From the NCBI RefSeq assembly GCF_007678455.1, contig NZ_VEEP01000005.1:170380-234379 (forward strand): a DNA stretch of 64,000 nucleotides, in the 5' to 3' direction. The translations under genes were made by a program, and so were the position numbers. This document shows positions 1 to 64,000 of the stretch, piece after piece (position 1 is the stretch's first letter; every line of letters begins with the position of its first letter). The DNA comes from Cytobacillus oceanisediminis 2691 (GTDB lineage Bacteria > Bacillota > Bacilli > Bacillales > Cytobacillaceae). A model generated the notes under the pieces. That model saw only the letters and a program-made list of their open reading frames with translations. It had not been told where the DNA came from and did no database searches.

Positions 1-1882
1 TTCCACTCACGCTGCAGGTGTCGTCATCAGTGAACAGCCGCTTACGAATGTCGTTCCGATCCAATCAGGCCAGTCAAGAGTGTTCCTTACCCAATATTCA
101 ATGGATCATCTTGAAGAAATAGGTTTATTGAAGATGGACTTCCTTGGCTTAAGAAATCTGACTTTAATTGATTCCATTCTGCATTCGATCCAGCATAAAA
201 CCGGGCAAAAGCTTCTTGTCCATGATATCCCGGGTGAAGATAAACAAACGTTTCAATTGCTCGGCAGAGGCGAGACGACAGGTATTTTCCAGCTTGAGTC
301 TGAAGGAATGCGGAAAGTACTGACAAGGCTGGAACCAACACGATTTGAAGATATCGTCGCAGTCAACGCCCTTTATCGTCCGGGCCCAATGGAGAATATT
401 CCTTTGTTCATTGACCGCAAGCATGGGAGACAGGATATCGATTATTATCATAAGGACCTTGAACCAATCCTGCGCGATACATATGGAGTCATTGTTTATC
501 AGGAGCAAATCATGCAGATTGCCTCTAAGATGGCTGGTTTCTCACTCGGAGAAGCAGATCTGCTCCGAAGAGCGGTCTCGAAGAAAAAGAAAGAAGTCCT
601 GGCTCAGGAACGGGAACATTTTGTGAATGGCGCGTTAAGAAAGGGATACGATACACAGACCGCGAATCTGGTCTATGATTTAATCGTCCGTTTCGCCAAT
701 TATGGCTTCAACCGCAGCCATGCTGTCGCGTACAGCATGATCGCCTATCAGCTGGCCTATCTAAAAACACATTATCCGCTTTATTTCATGGCTTCCCTGC
801 TGACATCCGCCATCGGCAATGACACCAAAATTGCCCAGTATGCAAGGGAACTTCAGCAAATGGAAATCAAGCTTTTGCCTCCTTCCATCAACAGAAGCGC
901 TTTCAGCTTCCAGCCGGAAGGGGACAGTGTTCGATACAGCCTTGCAGGAATCAAAGGCGTGGGGATCGCATCACTAAAGGAAATATTTCAGGCGAGAAGA
1001 ACAGGGCATTTCAAGGATATCTTCGACTTTTGCATCCGTGTGCCGCAAAAGGCCGCAACAAGAAAAGTGGTTGAAGCTCTGATCTATTCAGGTGCTTTCG
1101 ATGAATTCGGGCAGGACCGTGCCGTCCTTTTAGCGACTATAGATGTGGCGCTTGAACACGCACAGCTTGTAGCTCCGGATGACAACGGGCAAATCGATAT
1201 GTTCGCAGAAGCAGAGTTTTCCCTAAAGCCGAAGTATATAGAGGTTGACCCGATGCGAATAGAAGACAAGCTCAGCCTTGAAAAAGAGGTCCTGGGAGTC
1301 TATCTCTCCAGGCATCCTGTTTCCATCCATGAGAAGGAGTTCGAGGCCGCCGGGGTTAAAAAGATTGCGTCAAAGGCTCCAGGGAGCAAAATAAGGCTTG
1401 GCGTCTATATAACGGAACAGAAGAAAATCCGCACAAAAAAAGGAGAAGCCATGGCCTTCCTCACTCTCAGTGACGCAAGCGGAGAAACAGAAGCTGTTGT
1501 TTTCCCAACTGTCTACAAGCAGTATGGACATGTCTTGAAGCAGGGCGGGATGGCGCTTCTGGAAGGAAAGTTCGATGAACGGGATGGAAGGAGCCAATTT
1601 ATCGTACAGCAAGTGCTTGACCTTGAAAAAGAAGCGAAAAACGGACAGAAAAAGCCGGTCTTGTATTTGCGAATCGCGAAGGGTGCCGACAGCGCCGGTA
1701 AAATGAATGAACTTAAAGCTTTATTGAAAAAACATCAAGGCACTGTTCCGGTTATTGTGTATAACGAAGAGAACGAGAAATCGATGCTGTTGCCAAATGA
1801 GTTCTGCGTGAATCCCGAACGGGGAAGTGTGGGAGAATTAAAAAAGATATTGGGTGACAAGAATGTTGTCCTGAAAAATTAG
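1..1882 (+). CDS. dnaE: DNA polymerase III alpha subunit DnaE, 3' part
   Basis: This is the C-terminal part (about 626 residues) of the DnaE-type replicative polymerase; the gene runs off the left edge and the frame is open from base 2. The visible part starts in the conserved STHAAGVVIS block of the palm. It includes MDFLGLRNLTLID, which carries the third catalytic aspartate of the family, then the FQLESEGMR region, a helix-hairpin-helix part (SLAGIKGVGIASLKEI) and a C-terminal OB fold (about residues 430-530 of the visible part). In Bacillus DnaE extends primers at the replication fork beside PolC. The catalytic PDxDxD motif lies outside the window. The full B. subtilis protein is about 1115 residues, so nearly half is missing here. 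Confidence 0.97.
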   Translation, partial: STHAAGVVISEQPLTNVVPIQSGQSRVFLTQYSMDHLEEIGLLKMDFLGLRNLTLIDSILHSIQHKTGQKLLVHDIPGEDKQTFQLLGRGETTGIFQLESEGMRKVLTRLEPTRFEDIVAVNALYRPGPMENIPLFIDRKHGRQDIDYYHKDLEPILRDTYGVIVYQEQIMQIASKMAGFSLGEADLLRRAVSKKKKEVLAQEREHFVNGALRKGYDTQTANLVYDLIVRFANYGFNRSHAVAYSMIAYQLAYLKTHYPLYFMASLLTSAIGNDTKIAQYARELQQMEIKLLPPSINRSAFSFQPEGDSVRYSLAGIKGVGIASLKEIFQARRTGHFKDIFDFCIRVPQKAATRKVVEALIYSGAFDEFGQDRAVLLATIDVALEHAQLVAPDDNGQIDMFAEAEFSLKPKYIEVDPMRIEDKLSLEKEVLGVYLSRHPVSIHEKEFEAAGVKKIASKAPGSKIRLGVYITEQKKIRTKKGEAMAFLTLSDASGETEAVVFPTVYKQYGHVLKQGGMALLEGKFDERDGRSQFIVQQVLDLEKEAKNGQKKPVLYLRIAKGADSAGKMNELKALLKKHQGTVPVIVYNEENEKSMLLPNEFCVNPERGSVGELKKILGDKNVVLKN

Positions 1883-1885
1883 TTC

Positions 1886-1913
1886 TTTACAAGTATAATA
1901 GATGTGTTATATT
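1886..1913 (+). promoter_or_regulatory. putative sigma-A promoter of malic enzyme gene
   Basis: TTTACA (1886-1891) and TATATT (1908-1913) are separated by 16 bp. A transcript would start near 1920, just before the operator palindrome at 1928, leaving a leader of about 180 nt before the coding region. The leader also contains an imperfect hairpin at 1961-1986 without a U-run. Confidence 0.5.
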
Positions 1914-1927
1914 GGAAAAGGATATGT

Positions 1928-1940
1928 GTGGTCAGACCAC
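1928..1940. promoter_or_regulatory. GntR/FadR-type operator 1
   Basis: GTGGTCAGACCAC has perfect 6-bp arms around one central base. It contains TGGT-N3-ACCA, the operator form known for the FadR branch of GntR regulators. It lies just downstream of the predicted start of transcription, a place fit for repression. The same palindrome, differing only in the central base, recurs at 4069 before accD. The adjacent gntR gene is the obvious candidate for the protein that binds it. Confidence 0.7.
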
Positions 1941-2103
1941 TGAAGTAGGCAGCTTTTTTAAATAATCAGGCCGTTCGCCTATTATTGTGTCGCTGATCTT
2001 TCGCATTTTTCATCGAAGAGAATCTGCCGTAGTCAAGAGTGCGGAATATGATGAATGCAATGATATTGTCGGAGAGAGCCCATAATTAAGGAGTGGACCT
2101 GAG

Positions 2104-3342
2104 TTGACTTTACGTGAAGAAGCTTTGCACATGCATCGTGTGAATAAAGGGAAATTAGAGTCGAAATCGAAAGTGCCTGTAAGGAATGCCAGAGATTTAA
2201 GCCTTGCCTATTCTCCGGGTGTCGCGGAGCCTTGCAAGGAAATATATGATAAGCCAGAAACTGTTTATGATTATACAATGAAGGGCAATATGGTGGCGGT
2301 CGTATCCGATGGCACTGCTGTCCTTGGACTTGGAAATATCGGTCCTGAAGCCGCGCTCCCTGTAATGGAAGGAAAGGCTGTCCTTTTCAAAAGCTTCGCT
2401 GGTGTAGATGCTTTTCCAATCTGCCTAAACACAACGGATGTAGATAAAATTGTTGAAACGGTGAAGCTGCTTGAACCAACATTCGGCGGTGTCAACCTGG
2501 AGGATATAGCTGCACCAAACTGTTTTGCAGTAGAAGAACGTTTGAAAAAAGAGACTAATATCCCTATTTTCCATGATGACCAGCATGGAACGGCAATTGT
2601 GACTGTGGCAGGTCTCGTCAATGCGCTGAAAATCGTCGGGAAAAAAATGAATGAAATCAAGGTGGTTGCCAACGGAGCAGGAGCTGCAGGAATTGCCATC
2701 ATCAAGCTTCTGTATTCATACGGTGTCCGTGACATCATTATGTGTGATACTAAAGGCGCGATTTACGAAGGACGCCCAAACGGCATGAATGCAATCAAGG
2801 ACGAAGTAGCGAAATTCACTAACCGCGACAATGTTGAAGGTTCCCTGGCTGATGCGATCAAAGGTGCAGATGTTTTCATCGGCGTTTCTGTTGCTGGAGC
2901 ACTGACATCAGAAATGGTCGCAACAATGAATAATGATTCAATCATCTTTGCGATGGCTAATCCGGTGCCGGAAATCATGCCAGAGGAAGCAAAGGCTGCC
3001 GGGGCTGCTGTAATTGGTACTGGCCGCTCCGATTTCCCTAACCAGGTGAATAATGTTCTCGCCTTCCCTGGAATCTTCCGTGGAGCGTTGGATGCAAGGG
3101 CTACCCATATCAACGAAAAGATGAAGGTGGCTGCAGTGGAAGCAATCGCTGGGTTGATTGAGGAATCAGAACTCTCAAGCGATTATGTGATCCCCGGCCC
3201 ATTCGATCCTCGTGTAGCACCTGCTGTTGCAGCAGCTGTCGCGAAAGCCGCGATGGAAACAGGGGTTGCACGAATCAAAGTGGATCCTCAGGAAGTCAGG
3301 GAGCGTACTGAACGCCTTGCATTGATTGGAAAAGGTGAGTGA
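2104..3342 (+). CDS. ytsJ: NADP-dependent malic enzyme (YtsJ type)
   Basis: Oxidative decarboxylation of malate to pyruvate, giving NADPH, in the cytosol. The protein has 412 residues, the usual length of the short bacterial malic enzymes. The malic domain shows SLAYSPGVAEPC (about residue 30), SDGTAVLGLGNIGP and the metal/substrate region IFHDDQHGTAIV. A Rossmann domain follows with VANGAGAAGIAI. The start is TTG at 2104, chosen for AAGGAG at 2088-2093. It is followed after 7 bp by a GntR regulator gene and then by accDA. This arrangement fits a role in supplying NADPH and pyruvate for fatty acid synthesis. A GntR operator lies in its leader. Confidence 0.93.
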   Translation: MTLREEALHMHRVNKGKLESKSKVPVRNARDLSLAYSPGVAEPCKEIYDKPETVYDYTMKGNMVAVVSDGTAVLGLGNIGPEAALPVMEGKAVLFKSFAGVDAFPICLNTTDVDKIVETVKLLEPTFGGVNLEDIAAPNCFAVEERLKKETNIPIFHDDQHGTAIVTVAGLVNALKIVGKKMNEIKVVANGAGAAGIAIIKLLYSYGVRDIIMCDTKGAIYEGRPNGMNAIKDEVAKFTNRDNVEGSLADAIKGADVFIGVSVAGALTSEMVATMNNDSIIFAMANPVPEIMPEEAKAAGAAVIGTGRSDFPNQVNNVLAFPGIFRGALDARATHINEKMKVAAVEAIAGLIEESELSSDYVIPGPFDPRVAPAVAAAVAKAAMETGVARIKVDPQEVRERTERLALIGKGE

Positions 3343-3349
3343 TTTCTTA

Positions 3350-3973
3350 GTGGCACAGCCTGAAAAGAGCACGAAAGTATATGTTGAAATCGTCAGGCAG
3401 CTAAGGGAAATGATTAATAAAGACGGCTTGAAGCCCGGAGATAAAATTCCTTCCGAACGTGAACTCTCAGAGCGCCTGAATGCTGGGCGCTCCTCTGTTC
3501 GCGAAGCCTTGCGCGCCCTTGAACTCCTCGGGCTGATCGAGACAAGAAGGGGAGAAGGAACCTTTATAAGGGACTTCCGCGGCAACCAGCTGGTCCAATT
3601 ATTAAGTACCTTTATTCTGCAGGATAAAAAAGCCAAAGATGATGTGGTGGAAACGAAAAACATGATCGAGGCAGATTGTCTATATCTGGCTGCTGAAAAG
3701 ATCCGGGAAGATGAAATCAGAAGATTAAAGGTCTGGATTGATGACCATAATTTTGAGGACGAGGAATTTTTCAGGAAAATTGCCGAACTTGCTGACAATC
3801 ACCTTTTTTATCGAATTTGGTATATATTGAATGATTATTACAAGGCACTTGAGCTGAAAGCAATTCCAGCTGAAAAAGAAGAATACCATCTGTTGCTGGA
3901 CTCGCTTGCAACAAAAAATGGAGAACTGATTCTGAATAGGCATCGCATGCTGCGGAAAATGTCGACGGAATGA
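3350..3973 (+). CDS. GntR-family (FadR/FCD branch) transcription regulator
   Basis: DNA-binding repressor or activator of 207 residues. The N-terminal winged helix is clear (GDKIPSERELSERL, then RSSVREALRALELLGLIE, wing RRGEGTFI). The rest is a short helical FCD-like effector domain. In that domain the usual FH metal-ligand position reads FF (DEEFFRKIAELADN), while two later histidines (EYH, RHRM) remain. GTG at 3350 is chosen because GGTGAG at 3334-3339 is correctly placed; an in-frame TTG at 3326 would overlap the malic enzyme gene. It is probably co-transcribed with the malic enzyme. I infer that it controls both itself and accDA through the two GTGGTCWGACCAC sites. The effector is unknown. 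Confidence 0.85.
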   Translation: MAQPEKSTKVYVEIVRQLREMINKDGLKPGDKIPSERELSERLNAGRSSVREALRALELLGLIETRRGEGTFIRDFRGNQLVQLLSTFILQDKKAKDDVVETKNMIEADCLYLAAEKIREDEIRRLKVWIDDHNFEDEEFFRKIAELADNHLFYRIWYILNDYYKALELKAIPAEKEEYHLLLDSLATKNGELILNRHRMLRKMSTE

Positions 3974-3981
3974 CGACATGA

Positions 3982-4008
3982 AGTAACATCTTTCGAAGAG
4001 AGGATGTT
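3982..4008 (+). terminator. possible weak terminator after gntR
   Basis: An imperfect hairpin with AACATC/GATGTT ends and several wobble pairs follows the regulator gene. There is no immediate U-run; a T-rich tract appears about 45 bp later. It could instead be an mRNA 3' structure. Confidence 0.3.
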
Positions 4009-4068
4009 ATATACTTGTGGACATGCTTATGGTGCCAGGATGGCAGTCTCTCTTTCTTTTTTGCTGTA

Positions 4069-4081
4069 GTGGTCTGACCAC
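4069..4081. promoter_or_regulatory. GntR/FadR-type operator 2, upstream of accD
   Basis: GTGGTCTGACCAC has the same 6-1-6 palindrome as the site at 1928, differing only in the central base. It lies 112 bp before the accD start. I could not find a convincing promoter around it, so its exact mode of action is open. Confidence 0.7.
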
Positions 4082-4096
4082 CTGGGGCTTTATGAC

Positions 4097-4142
4097 TAAG
4101 GCTCTTTTCGCAACTGAAAAAACAAGTGGAAGATAAGCCTTA
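4097..4142. repeat. possible remnant of a small inverted-repeat element
   Basis: A 46-bp stretch starts with TAAGGCT and ends with AGCCTTA. Its left part (AAGGCTCTTTTC, then CAA two bases later) is nearly the same as the left end of the 205-bp element at 9221. It may be an internally deleted member of that family; the match is short. Confidence 0.35.
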
Positions 4143-4192
4143 CAATTTAGGATATTACAAAACAACCAGTATTATTCGGAGGGGGTTATACA

Positions 4193-5071
4193 TTGCTTAA
4201 GGAACTTTTTACGAAAACGAAAAAGAAAAAGTACGCGACAATTCCTTCTGAAGCAGCAAAGCAGGATGTTCCTGAAGGAATCATGACAAAATGCCCGAAC
4301 TGCAAAAAAATCATGTATACGAAAGAACTAAATAAAAACTGCAAGGTTTGTATACAGTGTGGTTATCATCATCAAATGAATTCTGCAGAACGAATCGAAA
4401 GTTTCCTGGATTCAGAAAGCTTCCGTGAACTGGATCGGGAAATGGTATCCGGCAATCCGCTCGGATTTCCTGGATACGAAGAAAAGCTTGAAAAGGACCG
4501 GGAGAAAACGGGTCTAAATGAGGCAGTAGTTACTGGCATAGGCACTGTGAACGGATATGATGTCGCCATCGCGATCATGGATGCTACTTTCAGAATGGGA
4601 AGCATGGGATCGGTTGTAGGCGAAAAGATTACGAGAGCGATCGAGAAGGCTGATGAATTGTCCATTCCATTCATCATCTTTACCGCATCAGGCGGAGCAA
4701 GAATGCAGGAAGGTGTATTAAGCCTGATGCAAATGGCGAAAACCAGCGTGGCTTTGAAAAGATTCAGCGATAACGGAGGGTTGATTATCTCCATCATGAC
4801 CCACCCCACCACTGGAGGAGTTTCTGCAAGTTTTGCCAGTCTGGGGGACTATAATTTCGCCGAACCAGGAGCACTGATCGGCTTCGCAGGACGAAGGATC
4901 ATCGAGCAGACAATTCGAGAGGAACTGCCGGAAGACTTCCAGACAGCCGAGTTTTTGCTGAAGCATGGGCAGCTTGATGCAGTGATTTCGAGAGTCGATA
5001 TGAAGGAAAAGATTGCGGGAATACTTGAAATCCATCAGCCAGGAGGGACGTTCGAATGGCAGGAGAACTAG
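4193..5071 (+). CDS. accD: acetyl-CoA carboxylase carboxyltransferase subunit beta
   Basis: Beta half of the carboxyltransferase that moves CO2 from carboxybiotin to acetyl-CoA to form malonyl-CoA, the first step of fatty acid synthesis. The N-terminal four-cysteine zinc ribbon (CPNC near residue 40, CKVCIQC 17 residues later) is typical of AccD. The crotonase-like core carries [12 protein letters not shown] and the oxyanion region [10 protein letters not shown]. The protein has 292 residues and aligns end to end with my memory of the B. subtilis protein. The start is TTG with the strong site GGAGGGGG at 4178-4185. The end overlaps accA by 16 bp, so the two subunits are translationally coupled. 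Confidence 0.97.
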
Positions 5072-6033
5072 AATTCGAGAAACCGGTATTGGAATTAAGG
5101 AAAAAAATCAGTGAGCTAAAGGAATTCACCAAAAATACGGATGTGGATCTCACATCAGAAATAGATAAACTTGAAGCAAGACTGCAAAAGCTCGAATCAG
5201 AAGTTTATGAGAACATGAAACCGTGGGACCGGGTGCAGATTGCCCGTCACCCAAATCGTCCGACGACCCTTGAATATATCTCATTGCTGTTTACCGACTT
5301 CTTCGAATGTCACGGCGACAGATTATATGGAGATGATGAAGCGATTGTTGGGGGAATTGCCAAATTCCATGGCTATCCCGTGACAGTCATTGGCCATCAG
5401 CGTGGGAAAGATACAAAGGAAAATATCCGCAGGAATTTTGGTATGCCGCATCCTGAAGGTTACAGAAAAGCTTTGCGTTTGATGAAGCAAGCAGAAAAAT
5501 TTAAGCGTCCGATCATTTGTTTCATCGATACTAAGGGTGCTTACCCTGGTAAAGCAGCAGAAGAGCGTGGGCAAAGTGAAGCGATCGCCCGTAATCTATT
5601 CGAGATGGCTGGACTTACCGTTCCAGTGATCTGTGTGGTCATTGGCGAAGGTGGAAGTGGCGGAGCACTGGCACTGGGTGTAGGCAATTATATTCACATG
5701 CTGGAAAACTCCACATATTCCGTTATCTCTCCAGAAGGTGCGGCAGCGATTCTTTGGAAAGATTCTTCGCTGGCGAAGAAAGCTGCTGAAACGATGAAAA
5801 TCACTGCTCCTGACCTTAAAGGACTGGGGATCATTGATGAAATCATCCCAGAAGTAAAAGGCGGGGCACATAAAGATTTAAAACAGCAGGCAAAGTATAT
5901 GGATAAAATTCTAAAAGACTCGATGTCAGAACTTCTGGTTTTGGATGAAGAGACATTGCTGAGCCAGCGCTATGAGAAATATAAACGAATTGGCGAGTTT
6001 TCGTTTCCAACGGAATTTATCGGGGTAAAATAA
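5056..6033 (+). CDS. accA: acetyl-CoA carboxylase carboxyltransferase subunit alpha
   Basis: Alpha subunit of the acetyl-CoA carboxylase carboxyltransferase, forming an alpha2beta2 complex with AccD. The protein has 325 residues, as in B. subtilis. It has a coiled N-terminal helix pair (about residues 5-55), then the crotonase-fold core with [40 protein letters not shown] and [10 protein letters not shown]. The gene starts inside accD and ends at a strong intrinsic terminator at 6032. Confidence 0.97.
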
Positions 6034-6066
6034 AACGTGCTATCGTGCACGTTTTATTTTTTTTTT
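6032..6066 (+). terminator. intrinsic terminator after accA
   Basis: A 9-bp stem (AAAACGTGC/GCACGTTTT) with a 6-nt loop is followed by A and ten T residues. The left arm begins in the accA stop codon. Confidence 0.9.
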
Positions 6067-7374
<1,308 letters not shown>

Positions 7375-7407
7375 TTTCTTTTACAGTAAACCAGGAGGTT
7401 GCAATCT

Positions 7408-9168
7408 ATGCGCAAAACAAAAATTGTTTGTACGATTGGTCCCGCAAGTGAAAGTGTAGAAAAATTAACTCAGCTGATTGAAGCAGGAATGAATGTATCC
7501 CGCTTGAATTTCTCTCACGGAAATCATGAAGAGCATGCAGCACGTATCAAAAATATCAGAGAAGCTGCGGAGAAAACAGGGAAGAAGGTAGGGATCCTGC
7601 TTGATACTAAAGGCCCTGAGATCCGCACAAATGATATGGAGAATGGTGCAATTGAACTGAAGACAGGCCAGGAATGCATCGTATCAATGACAGAGGTTCT
7701 GGGTACAGTTGATAAGTTCTCTGTTACTTATGACCAGCTGATCGATGATGTCCATCCAGGAGCCAAAATCCTCCTTGATGACGGCTTAATCGGTCTTGAA
7801 GTTATCAGCATCGACAAGGAAAATAATGAGATTAAAACCAAAGTCCTGAACACGGGTACGCTTAAAAATAAAAAAGGTGTAAACGTGCCGGGTGTTTCTG
7901 TGAATCTTCCAGGAATCACGGAGAAGGATGCTAAAGACATCCTATTCGGAATCGAGCAGGGAGTGGACTTCATTGCAGCATCATTTGTGCGCCGCGCAAC
8001 TGATGTATTGGAAATCCGCCAGCTATTGGAAGAAAACAACGGATCACACATCCAGATCATTCCTAAGATCGAAAACCAGGAAGGCGTTGACAACATCAAC
8101 GAAATTCTTGAAGTTTCCGATGGTCTCATGGTTGCTCGTGGTGACCTAGGAGTGGAAATTCCTGCAGAAGAGGTACCACTCGTTCAAAAAGACCTGATCA
8201 AAAAGTGTAATACACTAGGAAAGCCAGTCATCACTGCTACACAGATGCTGGATTCGATGCAGCGCAACCCGCGCCCGACTCGCGCAGAAGCCAGTGACGT
8301 TGCGAATGCGATTTTTGATGGAACTGACGCAATCATGCTATCTGGCGAAACAGCAGCTGGGCAATACCCAGTAGAAGCTGTTCAGACCATGCATAATATC
8401 GCTTCTCGTGCAGAAGAGGCGCTTAATCATAAAGAATTGCTGTCATTCCGCAGTAAAGAGACAGACCACAATATCACCGATGCCATCGGACAATCGGTTG
8501 CACATACGGCTCTTAATCTTGAAGTGAATGCCATCATCACACCAACTGAAAGTGGGCATACTGCACGTATGATCTCAAAGTATCGTCCAAAGGCACCGAT
8601 CATTGCGGTTACTTCTAATGATCATGTGGTCCGCCGTCTTGCCCTTGTATGGGGAGTGTATCCACAGCTTGGAGAAAAGGCAGAAACAACGGATGAAATG
8701 CTTGCGAGCGCAGTCGAAGAAAGTGTCAACAGCGGACATGTTTCCCATGGTGACCTGGTAGTCATTACTGCAGGTGTACCAGTAGGTGAAGCAGGCACAA
8801 CGAACTTGATGAAGATCCATGTGGTTGGCGATATCCTGGCAAAAGCACAAGGTATTGGCCGCAAATCTGCATATGGAAGAGTAGTCGTGGCAAAAGACGC
8901 ACAAGAAGCGATCAGCAAGGTAAAACAAGGCAGCATCCTTGTAACAATTGGCTCTGACCGCGAAATGGTACCTGCTCTTGAAAAGTGCAGCGCGTTGATC
9001 ACGGAAGAGGGCGGTTTGACCAGCCATGCTGCTGTTGTCGGGCTGAACCTCGGAATCCCAGTCATCGTAGGTGTAGAAAATGCGATGAGCCTGTTCAAGG
9101 ATGGACAGGAAATCACCGTTGATTCTGCTAGAGGTGTCATATACAAAGGACATGCAAGCGTACTATAA
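7408..9168 (+). CDS. pyk: pyruvate kinase with C-terminal mobile domain
   Basis: Converts phosphoenolpyruvate and ADP to pyruvate and ATP. The 586-residue protein has the barrel core ([55 protein letters not shown]). It also has the extra C-terminal domain of Bacillus enzymes, which resembles the phosphohistidine domain of PEP-using enzymes ([14 protein letters not shown], about residue 530). The ATG at 7408 is preceded by CAGGAGGTT. The gene forms an operon with pfkA and ends at the terminator at 9194. Confidence 0.98.
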
Positions 9169-9193
9169 GTAAAATAATCCTTCAAAAATATTT

Positions 9194-9226
9194 AGCGTGA
9201 AATCTACAGATTTCACGCTTTTATTT
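9194..9226 (+). terminator. intrinsic terminator after pyk
   Basis: A 12-bp stem (AGCGTGAAATCT/AGATTTCACGCT) is followed by TTTTATTTAT. The T-tract merges with the left inverted repeat of the 205-bp element that starts at 9221. Confidence 0.88.
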
Positions 9227-9425
9227 ATAAAGGCTCTTTTCTCAAACTTTGTTGCTATTGACTACTAAATTGGATTGAATGACCTAGTTTTCTTTATAAA
9301 ATTCAAGCTTATTATGAGAAAAGAGCTTGCACACTTAAAAACGAACTGCAAAATTGCTTATAGCACGTTAAAATCGCCTTTAAGATTTTAACAACAATCT
9401 TTACTAAAACAGCCTTTATAAATAA
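9221..9425. mobile_element. 205-bp MITE-like element
   Basis: The ends are exact 15-bp inverted repeats, TTATTTATAAAGGCT at 9221-9235 and its complement at 9411-9425. Similarity continues inward to GTTG/CAAC. No coding capacity is seen inside. Size, terminal repeats and AT-rich ends fit a non-autonomous miniature element; no transposase is in the window. Confidence 0.6.
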
Positions 9426-9427
9426 CT

Positions 9428-9478
9428 CAATTCACTAAAGGACCCGAAAAAAATAGAGGGGTTCCATCGAGTGAATTG
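9428..9478. repeat. long imperfect inverted repeat before fxsA
   Basis: CAATTCACT (9428-9436) and AGTGAATTG (9470-9478) can pair, with an inner GGACCC/GGGTTCC pairing. No U-run follows, so it does not look like a terminator. The rest of the gap up to the fxsA promoter shows nothing else that I recognise. Confidence 0.4.
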
Positions 9479-9609
9479 CTGAGCAGGTCAAGGTTCGGAC
9501 AAGACGGCAGCGGATTTTTGGGAAAGTATCCGAAGTCACCTCGCATTATATCTTTCATGGAATCTAATACCAGTGTTCACCAAGCTTTCATGTCTGGGCA
9601 ATCATATTA

Positions 9610-9639
9610 TTGTATTATCGCCAGTTCGCCACGTATAAT
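9610..9639 (+). promoter_or_regulatory. putative fxsA promoter
   Basis: TTGTAT (9610-9615) and a perfect TATAAT (9634-9639) are spaced by 18 bp, 37 bp before the fxsA start. Confidence 0.6.
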
Positions 9640-9675
9640 AGAAGGACAGCCTATTCCAACACATTGAGGTGGAAA

Positions 9676-10062
9676 ATGAAGTACATTTTTATGTTTTTAA
9701 TTATTATTCCGGCGGCTGAAATCGCTGTCCTGCTGCTTTCAGGGCAAACAATCGGCATTTGGCCTACGATTTTACTCATTATCCTTACAGGCTTCCTTGG
9801 CGCTTACCTTGCTAAGCAGCAAGGATTGGAAACCATCAGAAGAACACAGGATCAATTAAGGAGAGGCATGATGCCTGGAGATGTTATTCTCGATGGAGTA
9901 AGCATCCTTGTTGGCGGAGTCCTGCTTCTGACACCGGGATTCATTACTGACATTCTGGGAATTTTACTTCTGGCGCCACCTACAAGGAAATTTTTTAAAG
10001 CATTGATGTTAAAGCTGTTCCGTAACTGGATGGATAAAGGAACCATAAAGGTTATACGCTAA
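9676..10062 (+). CDS. fxsA: FxsA family membrane protein (YtzA)
   Basis: Small membrane protein of 128 residues. Two strong hydrophobic stretches open the protein (FMFLIIIPAAEIAVLLLSG, then IWPTILLIILTGFLGAYLA). Another lies near residues 75-105, and the end is basic. FxsA of E. coli is named for its effect on F-exclusion of phage T7, but the cellular role in Bacillus is not known to me. ATG 9676 is preceded by GAGGTGG at short spacing; the frame upstream lacks a better start. It is transcribed alone and converges with ytvI. Confidence 0.85.
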   Translation: MKYIFMFLIIIPAAEIAVLLLSGQTIGIWPTILLIILTGFLGAYLAKQQGLETIRRTQDQLRRGMMPGDVILDGVSILVGGVLLLTPGFITDILGILLLAPPTRKFFKALMLKLFRNWMDKGTIKVIR

Positions 10063-10066
10063 TATA

Positions 10067-10096
10067 AAAACGCCAACATCTATTGTTGGCGTTTTG
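10067..10096. terminator. bidirectional terminator between fxsA and ytvI
   Basis: A 12-bp perfect stem (AAAACGCCAACA/TGTTGGCGTTTT) with a 5-nt loop has A-rich and T-rich flanks, so it can serve fxsA on + and ytvI on -. Confidence 0.85.
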
Positions 10097-10159
10097 TTAT
10101 TTACACGGTGAAAATTCCTGCTCTTCGGAATAAAAGCTCGCAAGTTCCCTGTAATATAA

Positions 10160-11287
10160 TTATTTGATAATCACTTCATCCTTCCCTTTGATGAATGTCC
10201 ATACATCCTGGAATACATTCGCTCGTTGCAGGGTATTAAAGACAACCAGGACGACAGGACCGACAATCAGACCAAGGAAGCCGATGGTCTTGAACCCGAC
10301 AAAAAGAGCAATCAAGGTTGCGAGCGGATCCAGCCCGATGCTGGAAGACAGGATTTTCGGCTCCATGACCTGCCTCTGCACGAGGACGACAATATATAAA
10401 ACACCCAAACCAATTGCGGTAGCCATATCACCGGCGATTGCTTCATAAATGATCCATGGAACAAACACAGCGCCTGTGCCTAGATAGGGAATAATATCGA
10501 CAATCCCTGTAACAAGGGCAATTGTGATGGCATAATCGATACGAAGGATCAGCAAGCCAATCAGGATGATGACCGTTGTGATCGATATCAGGGTAGCCTG
10601 AGCTTTCACGAAACCAAATAACGCCTTTTTTAAATCGATAAAAACGGTTCTGCTGCTTGTCCTTGCCCGTTTCGGCAGCAGCCGGTTACTCAAAGCGGAT
10701 AATCTGTACCAGTCTTTGCTGATGAAGAAAGTCCCCAGGAGTGAGAAAATAAGAACGGTAGCTGCATTTGGGAACCATGATAGGATGTTGGGGATTTTTT
10801 CGAAAAAGTTCTTGATGAAATTCCCTGCAGTGGTTCCGATGTTGGCGCCGACATTCTGGATATTATTCATGATCGTATCCTGCTGGTCCGCTTCAAGGTT
10901 CTGGAACATTCCAGCCAACTGGTTATAAAGCGGAATGAGCTGCGCAGCGAATAAGTGCTCTACGTAATCAATCAGTGTAACAAGGTGTTCGGGAACAACC
11001 TTTGCGAGATATTCAGCTCCAGAAGCGATTTCTACAATAAGCAAAGTAATCAGTCCGGCAAACAATGACATAATCAGGACAAGGGCAATAATCACTGCCA
11101 GGGCCCTGGGCATTTTCACCCGTTCTTGAAAAAAGTTGACGAGTGGGTTCATCATAAATGCAATCAGAAACCCGATGATGAATGGATAGGTGACCTTTGA
11201 GACAAAAAATAAGGCTAATGCTCCTGCGACAATCACGCTGATGACCAGAATAAAGCGCAGTGTTCGATGAAGATATACGAGGTTCAA
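10160..11287 (-). CDS. ytvI: sporulation integral membrane protein YtvI (AI-2E transporter family)
   Basis: Polytopic membrane protein of 375 residues of the AI-2E/UPF0118 exporter family. About eight membrane segments are visible, in pairs near the N-terminus, at residues 55-95, and from about residue 190 to the end. The C-terminal region holds the family block TGIVDIIPYLGTGAVFVPW. YtvI members are linked to sporulation by annotation; the substrate is unknown. TTG at 11287 is chosen because AAAGGAGG stands 7 bp before it. Its start overlaps the stop of a possible 37-codon ORF upstream, which suggests coupling. Confidence 0.87.
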   Translation of the reverse strand: MNLVYLHRTLRFILVISVIVAGALALFFVSKVTYPFIIGFLIAFMMNPLVNFFQERVKMPRALAVIIALVLIMSLFAGLITLLIVEIASGAEYLAKVVPEHLVTLIDYVEHLFAAQLIPLYNQLAGMFQNLEADQQDTIMNNIQNVGANIGTTAGNFIKNFFEKIPNILSWFPNAATVLIFSLLGTFFISKDWYRLSALSNRLLPKRARTSSRTVFIDLKKALFGFVKAQATLISITTVIILIGLLILRIDYAITIALVTGIVDIIPYLGTGAVFVPWIIYEAIAGDMATAIGLGVLYIVVLVQRQVMEPKILSSSIGLDPLATLIALFVGFKTIGFLGLIVGPVVLVVFNTLQRANVFQDVWTFIKGKDEVIIK

Positions 11288-11397
11288 GCAGGTTCCTCCT
11301 TTTGGAATGGCCAATCTGGTGGGGGTGTTTCCAATTGTACGTCCTGCAAACTTGATGCCAGTCCTGAAAGTTTTTCTACAATATACGGTCTGTCCAT
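11284..11397 (-). CDS. possible 37-residue peptide, coupled to ytvI
   Basis: A short ORF (MDRPYIVEKLSGLASSL..., ending PPPDWPFQKEEPA) whose TGA overlaps the ytvI TTG start. The spelling looks protein-like, with a proline-rich acidic end, but the only ribosome site (GAGGT) is about 12 bp from the ATG. The open frame continues upstream to 11532. I do not recognise a family. Confidence 0.4.
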   Translation of the reverse strand: MDRPYIVEKLSGLASSLQDVQLETPPPDWPFQKEEPA

Positions 11398-11583
11398 AAA
11401 AAAGATTCGACCTCTATATGAAAATCCCTTTAAAAACCTCTTCTGCATGAAGAATATAATAGTGAATACGGACAAAGAATTGCAGCGTATATTAATAGAT
11501 GCAATGCCAGGGATACTACTTGCTTGGTGCAATATTTTAAATTATGTTACAATAGTTTTAACCGTGGAAGGATGACAAATTTT

Positions 11584-12042
11584 ATGCTGGAGCCTATGCT
11601 ATTTTTACTAACTTTGCTGGTGATTGCCTTTGTGGCCAAGAACCAATCATTAATCATTGCGGTATTGGTCCTCCTTGTAATGAAGATTGCTGGATTTGAG
11701 GCTAAAACGTTTTCACTTATACAGGGAAAAGGAATTAACTGGGGAGTTACCGTCATCACGATCGCCGTCCTGGCTCCGATTGCGAGCGGGGATATTGGCT
11801 TCAAGGATTTATCAGGTGCGTTTAAGTCGCCATATGCATGGATTGCCCTCATTTCCGGAATGGCAGTTGCTTTGCTTGCAAAAGGCGGGGTTACATTGCT
11901 GGCTGAAGATCCGCATATCACTACTGCACTCGTCCTTGGAACGATACTGGCGGTTTCAATTTTCAAAGGTGTAGCTGTCGGTCCGCTGATCGGCGCAGGG
12001 ATTGCCTATGCTGCAATGAAAATCTTTGATTTTCTTAAATAG
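11584..12042 (+). CDS. ytwI: DUF441 membrane protein YtwI
   Basis: Membrane protein of 152 residues that matches the B. subtilis YtwI sequence I recall (KGINWGVT, IASGDIGFKDL, AKGGVTLLAEDPHITTALV, GVAVGPLIGAGIAYAAM). Four or five hydrophobic segments are visible and there are no catalytic motifs. Function is unknown. I take ATG 11584; AAGGA lies 11 bp upstream. An ATG at 11572 lacks room for a ribosome site. It is divergent from ytvI. Confidence 0.85.
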   Translation: MLEPMLFLLTLLVIAFVAKNQSLIIAVLVLLVMKIAGFEAKTFSLIQGKGINWGVTVITIAVLAPIASGDIGFKDLSGAFKSPYAWIALISGMAVALLAKGGVTLLAEDPHITTALVLGTILAVSIFKGVAVGPLIGAGIAYAAMKIFDFLK

Positions 12043-12049
12043 CCTTTTT

Positions 12050-12259
12050 TTAAAATAATATTTTCTGCTGAATTAAGTTGTTTTCATTCACAAATGTCAG
12101 ATAATTGTTTATAATAGGACTTGTAACTGCTTCCATTCTCTTATATAGGCTAAGGAGAGAAGCGGAATCCACGGTTTTATTCATTTCATAAAATGTAAGC
12201 ATTTTCTTTTTTTTGACGGCTGCCTGAGCAAGCGCTCGATACCATCTTGTGTATGGCAA
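12050..12259 (-). CDS. possible small protein or gene remnant
   Basis: A - strand frame between ytwI and citZ gives 69 residues from a TTG codon (MPYTRWYRALAQ...). The frame stays open upstream to about 12355 with natural-looking protein sequence (EKPNHTPATDRFRPD) but no usual start codon or ribosome site. It may be a real gene with a missed start, a decayed gene or chance. No family is recognised. Confidence 0.3.
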   Translation of the reverse strand: MPYTRWYRALAQAAVKKKKMLTFYEMNKTVDSASLLSLYKRMEAVTSPIINNYLTFVNENNLIQQKILF

Positions 12260-12314
12260 ATCCGGTCGGAAACGGTCTGTCGCCGGCGTATGATTCGGCT
12301 TTTCGTATAAAGTG

Positions 12315-12352
12315 TCAGAAATTTCTTTTTTCTGATCGCTGTTCTGAACAGC
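12315..12352. promoter_or_regulatory. two adjacent palindromes before citZ
   Basis: TCAGAAA-N7-TTTCTGA (12315-12335) is followed two bases later by GCTGTTC-T-GAACAGC (12338-12352), a perfect 7-1-7 palindrome. They end 62 bp before the citZ start, in the likely promoter region. The second looks like an operator. It is not a LexA box, which has the half-sites in the other order. Confidence 0.45.
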
Positions 12353-12414
12353 AATTCAACATACAGACAAATTATGGGATATGGGGAAATTAAACTACAA
12401 AGGAGAGATTGAGT

Positions 12415-13530
12415 ATGACAGTAACACGTGGTCTTGAAGGGGTAGTGGCAACAACATCTTCTATCAGTTCTATCATCGATGATACGCTGACTTATGTTGG
12501 CTATGACATTGACGATTTAGCTGAAAATGCTAGTTTCGAAGAAGTGATTTACCTATTATGGCACCGCAAGCTTCCTACAGCGGCAGAGTTGGACGAATTG
12601 AAGAAGCAGCTCGCAGAGAATGCAGCATTGCCAAAGGAAGTGCTTGAGCATTTCAAGATGTACCCGATCGATAAAGTCCATCCGATGGCTGCAGTTCGCT
12701 CGGCAGTATCTCTTTTAGGATTATATGATGATGAAGCAGATGTCATGGAGAAAGAAGCGAATTACCGCAAAGCAATTCGTCTTCAGGCGAAAATGCCAGC
12801 TATTGTTACCGCTTTTGCAAGAGTTAGAAAAGGCCTTGAGCCAATTGCTCCAAGGGAAGACCTTAATTTCGCAGCAAACTTCCTGTATATGCTGACAGGC
12901 GAAGAGCCTGAAGATGTAGCTGTAGAAGCTATGAACAAAGCTCTTGTCCTGCACGCTGATCATGAGCTTAATGCTTCAACATTCACAGCACGCGTATGTG
13001 TTGCGACACTATCAGATGTTTACTCTGGTGTAACAGCTGCTATCGGTGCATTAAAGGGACCTCTTCACGGAGGAGCTAACGAAGCAGTTATGAAAATGCT
13101 GACTGAAATCGGCACACTTGAAAATGTAGAGCCGGCAATCCGTGAAAAGCTTGCGAACAAGGAAAAAATCATGGGCTTCGGCCACCGTGTATATCGCCAG
13201 GGCGACCCTCGCGCAAAGCACTTGAGAGAAATGTCCAAGAGATTGACTGAACTTACTGGCGAACCACATTGGTACGATATGTCCACTAAGATCGAAGAAA
13301 TCGTCACAGGCGAAAAGAACCTGCCGCCGAATGTGGATTTCTATTCTGCATCCGTATATCACAGCCTTGGCATCGACCATGACCTGTTCACGCCAATTTT
13401 TGCTGTGAGCCGTGTATCCGGATGGCTTGCGCATATCCTTGAACAGTATGACAACAACCGTCTGATCCGCCCTCGTGCTGATTATACAGGTCCTGGAAAG
13501 CAAGAATATGTTCCCGTTGAAATGAGATAA
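12415..13530 (+). CDS. citZ: citrate synthase
   Basis: Condenses oxaloacetate and acetyl-CoA to citrate. The 371-residue protein matches the short type II-like citrate synthases of Bacillus. It shows GPLHGGANE and GFGHRVY (active-site histidines) and VDFYSASVYHSLGI with the catalytic aspartate. The ATG at 12415 has AAGGAGAGA 8 bp upstream. It is first in the citZ-icd-mdh cluster and is separated from icd by a stable hairpin. In B. subtilis citZ responds to CcpC and CcpA; I could not place a convincing CcpC site here. Confidence 0.97.
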   Translation: MTVTRGLEGVVATTSSISSIIDDTLTYVGYDIDDLAENASFEEVIYLLWHRKLPTAAELDELKKQLAENAALPKEVLEHFKMYPIDKVHPMAAVRSAVSLLGLYDDEADVMEKEANYRKAIRLQAKMPAIVTAFARVRKGLEPIAPREDLNFAANFLYMLTGEEPEDVAVEAMNKALVLHADHELNASTFTARVCVATLSDVYSGVTAAIGALKGPLHGGANEAVMKMLTEIGTLENVEPAIREKLANKEKIMGFGHRVYRQGDPRAKHLREMSKRLTELTGEPHWYDMSTKIEEIVTGEKNLPPNVDFYSASVYHSLGIDHDLFTPIFAVSRVSGWLAHILEQYDNNRLIRPRADYTGPGKQEYVPVEMR

Positions 13531-13628
13531 TTTTTAGAAATAGAGGAGCAATATTTTACTTTTGGGTGAAAAATTGCTGTAATAGGAGAGTGAGGGCAGT
13601 CAGTCATTATTGCCTGGCTTCCCTGAGA

Positions 13629-13661
13629 AAAGGTTAGAGGCATACAAGCCTGCTAACCTTT
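13629..13661 (+). other. intercistronic hairpin between citZ and icd
   Basis: AAAGGTTAG/CTAACCTTT arms enclose a further AGGC/GCCT pairing and a 6-nt loop. There is no U-run, so it may be an mRNA processing or stability structure rather than a terminator. Confidence 0.6.
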
Positions 13662-13701
13662 GATTATGAATTGAATGAGGATTTTGGAGGGAGAGAAAAC
13701 A

Positions 13702-14970
13702 ATGCAAGGTGAAAAAATCACAGTCAAAGATGGAGTATTAAACGTACCAAATAATCCAATCGTTCCATTTATCGAGGGTGACGGAACAGGTCCAGATATT
13801 TGGGCAGCGTCGGTTAGAGTTCTTGATGCAGCTGTTGAAAAAGCTTATAAGGGTGAGCGCAAGATTGTCTGGAAAGAAGTTCTTGCTGGAGAAAAGGCAT
13901 TCAACCAGACTGGCGAGTGGCTTCCAAGTGAAACATTAGAGTTGATCAATGAATACTTAATCGCGATTAAGGGACCTCTTACAACACCAATCGGTGGCGG
14001 AATCCGTTCCCTTAACGTTGCACTGCGTCAAGAACTTGACCTATTCGTGTGCCTGCGTCCTGTTCGCTGGTTCGAAGGTGTACCTTCACCTGTAAAGCGT
14101 CCTCAGGACACTGACATGGTTATTTTCCGTGAAAACACTGAAGATATCTATGCGGGTATCGAATATGCAAGCGGATCTGACGAAGTCAAGAAACTTCTTG
14201 AATTCCTGCAAAACGAAATGGGAGTAAATAAAATCCGTTTCCCTGAAACTTCAGGTATCGGTATCAAGCCTGTTTCCAAAGAAGGAACAGAGCGCCTTGT
14301 ACGTTCAGCGATCAATTACGCCATCACAGAAGGCCGTAAGTCATTAACGCTTGTACATAAGGGCAATATCATGAAATTCACAGAAGGCGCGTTCAAAAAC
14401 TGGGGTTATGAACTTGCTGAAAAAGAATTCGGTGATAAGGTATTCACATGGGCTCAGTATGACAAGATTAAAGAAGAACAAGGTACGGATGCAGCAAACA
14501 AAGCTCAGTCTGATGCAGAGGCTGCTGGCAAGATCATCGTTAAAGATGCGATTGCTGATATCTTCCTTCAACAGATCCTTACACGTCCGAAAGAGTTCGA
14601 TGTTGTTGCAACAATGAACCTTAACGGCGACTACATTTCAGATGCACTTGCAGCACAGGTAGGCGGTATCGGTATCGCTCCTGGAGCAAATATCAACTAT
14701 GAAACTGGCCACGCTATTTTCGAAGCGACTCATGGTACAGCTCCGAAATATGCTGGTTTAGATAAAGTTAACCCGTCTTCAGTAATCCTTTCAGGCGTCC
14801 TGATGCTTGAACACCTTGGCTGGACTGAAGCAGCTAACCTGATCGTCAAGTCAATGGAAAAATCAATCGCTTCAAAGGTTGTAACATATGACTTCGCACG
14901 GTTGATGGATGGCGCTACAGAAGTCAAGACTTCTGAGTTCGGTGATGAACTGATCAAGAACATGGGCTAA
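13702..14970 (+). CDS. icd: isocitrate dehydrogenase (NADP)
   Basis: Oxidises isocitrate to 2-oxoglutarate with NADP in the TCA cycle. The 422-residue protein is close to B. subtilis Icd throughout: [23 protein letters not shown] (substrate serine and arginine), [31 protein letters not shown], and the NADP loop [15 protein letters not shown] 13702 follows GGAGGGAGAG; an in-frame upstream codon at 13675 has no ribosome site. Confidence 0.97.
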
Positions 14971-14980
14971 AAATGTGCGG

Positions 14981-15007
14981 AAGGCTATCCTTTTTAAGGA
15001 TAGCCTT
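14981..15007 (+). other. intercistronic hairpin between icd and mdh
   Basis: A nearly perfect 12-bp stem (AAGGCTATCCTT, with its complement ending at 15007) lacks a good T-run. It may be a partial terminator or a stabilising structure that sets mdh expression relative to citZ-icd. Confidence 0.6.
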
Positions 15008-15060
15008 TACATAAATATCATATATTTTTAAAAATATATTCGTTCTGAGGAGGAAGCCTT

Positions 15061-15999
15061 ATGTCATTGAAACGCAAAAAGATTTCTGTCATTGGTGGAG
15101 GATTCACTGGAGCAACTACAGCATTTTTACTGGCGCAAAAAGAACTTGGGGATGTAGTATTAGTCGATATTCCTCAAATGGAAAACCCTACTAAAGGGAA
15201 AGCGCTTGATATGCTTGAAGCGAGCCCTGTTCAAGGTTTCGATGCTAACATTACTGGTACTTCAAGCTATGAAGATACTAAAGACTCTGACATCGTAGTT
15301 GTAACAGCTGGTATTGCCCGCAAGCCCGGCATGAGTCGTGATGACCTGGTTCAGACGAACCAAAAGATCATGAAGAGTGTTGCCCAGGAAATCGCTAAGC
15401 ACTCTCCTAATAGTTTCATCGTTGTGTTGACTAACCCAGTTGATGCTATGACGTATACTATTTTCAAAGAGTCCGGTTTCCCTAAAAACCGCGTAATCGG
15501 CCAATCAGGCGTATTGGATACAGCACGTTTCCGTACATTCGTAGCCCAGGAATTGAACCTTTCCGTAAAAGATGTTACTGGTTTTGTCCTTGGAGGCCAT
15601 GGAGATGATATGGTACCACTTGTGCGTTATTCATATGCAGGAGGCATTCCTCTTGAGACATTAATTCCAAAAGAACGCCTTGAAGAGATTGTAGAGCGCA
15701 CTCGCAAAGGCGGAGGCGAAATTGTCAACCTTCTTGGAAATGGCAGCGCTTACTATGCACCTGCAGCTTCGCTGGTAGAAATGTGCGAAGCAATCCTTAA
15801 AGACCAGCGCCGTGTTCTTCCGGCGATTGCCTATCTTGAAGGCGAATATGGATATGAAGGAATCTATCTGGGAGTTCCAACGATTCTTGGAGCCGGGGGA
15901 ATCGAGAAAGTAATTGAACTTGAACTGACAGAAGATGAAAAAGCTGCCCTCGATAAATCAGCAGAATCAGTCCGTAATGTGATGGCTGTTTTGGCATAA
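15061..15999 (+). CDS. mdh: malate dehydrogenase (LDH-like type)
   Basis: Interconverts malate and oxaloacetate with NAD. The 312-residue protein belongs to the lactate dehydrogenase-like malate dehydrogenases. It has [15 protein letters not shown] (dinucleotide fold), VDIPQ (NAD-selecting aspartate), [10 protein letters not shown] (substrate arginines) and GGHGDDMVP with the catalytic histidine at residue 180. GAGGAGG precedes ATG 15061. A terminator follows at 16072. Confidence 0.97.
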
Positions 16000-16071
16000 T
16001 ACGGTCATTCATTCGGGAAACTTTTTACATCACATGCTATGACTCAATCGGTTCGAAAACAGCCTAAAAAG

Positions 16072-16098
16072 AATCGGGGAACCTTCCCCGATTTTTTT
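16072..16098 (+). terminator. intrinsic terminator after mdh
   Basis: A 9-bp stem (AATCGGGGA/TCCCCGATT) with a 4-nt loop is followed by a run of T. Confidence 0.9.
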
Positions 16099-16179
16099 CC
16101 AATATGGGACGTATATTGTTTTCGGACAGGGGAATATAATGCAACTAAATCGAACTTCTATTGCAAAGGGGTAAGTGCT

Positions 16180-16656
16180 ATGCTGCTTGGAAGAAAACGT
16201 AAGCTTGGCAGGAAAATAGAAGAAATGACTGTCGGAGAAAAATTGACATTAACAGAAAAGATTGAGGATAAAGACCTTCTGTTGTATTTGGGTTTGACGA
16301 ATGATGCGAATCCTTTGTATATCCAGCATGATTATGCTTCACAAACACCATATGAAAAGCCGATTGTTCCTGCAATCATGCTGAATGGGATCATCACTTC
16401 GGCTGTTTCCAAATATCTTCCGGGACCTGGAAGCCATATTCTTAAGCAGGATATAGAGTATTTGAAACCTGTCTATCATTATGGGACAGTGCAATTCTTG
16501 TTTGAAGTGACCGAAGTCATCAAGAGCAAGCATAATGTTGAGATCACGGTTACTGGAAAAAATGAAGATGATGAGACAGTGGTAAAAGGCCGGATGCTCG
16601 TCTGTCCGCCATATCCAGTACAGCGCTTGGACGGTAAGGCATTGGAGAATTTTTGA
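16180..16656 (+). CDS. MaoC-like hotdog dehydratase domain protein
   Basis: A 158-residue protein with the MaoC/R-hydratase pattern: an N-terminal TVGEKLTLTEKIEDKDLLLYLGLTNDANPL..., then HDYASQTPYEKPIVPAIML and VYHYGTVQF. Family members hydrate enoyl-CoA or similar thioesters; the substrate here is unknown. The usual catalytic Asp/His pair is represented by NDANPLY and the following HDYA. ATG 16180 has AAAGGGG upstream, and TATAAT at 16135-16140 suggests its own promoter. It sits between mdh and phoP with terminators on both sides. Confidence 0.8.
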   Translation: MLLGRKRKLGRKIEEMTVGEKLTLTEKIEDKDLLLYLGLTNDANPLYIQHDYASQTPYEKPIVPAIMLNGIITSAVSKYLPGPGSHILKQDIEYLKPVYHYGTVQFLFEVTEVIKSKHNVEITVTGKNEDDETVVKGRMLVCPPYPVQRLDGKALENF

Positions 16657-16662
16657 GTTTTG

Positions 16663-16692
16663 GGATGTACATTCATTTGTACATCCTTTTTC
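16663..16692 (+). terminator. intrinsic terminator before phoP
   Basis: GGATGTACA/TGTACATCC 9-bp stem with a 6-nt loop and TTTTT tail. Confidence 0.88.
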
Positions 16693-16791
16693 ATTTTATT
16701 CTAAAATTTGATTTTAGACAGCGGGTTGATATTATAATGTAGATAGAGCTAATTGGATGAATCAGGGGTAATAACTTTTTTGGAGGCTTAT

Positions 16792-17508
16792 ATGAACAAG
16801 AAGGTCTTGGTTGTGGATGATGAACAATCTATTGTGACACTGCTGAAGTATAATCTGGAGCAGGCTGGTTATTCCGTTGTGACAGGAATGGACGGTGAGG
16901 AAGGGATTCGCCTTGCTGCTGAAGAAAAACCCGATTTGATGGTCCTGGACTTGATGCTTCCGAAGCTTGATGGCATGGAAGTGTGCAAGCAGCTTAGGCA
17001 GCAGAAAATCAATGTACCGATATTAATGCTGACGGCAAAGGATGACGAGTTTGACAAAGTACTTGGCCTGGAGCTGGGTGCAGATGATTACATGACGAAG
17101 CCGTTCAGCCCGCGGGAAGTTGTTGCAAGGGTAAAAGCCATTCTTAGAAGGGTGCAGGCAGTGCCGGATCCCGTCGAGGAGAAGCCTGAGGACGAAGCCC
17201 AGATCAAAATAGGCGAACTCAGGATCATGCCGGATTTCTATGAAGCCTATTTCATGGAAGACTTGCTCGAATTGACACCGAAGGAATTCGAATTGCTTCT
17301 CTATCTGGCCAAAAGCAAAGGCCGGGTACTGACGCGTGACCAGCTGTTAAGTGCGGTCTGGAATTATGATTTTGCCGGAGACACAAGAATTGTAGATGTA
17401 CATATAAGCCACTTGCGCGAAAAGATCGAACAGAATACAAAAAAGCCGTCCTATATCAAAACCATTCGTGGTCTTGGCTATAAGCTGGAGGAACCGAAGG
17501 GAGAATGA
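16792..17508 (+). CDS. phoP: phosphate response regulator PhoP (OmpR family)
   Basis: Response regulator of the phosphate starvation system. The receiver domain has the DDE acidic pocket, the phosphoacceptor Asp at residue 53 in VLDLMLPKLDG, T at LTAKDD and K in YMTKPF. A winged-helix DNA-binding domain follows (LTPKEFELLLYLAKSKGRVLTRDQLL, RIVDVHISHLREKIE). It has 238 residues. ATG 16792 follows TGGAGG. The stop overlaps phoR by 4 bp. In Bacillus, PhoP binds repeats of TT(A/T/C)ACA at 11-bp spacing; such an array is present at 19958. Confidence 0.95.
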   Translation: MNKKVLVVDDEQSIVTLLKYNLEQAGYSVVTGMDGEEGIRLAAEEKPDLMVLDLMLPKLDGMEVCKQLRQQKINVPILMLTAKDDEFDKVLGLELGADDYMTKPFSPREVVARVKAILRRVQAVPDPVEEKPEDEAQIKIGELRIMPDFYEAYFMEDLLELTPKEFELLLYLAKSKGRVLTRDQLLSAVWNYDFAGDTRIVDVHISHLREKIEQNTKKPSYIKTIRGLGYKLEEPKGE

Positions 17509-19271
17509 CAAAGTACCGGACACGACTTTTATTTGCCCTCATTTCCTTGATCATCATCGTGTTAATAGGCCTGGGCCTTGTGTTGGGGCAATTATTCAAG
17601 AATTATTATATCAATTCATTCAATGAACGCCTGATGATTGAAATGAATCTTTTAACTTCCAATATCGAGCAAAACGGAGGGCTTGATTCGCTGGATAAAG
17701 AAGAAATTTTAAGGATGAGCCGGTTGTTGAATTCAAGGATCACCATCGTTGATCTGGACGGCGATATTCGTTACGACACTGGTGAACTATCAAGTACCAA
17801 AATCAGCAGGCATAGGGATATTATTGGGGATATTGTGGAAAATCCACCGAAATCAGAGAGCGACCTTGAAGTAGGCGGAGGCTTCGACCTGCATTATTAT
17901 TGGAATCCGCTCAGCCATGAAGGTAAAAAAGAAGGCTATGTATTTCTAACTACAAAAATCGATGAGCTGCAGAAAGCATATCGCCAAATCTGGTGGATTC
18001 TTACCGTTAGTCTTGGCTTGGCCTTGGTTGTGATCATCCTCCTCGGTACAAGGATTACGAACCGCTATACGAAACCAATCGAGTCTGCGACAAATGTAGC
18101 GATCGAACTGGCAAAAGGGAACTACCGTGCAAGGACTTATGAAGATCATATAGATGAAACGGGGATGCTCAGTTCGTCCATCAATATCCTGGCCAGAAAC
18201 CTTCAGGAACTGATGAAGCTAAAGGAATCCCAGCAGGATAGACTGACAACATTGTTAGAAAATATGGGCAGCGGTCTGATCCTGATTGACAGCAGGGGAT
18301 TTATCAACTTGATCAATAAGCCCTACAAGGAAATTTTCAATGTGGAACCTTCTGAGTATCTGTATAAACTTTATTATGAAGTCATTGACCATGAGGAAAT
18401 AATCAGGATGGTCGAAGAGATTTTCATGACTGAGCAAAAAGTAAGGAAGCAAGTTGTTCTTCCGATTGAGATTGAAAGACGCCATTTTGAAGTGTACGGA
18501 GTGCCAATCATCGGGACAAACAATGTCTGGAAAGGAATTCTCCTTGTCTTCCATGACATTTCGGAACTGAAAAAACTCGAGCAGATGAGGAAAGACTTTG
18601 TGGCCAACGTTTCGCACGAGCTTAAGACGCCCATCACTTCGATCAAGGGCTTTTCGGAAACACTTCTGGATGGCGCGATGCATGATAAAGATACATTGGA
18701 AGCTTTCCTTGAAATCATCTTGAAAGAAAGTGACCGCCTGCAAGTATTGATACAGGAGTTGCTTGACCTTTCCAAGATTGAACAGCATGGTTTCCATCTG
18801 TCAGCTGGAAGTGTGGATCTCCGCCAGCAAGCAGCTGAAGTCATTGAGATTTTAGAAGGAAAAGCTGCACAAAAGGATATCGTGCTAACGCTTGACCAGA
18901 AAGACCGTCAGGCAGTCATTGAAGGAGATGCTGACAGGCTGAAGCAGGTACTGATCAATCTCATCAGCAATGCCATAACGTATACACCAAATGGCGGCCG
19001 TGTGGAAATCTCTTTAATTGATCAGGATGACACTGTGTCTATTCTGGTAAAAGATTCAGGTATCGGTATTGAAAAAAGTGAGATTCCAAGGATCTTTGAA
19101 CGCTTTTACCGTGTGGATAGGGCAAGGAGCCGGAATTCTGGGGGAACAGGCCTTGGCCTTGCCATCGTCAAACATATCGTGGAAGCCCATAGAGGACAAA
19201 TTGAGGTAACCAGTCAAGTCGGCAAAGGAACCACCTTTACCATCAAGCTTTATAAGAAGCTGCCTCAATAA
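17505..19271 (+). CDS. phoR: phosphate sensor histidine kinase PhoR
   Basis: Membrane histidine kinase that phosphorylates PhoP. The 588-residue chain has TM1 (about residues 6-28), an extracytoplasmic domain, TM2 (about 162-182), HAMP, a PAS domain (about 245-350), the H-box VANVSHELKTPITS with His371, and the ATPase domain with N (LINLISNAITYTPNGG), G1 (DSGIGIEKSE) and G2 (GGTGLGLAIV) boxes. It starts at the ATGA overlap with phoP, so it is translationally coupled. Confidence 0.95.
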   Translation: MTKYRTRLLFALISLIIIVLIGLGLVLGQLFKNYYINSFNERLMIEMNLLTSNIEQNGGLDSLDKEEILRMSRLLNSRITIVDLDGDIRYDTGELSSTKISRHRDIIGDIVENPPKSESDLEVGGGFDLHYYWNPLSHEGKKEGYVFLTTKIDELQKAYRQIWWILTVSLGLALVVIILLGTRITNRYTKPIESATNVAIELAKGNYRARTYEDHIDETGMLSSSINILARNLQELMKLKESQQDRLTTLLENMGSGLILIDSRGFINLINKPYKEIFNVEPSEYLYKLYYEVIDHEEIIRMVEEIFMTEQKVRKQVVLPIEIERRHFEVYGVPIIGTNNVWKGILLVFHDISELKKLEQMRKDFVANVSHELKTPITSIKGFSETLLDGAMHDKDTLEAFLEIILKESDRLQVLIQELLDLSKIEQHGFHLSAGSVDLRQQAAEVIEILEGKAAQKDIVLTLDQKDRQAVIEGDADRLKQVLINLISNAITYTPNGGRVEISLIDQDDTVSILVKDSGIGIEKSEIPRIFERFYRVDRARSRNSGGTGLGLAIVKHIVEAHRGQIEVTSQVGKGTTFTIKLYKKLPQ

Positions 19272-19344
19272 GGAAATGGTTGAAGGTGTTCATTGCCTGC
19301 TTGGGAGAAGTGAAAGCAGAAACTTAATGAATAGGAGGATTGAA

Positions 19345-19911
19345 ATGACAGACAAATCGAAGAAATTGCCTCTGGAAGAGCAAGAGCAACTGCTACTGAT
19401 TTTAAAAACACGTTTTGAAAAAAATATGAATCGGCATAAAGATATTGTCTGGGAGGATGTACAAGCCAGGCTTGAATTGAACCCGGAAAAAATATGGTCA
19501 CTCAACGAGATGGAAAGAACAGGCGGAGAACCGGATGTTGTTGGCACTGAGAAAGAGACAGGAGCATACCTTTTCTACGACTGCTCAGCTGAAAGTCCAA
19601 AAGGCCGCAGAAGTGTTTGTTATGACCGTGAAGCGCTTGAGTCCAGGAAAAAGCATCCACCTGAAAATAACGCCATGGATATGGCAGCTGACATGGGAAT
19701 TGAACTTTTAACAGAGCAGCAATATAGAAAGCTGCAAGAGCTCGGGAATTTCGATTTGAAAACATCGAGCTGGGTGCAAACACCTGATCATATTAGAAGC
19801 CTTGGAGGCGCAGTTTTCTGTGACCGCCGCTACAATATGGTGTTTTTATATCACAATGGAGCAGATTCGTACTACGCTGCAAGAGGATTCCGCGGAGTCC
19901 TCAAGGTGTAA
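19345..19911 (+). CDS. DUF4256 domain protein
   Basis: Soluble protein of 188 residues that matches the DUF4256 family as I recall it: LKTRFEKNMNRH, WSLNEMERTGGEPDVV, FYDCSAESPKGRRSVCYDREAL, MGIELLTEQQYRKLQ and CDRRYNMVFLYHNGADSYY. Function is unknown. ATG 19345 follows AGGAGG. It starts 73 bp after phoR and could be read through from it. A PhoP-box-like array and a terminator lie between it and hflK. Confidence 0.8.
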   Translation: MTDKSKKLPLEEQEQLLLILKTRFEKNMNRHKDIVWEDVQARLELNPEKIWSLNEMERTGGEPDVVGTEKETGAYLFYDCSAESPKGRRSVCYDREALESRKKHPPENNAMDMAADMGIELLTEQQYRKLQELGNFDLKTSSWVQTPDHIRSLGGAVFCDRRYNMVFLYHNGADSYYAARGFRGVLKV

Positions 19912-19957
19912 GTTCGCAATTGGCCAAAAAGCTTTGGTGAAGAGAGGTTTTTCCAAA

Positions 19958-20007
19958 TTTACATAGTCTTAACAAGGGATTTAATTTTTCTTAACACTTT
20001 CTTGTTA
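19958..20007 (+). promoter_or_regulatory. PhoP-box-like array of five hexamers
   Basis: Hexamers sit at an exact 11-bp period: TTTACA 19958, TTAACA 19969, TTTAAT 19980, TTAACA 19991 and the weaker TTGTTA 20002. This is the spacing and sequence of the Bacillus PhoP box. A -10-like TATCAT at 20006 would start a transcript near 20018. Confidence 0.65.
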
Positions 20008-20047
20008 TCATCATTAGTGAAAACCCCTTCATCCAAGGAGCCGAAAG

Positions 20048-20078
20048 AAGCACAAGCAGACCCCGCTTGTGCTTTTTT
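20048..20078 (+). terminator. intrinsic terminator between DUF4256 gene and hflK
   Basis: AGCACAAGC/GCTTGTGCT 9-bp stem, 7-nt loop, then six T. It would end a transcript begun at the PhoP-box array after only about 60 nt, or simply end the DUF4256 mRNA. Confidence 0.85.
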
Positions 20079-20196
20079 CATACCCAAAAATTCCACTCCG
20101 GCAAAATAATATTACAAATCTCATGCATTTTGAAACTTTTCTGACTTATAAACGTAAAAATCAACATAGACAGAAACACAGGAAGAGGGGAATCAG

Positions 20197-21165
20197 ATGG
20201 TGAGCCTAAAAAAGATTTACGTGACGAGCGGGATTGTCGTTCTTGCCATTATTTTAGGACTTTCTGCTTTTACGACCTGGTATACGGTCGATGAATCAGA
20301 ACAGGCGGTCATTTTGACATTTGGCAAGGTGGAGGAAGGAATCAGCGAACCTGGCTTGCATTTCAAGCTTCCTTGGCCGATTCAGAGTATTGAGAAGTTA
20401 TCGAAGGAAACATTCAGCCTTCAGTTCGGCTATGAAGAGAAAAATGGAGAAATCGTCGAGTTTCCAGATGAAACGAAAATGATCACCGGTGACGAGAATA
20501 TTGTGCTGGCCGACCTGGTTGTTCAATGGAAAATTACTGACCCGGCAAAATATTTATACAATGCGGATAATCCTAGAGAAATTTTGTATGATTCAACTTC
20601 AGCGTCTGTCAGAAGTATCATTGGCAGTTCCAAAATTGATGATGCCCTTACATCCGGGAAGGCACAAATTGAAGCAGATGTCCGTGACTTATTGTCATCA
20701 TTGATTGAAAAATACGATATGGGGATTTCCGTCCTTGGTGTAAAACTTCAGGATGTTGAACTGCCAAACCAAGAAGTCCGGAAAGCTTTTACCGATGTAA
20801 CGGATGCCCGTGAGACGATGAATACCAAAATAAATGAAGCGAAGAAGTACCGTAACCAGAAACTGAACGAAGCACAGGGTGAAAAGGATGCGCTCATTTC
20901 AAGGGCAGAAGGTGAAAAAGCTGCAAGAATAGAAAGGGCGCGCGGTGACGTGGCCGTATTCAATAAGCTGTATGTTGAATATAAATCGGATCCGGAAATC
21001 ACCAGACAGCGTCTAATATTGGAAACACTTGAGCAGGTTCTGCCGGGAACGGAAATATACATCATGAATGATGACGGAAATACAATGAAGTACTTCCCGA
21101 TTCGCCCGCTTGAAACAGAAAAGCCTAAGTCAGAGAAGGAAGGCAGTGAGAAGAATAATGGCTGA
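20197..21165 (+). CDS. hflK: HflK-like SPFH/band 7 membrane protein
   Basis: SPFH-domain protein of 322 residues that in other bacteria pairs with HflC and controls the FtsH membrane protease. One N-terminal membrane segment (about residues 8-28) is followed by the band 7 domain (DESEQAVILTFGKV, EPGLHFKLPWPIQ) and a long coiled-coil rich in EA/EK (about 210-260). The C-terminal tail is charged. ATG 20197 has AAGAGGGG upstream. It overlaps hflC by 8 bp. B. subtilis 168 has no hflKC at this place, so this pair is an insertion relative to that genome. Confidence 0.85.
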   Translation: MVSLKKIYVTSGIVVLAIILGLSAFTTWYTVDESEQAVILTFGKVEEGISEPGLHFKLPWPIQSIEKLSKETFSLQFGYEEKNGEIVEFPDETKMITGDENIVLADLVVQWKITDPAKYLYNADNPREILYDSTSASVRSIIGSSKIDDALTSGKAQIEADVRDLLSSLIEKYDMGISVLGVKLQDVELPNQEVRKAFTDVTDARETMNTKINEAKKYRNQKLNEAQGEKDALISRAEGEKAARIERARGDVAVFNKLYVEYKSDPEITRQRLILETLEQVLPGTEIYIMNDDGNTMKYFPIRPLETEKPKSEKEGSEKNNG

Positions 21166-22093
21166 TCAAAAAGTGATTGATTTGAAGGAACGAGGCGGCG
21201 GTTCGTTCAATTGGAGAAATTATACCAAGATGGGGATTTTCCTGATTATTCTCATTGCCCTTCTTGTTTTCATTTTCACCAACGTTTTCGTGGTAAAACA
21301 AGGCGAGTACAAGGTCGTCAGACAGTTCGGTGAGGTCGTTCGGATTATTAAGGAACCTGGGCTTAACTACAAAGTCCCGTTTATCCAGAGCGTATCCACT
21401 CTGCCAAAGTATCAAATGACCTATGATGTCTCGCAGGCAGAAATCAATACAAAGGACAAAAAAAGAATCCTCATTGATAATTACGCGATCTGGCGAATTG
21501 AAGATCCGAAAAAAATGATTTCCAATGCAAGGACGCTTGAAGGTGCGGAATCGCGCATGGAAGAATTCATCTACTCTGTTGTCCGTTCTGAACTGGGGCA
21601 GCTAGACTATGATGAAATCATCAACGATGAAAAATCCTCACGTGGTTCATTGAATGACAGGGTGACTGAAAAGGTCAATGAATTGCTGGCTGGCGGCAAC
21701 TATGGTGTCGTTGTTACAGATGTCCGGATGAAAAGAACAGATCTTCCTGCGGAAAACGAGAAATCGGTCTTCACTCGTATGATCTCCGAACGTGAAACAA
21801 AGGCGCAGGAATATCTATCAATGGGTGATGCTGAAAAGAACAGGGTCATTGCCCAGACAGACCGTGAAGTAAAAGAGATTTTGGCAAAGGCGACAGCTGA
21901 CGCAGAAACCATCCGCGGTGAAGGAGAAGGGGAAGCCGCAAAAGTATATAATCAAACATTCTCAAAAGATCCAGAGTTTTATACCATGTTCCGTACCCTG
22001 GAATCCTATAAAAAGACAATCAACGGCGAGACCGTCATTGTCCTCCCATCTGATTCACCTTACGCAAGGATGCTGATGGGTTACACAGATTAA
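21158..22093 (+). CDS. hflC: HflC-like SPFH/band 7 membrane protein
   Basis: Partner of HflK, 311 residues. One membrane segment (about residues 22-45) is followed by the band 7 domain (VVKQGEYKVVRQFGEVV, EPGLNYKVPFIQSV) and a helical C-terminal part. The latter ends in the family tail TMFRTLESYKKTI, with VLPSDSPYARML near the end. The ATG at 21158 lies inside the end of hflK, so the two are coupled. The complex is expected to face the outside of the membrane and to work with FtsH, which is not in this window. Confidence 0.87.
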   Translation: MADQKVIDLKERGGGSFNWRNYTKMGIFLIILIALLVFIFTNVFVVKQGEYKVVRQFGEVVRIIKEPGLNYKVPFIQSVSTLPKYQMTYDVSQAEINTKDKKRILIDNYAIWRIEDPKKMISNARTLEGAESRMEEFIYSVVRSELGQLDYDEIINDEKSSRGSLNDRVTEKVNELLAGGNYGVVVTDVRMKRTDLPAENEKSVFTRMISERETKAQEYLSMGDAEKNRVIAQTDREVKEILAKATADAETIRGEGEGEAAKVYNQTFSKDPEFYTMFRTLESYKKTINGETVIVLPSDSPYARMLMGYTD

Positions 22094-22105
22094 TAGAAGG
22101 CTGAC

Positions 22106-22173
22106 AAAGGCCGTTATTTTTCTTTCTATCATCTCTCATGATAAAATAGGAAGGAATCTAACGGTCTTTTTTT
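22106..22173 (+). terminator. long composite terminator after hflC
   Basis: Three nested pairings form one long hairpin: AAGGCCGTTA with TAACGGTCTT, CTTTCTAT with ATAGGAAG, and ATCAT with ATGAT at the tip. Seven T residues follow. Confidence 0.8.
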
Positions 22174-22208
22174 ATATAAAATTCCCATGATACTGGAGGA
22201 GGAATGAC

Positions 22209-24839
22209 ATGTCCAAGAAGCTTGTATTGATCGACGGCAATAGTATCGCCTACCGCGCATTTTTCGCTTTGCCGCTGTTGAATAATGAAAAAGGGATACA
22301 TACAAATGCAGTTTACGGTTTTACCATGATGCTGATGAAGATTCTCGAGGATGAAAAGCCTACTCATATTCTCGTTGCGTTCGATGCAGGAAAAACGACG
22401 TTCAGGCATAAAACATTCAGTGAATATAAAGGTGGCAGGCAAAAGACGCCGCCGGAGCTTTCCGAGCAATTCCCATTCATCCGTGAATTACTGACGGCTT
22501 ACGGGATCGCCCAATATGAGCTGGAAAATTATGAAGCCGATGATATCATTGGTACATTAAGTTTGCTGGCCGAAAAAGACGGATTTGAAACGAAGGTCAT
22601 ATCGGGTGATAAGGACTTGACTCAGTTGAGCTCCGACAAAACGACTGTCAGCATCACCCGGAAGGGCATCACGGATATCGAGGAATACACCCCGGAACAT
22701 ATCCTGGAGAAATACGGGCTGACAGCACAACAAATCATCGATATGAAAGGGCTTATGGGGGATGCATCAGATAATATACCGGGAGTTCCTGGTGTAGGGG
22801 AAAAGACGGCTATCAAGCTGCTGAAAGAGCATGGCACGCTTGAAAAGCTGATTGAATCGATTGATCAGGTCAACGGGAAAAAACTCAAGGAAAAGCTTGA
22901 GGAATTCAAAGACCAGGCGATCATGAGCAAAGAACTTGCGACCATCACCCGTGAAGCTCCGGTGGGAATCGAGTTAAGCGAACTTGAATATGAAGGCGCA
23001 GAGAACGAGAAGCTGGTGAAGATGTTCAAGGAACTGGGATTCAACTCGTTATTGGACAAGCTTGGCGCGGAAGCAGTGACTGAAAATGTCGAGCTTGAAG
23101 ACATTGAGTTCAAACAGCTCGAGGCAGTCGATCCAAACATTTTTGCGAAAGAAAACGGCTTTTATGTCGAGGTGCTTGAGGATAACTATCACTATGCAGA
23201 TATCATCGGTTTTGCGGTCGTGAATGAAAACGGGCACTATTATCTGCCTGTGCAAACCGCTTTGGAGTCTGAAGAGTTCAAAAAATGGGCAGAAGATGAG
23301 TCCAGCAAAAAGACAGTCTATGATGCGAAACGTTCCGAGGTTTCCTTGCGCCATCACGGAATCCATCTGAAAGGCGCCGAATTCGATGTGTCACTAGCAT
23401 CCTATATCATCAATCCTTCCGAATCGCCGGACGACCTGGCTGCCATAGCCAGGCAGCATGGCTTCATAAGCGTACAGTCTGATGATGCGGTCTATGGAAA
23501 AGGCGCCAGACGGAAGATCCCGGATGAAACAATACTAGGGGAACACCTGGTGCGCAAAGCAGATGTTCTGGTGTCCATAAAGGAAAAGCTTGAGCAGGAA
23601 CTGTGGGATAATGACCAGCATGATTTGTTCAGCAGCCTGGAAATGCCATTGTCACTGGTGCTGGCGGATATGGAATACCTTGGCGTCAAGCTTGATATGG
23701 TCCGCCTTGAAAACATGGGCGAAGAAATCAAAGGGCGTCTTGCTGAAATCGAAATGAAGATTTTCGAAATGGCAGGAGAACAATTCAATATCAATTCACC
23801 GAAGCAATTAGGTGTCATTCTGTTCGAAAAACTGGGTCTTCCTGCTGCCAAAAAGACGAAGACCGGTTATTCAACTTCAGCAGACGTACTGGAAAAATTG
23901 GCGCCTAAGCATAAAATCATCGAAGAAATCCTAAATTATCGCCAGCTTGGCAAGCTGCAATCAACCTATATTGAGGGGCTGCAAAAGGTTGTAAATAAGG
24001 AAACCGAAAAAGTCCATACAAGGTTCAACCAGGCCCTCACCGCTACAGGGAGGCTCAGTTCAACGGACCCTAACCTGCAGAATATTCCGATTCGACTTGA
24101 AGAAGGCCGGAAAATCAGGCAGGCATTCGTTCCTTCAGAGAAAGACTGGGTGATTTTTGCGGCTGACTATTCGCAAATTGAATTGCGTGTCCTTGCCCAT
24201 ATAGCCGGGGACGAAAAACTGATCGATGCATTCCGCCATGACATGGATATTCATACTAAGACAGCGATGGAAGTTTTCCATGTCGGAAAAGATGAGGTCA
24301 CTTCAAATATGCGCCGCCATGCGAAAGCGGTAAACTTCGGGATTGTTTACGGAATCAGCGATTATGGTTTATCCCAGAGCCTGAACATCACGAGGAAGGA
24401 AGCCGGAGAATTCATCGAACGCTATCTTGAGAGCTACCCTGGGGTAAAAGACTATATGGATGAAATCGTGATAGATGCGAAGGCGAAAGGGTATGTCCAG
24501 ACATTGTTGCACCGACGCAGGTATATACCGGAAATCACTGCGCGCAACTTCAACCTGAGAAGTTTTGCGGAACGGACAGCGATGAATACGCCTATACAGG
24601 GAAGCGCTGCTGATATCATCAAAAAAGCGATGATCGATATGGCTGAAAGGCTGCGTGAAGAAGGCTTGAAGACTAGGCTGCTCCTCCAGGTGCACGATGA
24701 ATTGATTTTCGAGGCGCCGCAGGATGAAATTGAGCAGCTGAAGAAAATAGTCCCGGATGTCATGGAAAATGCAATCGAATTAAAGGTTCCTTTGAAGGTG
24801 GACTTCTCATACGGTCCAACCTGGTATGATGCGAAGTAA
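22209..24839 (+). CDS. polA: DNA polymerase I
   Basis: Repair and Okazaki-fragment polymerase of 876 residues. The 5' nuclease domain fills about residues 1-290 (LVLIDGNSIAYRAFFALP, YEADDIIGTL, GDASDNIPGVPGVGEKTA). A 3'-5' exonuclease-like domain follows, but its first motif reads YVEV instead of DxE, so proofreading is probably lost as in other Bacillus Pol I enzymes. The polymerase domain has motif A (FAADYSQIELRVLAH), the O helix (RRHAKAVNFGIVYG) and motif C (LQVHDELIFE). ATG 22209 has GGAGGAGG before it. It lies 38 bp before mutM. Confidence 0.98.
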   Translation: MSKKLVLIDGNSIAYRAFFALPLLNNEKGIHTNAVYGFTMMLMKILEDEKPTHILVAFDAGKTTFRHKTFSEYKGGRQKTPPELSEQFPFIRELLTAYGIAQYELENYEADDIIGTLSLLAEKDGFETKVISGDKDLTQLSSDKTTVSITRKGITDIEEYTPEHILEKYGLTAQQIIDMKGLMGDASDNIPGVPGVGEKTAIKLLKEHGTLEKLIESIDQVNGKKLKEKLEEFKDQAIMSKELATITREAPVGIELSELEYEGAENEKLVKMFKELGFNSLLDKLGAEAVTENVELEDIEFKQLEAVDPNIFAKENGFYVEVLEDNYHYADIIGFAVVNENGHYYLPVQTALESEEFKKWAEDESSKKTVYDAKRSEVSLRHHGIHLKGAEFDVSLASYIINPSESPDDLAAIARQHGFISVQSDDAVYGKGARRKIPDETILGEHLVRKADVLVSIKEKLEQELWDNDQHDLFSSLEMPLSLVLADMEYLGVKLDMVRLENMGEEIKGRLAEIEMKIFEMAGEQFNINSPKQLGVILFEKLGLPAAKKTKTGYSTSADVLEKLAPKHKIIEEILNYRQLGKLQSTYIEGLQKVVNKETEKVHTRFNQALTATGRLSSTDPNLQNIPIRLEEGRKIRQAFVPSEKDWVIFAADYSQIELRVLAHIAGDEKLIDAFRHDMDIHTKTAMEVFHVGKDEVTSNMRRHAKAVNFGIVYGISDYGLSQSLNITRKEAGEFIERYLESYPGVKDYMDEIVIDAKAKGYVQTLLHRRRYIPEITARNFNLRSFAERTAMNTPIQGSAADIIKKAMIDMAERLREEGLKTRLLLQVHDELIFEAPQDEIEQLKKIVPDVMENAIELKVPLKVDFSYGPTWYDAK

Positions 24840-24877
24840 AGGAAAGACAAGAGAGAAAAAAAGAAAGGCGGGATAGG

Positions 24878-25705
24878 ATGCCTGAGCTTCCAGAAGTAGA
24901 AACCGTCAGGGGCACGCTTGAGGTACTTGCAGTTGGCAAAAAAATTAGCCAGGTGTCGGTTTTTTGGCCCAAGATGATCAAAAAGCCGAGTGAAGTTGAG
25001 CAATTTAATGATGCCCTACGCGGTCAGACAATCAGTGAAATCGGCAGGAGAGGCAAATTCCTGATATTTTATACAGATGACTATGCGCTTGTCTCCCATC
25101 TTAGAATGGAAGGGAAATACGGTTTGTTCAGCGCAGATGAACCTGTTGAAAAACATACCCATGTCATTTTTCATTTTACCGATGGGAAAGAATTGCGCTA
25201 TAAGGATGTCCGCAAATTTGGGACAATGCACCTTTACGCCAAAGGGACGGAATTCGATTCGCAGCCGCTCGCTGATTTGGGACCTGAGCCATTTTCAGGA
25301 GACTTCTCAGTAGAATGGCTTTCGGAAAAGCTTAAAAGGACCAACCGGAAAATAAAGTCTGCACTGCTTGATCAAAAGATCCTTGTCGGTCTCGGGAATA
25401 TTTATGTCGATGAGGCGCTTTTCCGGGCGAAAATCCACCCGGAACGAATTGCGAACTCATTGTCTCGGGAGGAAGAAGCTGTCCTCTACCGGGAAATTGT
25501 CAGTACTCTCTCTGAGGCTGTAGAGAAGGGCGGCAGCACAATACGATCCTATGTAAATTCACAGGGGCAGATCGGCATGTTCCAGCTACAGCTGCTGGTG
25601 TATGGCCGAAAAAATGAACCATGCAAGGTGTGTGGCACACCACTGGAAAAAACAGTCGTCGGAGGACGGGGTACCCACTTCTGTCCAACATGCCAAAAAC
25701 TGTGA
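24878..25705 (+). CDS. mutM: formamidopyrimidine-DNA glycosylase (Fpg)
   Basis: Removes 8-oxoguanine and ring-opened purines and cuts the DNA strand. The 275-residue protein begins MPELPEVETVRG, with catalytic Pro2 and Glu3. It has the H2TH region (LLDQKILVGLGNIYVDEALF) and a C-terminal CxxC...CxxC zinc finger (CKVCGTPL, HFCPTC). It follows polA closely and is probably co-transcribed with it. Confidence 0.97.
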   Translation: MPELPEVETVRGTLEVLAVGKKISQVSVFWPKMIKKPSEVEQFNDALRGQTISEIGRRGKFLIFYTDDYALVSHLRMEGKYGLFSADEPVEKHTHVIFHFTDGKELRYKDVRKFGTMHLYAKGTEFDSQPLADLGPEPFSGDFSVEWLSEKLKRTNRKIKSALLDQKILVGLGNIYVDEALFRAKIHPERIANSLSREEEAVLYREIVSTLSEAVEKGGSTIRSYVNSQGQIGMFQLQLLVYGRKNEPCKVCGTPLEKTVVGGRGTHFCPTCQKL

Positions 25706-25742
25706 ACATATAATCGCCTGTTGATTTTCTCACCATATCTAG

Positions 25743-25783
25743 GCTCCTTCCATATACTAACGTAGCGATTGACAGGAAGGAGC
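25743..25783 (+). promoter_or_regulatory. hairpin covering the ytaF ribosome site
   Basis: GCTCCTTCC (25743-25751) pairs perfectly with GGAAGGAGC (25775-25783), which contains the ytaF AAGGAG site; the loop has 23 nt. The loop region begins with CATATACT, which resembles a sporulation-sigma -10 element, so a local promoter could give mRNA without the left arm. Confidence 0.55.
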
Positions 25784-25790
25784 TCAGTTT

Positions 25791-26423
25791 ATGGCACAAA
25801 TAATCTCCCTGCTTTTACTTGCATTCGCTGTCAGTCTTGACAGTTTCAGTGTAGGGTTAACGTATGGATTGCGGAAAATGAAAATCCCGGTTAAATCGAT
25901 TGCTGTTATTGCGGTCTGTTCAGCGGCCGTTCTGATGGCTGCCATGATGATCGGACATTTTCTTGAGAGCTTTTTTTCACCTGAATTGGCAGAGACAATT
26001 GGTGGCACTGTCTTGATAGTATTGGGCGGATGGGTGTTATTCCAGTTTTTTCGCAATGACCAGTCAGAGATGCTCTGTCATGAAAAAATCATCCTGAATT
26101 TTGAGATTAAATCACTTGGCATTGTTATCAATATTTTGAAGAAGCCGATGTCGGCAGACTTTGACCGATCGGGTACAATCAATGGAATCGAAGCCGTCAT
26201 GCTCGGTCTCGCCCTGTCTCTTGATGCATTCGGAGCCGGGATCGGTGCTGCCTTATTGGGCTTTTCGCCCGGCTATCTGGCTTTGACGGTTGCCTGTATG
26301 AGTTCATTTTTCGTCTATGCCGGCATGAGAATGGGCAGCTATTTTTCAGAGAGGAGCTGGCTGCAGAAGTTCTCATTCGTACCTGGAATCTTATTGATCA
26401 TAATTGGACTGCTCAAGCTTTAG
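25791..26423 (+). CDS. ytaF: sporulation membrane protein YtaF (MntP-like)
   Basis: Membrane protein of 210 residues with six likely membrane helices in two related halves. Each half carries the signature of small cation-efflux relatives (LAFAVSLDSFSVGLTYG in the first, LALSLDAFGAGIGAAL in the second). The middle loop has DRSGTINGIEA. YtaF is listed with sporulation genes; the transported ion is unknown, though the fold resembles manganese exporter MntP. ATG 25791 follows GGAAGGAGC. It overlaps no neighbour; coaE starts 26 bp later. Confidence 0.85.
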   Translation: MAQIISLLLLAFAVSLDSFSVGLTYGLRKMKIPVKSIAVIAVCSAAVLMAAMMIGHFLESFFSPELAETIGGTVLIVLGGWVLFQFFRNDQSEMLCHEKIILNFEIKSLGIVINILKKPMSADFDRSGTINGIEAVMLGLALSLDAFGAGIGAALLGFSPGYLALTVACMSSFFVYAGMRMGSYFSERSWLQKFSFVPGILLIIIGLLKL

Positions 26424-26448
26424 CGGTCTGTTTGAAAGGATAAAACAA

Positions 26449-27045
26449 ATGTCATTAATCATTGGATTAACCGGAAGTATAGCGAGCGGGAAAAGCACGG
26501 TATCGGCCATGTTCACTGAGCTTGGCATCACTGTGATCGATGCTGATATCGAAGCGAGGCTTGCTGTTGAGCCAGGAGAAAAAGCATACAATGATATTGT
26601 CAGCCATTTTGGCACAGAAGTTTTAGAAGAAGATGGCACTATCAATCGCCCTGCCTTAGGGTCGATCATTTTTAACAATGAGGAAAAAAGGTTGCTGCTC
26701 AACTCAATCGTCCATCCCGCCGTACGTGAGAGGATGGCCATGAAAAGGCAGCAAGCTGAAGCTGCCAATGAAAAAGCAGTGGTCCTGGACATACCATTGC
26801 TGTTTGAAAGCAAGCTCACAGGCCTGGTCGAAAAGATCATCGTTGTCTACGTGGATGAGAAGACCCAACTGGAGAGGCTGATGTCCAGGAATGGTTTCTC
26901 CGAAGATGAAGCACTTTCAAGGATCAAGTCGCAGATGCCTTTGAAGGATAAAGTGGATTTGGCAGATGAAGTCATCGACAACACAGGAACAATTGAGCAA
27001 TCAAGGCAGCAATTGAAGAAAATCCTGAATAAATGGGGAATCTAA
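26449..27045 (+). CDS. coaE: dephospho-CoA kinase
   Basis: Last step of coenzyme A synthesis, adding the 3'-phosphate to dephospho-CoA. The 198-residue protein has the P-loop GLTGSIASGKST at residues 6-17, DADIEAR, the CoA region HPAVRERM and the lid with LMSRNGFSEDEALSRI. ATG 26449 follows AAAGGA at 26435; the frame upstream overlaps ytaF but lacks a ribosome site. A terminator follows directly. Confidence 0.95.
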   Translation: MSLIIGLTGSIASGKSTVSAMFTELGITVIDADIEARLAVEPGEKAYNDIVSHFGTEVLEEDGTINRPALGSIIFNNEEKRLLLNSIVHPAVRERMAMKRQQAEAANEKAVVLDIPLLFESKLTGLVEKIIVVYVDEKTQLERLMSRNGFSEDEALSRIKSQMPLKDKVDLADEVIDNTGTIEQSRQQLKKILNKWGI

Positions 27046-27068
27046 AGAGCCGAATAGGCTCTTTTTTC
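27044..27068 (+). terminator. intrinsic terminator after coaE
   Basis: AAAGAGCC paired with GGCTCTTT, 5-nt loop, then TTTT; it begins in the coaE stop codon. Confidence 0.88.
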
Positions 27069-27259
27069 TTTTGCCGTTAACCTGGTTATTGCCATATTAC
27101 TAAAAGCCCTTCTGGTCAGTACACCTTCCGCTATGGCCGAGCTTCCGGTTATACCCCTGTTACAGCCCAAATAAATACCTGTTGGCTCAATATCATCTTT
27201 GTTTCAGGATTTTTAATCTTCGTTTCAATAAAATCCACTCAAGAAATACTTGTCTTTAC

Positions 27260-27274
27260 TGATAATTATTATCA
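27260..27274. promoter_or_regulatory. perfect 7-1-7 Fur box upstream of gapB
   Basis: TGATAATTATTATCA is identical to the 7-1-7 Fur box of Bacillus as I know it (TGATAAT-N-ATTATCA). It lies about 70 bp before the predicted gapB transcription start. The preceding 190 bp (27069-27259) show no gene that I can support. Confidence 0.65.
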
Positions 27275-27309
27275 GAATTATTTTAAATTTTAAATGTGTG
27301 CAATTATAT

Positions 27310-27338
27310 ATCACAAATAATTTTTAATATGTTATACT
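27310..27338 (+). promoter_or_regulatory. gapB promoter overlapped by a CcpN-like operator
   Basis: ATCACA (27310) and TATACT (27333-27338) are 17 bp apart. TATGTTATACT (27328-27338) fits the CcpN operator consensus TRTGHYATAYW, as I recall it, at all 11 positions and covers the -10 box. Confidence 0.6.
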
Positions 27339-27361
27339 AATACCATAACAAAGGGTTATTA

Positions 27362-27372
27362 AGTATAACACT
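27362..27372 (-). promoter_or_regulatory. second CcpN-like operator of gapB
   Basis: On the - strand AGTGTTATACT fits 10 of 11 positions of TRTGHYATAYW. Two sites, one at the -10 box and one after the start of transcription, match the arrangement described for CcpN at B. subtilis gapB. Confidence 0.5.
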
Positions 27373-27392
27373 AATTCGGAAGGGGCCGTACA

Positions 27393-28424
27393 ATGAAGGC
27401 GAGAATAGCGATAAACGGTTTTGGGAGAATTGGCAGAATGGTATTCAGAAGAGCCATTCTTGAGGAAAATCTTGAGGTTGTAGCGATTAATGCGAGCTAT
27501 CCGGCTGAAACACTGGCGCATTTGATTAAATATGATTCAACCCATGGTCAATTTGCAGGTGAGATTATCCCTGCTGATGATCACCTAGTAGTCAATGGGA
27601 AAACTGTCAAACTTTTGAGCAATCGCAATCCTGCTGAGCTTCCGTGGAAAGAAATGCAGGTTGATATTGTCATAGAGGCCACAGGAAAGTTCAACTCACG
27701 TGACAAGGCTGCACTTCATCTGGAAGCAGGCGCAAAGAAGGTCATTATAACAGCACCGGGCACAAATGAAGATATTACGATTGTGATGGGCGTAAATGAA
27801 AGCGCATTAAAAATTGAAGAACATGACATCATTTCCAATGCTTCATGCACAACGAACTGCCTGGCACCTGTCGCAAAAATTCTGGATGATACTTTCGGAA
27901 TTGAAAACGGATTGATGACAACTGTTCATGCCTATACAAATGACCAAAATAATATCGATAATCCGCACAAGGATTTGCGCAGGGCGCGTTCTTGCGGCCA
28001 ATCAATCATCCCTACTTCAACAGGGGCGGCAAAGGCGCTTTCCCTTGTTCTTCCGCAGTTGAAAGGAAAGCTTCACGGCATGTCATTAAGGGTGCCGACG
28101 CCAAACGTTTCACTTGTAGACCTGGTTGTTGACTTGAAGCGAGAGGTAACTGTGGATGAGGTGAACGATGCGTTCTATTCTGCCGCAAAAGGAAAGCTTA
28201 AGGGTATACTGGATATTACAACAGATCCACTTGTATCCATCGATTTCAACACAAATGAGCACTCAGCGATCATTGATGGACTGTCTACAATGGTCATTGG
28301 CGCCAACAAAGTCAAGGTACTTGCGTGGTATGACAATGAATGGGGATACTCAAGCAGGGTGGTAGACCTGGTAAAACATGTTGCCGAGGCAATGTCTGCT
28401 TCAACAGCCGTGAAAGTTGGATAA
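27393..28424 (+). CDS. gapB: gluconeogenic glyceraldehyde-3-phosphate dehydrogenase GapB
   Basis: NADP-preferring enzyme that works in the gluconeogenic direction. The 343-residue protein has the Rossmann start INGFGRIGRMVFR, the catalytic NASCTTNC with Cys152, HAYTNDQN, and WYDNEWGYSSRV. The position between coaE and speD and the CcpN-like operators favour GapB over glycolytic GapA. ATG 27393 follows GGAAGGGG. It is monocistronic and ends at a 20-bp inverted repeat. Confidence 0.95.
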   Translation: MKARIAINGFGRIGRMVFRRAILEENLEVVAINASYPAETLAHLIKYDSTHGQFAGEIIPADDHLVVNGKTVKLLSNRNPAELPWKEMQVDIVIEATGKFNSRDKAALHLEAGAKKVIITAPGTNEDITIVMGVNESALKIEEHDIISNASCTTNCLAPVAKILDDTFGIENGLMTTVHAYTNDQNNIDNPHKDLRRARSCGQSIIPTSTGAAKALSLVLPQLKGKLHGMSLRVPTPNVSLVDLVVDLKREVTVDEVNDAFYSAAKGKLKGILDITTDPLVSIDFNTNEHSAIIDGLSTMVIGANKVKVLAWYDNEWGYSSRVVDLVKHVAEAMSASTAVKVG

Positions 28425-28432
28425 TTAGAATA

Positions 28433-28476
28433 GTCATTAAACAAGCCTGCCGCTCCCGGCAGGCTTGTTTAATGAC
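28433..28476. terminator. 20-bp perfect hairpin after gapB
   Basis: Arms 28433-28452 and 28457-28476 are perfectly complementary around the loop CTCC. GC-rich at the tip (GCCTGCCG/CGGCAGGC). It has no T-run beyond GTTTAAT inside the stem, so termination is likely but atypical, possibly bidirectional. Confidence 0.65.
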
Positions 28477-28637
28477 GCTTTCGTTTTGTATCAGATTACC
28501 GTCTTCCCTCTTCAGAAAAACCTCTTTAATCTTACAAAGGTAATCAATCGATTCCCGGGGATATCCTTAAAATAGCTATCTAAAAACCTTTTGATATAGC
28601 AAGCTGAAATTCATTGAAAAAATTTTATTTTCATGTG

Positions 28638-28666
28638 TTGCAAAAAAAATATAAACAAAGTATACT
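28638..28666 (+). promoter_or_regulatory. speD promoter
   Basis: TTGCAA (28638-28643) and TATACT (28661-28666) with 17 bp between them. The start of transcription would be near 28673. Confidence 0.7.
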
Positions 28667-28672
28667 AGTCAT

Positions 28673-28809
28673 CGTGAACTTCTTAATAACGGTACCAATT
28701 GGCTACTTAAAGGGTTAGGACCTCTCTGGACTAACTTTCCCCCGTGGTAGTTAAGATACCATTGAAACTAGGAATTTCATTCTAATATTGTTAGAGGGGG
28801 AAATTGAAT
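28673..28809 (+). promoter_or_regulatory. structured 5' leader of speD
   Basis: About 137 nt separate the promoter from the speD start. Pairings visible are GTTAG/CTAAC with an inner CC/GG (28712-28736 area) and an outer GG...CTTAA/TTAAG...CC (28699-28764 area). No U-run terminator is seen. It may be a cis-acting RNA, but I do not recognise a known class. Confidence 0.4.
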
Positions 28810-29190
28810 ATGGAAACAATGGGTCGTCATGTAATTTCTGAACTTTGGGGTTGCGATTTTGAAAAATTGAATGATATGAACTTTATTGAACAAACTTTCG
28901 TTTCAGCAGCGCTGAAATCTGGTGCTGAAATCCGCGAAGTGGCTTTCCACAAATTCGCACCACAGGGTGTAAGCGGAGTTGTCATTATCTCTGAATCTCA
29001 TTTAACTATTCACAGCTTCCCGGAGCACGGGTACGCCAGCATTGATGTTTACACTTGCGGCGATCTCGATCCTAATATTGCAGCTGACTATATTGCTGAA
29101 GCTCTTAGCGCTCAAACACGTGAGAATATCGAAATCCCACGCGGCATGGGTCCAGTGCATGTGAAACAGGCACAAGCGAAGGCTCTATAA
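28810..29190 (+). CDS. speD: S-adenosylmethionine decarboxylase proenzyme
   Basis: Makes decarboxylated AdoMet, the aminopropyl donor for spermidine. The 126-residue proenzyme is cut between Glu62 and Ser63 ([13 protein letters not shown]); Ser63 becomes the pyruvoyl group. Other family blocks are [12 protein letters not shown] and [12 protein letters not shown] 28810 is preferred over TTG 28804 because GAGGGGGA is 8 bp upstream. A terminator follows at 29213. Confidence 0.97.
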
Positions 29191-29212
29191 TTGAAAATAT
29201 GAAAAATTACAA

Positions 29213-29241
29213 GGGGTGTAGTGATACACCTCTTTTTATTT
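29213..29241 (+). terminator. intrinsic terminator after speD
   Basis: GGGGTGTA/TACACCTC stem with one wobble pair, GTGA loop, then TTTTTATTTT. Confidence 0.88.
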
Positions 29242-29295
29242 TGTGCCAAAATTAAGGTAAACTGTAAATAGAAATAATCTGCAGGAGGATTTTTG

Positions 29296-29700
29296 ATGTC
29301 TTTTTTGAAATCCATAACAGGAAGATACGAGAAATTCAGCGGGACGAGCGAAAATAACAGCGATGAACAATTGCGGACCCATTACTATAAAGCAAATTTT
29401 AATCTGGTATTCCAATCAGTCGAGGATCTGCTTAAAGCTGACCCTGCAGCCCGGATCACAAGTGTATCAAAGGAACATGGAGAAATCTCAGCTGAGCTAA
29501 ACGGCAGGGTCAGGAGTTTTTTAACCGCGACTGTCATTACGACAAAGCCCTTTGAGACAGCGGTCGATTTACATATCTCCACGGAAAAGTTTTCTTTGGC
29601 AGGAATCAATCCTGCATTGAGACAAGAAGTAATCAAGGTATATGAAAAATTGGATAGAACACTTACGTTCATCGGTTCAGGTAAATATGGGAATCAATAG
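29296..29700 (+). CDS. conserved hypothetical protein
   Basis: A 134-residue protein, no signal peptide or membrane helix. ATG 29296 follows GCAGGAGGAT. Sequence such as RTHYYKANFNLVFQSVEDLL and ARITSVSKEHGEISAEL looks like a small alpha/beta cytosolic protein. I believe similar proteins are annotated only as cytosolic protein in Bacillaceae; a distant link to DUF1499 is possible but not shown. It stands alone between speD and nrdR. Confidence 0.7.
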   Translation: MSFLKSITGRYEKFSGTSENNSDEQLRTHYYKANFNLVFQSVEDLLKADPAARITSVSKEHGEISAELNGRVRSFLTATVITTKPFETAVDLHISTEKFSLAGINPALRQEVIKVYEKLDRTLTFIGSGKYGNQ

Positions 29701-29827
29701 TTCCTCTTGTCCCATCAGCTTCTTTTTTATAAGATAATAGTAAGGATAATGCTTATGGACGTATTGGTGGATAAAGCGAATGGTCCTTCGCTCATTCTAT
29801 ATTTCAAAATATTCGGAGCTGATCGAG

Positions 29828-30286
29828 ATGAAATGTCCAACTTGCCAAAATAACTCTACCCGGGTTCTTGATTCAAGACCGGTTGACGATAGCCGATCAA
29901 TTCGACGCAGACGTGAATGTGAAGCTTGCGGATTTCGCTTTACCACTTTTGAGAAAGTTGAAGAAATCCCATTGATTGTTGTAAAAAAAGAAGGTACTCG
30001 CGAGGAGTTCAATCGGGAGAAACTCCTTCGCGGTTTGCTGAAAGCGTGTGAAAAAAGACCGGTCGCCCTAAAAGAGCTTGAGGATCTGGTCTCCGAGGTG
30101 GAAAAAGAATTGCGAAGCCATGGAGTATCCGAAGTCAAGAGCGAAGCAGTGGGCGAGATGGTGATGGACAGGCTGGCTAAGATCGATGAAGTCGCCTATG
30201 TCCGTTTCGCCTCTGTTTACCGGCAGTTCAAGGATATCAATGTATTCATCGATGAATTAAAAGAGTTATTGAAGAAAGAACAATGA
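29828..30286 (+). CDS. nrdR: transcription repressor NrdR
   Basis: Zinc-ATP-cone repressor of ribonucleotide reductase genes. The 152-residue protein has the zinc ribbon CPTC...[12 protein letters not shown] at residues 3-40 and the ATP-cone ([20 protein letters not shown], about 50-140). ATG 29828 is chosen from the conserved MKCPxC start; GGAG lies about 10 bp upstream. It is followed by a repeat copy and then dnaB. Confidence 0.95.
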
Positions 30287-30361
30287 TAAAGCTGGGGTCC
30301 AGACCAATGAAGTATATTTACCAGGGCGCTTGCGCTTTATAAATTTTCACTTAGAGAATTG

Positions 30362-30601
30362 TCTAGCTCCAGCGCCTAGCCCCTCGAGACGTTTGTCTAG
30401 TGTCGCCTCCTAGAAACTCCGAAACTTCAACTCCGCCGGCAGAAGCAAAAAGCGCTTCTTTGTCGGAGTCTCCAGTTTCTGCGTTTCTGGGCAGTCGGCT
30501 ATACTTTTCGATTTCGGTCCTGTCAATGAAGTCAAAGAGCGACTTCACTGCCAGGCCCTCCAACGCTTGTCGGGGCTGATCAGGCGCTTACGCTTTTCCA
30601 T
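30362..30601 (+). repeat. GC-rich dispersed repeat, copy 1 (short form)
   Basis: About 240 bp. It starts TCTAGCTCCAGCGCCTAGCC and ends near GGCGCTTACGCTTTTC. It shares its right two thirds with copy 3 at 51515 but lacks the middle segment, as if deleted between CTCGAGACG and TTGTCTAGTG. It contains the hairpin-like GAAGTC-N7-GACTTC block. The spurious reading frames inside should not be annotated. Confidence 0.85.
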
Positions 30602-30605
30602 GAGG

Positions 30606-30632
30606 GAGCTGAAGGAAACTTCGGCTCTTTTT
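30606..30632 (+). terminator. intrinsic terminator before dnaB
   Basis: GAGCTGAAG/CTTCGGCTC stem with one wobble pair, GAAA loop, TTTTT tail. It follows repeat copy 1 and would isolate dnaB from nrdR. Confidence 0.8.
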
Positions 30633-30711
30633 AAGGCGCGCGTGAACGATTTGATTTTCCGCATAGTGGTATTGTTATAGTTTTTAACCGGACAGAGTGG
30701 AGGGGAATAGG

Positions 30712-32127
30712 ATGGCTCAGCATTGGCAGGAGACTTTGCCTGTAGACCAATATATTGTTGCATCCGGCGGCCTGCTGCATGATTATGATCGCAAGGTGCT
30801 CACCTTTTTGTACCAGCCGTTGATTGGGCCAGCTTGTTTGAGCCTTTATATGACCTTATGGGCCGAACTTGAAGAGAATCGGCTATGGTCACAGTCTGGT
30901 ACCCATCATAACCTGATGACAATCATGGATATGAATTTGAAGGAGATTTATCACGCCCGCCAGAAGCTTGAGGGGATGGGTTTGCTGAAGACATATGTCA
31001 AAAATAGTGAAGATGGCCGTTCATTCATTTATGAATTACAGCCGCCGTTGACTCCTGAACAATTTTTCCTGGATGGCATGCTGAATGTCTATCTGTATCG
31101 AAAAATCGGAAAGAATCAGTTTTTGAGGCTTAAACGGTTTTTCAGTGACAAGCTGCCCGAGGCAGAGGAGGGATATTCTGAAATTACCAGGGCTTTTCAG
31201 GATGTGTTCCTGTCTGTTCCTCCTCAAGCACTCATGCATAATAGTGATTCAGCTGCCGACCTTGGAGAGGATGAAGCACAATCCTTCATCGGCAGGAGGG
31301 AGTCTGACAAAATACAGATTGACCCTTCGGAATTTAATTTCGATCTGTTATTGGGAGGTCTTCAGGATTCTTTGATCCCCAAAAAAGCTTTTACAACGAA
31401 GGTCAAAGAAGCGGTCAGCAATCTCGCCTTCCTTTATGGAATTGATGCGTTGAAGATGAAGAATATCGTCTTGAGTGCCGTAACAGCTGATAATGAAATC
31501 GATATCGAGGAGCTGAGAAAGGCGGCCCGGGACTGGTACCAATTTGAATACCAGGACCAGTTGCCGGCACTCTTGGACCGGACCCAGCCTCTTCAGCACA
31601 AAGCTGGAATCGAGAAGCCAAAAACAAAAGAAGAGGAATTGGTTCTCTATTTTGAAAAAACATCACCGAGGCAGCTGCTGATCGACTTATCAGGAGGTGC
31701 CGAGCCTTCAAAATCCGACCTGCAGATCATTGAAGAAGTGATGTTCAAACAAAAGCTGCTTCCGGGTGTCGTGAATGTTTTGGTGCAATATGTTATGATC
31801 AAAACGGATATGAAGCTGGCAAAAGGCTATATTGAGAAAATCGCCAGCCACTGGTCGAGGAAAAAAATCTCGACTGTAAGGGATGCCATGGAGCTGGCGA
31901 AAAGTGAGCACAGGCAATACCTCGATTGGGCAGAAGGAAAGAAAACGACCGCTGCGTCAGGAAAACGGAAACCTGTCCGCAAGGAAGTCTTGCCGGACTG
32001 GTTTGAGAAAAAGAGCGAGAATGGATCGGACCAACAGCAAAATTCTGCGGCTGGAGAGGATCCTGACTTTGAAATAGAAAAGAAAAAGCTTGAAGAAGAG
32101 CTGAAAAAATTCAAATCCGGGAGGTGA
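30712..32127 (+). CDS. dnaB: replication initiation and membrane attachment protein DnaB
   Basis: Firmicute helicase co-loader of 471 residues, acting with DnaD and DnaI at oriC and restart sites. It is mainly helical, with a winged-helix-like N-terminal domain (about residues 1-150) and a DnaB/DnaD-type C-terminal domain (YFEKTSPRQLLIDLSGG, SHWSRKKISTVRDAMELAK). It ends in a charged coiled tail. ATG 30712 follows GGAGGGGA. This is not the replicative helicase that carries the same name in E. coli. Confidence 0.93.
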   Translation: MAQHWQETLPVDQYIVASGGLLHDYDRKVLTFLYQPLIGPACLSLYMTLWAELEENRLWSQSGTHHNLMTIMDMNLKEIYHARQKLEGMGLLKTYVKNSEDGRSFIYELQPPLTPEQFFLDGMLNVYLYRKIGKNQFLRLKRFFSDKLPEAEEGYSEITRAFQDVFLSVPPQALMHNSDSAADLGEDEAQSFIGRRESDKIQIDPSEFNFDLLLGGLQDSLIPKKAFTTKVKEAVSNLAFLYGIDALKMKNIVLSAVTADNEIDIEELRKAARDWYQFEYQDQLPALLDRTQPLQHKAGIEKPKTKEEELVLYFEKTSPRQLLIDLSGGAEPSKSDLQIIEEVMFKQKLLPGVVNVLVQYVMIKTDMKLAKGYIEKIASHWSRKKISTVRDAMELAKSEHRQYLDWAEGKKTTAASGKRKPVRKEVLPDWFEKKSENGSDQQQNSAAGEDPDFEIEKKKLEEELKKFKSGR

Positions 32128-32132
32128 TTCAG

Positions 32133-33065
32133 TTGCAAAACATAAATGAAACGCTGAAGAAGCTTGCTAATAACCAAAACTTCCAGGAACGATATGAAAC
32201 ACTTAAAAGACAGGTCATGCAGGATCAGCGTATAAAGGAATTCCTGGATGAGAATGCGGACTATATAACCAGGGAAATGCTTGACGGCAGCATGTCCAAG
32301 CTGTATGAGTTTTCCACCCAGAGCAAGGACTGTGATAAATGCGAAAGTCTCGCAGCCTGCAAGAATATGATCAAAGGCTATGAACCACAGCTTTTCATCA
32401 AAGGGAATTACATTGATGTCAAATATGACCGCTGTAAAAAGAAGGTCATGTACGATGAGCAGCAAAAGAACGCCCGGCTGATTAACAGCATATATGTGCC
32501 GAAGGAAATCCTGAAAGCTTCATTCGGGGATATTGAGCTTGATGACGCGGGGAGATTCAAGGCCATAAAAATGGCGAAGGATTTTGTTGAGAATTATGAA
32601 TCCGGCCAGAAACAAAAAGGTTTGTTCCTTCATGGCCCGTTCGGAACGGGTAAGTCATACCTGCTTGGCGCCATTGCGAATGAATTGGCACAGAAGCAGG
32701 TCAGTTCCTTGATCGTATATGTTCCGGAGTTTTTCAGGGAAATGAAGAATGCAATCGGGGATCATTCGGTCAACGACAAGCTGGAGGCAATCAAAAAATC
32801 TGATGTCCTGATGCTCGATGATATCGGAGCGGAAACGATGAGCAGCTGGGCGAGGGATGAAATCCTTGGAACAATCCTGCAATTCCGCATGCTTGAGAAC
32901 CTTCCAACCTTCTTTACTTCCAACTTCGACCTTAGCGGGCTTGAACACCATCTGACCCACAGCCAGCGGGGAGAAGAGGAACAGCTGAAGGCAGCGAGGA
33001 TCATGGAACGGATCAAGTATCTTGCACGGCCGGTTAAAGTAGAAGGAAAGAATCGAAGAGTATAG
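32133..33065 (+). CDS. dnaI: helicase loader DnaI
   Basis: AAA+ ATPase that loads the replicative helicase DnaC. The 310-residue protein has an N-terminal helical and zinc-binding domain (CDKCESLAAC, about residues 67-76) and the AAA+ domain with Walker A GPFGTGKS, Walker B VLMLDDIGAE and the arginine-finger region SQRGEEEQLKAARIMERI. I choose TTG 32133 because GGGAGGTGATTC, an almost full anti-16S match, is 8 bp upstream. A GTG at 32124 overlaps the dnaB stop and would lie inside that site. Confidence 0.93.
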   Translation: MQNINETLKKLANNQNFQERYETLKRQVMQDQRIKEFLDENADYITREMLDGSMSKLYEFSTQSKDCDKCESLAACKNMIKGYEPQLFIKGNYIDVKYDRCKKKVMYDEQQKNARLINSIYVPKEILKASFGDIELDDAGRFKAIKMAKDFVENYESGQKQKGLFLHGPFGTGKSYLLGAIANELAQKQVSSLIVYVPEFFREMKNAIGDHSVNDKLEAIKKSDVLMLDDIGAETMSSWARDEILGTILQFRMLENLPTFFTSNFDLSGLEHHLTHSQRGEEEQLKAARIMERIKYLARPVKVEGKNRRV

Positions 33066-33067
33066 CA

Positions 33068-33104
33068 ATAGGCTGCAGCGAAACAGGCTGCAGCCTATTT
33101 TTTT
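33068..33104 (+). terminator. intrinsic terminator after dnaI
   Basis: A 12-bp perfect stem ATAGGCTGCAGC/GCTGCAGCCTAT with a 7-nt loop and seven T. Confidence 0.92.
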
Positions 33105-33198
33105 GCGCTTTAATCATCCAGCGGCGATATGGATACTTCTAAATTGTCCAAGTCCCCCATATATATAATCAGGGATTATTTAAAAAGGGGGGATATGG

Positions 33199-34074
33199 TT
33201 GATTGAAATCATCTTCCAAAAAAAGCAGGATGCCTGGAATTTATACCATCACTTAGTCGCCAGGCTTGCTTCGTTGCAGGAAAAGAATTCAATTCTTCTT
33301 AATGAAGATCAAAATAGAGTCCTGATTCCAGAAGATTTTTTTATGAAAGAAAAAATACCGGGACTGAAGAAATGTGTATATGATTTTATTCTTAAGCTGA
33401 AACGGGATGACTGGTTAAGAAACATCCTTGCAGAATCTTTTTATTACACGGAAAGTGAAGAGCAGGATCAAATCCTTGATATCATTTACTCTGTCATGGA
33501 AGGGAACCGAAAGGATCTGGCACCTTTTATGGAGGGTGCCGAAGAACCAGGGATCGTTAAAAAAGCAATCAATGAAATACTTGATGAGAGAGTCTCATTT
33601 TCATTCGATTCCTTTGTCGTATTCAGGCTAAAATCATATTTTGAGCAGCTTTCGAATTGGGCAGAGGTCGCAATCGATGAGTATAAAATGGAACAGGAGT
33701 ATCAGGTGTTCCTTCATACATTGAGAAGTTTTCTGAAAGGCAGAAAACCGCAAATGCCATATTTGTACTTGGTCATCGAAGAAAACATGACATTTTTTAA
33801 TCAAGAGTTCACGGAAATGAAGCGGAGCGAGCTGTTTAAAACGATTGACCGGAGGCTGCTTGTCAATCACCCGGTCTACGTCGATTCCGGAACGATTGCG
33901 CCGCTCCTGTCGATCGCGCCACAGACGATTTTCCTGTATACCGATGATTCGCACCAGCCATTAGTGCGGACCATTATCAACCTTTTTGAAGAGCGGGTCA
34001 AGATTAAGCCAATTTCCGTTTTCGAAGAGGAAAGATTGGATTTTTTCAATGAGGACCATGAAAATATACGATAG
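33199..34074 (+). CDS. ytxC: sporulation protein YtxC
   Basis: A 291-residue soluble protein of the YtxC-like family, found in spore formers between dnaI and thrS. No membrane segment, signal or catalytic motif is clear; the sequence is helical with a conserved-looking DERVSFSFDSFVVFRLKSYF block. The start is TTG 33199 behind AAAGGGGGGAT. Its role in sporulation is by association only. Confidence 0.8.
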   Translation: MIEIIFQKKQDAWNLYHHLVARLASLQEKNSILLNEDQNRVLIPEDFFMKEKIPGLKKCVYDFILKLKRDDWLRNILAESFYYTESEEQDQILDIIYSVMEGNRKDLAPFMEGAEEPGIVKKAINEILDERVSFSFDSFVVFRLKSYFEQLSNWAEVAIDEYKMEQEYQVFLHTLRSFLKGRKPQMPYLYLVIEENMTFFNQEFTEMKRSELFKTIDRRLLVNHPVYVDSGTIAPLLSIAPQTIFLYTDDSHQPLVRTIINLFEERVKIKPISVFEEERLDFFNEDHENIR

Positions 34075-34079
34075 CCCAC

Positions 34080-34108
34080 TTGATTTTCAAAACATTACAA
34101 ACTATAAT
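34080..34108 (+). promoter_or_regulatory. thrS promoter
   Basis: TTGATT and a perfect TATAAT with 17 bp spacing; start of transcription near 34115. Confidence 0.8.
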
Positions 34109-34114
34109 TACGTA

Positions 34115-34390
34115 CATACTGAACCAATAGTAAATGTAATGATGAGGATATGGGCATTCTTGAAAGGTTTGCAGAGAGGGAAGGCACGGCTGAAAACTTC
34201 CTAACACTAAAGAAACGCTTACCACCTCTGAACTCCAGCTGTGAACGCCTGCAAGGCAAGTATTGGCTGGCGGCAGAAGCCGTTATCGCAACCAGAGCCA
34301 TTCCTGCGTTATTTATGCGCAAGAGTGGGAATTGGGTGGAACCACGTGTGATCAAACTCGTCCCTGTTTCAGGGACGGGTTTTTTTATTT
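34115..34390 (+). promoter_or_regulatory. T-box leader of thrS
   Basis: A tRNA-sensing leader. The T-box core GGGTGGAACCACG is at 34334-34346. The terminator is ACTCGTCCCTG/CAGGGACGGGT followed by T (34356-34387). The likely specifier is ACC (Thr) at 34221-34223, followed by ACCTC, exactly as the TTC specifier is in the pheS leader. Uncharged tRNA-Thr would favour read-through into thrS. Confidence 0.92.
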
Positions 34391-34432
34391 TTTGCGCAAA
34401 TATGCGCCACATTTCAAAAGGAGGAAAAGCCA

Positions 34433-36364
34433 ATGGCAGACATGTTGAAAATATCGTTTCCAGACGGAGCAGTGAAGGAGTTTCCTGCAGGCACAACAAC
34501 TGAAGACATTGCCGGTTCAATCAGCCCGGGCCTTAAGAAAAAAGCCATTGCCGGTATGGTGAATGGAAAGCCGTATGATTTCAGGAGACCAATCGAGGAA
34601 GATGCTTCAATTGAAATCATCACTCCGGAACACCCGGAAGCACTTGAAATCCTGCGCCACAGTACAGCTCACTTAATGGCACAGGCAGTCAAACGCCTGT
34701 ATAAAGATGTGAACCTCGGAGTAGGACCGGTGATTGAAGGCGGATTCTACTATGATATCGATATGGAGCATTCCCTTTCACCGGAAGATTTGCCGGAAAT
34801 TGAAAAGGAAATGAAGAAAATCATCAATGAGAACATAGAGATTGTCCGTAAAGAGGTAAGTCGTGAGGAGGCTGTCAAATTCTTCAAGGAGCTTGGTGAC
34901 CCATATAAGCTTGAATTGATTGAAGCAATTCCGGCCGATGAAAAAGTCACTCTTTATGAACAGGGCGATTTTGTAGACCTTTGCCGCGGAGTCCATGTTC
35001 CATCAACTGGCAAGCTGAAAGAATTCAAATTGCTGAGCATTGCCGGTGCCTACTGGCGCGGCGACAGCGACAACAAGATGCTGCAGCGTATTTACGGAAC
35101 AGCATTTTTCAAAAAGGAAGACCTGAAAGAGCACTTAAGACTGCTTGAAGAAGCGAAGGAACGCGACCACCGCAAGCTTGGCAAAGAGCTTAGCCTGTTT
35201 ACAAACTCGCAGAAGGTTGGACAGGGTCTTCCGCTTTGGCTTCCGAAAGGCGCGACGATCCGCCGCATCATTGAGCGCTATATTGTCGATAAAGAAGTCA
35301 GCCTCGGCTATGACCATGTTTACACTCCGGTAATGGGAAGTGTCGAGCTTTATAAAACTTCCGGCCACTGGGACCACTATCAGGACGATATGTTCCCGGT
35401 GATGGATATGGATAATGAACAGTTAGTATTAAGACCGATGAACTGCCCTCATCACATGATGGTGTACAAAAACAGCATCCATAGCTACAGGGAGCTTCCG
35501 ATCAGGATTGCCGAGCTTGGAACAATGCATCGGTACGAAATGTCAGGTGCATTGGCTGGCCTGCAGCGTGTCCGCGGAATGACATTGAATGATGCTCACA
35601 TTTTCGTCCGCCCTGACCAGATCAAGGAAGAATTCAAACGTGTTGTCCAGCTAGTGCTTGAAGTCTATAAAGATTTTGACATGAATGATTATTCGTTCCG
35701 TCTTTCTTACCGTGATCCTGAAGACAAAGAAAAATACTTCGATGACGACCAAATGTGGGAAAAGGCACAGGCAATGTTAAAAGAAGCGATGGATGAAATA
35801 GGACTCGACTATTTCGAGGCAGAAGGCGAAGCGGCATTCTACGGTCCGAAGCTTGATGTCCAGGTCAAAACTGCGCTTGGCAAAGAGGAGACACTGTCAA
35901 CTGTACAGCTCGACTTCTTGCTACCTGAACGCTTCGACCTGACTTATATCGGTGAAGACGGCAAGCATCACCGTCCGGTTGTCATCCACCGCGGCGTAGT
36001 ATCGACTATGGAACGTTTTGTAGCCTTCCTGATCGAAGAATACAAAGGAGCGTTCCCTACATGGCTGGCTCCAGTCCAGGCGCAAATCATCCCGGTTTCA
36101 CCTGCAGTCCACTATGACTATGCCAGGGAAATCCAGGATAAGCTGAAAGCAGAAGGCTTCCGTGTCGAAATTGACGGCCGTGACGAAAAAATCGGCTACA
36201 AAATCCGTGAAGCGCAAATGCAGAAAATCCCTTACATGCTGGTTGTCGGTGACAATGAAGTTGCAGACAAAGCAGTCAATGTCCGTAAATACGGCGAACA
36301 GAATTCAGAAACTATCTCCTTCGATGAGTTCCTTGAATCATTCAGGAAAGAAGCGAAGAAATAA
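34433..36364 (+). CDS. thrS: threonyl-tRNA synthetase
   Basis: Class II synthetase of 643 residues, the same as in B. subtilis. The TGS domain is at the N-terminus, then the HxxxH editing domain ([12 protein letters not shown]). The catalytic core has RPMNCPHHM (zinc cysteine) and [25 protein letters not shown], and the anticodon-binding domain starts near residue 540. ATG 34433 follows AAAGGAGG. It is controlled by the T-box leader directly upstream. Confidence 0.98.
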
Positions 36365-36365
36365 G

Positions 36366-36729
36366 AAAAGCGGAGGGCGCCTTGATCAGCCCCGACAAGC
36401 GCTGGAGGGCCGCTCAGTGAAGTCGTTCTTTGACTTCATTGGGCGGACCGAATTCGAAAAGTATAGCCGACTGCCCAGAAACGCAGAAACTGGAGACTCC
36501 GACAAAGAAGCGCTTTTTGCTTCTGCCGGCGGAGTTGAAGTTTCGGAGTTTCTAGGAGGCGACACTAGACAATTCGAAAAGCGGAGGCGACTGCCCAACT
36601 CCGACAAGCGTTGGAGGGCCTGACAGTGAAGTCGTTCTTTGACTTCATTGGCAGGACCGAAACGTCTCGAGGAGTTAGGAGCCGCAGCTAGCCAAGCGTC
36701 TCAAGGGGCTAGGCGCTGGAGCTGGACAA
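36366..36729 (-). repeat. GC-rich dispersed repeat, copy 2 (full, inverted)
   Basis: A full-length copy of about 360 bp on the opposite strand to copies 1 and 3. It directly follows the thrS stop codon and ends in AGCGCCTAGCC on the - strand. It contains two GAAGTC-N7-GACTTC-type units, one per half, showing that the repeat itself is a composite of two related halves. Confidence 0.85.
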
Positions 36730-36768
36730 AAAAATAAGAGGGGCCAACTGGCTCCTCTTATTTTTATG
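36730..36768. terminator. bidirectional terminator after thrS repeat
   Basis: AATAAGAGG-g-GCC pairs with GGC-t-CCTCTTATT around AACT; A-rich and T-rich flanks on both sides suit thrS on + and the small gene on -. Confidence 0.85.
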
Positions 36769-36771
36769 GGA

Positions 36772-36975
36772 TTATTCAATAGGTTTGGAACAGGTGGGAC
36801 ATAGATTTTTTGTATAGCTGCGCTGGATTCTTTCACCGCAATTCCGGCAGGATTTTATATTAACAGGCGTGTTATCAATATCATTTGAAAAACCATAGCC
36901 AGTCCTGAAAAACTTCAATGCAGTACCAGCGAGCAGTCCAGTGACCACACCGGTAATGATAATTGCGATCAGCAT
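36772..36975 (-). CDS. small membrane protein with zinc ribbon
   Basis: A 67-residue protein: one N-terminal membrane helix (residues 2-23, LIAIIITGVVTGLLAG) followed by a short linker and a four-cysteine zinc ribbon, CRNCGER...CPTC, at the C-terminus. ATG 36975 is chosen because a TATACA box stands just upstream (- strand) and would give a short leader; TTG at 37008 would add 11 residues. No function is known to me. It may be a membrane-tethered zinc-binding adaptor. Confidence 0.6.
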   Translation of the reverse strand: MLIAIIITGVVTGLLAGTALKFFRTGYGFSNDIDNTPVNIKSCRNCGERIQRSYTKNLCPTCSKPIE

Positions 36976-37176
36976 TTGTACACCAGCTTTCTTGTATAAT
37001 TCTACCAATCATTATAGCAAGAAAGAAGCAATTAGGCAGTGACAAATTAACGTATTGTTATGATCCTTCGACATATTTTTTTTCGGATAAATTTAATTTC
37101 GCCTGAAAAAAGTATTGCAGCCTTAAATCCTATCTGATACAATACTTTTTGTTGCAGTTAACGAAAAGTGATTCGT

Positions 37177-37205
37177 TTGACACATCAATTTCTTTATGCT
37201 ATATT
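37177..37205 (+). promoter_or_regulatory. infC operon promoter
   Basis: Consensus TTGACA (37177-37182) and TATATT (37200-37205), 17 bp apart. The 200 bp upstream of it hold nothing that I recognise. Confidence 0.85.
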
Positions 37206-37211
37206 AGCAAG

Positions 37212-37355
37212 AGTGAACTGAATACAAGTTTTAGGAAAGAAGAAGCACCCGCTTCTCACCTGGCTGACGCAATAATGCTGTTGGCAGGTAATACGTAAAC
37301 GTCTAATTATTTTGTTTCCGTAAGTGTGGGTGTCGTCGCCTGCACTTTTTTTATT
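37212..37355 (+). promoter_or_regulatory. L20 leader (ribosomal protein autoregulatory RNA)
   Basis: Position before infC-rpmI-rplT and the structured, GC-rich sequence (CACCCGCTTC to the terminator) fit the L20 leader of Bacillus. In that system L20 protein binds the leader and causes early termination. The terminator AGTGTGGGTG/CGCCTGCACT with TCGT loop and seven T lies at 37322-37355. Confidence 0.8.
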
Positions 37356-37470
37356 GCAAAATAAAAATGGACCATATCGTATGTCATTGTGTGAGCAAGA
37401 TAAAGGCTTTGTCCTTTCAATGTACTTCTTCTCCTTGACAATGTATTCGATAAAACCCTGGAGGTGGCTA

Positions 37471-37992
37471 ATTATTAGCAAAGATGCGATGTTATTAAAC
37501 GAGGGAATTCGTGCTCGCGAAATTCGTCTGATCGATCAAAACGGCGAGCAATTAGGAATCAAATCCAAAGCTGAGGCTCTTGAGATCGCAGCGCGCGTCA
37601 ATCTTGATCTTGTGCTTGTTGCTCCGAACGCGAAGCCTCCTGTAGGCCGAATCATGGACTACGGAAAATTCAAGTTCGAACAGCAAAAGAAAGAGAAAGA
37701 AGCACGTAAGAACCAAAAAATCATCACAACTAAAGAAGTCCGTCTTAGCCCGACAATTGATGAGCATGACTTCAACACGAAGTTGCGCAATGCCATCAAG
37801 TTCCTGGAAAAAGGCGATAAAGTTAAAGCATCAATCCGTTTTAAAGGCCGTGCTATCACTCACAAGGAAATCGGTCAGCGTGTTCTTGATCGCTTCTCTG
37901 AAGCTTGCAAAGATGTAGCGACAATCGAATCACATCCAAAGATGGATGGCCGAAGCATGTTCTTGGTACTAGCACCTAAAACTGAAAAGTAA
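37471..37992 (+). CDS. infC: translation initiation factor IF-3
   Basis: IF-3 of 173 residues. It starts with the rare codon ATT: GGAGGTGG at 37460 is followed by ATT ATT AGC AAA GAT, which gives (M)ISKD as in B. subtilis IF-3. The N-domain has [21 protein letters not shown], the linker is basic ([18 protein letters not shown]), and the C-domain ends FLVLAPK. A longer reading from upstream ATG or GTG codons is an artefact. ATT starts let IF-3 limit its own synthesis. Confidence 0.95.
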
Positions 37993-38008
37993 CGAGGAGG
38001 AAGTCCCT

Positions 38009-38209
38009 ATGCCAAAAATGAAAACACACCGCGGCACTGCCAAGCGTTTCAAGAAAACTGGAACTGGCAAGCTTAAGCGTTCACACGCTTACACTAGCCA
38101 CTTATTTGCTAACAAATCTACAAAAGCTAAGCGTAAGCTTCGCAAATCTGCAATTGTTTCAAAAGGCGATTTCAAACGTATTCGTCACATGCTTGACAAC
38201 ATTAAGTAA
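38009..38209 (+). CDS. rpmI: 50S ribosomal protein L35
   Basis: Basic 66-residue protein, [20 protein letters not shown]..., the L35 signature. ATG 38009 follows GAGGAGG. Second gene of the infC-rpmI-rplT operon. Confidence 0.98.
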
Positions 38210-38246
38210 ACTCGAGGAATCTCGATTTATATAGGAGGGAAATTAC

Positions 38247-38606
38247 ATGCCACGTGTAAAAGGCGGTACAGTTACGCGCAAGCGTCGTAAAAAAGTCATC
38301 AAATTAGCAAAAGGTTATTTCGGTTCTAAACATACATTATACAAAGTTGCTAACCAGCAGGTTATGAAATCCCTAATGTATGCATTCCGCGACCGTCGCC
38401 AGAAGAAGCGCGACTTCCGCAAACTTTGGATTGCTCGTATCAACGCAGCAGCTCGCATGAACGGCCTTTCTTACAGCCGTATGATGCACGGCCTTAAGCT
38501 TGCAGGTATCGAAGTAAACCGCAAGATGCTTGCTGAACTAGCAGTAAGCGATGCAGCAGCATTCGCTCAATTGGCTGAAACAGCTAAGCAACAGTTCAAC
38601 AAGTAA
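38247..38606 (+). CDS. rplT: 50S ribosomal protein L20
   Basis: 119-residue L20 ([43 protein letters not shown]). It binds 23S rRNA early in assembly and, in Bacillus, the leader RNA of its own operon. It ends before a terminator at 38622. Confidence 0.98.
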
Positions 38607-38621
38607 TTAAACGATAAGATG

Positions 38622-38652
38622 AACCATTCTCATATTGAGGATGGTTTTTTCT
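38622..38652 (+). terminator. intrinsic terminator after rplT
   Basis: AACCATTCTC/GAGGATGGTT 10-bp stem with one wobble, then TTTTTT. Confidence 0.9.
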
Positions 38653-38689
38653 TTTTAGATACATAAGCATTCGCGTATTTTTATCTGAC

Positions 38690-38934
38690 AAGTGGAAGCG
38701 AAGTTTTGGGGAAAATGTCCGATAGAGAGGCTCTAATGGACAAACAGAAGCGAAGTCGTATGGAAAGTGTCCGATAGAAGGGCTTTAATGGACAAACAGA
38801 AGTGGAAGCACGAGAAAACTGTCCGATATAGGAGGTCTAAAGGACAAACAGAAGTCGAAACACGAGAAAAATATCCGATAGGCGGCCTCTAACGGAAAAA
38901 CAGAAATGGAGTCTCGTGGAAAATGTCCGATACA
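38690..38934. repeat. tandem array, exact 52-bp period
   Basis: TGTCCGATA (or TATCCGATA) recurs at 38716, 38768, 38820, 38872 and 38924, always 52 bp apart, with a partial unit before the first. Each unit holds TGTCC...GGACA, able to form a hairpin, then CAAACAGAAG and a purine-rich arm. The hairpin tip differs between units but pairing is often kept (AGAG/CTCT, AGG/CCT). Confidence 0.9.
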
Positions 38935-38992
38935 GATGGATGGCGCGTTATAATGAAGCAGTACTAACATCATTTTAAGAGGACGTGAAGAC

Positions 38993-39268
38993 GTGGAAAT
39001 CTGGATATTGGCTGGTCTGATCATCGTAATGAGTCTTGCTGGCTTTTTGATTATGGGCATGGATAAAAAGCGGGCAAAAAACCATGATTATCGAATCAGC
39101 GAAAGAACGTTATGGACCATAGCTTTGCTTGGAGGGGCAATCGGGGCCACTGCAGGCATGAATCATTTCAGGCATAAGACGAAGCATGTGCAGTTCAAGT
39201 ATGGCTTGCCGGTGCTGGCTGTTTTAGAGATTGGTATTTTTATATATTTATTTATGCTGTTGGCATAA
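38993..39268 (+). CDS. ysdA: DUF1294 membrane protein YsdA
   Basis: A 91-residue protein of the DUF1294 family: N-terminal membrane helix, MGMDKKRAKNHDYRISERTLW, GGAIGATAGM and HKTKHVQFKYGLPV, then a C-terminal membrane helix. Function unknown. The start is GTG 38993 with GAGG about 10 bp upstream. Same position as ysdA in B. subtilis, after rplT. Confidence 0.87.
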   Translation: MEIWILAGLIIVMSLAGFLIMGMDKKRAKNHDYRISERTLWTIALLGGAIGATAGMNHFRHKTKHVQFKYGLPVLAVLEIGIFIYLFMLLA

Positions 39269-39325
39269 CAGCTTGGTTGATTCTATATGCTAGTAGCAAC
39301 AGAGATTCGCAGGCAGGTGACATAA

Positions 39326-39898
39326 ATGGATGATGCGTGGTCGATGCTGCTGATTATTGTGGAATCTGGAAGCTGGTTTGCACCAGTTTTGTTTGTATTT
39401 CTTCATGTTTTCCGTCAGTTTATACTCATTCCGCCTGCAGTTGTCTGCGTCGCGGGCGGTCTGCTTTTTGGGGTGGTTCCGGGAATCATCTATTCAATGC
39501 TTGGTTTGACGGGGGCCAGTATATTATTCTATTTCTTGATGGAAAAAATTCCGGACACCATGCAAAAGTTAAGCAGGTTGAAAAAGCGTCTGATGGGGCG
39601 ATTCAGGGATCTGACCGTACTGCAGGTTGCGTTGCTGAGACTGATCCCGCTGATTCATTATCAGCTACTGAGCTTTTGCCTTTATGAGCGGAAAAAAGAG
39701 TTTAAGGAATTTATGATGGCATCTTTTTTAGCGAACATTCCATTCGTAATCTTTTTTACCATATTCGGGGAGCGCATTGGACGTTTTGATGCGCTTGCGG
39801 GCAGCTTTGTGGTTATTTGCCTGTTGCTGCTCACCTATCTGTTCAGAGAAAAGAGTACCCTCATTAAATGGCGGGAGTTTTTCGATACGACACCTTGA
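39326..39898 (+). CDS. TVP38/TMEM64 family membrane protein (VTT domain)
   Basis: A 190-residue membrane protein with the VTT pattern: re-entrant region IPPAVVCVAGGLLFGVVPGIIYSML, LLRLIPLIHYQLLSFC (the family's RxxPxxP-like motif in altered form) and about five membrane segments. Family members move or scramble lipids in other organisms; the role here is unknown. ATG 39326 has GCAGGTGAC upstream. It converges with ysdB. Confidence 0.72.
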   Translation: MDDAWSMLLIIVESGSWFAPVLFVFLHVFRQFILIPPAVVCVAGGLLFGVVPGIIYSMLGLTGASILFYFLMEKIPDTMQKLSRLKKRLMGRFRDLTVLQVALLRLIPLIHYQLLSFCLYERKKEFKEFMMASFLANIPFVIFFTIFGERIGRFDALAGSFVVICLLLLTYLFREKSTLIKWREFFDTTP

Positions 39899-39920
39899 AG
39901 TAGGAATTTATGCACAAAGG

Positions 39921-39951
39921 AAAAGCGCCCGACTCATGTTCGGACGCTTTT
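39921..39951. terminator. terminator between the VTT gene and ysdB
   Basis: AAAAGCG-c-CCGA pairs with TCGG-a-CGCTTTT with one mismatch; suitable in both directions. Confidence 0.7.
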
Positions 39952-39959
39952 ATATTTGA

Positions 39960-40358
39960 TTATTCCTCATCCTGTTCATGATTAGCCATAAATTCCTTGA
40001 TCGGGCTTTTCCAGTCGATTTTGGCGACAGGATAGTTCTCGCGGATTTTTCGTTCGATGAATTGGAAGTCTTCAAGCACGAGTCCCTTCAAGGCAGACGT
40101 TTTTTTAGGCCAAATGAAAATGGAAACGACCTCAAACGCAGACGGAGTCGTACCTAAATACTTTTCACCCTCGAACAAAACACCCTTATAAGTGATCAAG
40201 AAGTTTTTGCGGACATTGTCCGGGTCATCCAGTAAAAAGAAGCGCTTCTGCTCATGAGCAAGCTCAAGCTTCCGTTTCGGGTGGAATAAATACTTTACCC
40301 CGCTGTATATCAGGAAAATGAATAATAGCAAGAAAATAAGACGTAAAAGCAGAATCAT
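39960..40358 (-). CDS. ysdB: YsdB-like protein
   Basis: A 132-residue protein with one N-terminal membrane segment (residues 4-22, LLRLIFLLLFIFLIYSGVKYLF) and a cytosolic or surface domain (FFLLDDPDNVRKNFLITYKGVLFEGEKYLG). It matches B. subtilis YsdB in position and size; there it is tied to the sigma-W stress response. ATG 40358 follows GGAGGGGC on the - strand. It is divergent from the dUTPase gene. Confidence 0.8.
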   Translation of the reverse strand: MILLLRLIFLLLFIFLIYSGVKYLFHPKRKLELAHEQKRFFLLDDPDNVRKNFLITYKGVLFEGEKYLGTTPSAFEVVSIFIWPKKTSALKGLVLEDFQFIERKIRENYPVAKIDWKSPIKEFMANHEQDEE

Positions 40359-40479
40359 GACTGCCCCTCCAATGCGAACTTTCCTTATTTACGGATGAGA
40401 TTCCAAATAGTTTCAACAAATTTATAATTAATATATACTTTTTATTGCAGAGCTGTGTTGTTAAAAGGAGAAAACCTGA

Positions 40480-40530
40480 ATGGCGGAATCCAGAAGCCTG
40501 CTTTTAGTGATAATAAAACGATGGAGCTGA
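40480..40530 (+). CDS. 16-codon upstream ORF before the dUTPase gene
   Basis: ATG 40480 with an excellent ribosome site (AAAAGGAG at 40463-40470) encodes MAESRSLLLVIIKRWS and stops at 40528-40530, three bases before the dUTPase ATG. The dUTPase ribosome site (GGAG, 40523) lies inside the last codons, so translation of the two is likely coupled. Confidence 0.5.
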   Translation: MAESRSLLLVIIKRWS

Positions 40531-40533
40531 ATC

Positions 40534-41025
40534 ATGAATACAATAACACTATTTAAAATGCAAAAAGCACTCGACAGTCATATTGAAACGCAGCACAAGT
40601 TAGAGAATGATGATTTAATTGACAGAAAGGTCCTGGCGCTGCTTGTTGAAATCGGGGAACTTGCTAATGAGACAAGGTGCTTCAAGTTTTGGAGTGTGAA
40701 ACCTTCATCTGAAAAGGATGTAATCCTTGAGGAATTTGTGGATGGAGTACACTTCATCCTGTCACTGGGAATTGAGTGCGGTTATGAAGATATTGAATAC
40801 ATTACCCCAGACAGACCAACGGTGACAGACACAAGCAACCAGTTCCTTGCAGTATATGAGTCGGTACAAAAATTCAGGGACAGCCGCAGCAAGGAAGACT
40901 ATGTCCGACTTTTTGAAAGTTACATGAGACTTGCGGAACTGCTTGACTTGCACGAAGATCAAATTGAACAGGCATATATTCAAAAAAATGAAGTAAATTA
41001 TGATAGGCAGCGAAAAGGGTATTAG
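40534..41025 (+). CDS. dimeric dUTPase family protein (all-alpha NTP pyrophosphatase)
   Basis: Hydrolyses dUTP, or a related nucleotide, to the monophosphate. The 163-residue helical protein has the metal-binding pairs of the family: LLVEIGELANETRCFKFW and VILEEFVDGVHFILSLG (ExxE and ExxxD patterns). It belongs to the dUTPase_2/MazG-like superfamily, not the trimeric dUTPases. It lies 75 bp before ysdC but ysdC has its own promoter. Confidence 0.85.
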   Translation: MNTITLFKMQKALDSHIETQHKLENDDLIDRKVLALLVEIGELANETRCFKFWSVKPSSEKDVILEEFVDGVHFILSLGIECGYEDIEYITPDRPTVTDTSNQFLAVYESVQKFRDSRSKEDYVRLFESYMRLAELLDLHEDQIEQAYIQKNEVNYDRQRKGY

Positions 41026-41035
41026 GCAGAATTTT

Positions 41036-41065
41036 TTGTACATTGCACCTCTTGTCTAGTATAAT
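41036..41065 (+). promoter_or_regulatory. ysdC promoter
   Basis: TTGTAC (41036-41041) and perfect TATAAT (41060-41065), 18 bp apart; the -35 box overlaps the 3' end region of the dUTPase gene. Confidence 0.65.
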
Positions 41066-41100
41066 AGGTTTCGGAAATACATATTAAGGGAGTCGAAATA

Positions 41101-42186
41101 ATGGCTAAATTAGATGAAACATTAACAATGCTAAAAGATTTGACCGATGCCAAAGGCATTCCCGGCAATGAGCGTGAGCCAAGGGAAGTAATGAAGAAAT
41201 ACATAACTCCATTTGCTGATGAGGTAACAACAGATGGCCTGGGAAGCTTGATTGCGAAGAAGGTTGGAGATGCAAACGGCCCTAAAATCATGGTAGCTGG
41301 CCACCTTGATGAAGTAGGATTCATGGTGACAAGCATCGATGACAAAGGATTCATCCGCTTCCAGACAGTCGGCGGCTGGTGGAGCCAGGTTATGCTTGCA
41401 CAACGTGTGACAATCGTAACCCGCAAAGGTGAAATAACTGGGGTGATCGGTTCTAAACCGCCACATATCCTTCCTGCTGAAGCTCGTAAAAAGCCTGTTG
41501 ATATCAAGGATATGTTCATTGATATCGGTGCATCAAGCCGTGATGAAGCGAAGGAATGGGGAGTCACTCCTGGCGACATGGTCGTTCCTTACTTCGAATT
41601 CACAGTTATGAACAACGAAAAGATGCTGCTTGCAAAAGCATGGGATAACCGCATTGGTTGTGCGATCGCCATCGATGTCCTAAAAGGTCTAAAAGATGCT
41701 GAGCATCCAAACGTTGTCTATGGCGTAGGAACCGTTCAAGAAGAAGTTGGTCTTCGCGGAGCGAAAACATCTGCCCAATCAATCGAGCCTGATATCGGTT
41801 TTGGTGTCGATGTAGGTATTGCCGGCGACACTCCAGGTGTTACTGAAAAAGAAGCTCTAAGCAAAATGGGTGACGGTCCGCAAATCATCATTTATGATGC
41901 ATCAATGGTGTCACACAAAGGCCTTCGTGATTTTGTAACGGATTTGGCAGACGAGCTGAACATTCCATACCAGTTTGACGCAGTAGCTGGCGGCGGCACA
42001 GACTCAGGTGCGATCCACCTTACACACCGCGGTGTACCTGCGCTGTCCATCACAATCGCGACACGCTACATTCATTCACACGCAGCGATGCTTCACCGTG
42101 ATGACTACGAGAACGCAGTTAAATTGATCATTGAAGTCATCAAACGACTTGATAAAGAAACAGTTGAAAAACTTACTTTTGAATAA
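41101..42186 (+). CDS. ysdC: M42 family metalloaminopeptidase YsdC
   Basis: Cytosolic metallopeptidase of 361 residues, M42 (glutamyl aminopeptidase/endoglucanase M) family. Metal ligands are visible: GHLDEVGF (His), [10 protein letters not shown] (bridging Asp), [10 protein letters not shown] (catalytic and ligand Glu), GVDVGI (Asp), [11 protein letters not shown] (His). These enzymes form large tetrahedral dodecamers that trim peptides. ATG 41101 follows AAGGGAG. Confidence 0.93.
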
Positions 42187-42200
42187 AAAATGAGATTTAG

Positions 42201-42234
42201 TTGTCCAGAAAATGTTTTCTGGACAATTTTTTTT
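42201..42234 (+). terminator. intrinsic terminator after ysdC
   Basis: TTGTCCAGAAAA/TTTTCTGGACAA 12-bp stem, tiny loop, eight T. Confidence 0.92.
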
Positions 42235-42302
42235 GCCTATAAACGAAAGTTCTCTTTCATCACTACATTTTGGACCGGTATTTACTCCTGAGTTAGGGAA
42301 AG

Positions 42303-42393
42303 TCACTACGCAAATGACTATATTCTCTACGGAATTAATAATAATCTCTACAAAAACAGCCAGAATCTCTACGGAAATAACCTTATTCTCTGC
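42303..42393. repeat. degenerate tandem array, exact 21-bp period
   Basis: TCACTAC at 42303 and TCTCTAC-like heptamers at 42324, 42345, 42366 and 42387 are each 21 bp apart; GGAAATAA-like sequence often follows. A further TCACTAC stands at 42260, two periods and one base earlier. Confidence 0.75.
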
Positions 42394-42430
42394 TTTTTCC
42401 ATAAAATAGAAAACGAGATGTTTACTTTAT

Positions 42431-42465
42431 AAAAAAAGAACCCCTCAAACATTAAGGAGTCCTTC
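42431..42465 (-). terminator. terminator of sspI
   Basis: Read on the - strand, AAGGACTCCTTA pairs with TGAGGGGTTCTT (several wobble pairs) and is followed by T residues. Confidence 0.8.
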
Positions 42466-42472
42466 CAAAAAA

Positions 42473-42685
42473 CTATTTCCCTTTTAAGCCTGATTCCAGA
42501 GCATCCAGCATTTCCTGCTTTTCTTGTTCAGAAGCATTCTGCCAGATGACTTCGAACAGCACTCCAAGTCCAGGAAGCATTTTTTCCTCGCCGTTCTGGA
42601 TGGCATCGACGATTGTATCTTTAAGCTCGTCTTGCGTATTTCCTGCTACATTTGAAATAACAGCGTTTCTAAGGTTAAGGTTCAT
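42473..42685 (-). CDS. sspI: small acid-soluble spore protein SspI
   Basis: A 70-residue minor spore protein, [23 protein letters not shown]..., close to B. subtilis SspI. It is made late in the forespore. The ATG at 42685 has GAAAGGAGT upstream on the - strand. This is firm evidence that the organism forms endospores. Confidence 0.95.
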
Positions 42686-42809
42686 CTTTGCTCAAACTCC
42701 TTTCAAATTTCCATTGCTGGTTATAGCTTTAACAATTTTGGTTTTATTATGTATCCGTTTTGAGCTATAATAGTAAAATTGAACAAGCCATAATAAAGGA
42801 GAGCCAGAA

Positions 42810-43565
42810 TTGAAGTACATTCAATCTGATAAAAATCCGCAAGTTAAACAGTGGAAGAAATTGCTTACGCGCAAGGAACGCGATAAGACCGGCATGTTCC
42901 TTGTTGAGGGCTTCCATTTAGTTGAAGAAGCACTATCGAAAAAAGAAGATGTTGAAGAGATTATTTTAAGCGAAAAAACGGAGTTGCCTTCCAGCCTGGA
43001 TTACGGTTCCATTCCTGTTACGGTGGTAACGGATGAAATCAGCAGGCAGCTTGCTGACACTGAGACAACTCAGGGCATATTTGCTATATGCCGACAGCCA
43101 AAGAACCCGCAAACAAATGGAAAAACCTATTTACTTATTGATTCTGTCCAGGATCCGGGCAACCTTGGGACGATGATCCGCACGGCTGATGCTGCAGGGA
43201 TTGATGCAGTCATTGTTGGGAAGGGCAGTGTCGATATGTATAATCCGAAGGTATTGCGCTCTGCGCAGGGAAGTCACTTCCATTTGCCGGTTATAAGTGG
43301 AGACCTTTCAGAATGGATTTCTGAACTTCAGTCTGAAAACATCCCAGTCTTTGGAACGGCTCTAGAAAATGGAGTTGTTTTTACAGAGGCTGAAAATAAT
43401 GATGCCTTCGCCCTGCTCGTTGGAAATGAAGGAAGCGGCGTTAATAAAGAGTTGCTGGATAAAACAACGCAAAATCTTTATATCCCAATCTACGGCCAGA
43501 GCGAATCGCTGAATGTCGCAGTCGCAGCAGGTATCCTGCTATATTATTTGAAAACAGCAAAATAG
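42810..43565 (+). CDS. rlmP: SPOUT/TrmH family 23S rRNA 2'-O-methyltransferase (YsgA)
   Basis: A 251-residue SpoU/TrmH methyltransferase. The N-terminal substrate-binding domain is followed by motif 1 (SVQDPGNLGTMIRTADAAG), motif 2 (LLVGNEGSGV) and motif 3 (IPIYGQSESLNVAVAAGI). The B. subtilis orthologue YsgA, as I recall, is RlmP, which methylates a G in the A-loop of 23S rRNA. The start is TTG 42810 behind AAAGGAGAG. It sits directly before the pheS T-box. Confidence 0.9.
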   Translation: MKYIQSDKNPQVKQWKKLLTRKERDKTGMFLVEGFHLVEEALSKKEDVEEIILSEKTELPSSLDYGSIPVTVVTDEISRQLADTETTQGIFAICRQPKNPQTNGKTYLLIDSVQDPGNLGTMIRTADAAGIDAVIVGKGSVDMYNPKVLRSAQGSHFHLPVISGDLSEWISELQSENIPVFGTALENGVVFTEAENNDAFALLVGNEGSGVNKELLDKTTQNLYIPIYGQSESLNVAVAAGILLYYLKTAK

Positions 43566-43587
43566 GCTCGTTTTTTCATAAAACCAT

Positions 43588-43616
43588 TTGATACTGCGGA
43601 AAGAATATACTATAAT
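43588..43616 (+). promoter_or_regulatory. pheST promoter
   Basis: TTGATA (43588-43593) and TATAAT (43611-43616) with 17 bp spacing. Confidence 0.85.
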
Positions 43617-43622
43617 TAACAG

Positions 43623-43898
43623 CAAAATTAATATTTCAAAAACGATGACGGAGAAAAGTAGCTTGAAGATGGCCATTCAGGGAGAAAATGCCGGTGACTG
43701 GAAGCATTTTTATGGAACAGACAAGCGAAGTTCACCTCCAGAGTTGGCATCGGGACCGCTTTTTAGCGTAAAGATGCATCGGCACAAGCCGTTATCTCAA
43801 TGAAGCGAACACGTAATACATAACTGTATTGCCTGTTAAAAAGGGTGGTACCGCGATAACCATGAACCTCGTCCCTTTATCCGGGATGAGGTCTTTTT
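43623..43898 (+). promoter_or_regulatory. T-box leader of pheST
   Basis: The T-box core GGGTGGTACCGCG is at 43843-43855 and the terminator ACCTCGTCCC/GGGATGAGGT with a T-run at 43866-43897. The probable specifier is TTC (Phe) at 43731-43733 in GAAGTTCACCTC; the following ACCTC is shared with the thrS leader. Confidence 0.92.
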
Positions 43899-43934
43899 GT
43901 GTTCAAAAAAGAGAAAATGAAGGAGGATTTACCA

Positions 43935-44972
43935 ATGCAGGATCGGTTAAAAGAACTGCAGGCTGAGGCGCTTGAAAAAGTGGCCGCAGCTGCTGACCTA
44001 AAGGAATTGAATGATATTCGCGTTTCCTATCTTGGAAAAAAAGGTCCAATCACAGAAGTCTTGAAAGGGATGGGCAAGTTATCGGCTGAGGAAAGACCGA
44101 AGATGGGTGCCCTGGCCAACGAAGTCCGCGATGCGATTTCCGGCCAGATCGAAGTAAAGCAAAAGGATCTTGAGGAAGCAGCCGTCCAAAAGCAATTGGC
44201 AGCTGAAGAAATCGATATTACTCTTCCAGGAAGACCTGTTAAGACGGGCAGCCATCATCCGCTGACAAGCATCATCGAGGAAATCGAAGATCTTTTCATC
44301 GGCATGGGCTATACAGTTGAAGAAGGACCTGAAGTCGAAAAAGACTACTATAACTTTGAAGCGCTGAACCTTCCGAAAGGACATCCGGCACGTGACATGC
44401 AGGATTCCTTCTACATCACCGAAGAAACATTGATGCGCACACATACATCTCCTGTCCAGGCAAGGACGATGGAAAAACACCAGGGCAAGGGTCCTGTAAA
44501 AATCATCTGCCCAGGGAAAGTGTATCGCCGCGATAACGACGATGCAACTCACTCCCACCAGTTCATGCAGATTGAAGGCCTTGTCGTCGATGAGAATGTC
44601 AGAATGAGCGATCTGAAAGGAACGCTTGAAGTTTTTGCGAAGAAAATGTTCGGCGAAGACCGAGAAATCCGTCTGCGTCCAAGTTTCTTCCCTTTCACTG
44701 AGCCATCTGTCGAAATGGATATCTCTTGTAAAATTTGCGGCGGCTCAGGCTGCAGCGTATGTAAAGGAACTGGCTGGATCGAAATCCTTGGAGCAGGGAT
44801 GGTCCATCCTAATGTACTTGAAATGGCTGGATACGATTCAAAGAAATACACTGGATTCGCGTTTGGTATGGGGCCTGAGCGTATTGCGATGCTCAAGTAT
44901 GGCGTCGATGATATCCGTCATTTCTACACGAACGATGTCCGCTTCTTGAAGCAATTTTCGGTTGAAGAATAA
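43935..44972 (+). CDS. pheS: phenylalanyl-tRNA synthetase alpha subunit
   Basis: Catalytic subunit, 345 residues. It has the N-terminal coiled coil that contacts the tRNA and the class II motifs: [54 protein letters not shown] and [15 protein letters not shown] 43935 follows AAGGAGGAT; the open frame upstream reaches into the T-box. It is followed after 19 bp by pheT. Confidence 0.98.
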
Positions 44973-44991
44973 GGATTAGGAGGGTAAAACC

Positions 44992-47406
44992 ATGTTGGTA
45001 TCATATAAATGGCTGCAGGAATATATCGATTTGGAAGGCGTATCTGCTGAAGAGCTTGCCGAAAAAATCACCAAAAGCGGCATCGAAGTAGAAGGCGTAG
45101 AAAAATTGAATGAAGGCTTGAAGGGCGTCGTTGTCGGGCATGTTCTTGAATGCGAGAAGCATCCAAATGCTGAAAAACTGAACAAGACACTTGTTGACAT
45201 CGGTACAGGTGAACCGGTACAAATCATCTGCGGCGCACCGAATGTCGGCAAAGGCCAAAAAGTGGCGGTTGCAACGGTTGGTGCTGTTCTGCCGGGCAAC
45301 TTCAAAATTAAAAAAGCAAAACTTCGCGGAGAAGAATCCCACGGGATGATTTGCTCACTTCAGGAACTTGGCATTGAAGGCAAGCTTGCGCCGAAAGAGT
45401 ATGCAGAAGGAATCTACAATTTCACTCCTGAGACAGAAATCGGCCAGGACGCTCTTGAAGTCTTAAACAGGGATGATGAAATCCTTGAGCTTGGTCTGAC
45501 GCCAAACCGTGCTGATGCGATGAGTATGCTTGGTGTTGCATACGAAGTTGGAGCCATCCTTGGAGAAGAAGTTAAGCTGCCAAATCCACAGCCTGAAACT
45601 TCATCAGAACAAGCAAGTAACTATATCAATGTGACAGTGGATGCAAAAGAAGATAATCCTCTATACGTTGCGAAAGTAATCAAGAATGTCAAAGTCGGTC
45701 CATCTCCAGTTTGGCTGCAAACAAGGCTGATGGCTGCAGGCATCCGTCCACACAATAACGTAGTTGATATCACAAACTTCATTTTATTGGAGTACGGACA
45801 GCCGCTACACGCATTCGATTACGATAAATTGGGCTCAAAAGAAATCCTTGTGCGCCGTGCGAAGGATGGCGAAGTGATTGAAACGCTTGATGATGTAAAA
45901 CGTATGTTGACTCCGGACCACCTGGTCATCACAAACGGTACTGAGCCAGTAGCTCTTGCAGGTGTCATGGGCGGAGCGAATTCAGAGGTCAGCAGTGACA
46001 CAACGACTGTCATGTTAGAGTCCGCTTATTTCACAGGAGGAGCGATCCGCAAAGCTTCAAAAGACCATGGCTTGCGCAGCGAAGCAAGCTCTCGCTATGA
46101 AAAAGGTGTGGATCCTGAGAGAGTCCGTCCTGCTGCAGAACGTGCTGCTGAACTAATGATCGAGCTTGCCGGCGGTGAAGTACTAGGCGGAGTTGTCGAA
46201 GCTGATGCTTTGGAGGTTAAGCCTGCAGTTGTTTCAACCACTCTTGGAAAAATCAATAAAGTTCTCGGTACAGAACTTGAAATGAAGCAGGTCGAAGAAA
46301 TTTTTGCCCGACTGAAGTTCGAAACTTCCGTCGACAATGAGACAATCACGGTGACTGTGCCGACGCGCCGCGGCGACATCACCATCGAGGAAGATTTAAT
46401 CGAAGAGGTAGGCCGTCTGTATGGCTATGACAATCTGCCGACTACTCTTCCTATAGGTCCATCCACACCTGGGCATCTTTCTGAATACCAGAAAAAACGC
46501 CGTGTGGTCCGCCGTTTCATGGAAGGAGCAGGCTTGTATCAGGCAGTCACTTATTCACTTACAAGCGCTGAAAAAGCAACACAGTATGCGTTGGACCAGC
46601 GCGAACCGGTTGAACTGGCAATGCCGATGAGTGAAGACCGAAGCCTTCTACGCCTGAGCATCGTGCCTCAGCTGCTGGAAGTGTTGAAATACAATAATGC
46701 TCGCCAGATTGATAGTGTCGCTGTTTATGAAACAGGAGCAGTCTTCCTGAAGAACAGCAATGACGAGCTGCCTGAAGAGCGAGAGCACCTGGCTGCCGCG
46801 ATCACTGGCCTGTGGGAAAGCCATCCATGGCAGGGCGAGAAGAAGCCTGTTGATTTCTTTGTTCTCAAAGGAATCGTTGAAGGTTTGTTTGCCAAGATTG
46901 GCCTAGAGAGCCAGCTTGGATTCCAGAAGGCTGAGCTTGATGGATTGCACCCAGGACGTACGGGTGAAATCTTGTTGAACGATAAAGTGATCGGCTTTAT
47001 CGGCCAGGTTCACCCAACCATGCAAAAATCACTCGACCTGAAAGAAACATATGTTTTTGAATTGTCGCTTAAAGCTCTGTTGGAAGCTGAAACGGCACCG
47101 CTTCAATACACAGCAATCCCGCGCTACCCATCGATCACAAGGGATATTGCCCTTGTTGTTGACAAAGGGACGGCAGCCGGTGACCTGGAGAAGATCATCA
47201 CCGAAGCTGGCGGATCACTTTTAAAAGAAGTAAATGTTTTCGATCTTTACGAAGGTGAAAAAATGGAGCAAGGCAAGAAGTCACTTGCGTTCTCCTTGAA
47301 ATACTTTGATCCAGAAAAGACACTGACAGATGAAGACATTGCAAAAGCACACAATAAAGTCCTTGCTGCACTTGAAGAAAAAGCTGGAGCAGTATTAAGA
47401 GGATAA
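44992..47406 (+). CDS. pheT: phenylalanyl-tRNA synthetase beta subunit
   Basis: Editing and structural subunit, 804 residues, as in B. subtilis. Domains in order: EMAP/OB tRNA-binding (about 40-155), B3/B4 editing domain (about 210-380), B5 (about 405-480), inactive class II-like core, and the C-terminal FDX anticodon domain ([13 protein letters not shown], about 710-804). Forms the alpha2beta2 enzyme with PheS and shares its T-box control. Confidence 0.98.
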
Positions 47407-47411
47407 ATGTT

Positions 47412-47440
47412 AAAAAGGCAGCCCACGGGCTGCCTTTTTA
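47412..47440 (+). terminator. intrinsic terminator after pheT
   Basis: AAAAAGGCAGCC/GGCTGCCTTTTT 12-bp stem with CACG loop. Confidence 0.9.
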
Positions 47441-47570
47441 TTATGGGATTCTGAGGGAGAATCGCGAAAATATAATCCAATGACCAGGTGGAAATCTTGG
47501 TGAATAGCTAATCAACCGAGAAAATCAACGTGATTACAGTCAATCATAGCGTTTGAACTCTGCTAGCGAT

Positions 47571-47645
47571 GGGATTCCGCGATCCAGCTAGGGATTCCCG
47601 CGAAACTTGATACTAATTCCGTGAAAATCCAGCATAATTCCGCGT
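47571..47645. repeat. degenerate tandem array, about 21-bp period
   Basis: ATTCCGCG-like words occur at 47574, 47594 (with one extra C), 47616 and 47637, that is 20, 22 and 21 bp apart. The period is the same as in the array at 42303 although the words differ. Confidence 0.65.
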
Positions 47646-47676
47646 ACTGGAAAAAACAGCTCATTTTTTCCAGTTT

Positions 47677-47756
47677 CCAGGTCAACACCCGAGTGATTTT
47701 CCAATTACCAGGTCAACACCCGAGCAAAAAATTCCAGCTTTCGTTTTACACCCGCG
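47677..47756. repeat. 17-bp direct repeat, two exact copies plus a decayed one
   Basis: CCAGGTCAACACCCGAG occurs at 47677-47693 and 47708-47724, 31 bp apart. TTACACCCGCG at about 47746-47756 is a third, weaker unit that covers the end of the rnhC coding region. Confidence 0.75.
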
Positions 47757-48675
47757 CAATCTTCTTCGCTTTTTCAGTATTAGCAAAATGAAGTTTGACG
47801 AACTCGGGCAGCACATCCACACCTTTTTCAAGAATCAGCCTGGCCGCTGCCTTATCAACTGCAGCGCCGGCGCCTTTTGGAATGGTGAAACCTGCGCGTT
47901 TACTAAGGTTTTCAAAATGTCGAACAAAAGCATAACGGGCAATCATCGATGCGGCTGCGACCCCTAGATGGATTCCTTCTGCCTTTGTGCTGAACAGGAC
48001 ATTTTCCCGGATGATTTGACGTTGGCCTTTCAAATGTGCAAAATAAATAGGTTCTTTAGCGAATTCATCAATCAGGATCGCTTCCGGTTTTTCTGGGGCG
48101 ATTTTATCAAGAACATGGTTGATGGCCTGATTGTGCAGCAGGGCTTTCATCTTCCCTTGTGACATGCCCTTCATTTGCATCTGGTTGTATTTTTCATTAT
48201 GTAAGGTCAGCAGGCTGTGAGGCAAAAAGGTGACTAGCTGTCTCGCAATCTCAATGATCTTATCGTCCTTGAGATTCTTGGAATCCTGGACTCCAAGCTC
48301 TTTCAGCACAGGTATATCCTGTCTCCTGACATAGGCGGCGACAACCGTGATCGGACCGAAATAGTCGCCGGTGCCCACCTCATCCGAACCGATGATCGCC
48401 ATTTCCCCGATATTTTTCGGCAAATGGGCTCCCGGTGCTGGCGCAGCACTTTTTTTAGCTGCAGGTGCTGATGCAGTGCCCCACTTTGCTGCTTCACTTT
48501 CTCCATCTTTCCCCTGGAATAAAACTTTTCCTGATTTATAGGCAGTGATCGCACAGGAAGGTGTTTTTGCGGCAAAAACACTGCCGGGCGGAAGTTTATC
48601 GATCAGGAACTTGCTGTAATATTCTTTCATCTTTCTGATTTCTTCCGGTTTTTTCTGAAGGACACTATTTCCCAT
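47746..48675 (-). CDS. rnhC: ribonuclease HIII
   Basis: Removes RNA from RNA-DNA hybrids. The 309-residue protein has the N-terminal substrate-binding domain of RNase HIII, then the catalytic core with GSDEVGTGDYFGP (Asp-Glu pair), GVQDSKNL and ILIDEFAKEP. ATG 48675 (MGNSVLQKKPEE) follows AAGGAG by 9 bp; an in-frame start at 48705 has no ribosome site. It is divergent from zapA. Confidence 0.95.
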   Translation of the reverse strand: MGNSVLQKKPEEIRKMKEYYSKFLIDKLPPGSVFAAKTPSCAITAYKSGKVLFQGKDGESEAAKWGTASAPAAKKSAAPAPGAHLPKNIGEMAIIGSDEVGTGDYFGPITVVAAYVRRQDIPVLKELGVQDSKNLKDDKIIEIARQLVTFLPHSLLTLHNEKYNQMQMKGMSQGKMKALLHNQAINHVLDKIAPEKPEAILIDEFAKEPIYFAHLKGQRQIIRENVLFSTKAEGIHLGVAAASMIARYAFVRHFENLSKRAGFTIPKGAGAAVDKAAARLILEKGVDVLPEFVKLHFANTEKAKKIARV

Positions 48676-48804
48676 GGCTCTACACTCCTTGTTAAAGTTA
48701 GACATTTTCTTCCAAAAACCATATCAATCTGACAGGCAACTACTTCCCAGCGTTTTACGTTCATGATATAGTATAGAATAGGATTCTTATGAATGGGGGC
48801 ATAA

Positions 48805-49068
48805 ATGTTGTCAGACACAAAAAAAAATCGGTCGACTGTCGATATATATGGACAGCAATATACAATAGTCGGCATAGAAAGCACCAGCCATATCCGGCTC
48901 ATTGCCTCAATGGTAGATGATAAAATGCGGGAAATCGGTTCAGCGAATCCTTCACTTGATACTAGTAAATTAGCTGTGTTGACGGCTGTGAATGCTGTTA
49001 ATGATTACATAAAAATGAAAGATCGTGTTGAATCGCTCGAAGCGGAAATTAAAAGGCTAAAGGACTGA
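48805..49068 (+). CDS. zapA: cell division protein ZapA
   Basis: Promotes FtsZ bundling at the division ring. The 87-residue protein has the ZapA fold ([30 protein letters not shown]) and a C-terminal coiled coil ([20 protein letters not shown]). ATG 48805 follows ATGGGGGC. cvpA starts 7 bp after its stop. Confidence 0.95.
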
Positions 49069-49075
49069 ATAATTC

Positions 49076-49618
49076 ATGCTTGATCTTGCTGTTTTGGCTA
49101 TATTGGTCATGGGCTTCATTGTAGGACTGAAGAGGGGGTTCATCCTGCAAACCATCCATTTGGCCGGTTTCATCGCAGCTTTCGTTGTTGCGTACCTATA
49201 TTACGACCAGCTTGCTCCCAAGCTGACTCTATGGATTCCATATCCGAACCTCGGCAGCAATTCTACATTGAATCTCATATTTGAGAATGCCAATTTAGAA
49301 GATGCCTATTATCGGGCTATCGCGTTTGCGGCTATCTTTTTCGCGGTGAAAATCCTGCTCCAGATTATCGGATCCATGCTTGATTTTGTGGCACACCTGC
49401 CAATCCTGAAGCAGTTGAATGTCTGGGCAGGAGGGTTTCTAGGTTTTATCGAAGTTTACCTGCTGCTGTTCATCGTTCTTTACATTGCAGCCCTGCTGCC
49501 AATCCAGGCGATCCAGGGACCATTGAACGATTCAATTCTAGCCGAAAACATCATAAAAAATACGCCGGTATTCTCTCAGCAAATCAAGCAACTCTGGATT
49601 GAATACATGGCTGCATAA
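49076..49618 (+). CDS. cvpA: CvpA family membrane protein (YshB)
   Basis: A 180-residue protein with four membrane segments (about residues 2-20, 27-47, 78-100, 118-142) and the family GLKRGFILQ start. Named after colicin V production in E. coli; its molecular function is not settled. It is co-transcribed with zapA and ends at a terminator that overlaps the stop codon. Confidence 0.88.
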   Translation: MLDLAVLAILVMGFIVGLKRGFILQTIHLAGFIAAFVVAYLYYDQLAPKLTLWIPYPNLGSNSTLNLIFENANLEDAYYRAIAFAAIFFAVKILLQIIGSMLDFVAHLPILKQLNVWAGGFLGFIEVYLLLFIVLYIAALLPIQAIQGPLNDSILAENIIKNTPVFSQQIKQLWIEYMAA

Positions 49619-49646
49619 CTTCTCTATTGCGGAGAAGTTTTTTTTA
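49617..49646 (+). terminator. intrinsic terminator after cvpA
   Basis: AACTTCTC/GAGAAGTT stem followed by eight T; the left arm begins inside the cvpA stop. Confidence 0.88.
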
Positions 49647-49765
49647 TCGTGCCGAAAAGTTTTCATTTAATTTCACAGTGGGGCTTGTTTTCTATAAAAT
49701 AGAAGACAATGACCAAGTCCGGGTTATAAAAAACGGTCGAGAAATCGAAAAGGCAGGTGGAGTTC

Positions 49766-51487
49766 ATGTCTGTTAATAAAAAGGATATCGTGCAATTACT
49801 TGAAACTATTGCTATATATATGGAATTAAAAGGTGAAAACCCATTTAAAGTATCCGCGTTCCGAAAAGCTGCGGCAGCTCTGGAGGGTGATGAACGGAGC
49901 ATGTCGGAAATAGGCGATCTGACTGAACTCAAAGGAATTGGCAAAGGCACTGCAGGAGTCATCCAGGAGTTCATGGAAACAGGTCAGTCGACCGAGCTGA
50001 AAGAATTACAGGAAGAGGTACCGAGCGGTCTCATTCCGTTGCTGCAGCTGCCTGGAATGGGCGGCAAAAAAATCGCCAAGCTGTATAAAGAACTGGGTGT
50101 GGAGAGTATCCATGACCTGGAGGAAGCTGCGAAGGCGGGGAAAATCCAGGACCTCGCAGGATTTGGCAAAAAATCAGAAGAAAAGATTCTCGCTGCGGTT
50201 GAAAATTTTGGTACGAGACCGGAAAGGCTTCCGCTTGCCTATATGCTTCCGGTTGCTGAATTAATTGAATCGTATCTTCAAAAGATAAAAGATATCGAAC
50301 AATTTTCAAGAGCGGGCAGCTTGCGGAGGATGAGAGAGACAATAAAGGACCTGGATTTTATCATCGCTTCCACTGATCCGTCTGCTGTTAAGGACGAGCT
50401 GGTCAGGCTTCCAAAAATCAAAGAAATCATTGCTGCAGGCGATACGAAGGTTTCTGTTACCCTTGGGCTTGATTATGATGTCAATGTGGATTTCCGTCTT
50501 GTTGATCCTGAGGAATTCGCGACAGCCCTCCACCATTTTACCGGCTCAAAGGACCACAATGTGAGAATGCGGCAGCTGGCGAAGGAAAAAGGAGAGAAAA
50601 TCAGCGAATATGGTGTGGAGAACGTAGAGACGGGGGAAGTCACCACATTCAAGTCAGAAGAGGAATTTTATCAATATTTTGGACTTCCTTTCGTTCCGCC
50701 AGAATTGCGGGAGGACGGCTCGGAAGTTGAGTTATACAAAAAAGATCTGGAACTCATTACACTTGATGCCATCAATGGGGATCTTCATATGCACTCAACA
50801 TGGAGCGATGGCGGCCATTCAATTGAAGAAATGGCGATGGAATGTATTGCGAGAGGATATAAATACATGGCCATCACCGACCATTCACAGTATCTGAAGG
50901 TAGCGAACGGCTTGACGCCCGAACGCTTAAGGAAGCAAATGGAAGAAGTGAAAGAACTGAATAAGAAATTCGATGACTTCACGATTTTGACGGGAATTGA
51001 AATGGATATTTTGCCGGATGGAACACTGGATTTCGAGGATGAACTGCTTGCTGACCTGGATTTGGTTATCGCATCGATCCATTCCTCTTTTTCACAGCCT
51101 GTAGAAAAAATCATGAATCGGCTGAAGACTGCTTTAGAGAATGCACATGTTGATATCATCGCCCATCCAACTGGACGGCTGATTGGCCGCAGGGAGGGGT
51201 ATTCTGTTGATATCGATATGCTGATCAAACTCGCGAAGGAAACGAATACGGCGCTTGAACTGAACGCCAATCCTAACAGGCTTGATCTTGCGGCGGAGTA
51301 CCTAAAAAAAGCGCAGGATGAAGGCGTTAAAATCGTCATCAATACGGACGCGCATAAAGTGGACACGCTGGAACACATGGAAATTGGCGTAACGGCCGCC
51401 AGAAAGGGATGGATCAAGAAATCATCTGTCCTGAATGCTTTGGACTTGAAAGGTTTGCTAGATTTCCTGCACGGCCGGGATCAATAA
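49766..51487 (+). CDS. polX: DNA polymerase/3'-5' exonuclease PolX
   Basis: Family X repair polymerase fused to a PHP nuclease, 573 residues. The N-terminal helix-hairpin-helix 8-kDa domain (ELKGIGKGTAGVIQEF) is followed by the polymerase palm (SRAGSLRRMRETIKDLDFIIAS, with G-S and D-x-D) and the PHP domain from about residue 335 (GDLHMHSTWSDGGHS, TDHSQYLKVANG, EMDILPDG, AHPTGRLIGRR, NTDAHKVD), which binds metals for 3'-5' exonuclease. ATG 49766 is taken over GTG 49757 because it leaves GGTGGAG upstream. Confidence 0.96.
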   Translation: MSVNKKDIVQLLETIAIYMELKGENPFKVSAFRKAAAALEGDERSMSEIGDLTELKGIGKGTAGVIQEFMETGQSTELKELQEEVPSGLIPLLQLPGMGGKKIAKLYKELGVESIHDLEEAAKAGKIQDLAGFGKKSEEKILAAVENFGTRPERLPLAYMLPVAELIESYLQKIKDIEQFSRAGSLRRMRETIKDLDFIIASTDPSAVKDELVRLPKIKEIIAAGDTKVSVTLGLDYDVNVDFRLVDPEEFATALHHFTGSKDHNVRMRQLAKEKGEKISEYGVENVETGEVTTFKSEEEFYQYFGLPFVPPELREDGSEVELYKKDLELITLDAINGDLHMHSTWSDGGHSIEEMAMECIARGYKYMAITDHSQYLKVANGLTPERLRKQMEEVKELNKKFDDFTILTGIEMDILPDGTLDFEDELLADLDLVIASIHSSFSQPVEKIMNRLKTALENAHVDIIAHPTGRLIGRREGYSVDIDMLIKLAKETNTALELNANPNRLDLAAEYLKKAQDEGVKIVINTDAHKVDTLEHMEIGVTAARKGWIKKSSVLNALDLKGLLDFLHGRDQ

Positions 51488-51514
51488 GGGAATTTTAATT
51501 CTTTTGTAGAAATG

Positions 51515-51873
51515 TCTAGCTTCAGCGCATAGCCCCTCGAGACGCTTGTCTAGCTGCGGCTCCTAACTCCTCGAGACGTTTCGGTCCTGCCAATGAAGTC
51601 AAAGAACGACTTCACTGGCAGGCCCTCCAACGCTTGTCGGAGTTGGGCAGTCGCCTCCGCTTTTCGAATTGTCTAGTGTCGCCTCCTAGAAACTCCGAAA
51701 CTTCAACTCCGCCGGCAGAAGCAAAAGCGCTTCTTTGTCGGAGTCTCCAGTTTCTGCGTTTCTGGTCAGTCGGCTATACTTTTCGATTTCGGTCCTGGCA
51801 ATGAAGTCAAAGAGCGACTTCACTTCCAGGACCTCCAGCGCTTGTCGGGGCTGACCAAAGCGCTTAAGCTTTG
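51515..51873 (+). repeat. GC-rich dispersed repeat, copy 3 (full)
   Basis: About 355 bp between polX and mutS2. Two related halves each contain a TCTAG...CCTC part and a GAAGTC-N7-GACTTC hairpin unit; copy 1 resembles this unit with the middle removed, copy 2 is its inverse. The three copies keep the same spurious - strand reading frame (EIEKYSRLPRNAETGDSDKE or a close variant). Confidence 0.85.
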
Positions 51874-51910
51874 CTAATAACCTTCGCTTAGGAAGAAGGA
51901 GGAAATTTTT

Positions 51911-54265
51911 GTGCAGCAACGAGTTTTGAAAACATTGGAATTTGATAAAATCAGGAGCCAGCTGGTAGAACATACATCATCCTCATTGGGGCGGGAAAAG
52001 GCAGTAGCCCTGTTGCCTTCGGTCGATTTTGACGAGGTTTCCCGTTTGCAGGAGGAAACAGATGAAGCAGCAAAGGTTCTAAGGCTAAAAGGGAATATAC
52101 CGTTAGGCGGCATTCACGACATCAGGCCACATGTGAAAAGATCGCAGATTGGCGGGACGCTCAGTCCCCTTGAGCTGGTGCAGGTGGCAAGCACGGTGCA
52201 TGCCAGCAGACAGATGAAGCGTTTCGTCGAAGATCTTCAGGAAGTGACCGAAGTGCCGATTTTGCTGAGCTACACTGAAGGCATCATCGTACTGGCGAAC
52301 CTGGAGGAGTCGATCAGGAATGCAATCGATGAAGGCGGCGAAGTTCTTGATGGCGCGAGTGAAGCACTTAGGTCGCTCCGTCAGCAAATGCGGACAAGAG
52401 AATCAAGGGTACGGGAGAAACTGGAGAGCATGATCCGCTCATCAAGTGCTTCAAAAATGCTCTCTGATGCCATCATCACCATCAGAAATGATCGATTCGT
52501 CATTCCGGTCAAGCAGGAATACCGATCCCATTACGGCGGCATTATCCATGACCAGAGTTCTTCTGGCCAGACGCTGTTCATCGAACCACAATCGGTTGTC
52601 CAGCTGAATAATGAGCTGCAGAACATCCGGGTAAAAGAACAGCAGGAAATTGAACGGATTTTGTCTGAGCTTTCAGCCCTGACCGCTGAGCATCATGATG
52701 AGCTCCTGGAGATCGTGGTCATCATGGCCGAGCTTGATTTCATGTTTGCGAAGGCCCGATACGGAAGCAAGATCAAGGGTTCGAAGCCAATCGTCAATGA
52801 CGAAGGCCGAATCAATCTTTTTCAGGCAAGGCACCCATTGATTTCAATAGACGAAGTTGTCCCGAACAGCATCACTTTAGGAAGTGACTATACGACGATT
52901 GTCATCACCGGCCCAAATACCGGGGGTAAAACTGTTACATTGAAGACAGTCGGCCTTTGTACACTCATGGCCCAGGCCGGATTGCAAATCCCTGCGCTTG
53001 ATGGGTCGGAAATCGCTGTATTTGGTTCAGTATACGCGGATATCGGGGATGAACAATCAATTGAGCAAAGCTTAAGTACCTTTTCGTCCCATATGGTCAA
53101 TATCGTGGAAATCCTAAATAAGGTGGACTATAACAGTCTTGTGCTTTTCGATGAACTTGGAGCCGGAACCGACCCGCAGGAAGGTGCTGCCCTTGCAATA
53201 TCAATCCTCGATGAAGTATACAAGTGCGGAGCAAGAGTCATTGCGACAACCCATTATCCAGAGCTGAAGGCATATGGCTATAATCGCGAGGGTGTCATCA
53301 ATGCCAGCGTAGAGTTCGATGTCGAAACACTGAGCCCGACTTATAAACTCCTGATTGGTGTACCGGGACGAAGCAATGCCTTCGAGATTTCAAAGAGACT
53401 GGGACTGAAGGATTCTGTCATCGAAACAGCAAGGTCTTATATCAGCGCTGACAGCAATGAGGTTGAAAATATGATTGCTTCCCTGGAATCCAGCCGCAAG
53501 CAGGCGGAAAAGGACAGGGATGAGGCCCACCAGCTTCTGAAGGATGCCGAAAACCTTCATAGAGACATGCAGAAGCAGATGGCTGAATATTATCAGAAAA
53601 AAGAGGAACTTGCTGATAAAGCAAAAGTCAAAGCGGCATCCATCGTGGAAAAAGCAAAGGATGAAGCAGAAGAAGTCATTCGTGAGCTCCGGAAGCTGAG
53701 ACTGGAAAAAGGGGCTGAAATCAAAGAGCATGAATTGATTGATGCCAAAAGGCGCCTAAGTGAGGCAACACCAGAGCTAAGCCAGGTAAAGAATGCTGGC
53801 AAAGCGAAGTCTGCCCGCCATGAATTCAAGCCTGGGGATGAGGTCAATGTTCTGACCTTTGGCCAAAAAGGGCACCTGGTGGACCGCGTAAATGATAAAG
53901 AATGGCAAGTACAGATTGGCATTCTTAAAATGAAAGTGAAAGAGTCTGATATGGAATATATCAATACGCCTAAGCCGGTGGAAACTAGACCGGTTGCCAC
54001 CGTGAAAGGGAAGGACTTCCATGTAGGCCTTGAGCTTGACCTAAGAGGAGAGCGCTATGAAGATGCGCTTATGAGAGTCGAGAAATATATTGATGATGCC
54101 CTGCTTGCCGGCTACCCGCGCGTTAACATCATCCACGGAAAAGGAACAGGAGCCTTAAGGCAGGGAGTCCAGGAATATCTGCGCAACCATCGCTCCGTCA
54201 AGAAAATCCGCTTCGGAGACGCTGGAGAAGGCGGAACAGGTGTAACGGTAGTGGAATTCAAATAA
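51911..54265 (+). CDS. mutS2: MutS2 endonuclease/ATPase
   Basis: MutS-family protein of 784 residues without the mismatch-reading domain. Lever/clamp helices come first, then the ATPase with Walker [11 protein letters not shown] and Walker [18 protein letters not shown], a long coiled coil (about 510-640), a KOW-like region, and the C-terminal Smr nuclease domain ([25 protein letters not shown]). It acts in suppressing recombination and, in B. subtilis, in rescuing collided ribosomes. The start is GTG 51911 after GAAGGAGGA. Confidence 0.96.
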
Positions 54266-54284
54266 TGACACGATAAAGAAATGG

Positions 54285-54581
54285 CTCTGTTAAAGCCCAA
54301 TGTTGATTTTGCACCTGTTGATTGTAGTGGAAGGCGCGTAGACTCCTCCGAAAATGCTAACGCATTTCCATCGTGCGTGGGCAGATTCGAGGAAGCTGTT
54401 CAGTGTCCTGCGGGCGCAGCTGGTCAGGTGAGACCCCGCAGGAGCAAAGCGACGAGGAGGCTCAGCGCCAGCCAAGAAGAATTTGGTCTTTGAAAAAGCT
54501 GGCACTTGAGCTTTTTCATAATTCTTCCCCCGCGGAAAGCGAAGCGCCTGGAACGAAAATCAACAGTCTTGTTTAACAGAG
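54285..54581. mobile_element. 297-bp inverted-repeat element (Bacillaceae interspersed repeat)
   Basis: The ends are imperfect 26-bp inverted repeats: both start CTCTGTTAAA and both have TGTTGATTTT as the inner ten bases. The inside holds the GC-rich palindromic sequence common as an intergenic repeat in Bacillaceae (GTGGAAGGCGCG..., GTGAGACCCCGCAGGAGC..., GCGGAAAGCGAAGCGCCTGG). No protein is supported. It lies between mutS2 and yshE. Confidence 0.75.
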
Positions 54582-54653
54582 AAAAAAATATTAATCCACT
54601 CCAGAAACCATTATAATAGGCTTAGGGGTAAAATATATTCAGGGAGATTGGAC

Positions 54654-55058
54654 ATGAAGCATTTCTGGGAAAATGAATATGTAGTGACAGCAGGTTATTA
54701 CAGTGTGGCGATTCTCTGCATGGTTGTATTCCTGGCTGTCTTTGAATTGGTCACTAAATACCGGAACTGGGATGAAATCAAAAAGGGGAATATTTCAGTC
54801 GCGATGGCAACCGGAGGGAAAATCTTCGGTGTAGCCAATATCTTCCGCCATTCTATCAACCAGCATGATTCACTTCTCACGATGGTTGGCTGGGGAGTTT
54901 TCGGCTTCTTGCTGCTTTTGATTGGATACTTTATTTTTGAATTCCTGACACCGAAGTTCAACATCGATATAGAAATAGAAAATGACAACCGTGCAGTTGG
55001 CCTGATTTCCATGGTCATCTCTATCGGCCTGTCGTATATCATCGGGGCGGGAATTTAA
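54654..55058 (+). CDS. yshE: DUF350 membrane protein YshE
   Basis: A 134-residue protein with four membrane segments (about residues 14-33, 50-70, 78-98, 112-133), matching DUF350/YshE. Function unknown. ATG 54654 is preferred to TTG 54648 because GGGAG lies 7 bp before it. A 27-codon gene with a strong ribosome site follows after 18 bp. Confidence 0.85.
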   Translation: MKHFWENEYVVTAGYYSVAILCMVVFLAVFELVTKYRNWDEIKKGNISVAMATGGKIFGVANIFRHSINQHDSLLTMVGWGVFGFLLLLIGYFIFEFLTPKFNIDIEIENDNRAVGLISMVISIGLSYIIGAGI

Positions 55059-55076
55059 TCAGGAGGATCAGAACAG

Positions 55077-55160
55077 ATGGAAAAACTGGCAAAAATCTTG
55101 CTGATCCTATGCGGAGTCTTTCTGTTGGTCGGCATCATCTATATGATGTTTTTTGCATAA
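55077..55160 (+). CDS. 27-residue single-pass membrane peptide
   Basis: ATG 55077 with AGGAGG 8-9 bp upstream encodes MEKLAKILLILCGVFLLVGI followed by IYMMFFA and TAA. One membrane helix fills nearly the whole peptide. It lies in the same transcript as yshE, before the terminator at 55169, so it is probably expressed. I do not know a homologue. Confidence 0.65.
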   Translation: MEKLAKILLILCGVFLLVGIIYMMFFA

Positions 55161-55168
55161 AACTGTAG

Positions 55169-55195
55169 AAAACCGCCTTTTATGGCGGTTTTTTT
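55169..55195 (+). terminator. intrinsic terminator after the yshE operon
   Basis: AAAACCGCC/GGCGGTTTT 9-bp stem, 6-nt loop and T-run. Confidence 0.92.
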
Positions 55196-55268
55196 AATGG
55201 GCAAAATGAACGCTATCTGATTATTTTTTGGGTGTTTGTCCCTATTATCCTACAAAAAACTATTCTAA

Positions 55269-55297
55269 TTGTCATAAAAAGACCATTATATTATAAT
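55269..55297 (+). promoter_or_regulatory. lcfA promoter
   Basis: TTGTCA (55269-55274) and TATAAT (55292-55297), 17 bp apart. I find no FadR box here. Confidence 0.75.
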
Positions 55298-55341
55298 GGG
55301 AGATAGAATTTTCAAAAAATTTTAAATAAGGAGGCGTCAAG

Positions 55342-57045
55342 ATGGAAGTAGAAAAGCCGTGGCTGTCGCAATACCCTCCGGAAATCCCTGCTCATTTGGA
55401 TCTCCAAAAAGCAACTGTCCAGGATTACCTTAAGCAAACTGCTGAGAAGTACCCCGAGAAGGTTGCCATCCATTTCATGGGCAAAGAACTGACGTATAAG
55501 CAAGTCTACAACTATGCGAAGAAACTGGCTGCCTATTTACAAGACTTAGGAATTGAAAAAGGGGACAGAGTCGCGATCATGCTCCCAAATACTCCTCAGT
55601 CAATCATCAGTTACTATGCAATCCTGATGGCCGGCGGAATCGTTGTCCAAACAAATCCGCTGTATATGGAAAGAGAGCTTGAGTACCAGATGAAAGATTC
55701 CGGTGCCAAAGCAATTATCACCCTGGATATTTTATTCCCTAGGGTGTCAAAGGTCATTGCCAATACGGATTTAGAGAATGTAATTGTAACCGCTATCAAG
55801 GATTATCTTCCATTCCCAAAGAATCTTGTCTACCCTTACATCCAGAAAAAACAGTATGGTATTATCGTGAACGTGAAGCATGAAGGCCAGAATCATCTTT
55901 TTACCGAGATTATGAAAAAGCCTGCGGGCAAAATTAAGGAATACGAGCTTGACTTTGAAGAAGACTTGGCTTTATTGCAATATACAGGCGGAACAACCGG
56001 ATTTCCGAAAGGGGTCATGCTGACGCATAAAAACCTGATAGCAAATGCGGCAATGAGCAATGCCTGGCTGTATAAATGTAAAGAGGGGCAAGAAACCGTC
56101 CTGGGGATCCTTCCGTTTTTCCATGTGTATGGGATGACAGCTGTTTTGATTTTGTCTGTCATGCAGGGACAAAAAATGGTGCTTTTGCCGAAATTCGACG
56201 CTGAAACGACGTTAAAGACGATTCAAAAACAAAAGCCGACACTTTTTCCTGGCGCGCCAACCATTTACATTGGGTTGTTGAATCATCCTGATATTAAGAA
56301 ATATGATTTGTCCTCGATTGATTCCTGTATCAGCGGCTCTGCGCCACTGCCTGTGGAGGTCCAGGAAAGATTCGAGGAAGTAACAGGCGGGAAGCTCGTT
56401 GAAGGATATGGCCTGACTGAATCGTCACCGGTTACTCATGCTAACTTCCTGTGGGATAAAAAGCGTGTGAAAGGAAGTATAGGCGTCCCGTGGCCGGATA
56501 CAGATGCCGCTATATTCTCTATGGAGACTGGCGAGCCGCTGCCGCCTGGTGAAATCGGCGAATTAGCTGTAAAAGGTCCGCAGGTGATGAAGGGTTACTG
56601 GAACAGGCCTGAAGAAACAGAGCAGGTCCTAAAGGATGGCTGGCTGCTGACTGGCGACCTTGGCTATATGGATGACGAAGGTTATTTTTATATCGTCGAT
56701 CGGAAGAAGGACATGATCATTGCCGGAGGCTTCAATATCTATCCGCGTGAAATCGAGGAAGTCCTCTACGAGCATCCTGCGGTCCAGGAGGTTGTAGCGG
56801 CTGGTATACCAGATCCTTACAGAGGAGAAACGGTAAAAGTCTATATTGTGCTGAAGGAAGGTGCAGAGGCGACCGAGGAAGAACTCAACGAGTATTCACG
56901 CAAGCATCTGGCGGCCTATAAGGTACCAAGACTTTATGAATTCAGAAAAGAATTGCCGAAAACAGCAGTGGGCAAGATTCTCAGAAGAGCACTTGTAGAC
57001 GAAGAAAAAGCAAAAAGTTTAGAAGATCAGCAAAAGCGAGCTTAA
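55342..57045 (+). CDS. lcfA: long-chain fatty acid-CoA ligase
   Basis: Activates fatty acids to acyl-CoA for beta-oxidation. The 567-residue ANL-family enzyme has the P-loop YTGGTTGFPKGVMLTHKN, the A5 motif VEGYGLTESSP, the hinge LTGDLGYMDDEGYFYIVDRKKDMI and the catalytic lysine region PKTAVGKILRR. ATG 55342 follows AAGGAGG. It precedes fadR; fadR has its own promoter. Confidence 0.95.
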   Translation: MEVEKPWLSQYPPEIPAHLDLQKATVQDYLKQTAEKYPEKVAIHFMGKELTYKQVYNYAKKLAAYLQDLGIEKGDRVAIMLPNTPQSIISYYAILMAGGIVVQTNPLYMERELEYQMKDSGAKAIITLDILFPRVSKVIANTDLENVIVTAIKDYLPFPKNLVYPYIQKKQYGIIVNVKHEGQNHLFTEIMKKPAGKIKEYELDFEEDLALLQYTGGTTGFPKGVMLTHKNLIANAAMSNAWLYKCKEGQETVLGILPFFHVYGMTAVLILSVMQGQKMVLLPKFDAETTLKTIQKQKPTLFPGAPTIYIGLLNHPDIKKYDLSSIDSCISGSAPLPVEVQERFEEVTGGKLVEGYGLTESSPVTHANFLWDKKRVKGSIGVPWPDTDAAIFSMETGEPLPPGEIGELAVKGPQVMKGYWNRPEETEQVLKDGWLLTGDLGYMDDEGYFYIVDRKKDMIIAGGFNIYPREIEEVLYEHPAVQEVVAAGIPDPYRGETVKVYIVLKEGAEATEEELNEYSRKHLAAYKVPRLYEFRKELPKTAVGKILRRALVDEEKAKSLEDQQKRA

Positions 57046-57114
57046 CACTAAAAGCCGGCTTAATCGGCTCTTTCTTTTTGACAAAGAAAGCTTGTCCAAT
57101 TGAAACACATTTCC

Positions 57115-57143
57115 TTGACAGAAATGTGAGTGAATACTATTAT
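57115..57143 (+). promoter_or_regulatory. fadR promoter
   Basis: Perfect TTGACA (57115-57120) and TATTAT (57138-57143), exactly 17 bp apart; start near 57150. Confidence 0.8.
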
Positions 57144-57150
57144 AAAAATA

Positions 57151-57168
57151 TGAATGACGATTCATTCA
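57151..57168. promoter_or_regulatory. FadR box
   Basis: TGAATGACGATTCATTCA is a perfect palindrome in its 7-bp arms and fits the B. subtilis FadR box (TGAATGAMTANTCATTCA, from memory) at 17 of 18 positions. It covers the start of transcription, so FadR should repress its own operon until acyl-CoA binds. Confidence 0.85.
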
Positions 57169-57257
57169 GTAAAAAGTAACGCAGACAAAATCGTAATCGG
57201 GAGTGTGCCACTTTAGCATTTATTGCTTGTGCTTTTCCTGGAGCGGGAGTGAGTGAA

Positions 57258-57860
57258 TTGAAAAAAAACAGGCCGAAGTATATGCAAATAATTGATGCAG
57301 CAGTCGTCGTTATCGCAGAAAACGGCTATCACCAGGCGCAAGTGTCTAAAATAGCGAAGCAGGCTGGAGTGGCTGACGGGACCATTTATTTGTATTTCAA
57401 GAATAAAGAAGACATACTGATTTCTCTGTTCCAGGAGAAGATGGGTTACTTCGTAGAAAATATCGAAGAAAAAATTGCAGGAAAAAAGACAGCAACAGAG
57501 AAATTATACATGTTGGTCGAAACGCATTTCAAAATGCTTTCCCAGGACCGGCATCTTGCAATTGTGACCCAGCTGGAGCTAAGGCAGTCGAATAAGGACC
57601 TCCGTCATAAAATCAACGAGGTGCTGAAAGGCTACTTAATGCTGATCGACAAAATCATTTTGGAAGGCATAGAGAATGGAGAGTTTTCAGGCTCCCTGGA
57701 TTTGCGTCTTGCTAGGCAGATGATTTTTGGTACGGTGGATGAAACTGTGACTTCATGGGTAATGAATGAACAGAAATACAATCTGCCAGACCTGGCTGAA
57801 GCGGTACACCAGCTGCTGATCAACGGCTGCGGTTACCACGGTGCCAAACCGGTCCTTTAA
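57258..57860 (+). CDS. fadR: TetR-family fatty acid degradation repressor FadR
   Basis: Repressor of beta-oxidation genes that releases DNA on binding long-chain acyl-CoA. The 200-residue protein has the TetR helix-turn-helix (YHQAQVSKIAKQAGVADGTIYLYFKNKEDIL) and a helical ligand domain that matches B. subtilis FadR (LAIVTQLELRQSN, RLARQMIFGT). I choose TTG 57258 because it gives MKKNRPKYMQ, aligned with the B. subtilis start; GTG at 57249 would add three residues. It heads fadR-fadB-etfB-etfA. Confidence 0.94.
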   Translation: MKKNRPKYMQIIDAAVVVIAENGYHQAQVSKIAKQAGVADGTIYLYFKNKEDILISLFQEKMGYFVENIEEKIAGKKTATEKLYMLVETHFKMLSQDRHLAIVTQLELRQSNKDLRHKINEVLKGYLMLIDKIILEGIENGEFSGSLDLRLARQMIFGTVDETVTSWVMNEQKYNLPDLAEAVHQLLINGCGYHGAKPVL

Positions 57861-57982
57861 TCAAGTCCTTTCCATCTTCCTGTTTATCAGGTCTTATGGA
57901 AACGGTACGTAAAAAGGCATGTATCGCACATGGGGCCCATCCCTTGTGCGAAACCTGTCTTAATGTAAAAGGAGGGGAAAAT

Positions 57983-58756
57983 GTGGAGTATCTTAAATGG
58001 TCTACGGAGGACAGGATTGCAACAATTACGATTGCCCGTCCGCCAGCGAATGCCCTTGCTTCAGGACTGCTAAAGGAAATATCGGCAGTGCTTGATGAAA
58101 TCGAGGGAAATGAAGAAGTCAGGGTCATCCTGATCCATGGTGAAGGGAGATTCTTCTCTGCAGGAGCAGATATCAAGGAATTCACCACAATCAAAACCGG
58201 TGAAGACTTTGGGAAGCTCGCAGAGTATGGACAAGATCTTTTTGAGCGCATGGAATACTTTCCGAAGCCGATTATCGCAGCTATCCATGGTGCTGCACTG
58301 GGTGGAGGACTGGAGCTTGCAATGGCTTGCCACTTCAGGCTTGTCGCAGAAAATGCTAAATTAGGATTGCCCGAATTGCAGCTCGGATTGGTTCCTGGAT
58401 TTGCAGGGAGCCAGCGTCTTCCAAGATATGTTGGTGTTGCCAGAGCAGCGGAAATGCTGTTCACAAGCGATCCGATCACAGGGGTGGAAGCAGTACAATA
58501 CGGCCTCGCCAACCACGCCTACCCAGAAGAGGAATTGCTTGAAAACGCATACAAGCTGGCCGGCAAGATTGCGAAGAAGAGTCCTGTATCCATTGGGGCA
58601 GCTATCAAACTCTTAAACTATACGAAGCATGAAGCCTTTTACAAAGGGGTCAAAGATGAGGCGAAACTCTTCGGCGATGTCTTCCTGTCAGAGGATGGCC
58701 AGGAAGGAATCAAGGCATTCCTTGAAAAAAGACAGCCGGAGTTTAAAGGCAGATAA
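57983..58756 (+). CDS. fadB: enoyl-CoA hydratase FadB
   Basis: Hydrates trans-2-enoyl-CoA in beta-oxidation. The 257-residue crotonase has the oxyanion-hole sequence FSAGADIKEF and HGAALGGGLELAMAC, and the catalytic region LPELQLGLVPGFAGSQRLPR. The start is GTG 57983 after AAAGGAGGGG; an ATG at 57896 in frame has no ribosome site and adds an unrelated cysteine-rich stretch. It follows fadR in the operon. Confidence 0.93.
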   Translation: MEYLKWSTEDRIATITIARPPANALASGLLKEISAVLDEIEGNEEVRVILIHGEGRFFSAGADIKEFTTIKTGEDFGKLAEYGQDLFERMEYFPKPIIAAIHGAALGGGLELAMACHFRLVAENAKLGLPELQLGLVPGFAGSQRLPRYVGVARAAEMLFTSDPITGVEAVQYGLANHAYPEEELLENAYKLAGKIAKKSPVSIGAAIKLLNYTKHEAFYKGVKDEAKLFGDVFLSEDGQEGIKAFLEKRQPEFKGR

Positions 58757-58843
58757 GCAAACTTTTAGCATCAAAATTTTTTGTTATAAATTTTTCTAAT
58801 CTTTAGAACAGCTAAAATGTTTGAATACTTAGGAGGGGAACAA

Positions 58844-59617
58844 ATGAATATTTACGTTCTAATGAAGAGGACATTCGATACAGAAGAAAAAATCACGCTC
58901 TCAAACGGCAAAATCAATGAAGATGGTGCGGAATTCATCATCAACCCTTACGATGAATATGCAATCGAAGAAGCTATCCAGGTCAGGGATGCCCATGGCG
59001 GAGAAGTAACAGTTGTTTCTGTCGGAAACGAGGAAGCAGAGAAGCAGCTTCGTACAGCCCTGGCAATGGGGGCGGATAAAGCAGTATTGATCAATATCGA
59101 AGATGACATAGAAGACGGAGACCAGTTCACAACTTCAAAAATCCTTGCTGAATACCTGAAGGATAAAGAAGCCGACTTGATCCTTGGCGGAAATGTCGCA
59201 ATCGATGGCGGATCCGGACAGGTAGGACCACGAGTTGCTGAACAACTTGGTATGCCTTATGTAACGACCATTACTAAACTGGAAATCAACGGAACTACTG
59301 CTACAATCACTAGAGACGTAGAAGGGGATTCTGAAGTCATTGAGACAAGCCTGCCGGTTCTTGTAACAGCGCAGCAGGGCTTGAACGAGCCGCGTTATCC
59401 ATCTCTTCCGGGAATCATGAAAGCGAAGAAGAAGCCTCTTGAAGAGCTAGAACTTGATGATCTTGATCTTGATGAAGACGATGTGGAAGCTAAGACGAAA
59501 ACAATCGAAATTTATCTTCCTCCGCAAAAAGAGGCAGGAAAAGTCCTTCAAGGTGAGTTAGCCGACCAGGTTAAGGAACTTGTCAGCCTGCTTCACACAG
59601 AAGCAAAAGTCGTTTAA
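58844..59617 (+). CDS. etfB: electron transfer flavoprotein beta subunit
   Basis: Takes electrons from acyl-CoA dehydrogenase together with EtfA. The 257-residue protein has the ETF beta pattern (MNIYVLMKRTFDTEEKI, NPYDEYAIEEAIQ, GNVAIDGGSGQVGPRVAEQLGMP, GLNEPRYPSLPGIMKAKKKP), including the AMP site. ATG 58844 follows AGGAGGGG. Confidence 0.96.
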   Translation: MNIYVLMKRTFDTEEKITLSNGKINEDGAEFIINPYDEYAIEEAIQVRDAHGGEVTVVSVGNEEAEKQLRTALAMGADKAVLINIEDDIEDGDQFTTSKILAEYLKDKEADLILGGNVAIDGGSGQVGPRVAEQLGMPYVTTITKLEINGTTATITRDVEGDSEVIETSLPVLVTAQQGLNEPRYPSLPGIMKAKKKPLEELELDDLDLDEDDVEAKTKTIEIYLPPQKEAGKVLQGELADQVKELVSLLHTEAKVV

Positions 59618-59655
59618 GACATATAGGAAGAATAAATACGCAGGAGGTAAATCAA

Positions 59656-60633
59656 ATGGCGAGAAAAGTATTAGTATTGGGAGAAGCGCGTGACGGACAG
59701 CTTAGGAATGTTTCTTTTGAAGCGATCGCGGCTGGAAAAACAGTTGCTGAGGGCGGAGAAGTAGTTGGAGTCTTGCTTGGCGAATCTGTAAGTTCATTAG
59801 GCAATGACCTATATCAATATGGTGCCGACAAAGTTGTGGCTGTAGAAGATGCCAAACTGGCACAATATACACCAGACGGGTTTTCACAGGCATTGATGGC
59901 TGTCATCGAGCAGGAAAATCCTGAAGGCATCATTTTCGGACATACATCCCTTGGAAAAGACCTTGCACCGAAAATCGCAAGCAAACTGGGCTCAGGACTC
60001 ATTTCAGATGCGGTAGCGGTAGAGGAAGCGGGAGGCAATCTTGTATTCACTCGCCCAATCTATTCAGGTAAGGCTTTTGAAAAGAAGATTGTCACTGATG
60101 GATTATTGTTTGCTACAATCCGTCCAAACAATATTGCTCCTTTGGAAAAAGATGCAGGCAAATCCGGTGAAGTATCAACTGTTTCAGCAGAAATCAAGGA
60201 TTTAAGAACAATCATCAAGGATGTTGTCCGCAAAGCAACTGAAGGCGTAGACCTGTCAGAAGCAAAGGTCGTTGTAGCTGGAGGACGCGGTGTCAAGAGT
60301 GAAGATGGCTTCGAACCTCTCAAGGAACTGGCAGACGTCCTTGGCGGAGCGGTTGGCGCTTCCCGCGGTGCATGTGACGCTGACTATTGTGACTATTCAC
60401 TTCAGATTGGCCAGACAGGCAAGGTTGTAACACCAGACTTATATATCGCTGCTGGTATCTCTGGAGCAATCCAGCACCTTGCAGGTATGTCAAACTCCAA
60501 AGTCATCGTAGCGATCAATAAAGATCCGGAAGCAAATATCTTTAAAGTGGCAGACTACGGAATCGTTGGTGACTTATTCGAGGTCGTTCCAATGCTTACT
60601 GAAGAGTTCAAAAAACTCAAAGTCAATGCTTAA
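59656..60633 (+). CDS. etfA: electron transfer flavoprotein alpha subunit
   Basis: FAD-binding partner of EtfB, 325 residues. The C-terminal FAD domain shows [45 protein letters not shown] and the closing [14 protein letters not shown] 59656 follows CAGGAGG. Last gene of the fad operon before the terminator. Confidence 0.97.
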
Positions 60634-60644
60634 AATAATACATT

Positions 60645-60674
60645 AAAACGGACGTGAACAGCGTCCGTTTTTTC
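60645..60674 (+). terminator. intrinsic terminator after etfA
   Basis: AAAACGGACG/CGTCCGTTTT 10-bp stem, 7-nt loop and T-run. Confidence 0.92.
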
Positions 60675-60794
60675 ATTTTTTAAAGAATATTCAAATGCAA
60701 AGAGGGTAAATTACAACAAGAGCATATAGATAGCATCAATTGGTAAACGATGATATACTGACGATATTATCCAGATTTTTTAGGAGGCATTCAA

Positions 60795-61109
60795 ATGGCT
60801 ATTACACATGCTACTGACGCAACTTTTGCTAACGAAACAGGATCAGGCCTAGTGCTTGTTGATTTTTGGGCACCATGGTGCGGCCCTTGTAAGATGATCG
60901 CTCCTGTGCTTGAAGAATTAGATTCAGAAATGGGCGACAAAGTGAAAATCGTGAAGCTTGATGTGGATGACAACCAGGAAACTGCAGCACAATACGGCAT
61001 CATGAGCATTCCGACATTGCTTGTCCTTAAAGATGGACAGCCGGTTGATAAAGTAATCGGTTTCCAGCCAAAAGAAGCACTTGCAGGACGTCTTCAGCAG
61101 CATATCTAA
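60795..61109 (+). CDS. trxA: thioredoxin
   Basis: 104-residue thioredoxin with the WCGPC redox site near residue 30 ([17 protein letters not shown]) and the cis-proline loop [13 protein letters not shown]. It reduces protein disulfides. ATG 60795 follows TAGGAGG. A strong terminator follows. Confidence 0.98.
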
Positions 61110-61121
61110 TCAACTAGCAAC

Positions 61122-61160
61122 AAAAAAATCCCGCCATCTCATTGATGGCGGGATTTTTTT
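61122..61160 (+). terminator. intrinsic terminator after trxA
   Basis: AATCCCGCCATC/GATGGCGGGATT stem with a 5-nt loop, flanked by A7 and T7; could act in both directions. Confidence 0.93.
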
Positions 61161-61249
61161 GCGTTGATGAAGATTCATCAGAAATTCTAACAATAGGGCA
61201 TGATAATTTCAATGTTCATTAGTTTGTCAAAGTTTTCTCACAAAGTTCG

Positions 61250-61279
61250 TTGACAGTGAAAATCATTCTCGATTATAAT
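61250..61279 (+). promoter_or_regulatory. promoter of the lipoprotein gene, with Fur-like site 1
   Basis: TTGACA (61250-61255) and TATAAT (61274-61279), 18 bp apart. The spacer holds TGAAAATCATTCTCG (61257-61271), which fits the 7-1-7 Fur box in about 11 of 14 fixed positions. Confidence 0.7.
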
Positions 61280-61291
61280 AACAACTGTGAT

Positions 61292-61306
61292 TGAAAATCA
61301 TTATCA
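61292..61306. promoter_or_regulatory. Fur-box-like site 2
   Basis: TGAAAATCATTATCA fits TGATAAT-N-ATTATCA at 13 of 14 fixed positions. It lies just downstream of the predicted start of transcription. Two sites around one promoter suggest tight iron repression. Confidence 0.7.
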
Positions 61307-61342
61307 TTTAAAAAAGAAATTATCAATTGGGGGCATACAATC

Positions 61343-62536
61343 ATGAAAAAACGAGATCTTAAAATAGTTTTTGCTAGTTTCATAATGGCGAGTGCTGTAT
61401 TGGCTGGATGTGGCGCGGATAAAGATACAGCTTCAAAGCCTGAGGATAAAAAGCAAGAAGAAACCGTAAAAAAGGAAGAAACGACAGAAGCTGAAGAAGC
61501 GGAAACAGAAGTCGAGTATGGTGATGTATATAAGGAAGCTGTCACCGAGCTTGAAAAAGCCAAGGAAAACAAGGATGTCGACTTTGATAAAGTAACAAAG
61601 CTTTATAACGAAAATCTTCAAAGCCTAGTCCAGAAGAGAGATCAGGAATTTGAAGATACAGTTGACCAGCACATCACGACAGCATTACAGGCTGGAAAAG
61701 ATGGTTCAATGGATAAGGTAGTTGTTAAACAAATTTTCGATAAGCTTATGCAAAAAGTATTTTATACTACGATGAAACATGAATTTATCGAAGTGGCTGA
61801 AAACTGGGATGATAAAGAAGCAGTGAAGGAAGAAATTGAAGAGGCAAAAGAATTTTACGCAATCATTGAAGGTACAGTCCAAAAACGCGATGATGCTAAT
61901 GGCACGAACATGAAGGATGCAATTTCCGGCGGGTTCGCTGAAATGGAAAAGGCTGTTGAGGCAGATGACCAATTAGCATTCAAGCTTGGACAACAAGTTG
62001 TCGATAAAACGTTAATGAAGACATTCTACCTTGCAACTGCTGCAGTTCCAAATGGTTATGCTACTAAAGCCGCAAATGAGGCAAAAGAAGATGCCGAAGC
62101 GGCTAAAGTTGAACAGGCAGAAGGATGGGCCTTCTACCAGTCAATTGCTAGCTACCTTGTAAAGAACGCACCGGAAGAAGCAGAGATTATTGAAAAACAG
62201 TTCAACCTGGAAACTGATGTGAAGACGATTGACCCGGCAGCTGTAAATAATGCTGCAGTCAGAGGTTTTGCGAAAATTGCTCTCCATGAATTAGAAGAAA
62301 GCGAAGAGAACTGGGGCGAGGATAAAGGGGTAATCACAGCTCTTGAAGGCGCTCTGTTCACTGACCTTATTGGTGAAGACATTAAGCGCCTGGTCGGTGA
62401 AGAGGTATATGCTTCACTTTCAGAGAACGCCCAAAAATATTACGAAGCTGCCAAAGCAAAAGATAAAGAAAATGGAGAAGTTTTGAGGAAAGAAGTAGAA
62501 GCAGCTCTTCAGACTGTAATCGATTCAGCAAAATAA
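61343..62536 (+). CDS. Fur-controlled lipoprotein with internal repeat, putative iron-related
   Basis: A 397-residue exported lipoprotein. The signal peptide ends in the lipobox LAGC (Cys23), followed by a low-complexity Lys/Glu linker (about 25-55). The rest is helical and seems to hold two related segments (DKLMQKVFYTTMKHEF... and DKTLMKTFYLATAAVP...). Near His315 is LHELEESEENWGEDKG. I have a vague memory that the extracellular part of some Bacillus FTR1/EfeU iron permeases looks like this; that is not tested. Fur-like sites over the promoter support a role in iron uptake or binding. Monocistronic. Confidence 0.75.
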   Translation: MKKRDLKIVFASFIMASAVLAGCGADKDTASKPEDKKQEETVKKEETTEAEEAETEVEYGDVYKEAVTELEKAKENKDVDFDKVTKLYNENLQSLVQKRDQEFEDTVDQHITTALQAGKDGSMDKVVVKQIFDKLMQKVFYTTMKHEFIEVAENWDDKEAVKEEIEEAKEFYAIIEGTVQKRDDANGTNMKDAISGGFAEMEKAVEADDQLAFKLGQQVVDKTLMKTFYLATAAVPNGYATKAANEAKEDAEAAKVEQAEGWAFYQSIASYLVKNAPEEAEIIEKQFNLETDVKTIDPAAVNNAAVRGFAKIALHELEESEENWGEDKGVITALEGALFTDLIGEDIKRLVGEEVYASLSENAQKYYEAAKAKDKENGEVLRKEVEAALQTVIDSAK

Positions 62537-62549
62537 TGCTTGCCGGAAG

Positions 62550-62574
62550 AACCTTGTACCCTGACAAGGTTTTT
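62550..62574 (+). terminator. intrinsic terminator after the lipoprotein gene
   Basis: AACCTTGT/ACAAGGTT 8-bp stem, 6-nt loop, T-rich tail. Confidence 0.82.
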
Positions 62575-62646
62575 CCTTTTTTACTCTGCTTCTAAATTTC
62601 TCTATAATATAGAATGGCAGAGACAATCGTGACTGAGGTGTATTCT

Positions 62647-63600
62647 TTGAAAATAATCGTTACAGGCGGTGCCGGTTTCATCGGCTGCCACCTATCAAGA
62701 AAGTTAGTGGAAGAAGGCAATGAGGTACTGGTCATAGATGCAATCCATCCTTATTACTCAAAAAAAAGGAAATTGGACCAGCTGGATTACATTGGAGAAG
62801 CGGGACCGTATCGATTTGAGGAAAAGAACCTCCTGGATGATGAGGAGGATATCCGGAGAATTTTCCTTGAATTTCAGGCAGACTGTGTAGTTCACCTGGC
62901 AGCATTGCCTGGAGTCAGCTACTCACTTGAAGCCCCCGGGCAATATGTCGATTATGATGTAAAAGCGACCGTCAACGTCCTGAAGTTCTCCGGCGAGTCG
63001 AATGTAAAGAAGGTCATTTACGCTTCCTCATCTTCTGTATATGGAGAACAGGCGAATAAACCATTAACAGAAGCAATGGCAACTGGCAAAGTGATCTCAC
63101 CCTACGCTGCAGCTAAATATGGTGCCGAATCCTTTTGCCATGCATTCGCTAGCATGTACAAGTATGATATGACAATCCTTAGGTTCTTTACAGTGTATGG
63201 TCCATGGGGCCGGCCAGATATGGCGATCACAAAGTTTATAGAAAGAATTTTGAACGGTGAAGAAATCACGGTTTATGGCAATGGGACATCACGTGATTAT
63301 ACTTACATAGATGATATAATTGAAGGGATTTATGCAGCAATCCATAAAGCGCGTGGAACGAATATTATGAATTTAGGATCTTCCTGCCCAGTTTCCATCG
63401 AGGAATTGATAGAGGCTATCGCAAAACATTTTCCAGATATGAAGATTCACCATGCAGGGTTCAGGCAGGGGGATGTGACCTCGACTTGGGCTGATACCTC
63501 CAAAGCGAAGGAACTGCTGGGTTTCCAGGCCAAAATACCTTTCGATGAAGGGTTGGCCAGGACAGTGAAGTGGGCAGTTGATTACTATGGCAAGGAATAA
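62647..63600 (+). CDS. NAD-dependent sugar epimerase (UDP-glucuronate 4-epimerase-like)
   Basis: Extended short-chain dehydrogenase of 317 residues. NAD motif TGGAGFIG at residues 7-14, ASSSSVYGE, and the catalytic SPYAAAKYGAE (YxxxK), then RFFTVYGPWGRPDMAI, typical of UDP-glucuronate/UDP-galactose epimerases. The start is TTG 62647 behind GAGGTG; the frame upstream has no ribosome site. It overlaps the next gene by 14 bp, so the two probably serve the same surface sugar or glycolipid pathway. The exact sugar is not known. Confidence 0.87.
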   Translation: MKIIVTGGAGFIGCHLSRKLVEEGNEVLVIDAIHPYYSKKRKLDQLDYIGEAGPYRFEEKNLLDDEEDIRRIFLEFQADCVVHLAALPGVSYSLEAPGQYVDYDVKATVNVLKFSGESNVKKVIYASSSSVYGEQANKPLTEAMATGKVISPYAAAKYGAESFCHAFASMYKYDMTILRFFTVYGPWGRPDMAITKFIERILNGEEITVYGNGTSRDYTYIDDIIEGIYAAIHKARGTNIMNLGSSCPVSIEELIEAIAKHFPDMKIHHAGFRQGDVTSTWADTSKAKELLGFQAKIPFDEGLARTVKWAVDYYGKE

Positions 63601-64000
63601 GTCCTTACTTTTTAAAATCGTTGGAATGATTCTTGTAATCATTTTTGCAATCTTTTCATTCAGGTACTTCCATATCGGCACATTGATAGACGAGAGCATC
63701 CATTTTTGGAGGTCAGGTTTTCTGTTTTGGGGTGCCGCATTTACATACCTCCTTGCTTTTCTAATCAGGGCCCTGGCATGGAAAATATATATTCCGAAAC
63801 AAGTGAAGTACTTGAACTGTGTGCAGGCTATATTTTTAAGCTTATTCATCAATCATATTACGCCTGTCAAAGCAGGGGATTTTTTTCGTGCGGGGTTCCT
63901 GGCCGCCAAGGAACAAGAATTGACCGGCGATGAATCCGCCAATTCCGTGATTTTTATGCGGTTCCTCGATATAGTTACATTGGCATCCATTACCGGAGCA
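63587..64000 (+). CDS. flippase-like/lysylphosphatidylglycerol synthase TM family protein, 5' part
   Basis: The first 138 codons are visible and the frame is open to the right edge. Membrane segments lie at about residues 8-25 and 43-62, followed by the family block LFINHITPVKAGDFFRAGFLA. This is the YbhN/AglD-type UPF0104 family, thought to move lipid-linked molecules across the membrane. ATG 63587 lies inside the end of the epimerase gene; no strong ribosome site is seen, so coupled translation is likely. Confidence 0.8.
   Translation, partial: MARNKSLLFKIVGMILVIIFAIFSFRYFHIGTLIDESIHFWRSGFLFWGAAFTYLLAFLIRALAWKIYIPKQVKYLNCVQAIFLSLFINHITPVKAGDFFRAGFLAAKEQELTGDESANSVIFMRFLDIVTLASITGA

Follow-up and report, generated by a model that had tools for sequence, protein, structure and literature searches.

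The window, by which we mean the whole stretch of 64,000 nucleotides analysed from Cytobacillus oceanisediminis 2691, contains the genes dnaE, malic enzyme, gntR, accD and accA in this order, together with two copies of a palindrome, referred to here as operator 1 and operator 2. The features of the locus are:

1886-1913, + strand: predicted promoter of malic enzyme and gntR (TTTACA, 16 bases, TATATT); the pair is kept 5' of operator 1 in relatives
1894-1899: alternative TATAAT for the malic enzyme-gntR promoter
1928-1940, no strand assigned: operator 1, GTGGTCAGACCAC, an exact palindrome match
2104-3342, + strand: NAD(P)-dependent malic enzyme, ytsJ-like (Pfam malic and Malic_M)
3350-3973, + strand: gntR, FadR-type GntR regulator of 207 aa (Pfam GntR and FCD); start taken from aligned relatives
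4010-4023, + strand: candidate accD promoter (-10 TATACT at 4010-4015, GGACA at 4019-4023), without a clear -35; recurs in relatives at an approximately constant distance from the gntR stop
4033-4045, + strand: short hairpin followed by a T-rich stretch, a weak candidate for a gntR terminator or leader hairpin
4069-4081, no strand assigned: operator 2, GTGGTCTGACCAC, an exact palindrome match
4193-5071, + strand: accD, acetyl-CoA carboxylase carboxyltransferase beta subunit (TIGR00515, 417.5 bits, cut-off 317.45)
5056-6033, + strand: accA, carboxyltransferase alpha subunit (TIGR00513, 529.3 bits, cut-off 319.3)

The original prediction held that the two palindromes are the same and that they flank the regulator gene, one just after the malic enzyme promoter and the other before accD. 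Both statements were borne out: GTGGTCNGACCAC matches without mismatch at just two places in the window, GTGGTCAGACCAC and GTGGTCTGACCAC, the first lying beyond the TTTACA-16-TATATT pair and the second upstream of accD, with gntR between them. By chance, 64 kb should contain approximately 0.004 exact matches (64000/4^12); two of them beside one regulator gene are thus far from chance. Matches with up to three mismatches were at chance level (15 found, shuffle mean 12.2), as were promoter-like matches in the window alone (4 found, 3.8 expected). Thus, the case for the promoter at 1886-1913 rests on its conservation in relatives. Terminator-like sites numbered 3 in the window, with 2.3 expected by chance. 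Alignment of relatives places the start of gntR most likely at GTG 3350, rather than at the mechanical open reading frame start at 3326. This is 7 bases after the malic enzyme stop, making co-transcription of malic enzyme and gntR likely.

The gntR product contains an N-terminal GntR winged helix (PF00392, 69.7 bits, cut-off 27), which was identified in all 55 members of alignment A2 and is nearly invariant among the aligned relatives. The all-helical FCD C-terminal domain (PF07729) scored 24.9 bits against a cut-off of 24.3, and was recognized in 33 of the 55 members at E <=0.1. The predicted structure, with a mean pLDDT of 86.9, has seven helices after the winged helix. Its best Foldseek match was a GntR of Streptococcus agalactiae (E 2.6e-8), with moderate TM-scores of 0.37-0.64 over the first 20 matches. 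Matches in the Protein Data Bank were general GntR and FadR-type structures only, the best (77.5 bits) being to the DNA-binding domain of a FadR-family regulator. Judged from the profile match and the predicted structure, the C-terminal part of the protein forms a short, helical, FCD-like domain. Metal-binding FCD regulators have a metal site with conserved histidines. In the FCD-like domain these are absent, no histidine column after residue 75 being conserved in at least 85% of the 55 sequences. F141, a phenylalanine in 51 of the 55, aligns with the FH of a paralog; the stretch aligned there spans only part of the metal site. From the lack of conserved metal-site histidines our guess is that the effector may be a CoA ester or another central metabolite. 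The regulator scored above the cut-off in none of the 25 NCBIfam families listed, of 28. By regulator sequence, the closest named relatives are Bacillus sp. ISL-37 (90%) and Mesobacillus subterraneus (85%).

To follow the regulator beyond the window, we searched genomes at three taxonomic depths. A match was found in 149/151 genomes of the family at E <=1e-20, where four (G006, G013, G058 and G138) matched only at 1e-21 to 1e-25 and may be paralogs, in 163/199 genomes of the order at 1e-35, and in 148/299 genomes of the class at 1e-30, the gene context of the last being checked for the 20 that were fetched. We fetched 90 loci from the family, 80 from named relatives, 40 that represent 39 families of the order and 20 that represent the class. 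Some species occur in both the family and the named set, so that these two are not to be summed as independent. The exact 11-base core of the operator, TGGTCNGACCA, lies before the first gene after dnaE in 85/90 family, 77/80 named, 40/40 order and 16/20 class loci, and four further loci (one family, three class) have it with one mismatch. Operator 1 is thereby kept down to 33-48% regulator identity, the level of the class representatives. Conservation around the palindrome drops beyond approximately 7 bases from its centre. At up to one mismatch, operator 1 is missing in 8/230 fetched loci (four family, three named, one class). L024 and L029 have only ~170 and ~250 bases of upstream sequence, while the upstream sequence of L050 and L376 runs into a contig end, and in the genome of L050 the 13-mer adjoins dnaE on another contig. 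The other four, L049 and L163 (the same Robertmurraya contig) and L197 and L203 (Fredinandcohnia onubensis), seem to be truly without operator 1, and represent two species.

The negative control consisted of 20 listed genomes out of the 36 in the order that lack the regulator. In each of them dnaE lies upstream of accD, with malic enzyme between the two in 14 and not in 6. The operator core is missing from the fetched stretch in 20/20, even at one mismatch, and searches of the 20 whole genomes for the 13-mer gave no match. Of the 40 order genomes with the regulator, 28 contain a single match and 12 contain none, the site in the latter differing in an outer base. A further 27 family genomes gave 27 matches in 19 genomes. 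All 55 matches in the 87 whole genomes are at the gntR-accD locus, with homologs of dnaE, malic enzyme, gntR or accD in their flanks; the reversed 13-mer matched once in the family genomes and once in the order set. The 12-mer TGGTCTGACCAC, searched in 15 genomes, was at the locus by coordinates in 22/22 matches (reversed control, 5). The original prediction depended on the palindrome being conserved where the regulator gene is. It is conserved there, and in the genomes scanned the 13-mer is found only at this locus. From this co-occurrence, the operator and the gntR gene travel together. A wider regulon was considered and rejected, as no 13-mer lies outside the locus in the 87 genomes and no 12-mer in the 15, in searches that weaker sites would escape.

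In the window's own genome there are exactly three copies of the core TGGTCNGACCA: operators 1 and 2, and one in the form TTGGTCAGACCAA. The third copy is at the start of a gene for an FAD-linked oxidase (glcD/dld-like), divergent from a different FadR-type GntR gene (L001:1499-1513 and 1667-2377; G000:C332). TTGGTCAGACCAA is probably the own operator of this neighbouring regulator, and cross-binding between that regulator and the accD-linked gntR protein is possible. A one-mismatch scan of the same genome gave 83 matches per strand, versus 182 for the reversed pattern, and so carries no information.

A promoter recurs 5' of operator 1, usually as TTTACA with TATATT, TATAGT or TATAAT. In scans made without a shuffled control, it scored at least 9 of 12 in 83/83 scanned family and 33/40 order loci, and the -10 was separated from TGGTC by 11-19 bases in 64/83 family and 33/40 order loci. 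For the remaining 19 family loci, the top-scoring pair has its end 22-36 bases 5' of operator 1; in the window's genus this pair involves an alternative TATAAT overlapping the same region. An operator just past the transcription start is typical of repression. The position of operator 1, mostly 11-19 bases beyond the -10, is thus that of a repressor site, and it is from this position that we infer the direction of control.

The genes downstream of operator 1 differ in their constancy. Between dnaE and gntR, malic enzyme is missing or survives as a short fragment at 15 loci (L057, L064, L088, L090, L168, L172, L178, L198, L202, L274, L364, L367, L369, L370 and L383), some of which are from related species; L376 was left out since its contig starts there. 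In all 15, gntR is still preceded by an exact operator 1 and followed by accD. L198 and L274 retain short fragments of malic enzyme (54% and 48% identity over short stretches) downstream of an intact operator 1 and ahead of gntR, a pattern resembling decay of the enzyme gene with retention of the operator and regulator. By comparison, accD follows gntR in every fetched regulator locus, including 20/20 of the class, except L173, which is at a contig end. The gap between gntR and accD is 40 bp or less in 5/40 order, 7/20 class, 1/79 named and 0/90 family loci. In the closest cases the genes overlap, and with gaps of -1 to 35 bp they must form one operon in several species. Operator 1 precedes gntR itself, and probably also serves accDA in loci where accD directly adjoins gntR. 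Since accD is constant and malic enzyme is lost at 15 loci, we conclude from these gene orders that operator 1-gntR-accDA is the old unit, with malic enzyme as a common extra. The joint regulon of malic enzyme and accDA proposed in the original prediction consequently stands in part: the operator is kept with the regulator, but malic enzyme is not an essential member.

Operator 2 has a much narrower distribution. Among the 90 family loci it is exact in 38, present as GTGGTCTGGCCAC in 34, carries another single mismatch in 5 and is missing in 13; it is found in 44/79 named loci, and in 0/40 order and 0/20 class representatives. Therefore, of the two operators originally proposed, operator 1 is widespread, while operator 2 was found only in the window's family and the named relatives. 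Operator 2 is mostly ~90-105 bases past the gntR stop, regardless of its distance to accD, and downstream of a recurring TATAxT...GGACA, the candidate accD promoter. Rather than coinciding with the candidate -10, it lies ~50 bases beyond, and a one-sided mismatch is common in it; this distance suggests that a bound protein may act as a roadblock. Most simply explained, accDA would have acquired a promoter of its own in this lineage, and the second operator would have kept accDA under the same regulator. Across the window and family loci L005-L094, the change in operator 2 is one-sided, with A to G at +2 in 34/76 versus the mirror change in 3/76, and the centre is T in 72/77. By eye, L039, L042, L049 and L058 have a hairpin and T-run directly 5' of operator 2, after the candidate accD promoter. 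These hairpins could be a gntR terminator or an attenuator, and are not general.

Taken together, we consider it likely that the locus encodes a dedicated autoregulatory FadR-type repressor of accDA and gntR. Its targets would include malic enzyme where this gene is in place, and an additional operator would serve accDA where it has its own candidate promoter. What we observe is the gene order, the co-occurrence of operator and gene, the promoter-operator geometry and the uniqueness of the 13-mer in the scanned genomes; binding, repression and co-transcription are predicted from these. The product of the gene at 3350-3973 would bind AGTGGTCWGACCACT-like palindromes. At operator 1, approximately +8 to +20 from the predicted start site, the bound protein would prevent malic enzyme and gntR from being transcribed, along with any read-through into accDA. 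In the window's family, where accDA has a longer leader and its own candidate promoter, the protein would retain control of accDA through operator 2. In the class Bacilli relatives examined, the constant targets would be gntR and accDA (malonyl-CoA supply), with malic enzyme (NADPH, pyruvate) as a frequent but optional member.

The protein might instead control only itself and malic enzyme through operator 1, with accDA as a bystander and operator 2 as a minor site. Such an arrangement would fit with operator 1 being the constant site and operator 2 being missing in 13/90 family loci and all 60 wider representatives, and in the 35/40 order and 13/20 class loci with a gntR-accD gap above 40 bp accDA may have separate promoters. 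We nevertheless judge it improbable, since the 15 loci with lost or eroded malic enzyme keep regulator and operator, with accD still beside gntR, and since gaps of -1 to 35 bp must mean one operon in several species. The direction of control could also be reversed, the protein activating rather than repressing, for example from operator 2 or via polymerase recruitment. FadR of E. coli both activates and represses, and operator 2 is far from a promoter core, but activators rarely act from positions beyond the -10, and operator 1 has such a position in nearly all loci; activation is thus very unlikely.

That operator 2 is an RNA hairpin in the accD leader, not a protein-binding site, would be in line with its directional bias, both the T at the centre and the A-to-G change at +2, which would convert U-A to U-G and is far commoner than C at -2. 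A T-run is also present within 32 bases upstream of operator 2 in 68/77 loci, an uncontrolled count. However, folding of the 58 upstream bases was near that of shuffled sequence (mean z -0.28, n=75; 17 below -1 and 6 below -2), the consensus fold is one 4-bp hairpin at -2.1, A-C at -7/+7 breaks the pairing in 10/76, Rfam gave no match near a gathering score, and the sequence of operator 2 equals that of operator 1. We regard such a hairpin as scarcely probable; an RNA-level role of operator 2 is unsupported by folding, consensus fold and Rfam. A general leader terminator before accD was likewise rejected: T-runs are common, but folding is on average no better than shuffled.

We compared the regulator with known systems. 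E. coli FadR has an N-terminal GntR domain, a helical C-terminal domain and a role in fatty acid metabolism, and its TGGTC-N-GACCA-type operator resembles the present one. The regulator here is shorter, scores far below the FadR equivalog cut-off (33.5 vs 249.2 bits), and has a single-locus operator at malic enzyme-gntR-accDA, whereas the FadR regulon is scattered. LldR and PdhR, of lactate and pyruvate metabolism, are the top NCBIfam matches of the FadR subfamily and share the operator type, but the scores are far below their equivalog cut-offs (82.9 vs 311 and 67.5 vs 330 bits) and their target genes are other ones. FapR of B. subtilis, another member of this class, acts on the transcription of genes for fatty acid synthesis, and belongs to a different protein family from the GntR regulator. 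The sequence conserved with gntR is a TKGT-N3-ACMA palindrome. According to a 2015 survey, the FadR-subfamily consensus is TKGT/ACMA, typically with 3-nt spacing (PMC4494728), and the assignment of TGGT-N3-ACCA to the FadR branch in the original prediction agrees with it. The survey covers 18 FadR-type factors of Bacilli, and its main text does not contain the words ytsJ, malic, malonyl or Bacillales. The predicted operator of MSMEG_0596, a FadR-type regulator of Mycobacterium smegmatis, is given as GTGTGGTCAGACCACAC and contains the same 13-mer (PMC2018728). The operator sequence type itself is thus already known; MSMEG_0596 is actinobacterial, and the comparison made here covers its operator.

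In B. subtilis, accDA has been reported to be constitutive and outside the FapR regulon, a further difference from FapR, and no mechanism controlling malonyl-CoA synthesis or accDA had been identified as of 2017, according to PMC5437119. Three promoters have been described for B. subtilis ytsJ, in a paper in which accD does not appear (PMC10433868). Among the literature matches listed, none describes the regulator by title or abstract; a prediction in a database or supplement could exist. FadR-type autoregulators as such are known. The putative FadR-type autoregulator-operator pair at accDA is undescribed in the literature searched.

Acetyl-CoA carboxylase makes the committed precursor of fatty acids. 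There is an about even chance, in our estimation, that the regulator represents the missing transcriptional control of this enzyme in Bacilli. It would be an ancient single-locus repressor, extending from the window's family to distant families, that senses the carboxylase product or precursor and was lost where accDA is constitutive. The second operator would have been gained when accDA acquired its own promoter, and malic enzyme would be a passenger that couples NADPH supply. A regulatory link that outlasts the loss of one target and the separation of another is a clean case, and a single-locus operator kept in many families of the class makes it testable which metabolite is sensed and how species that lack the regulator manage.
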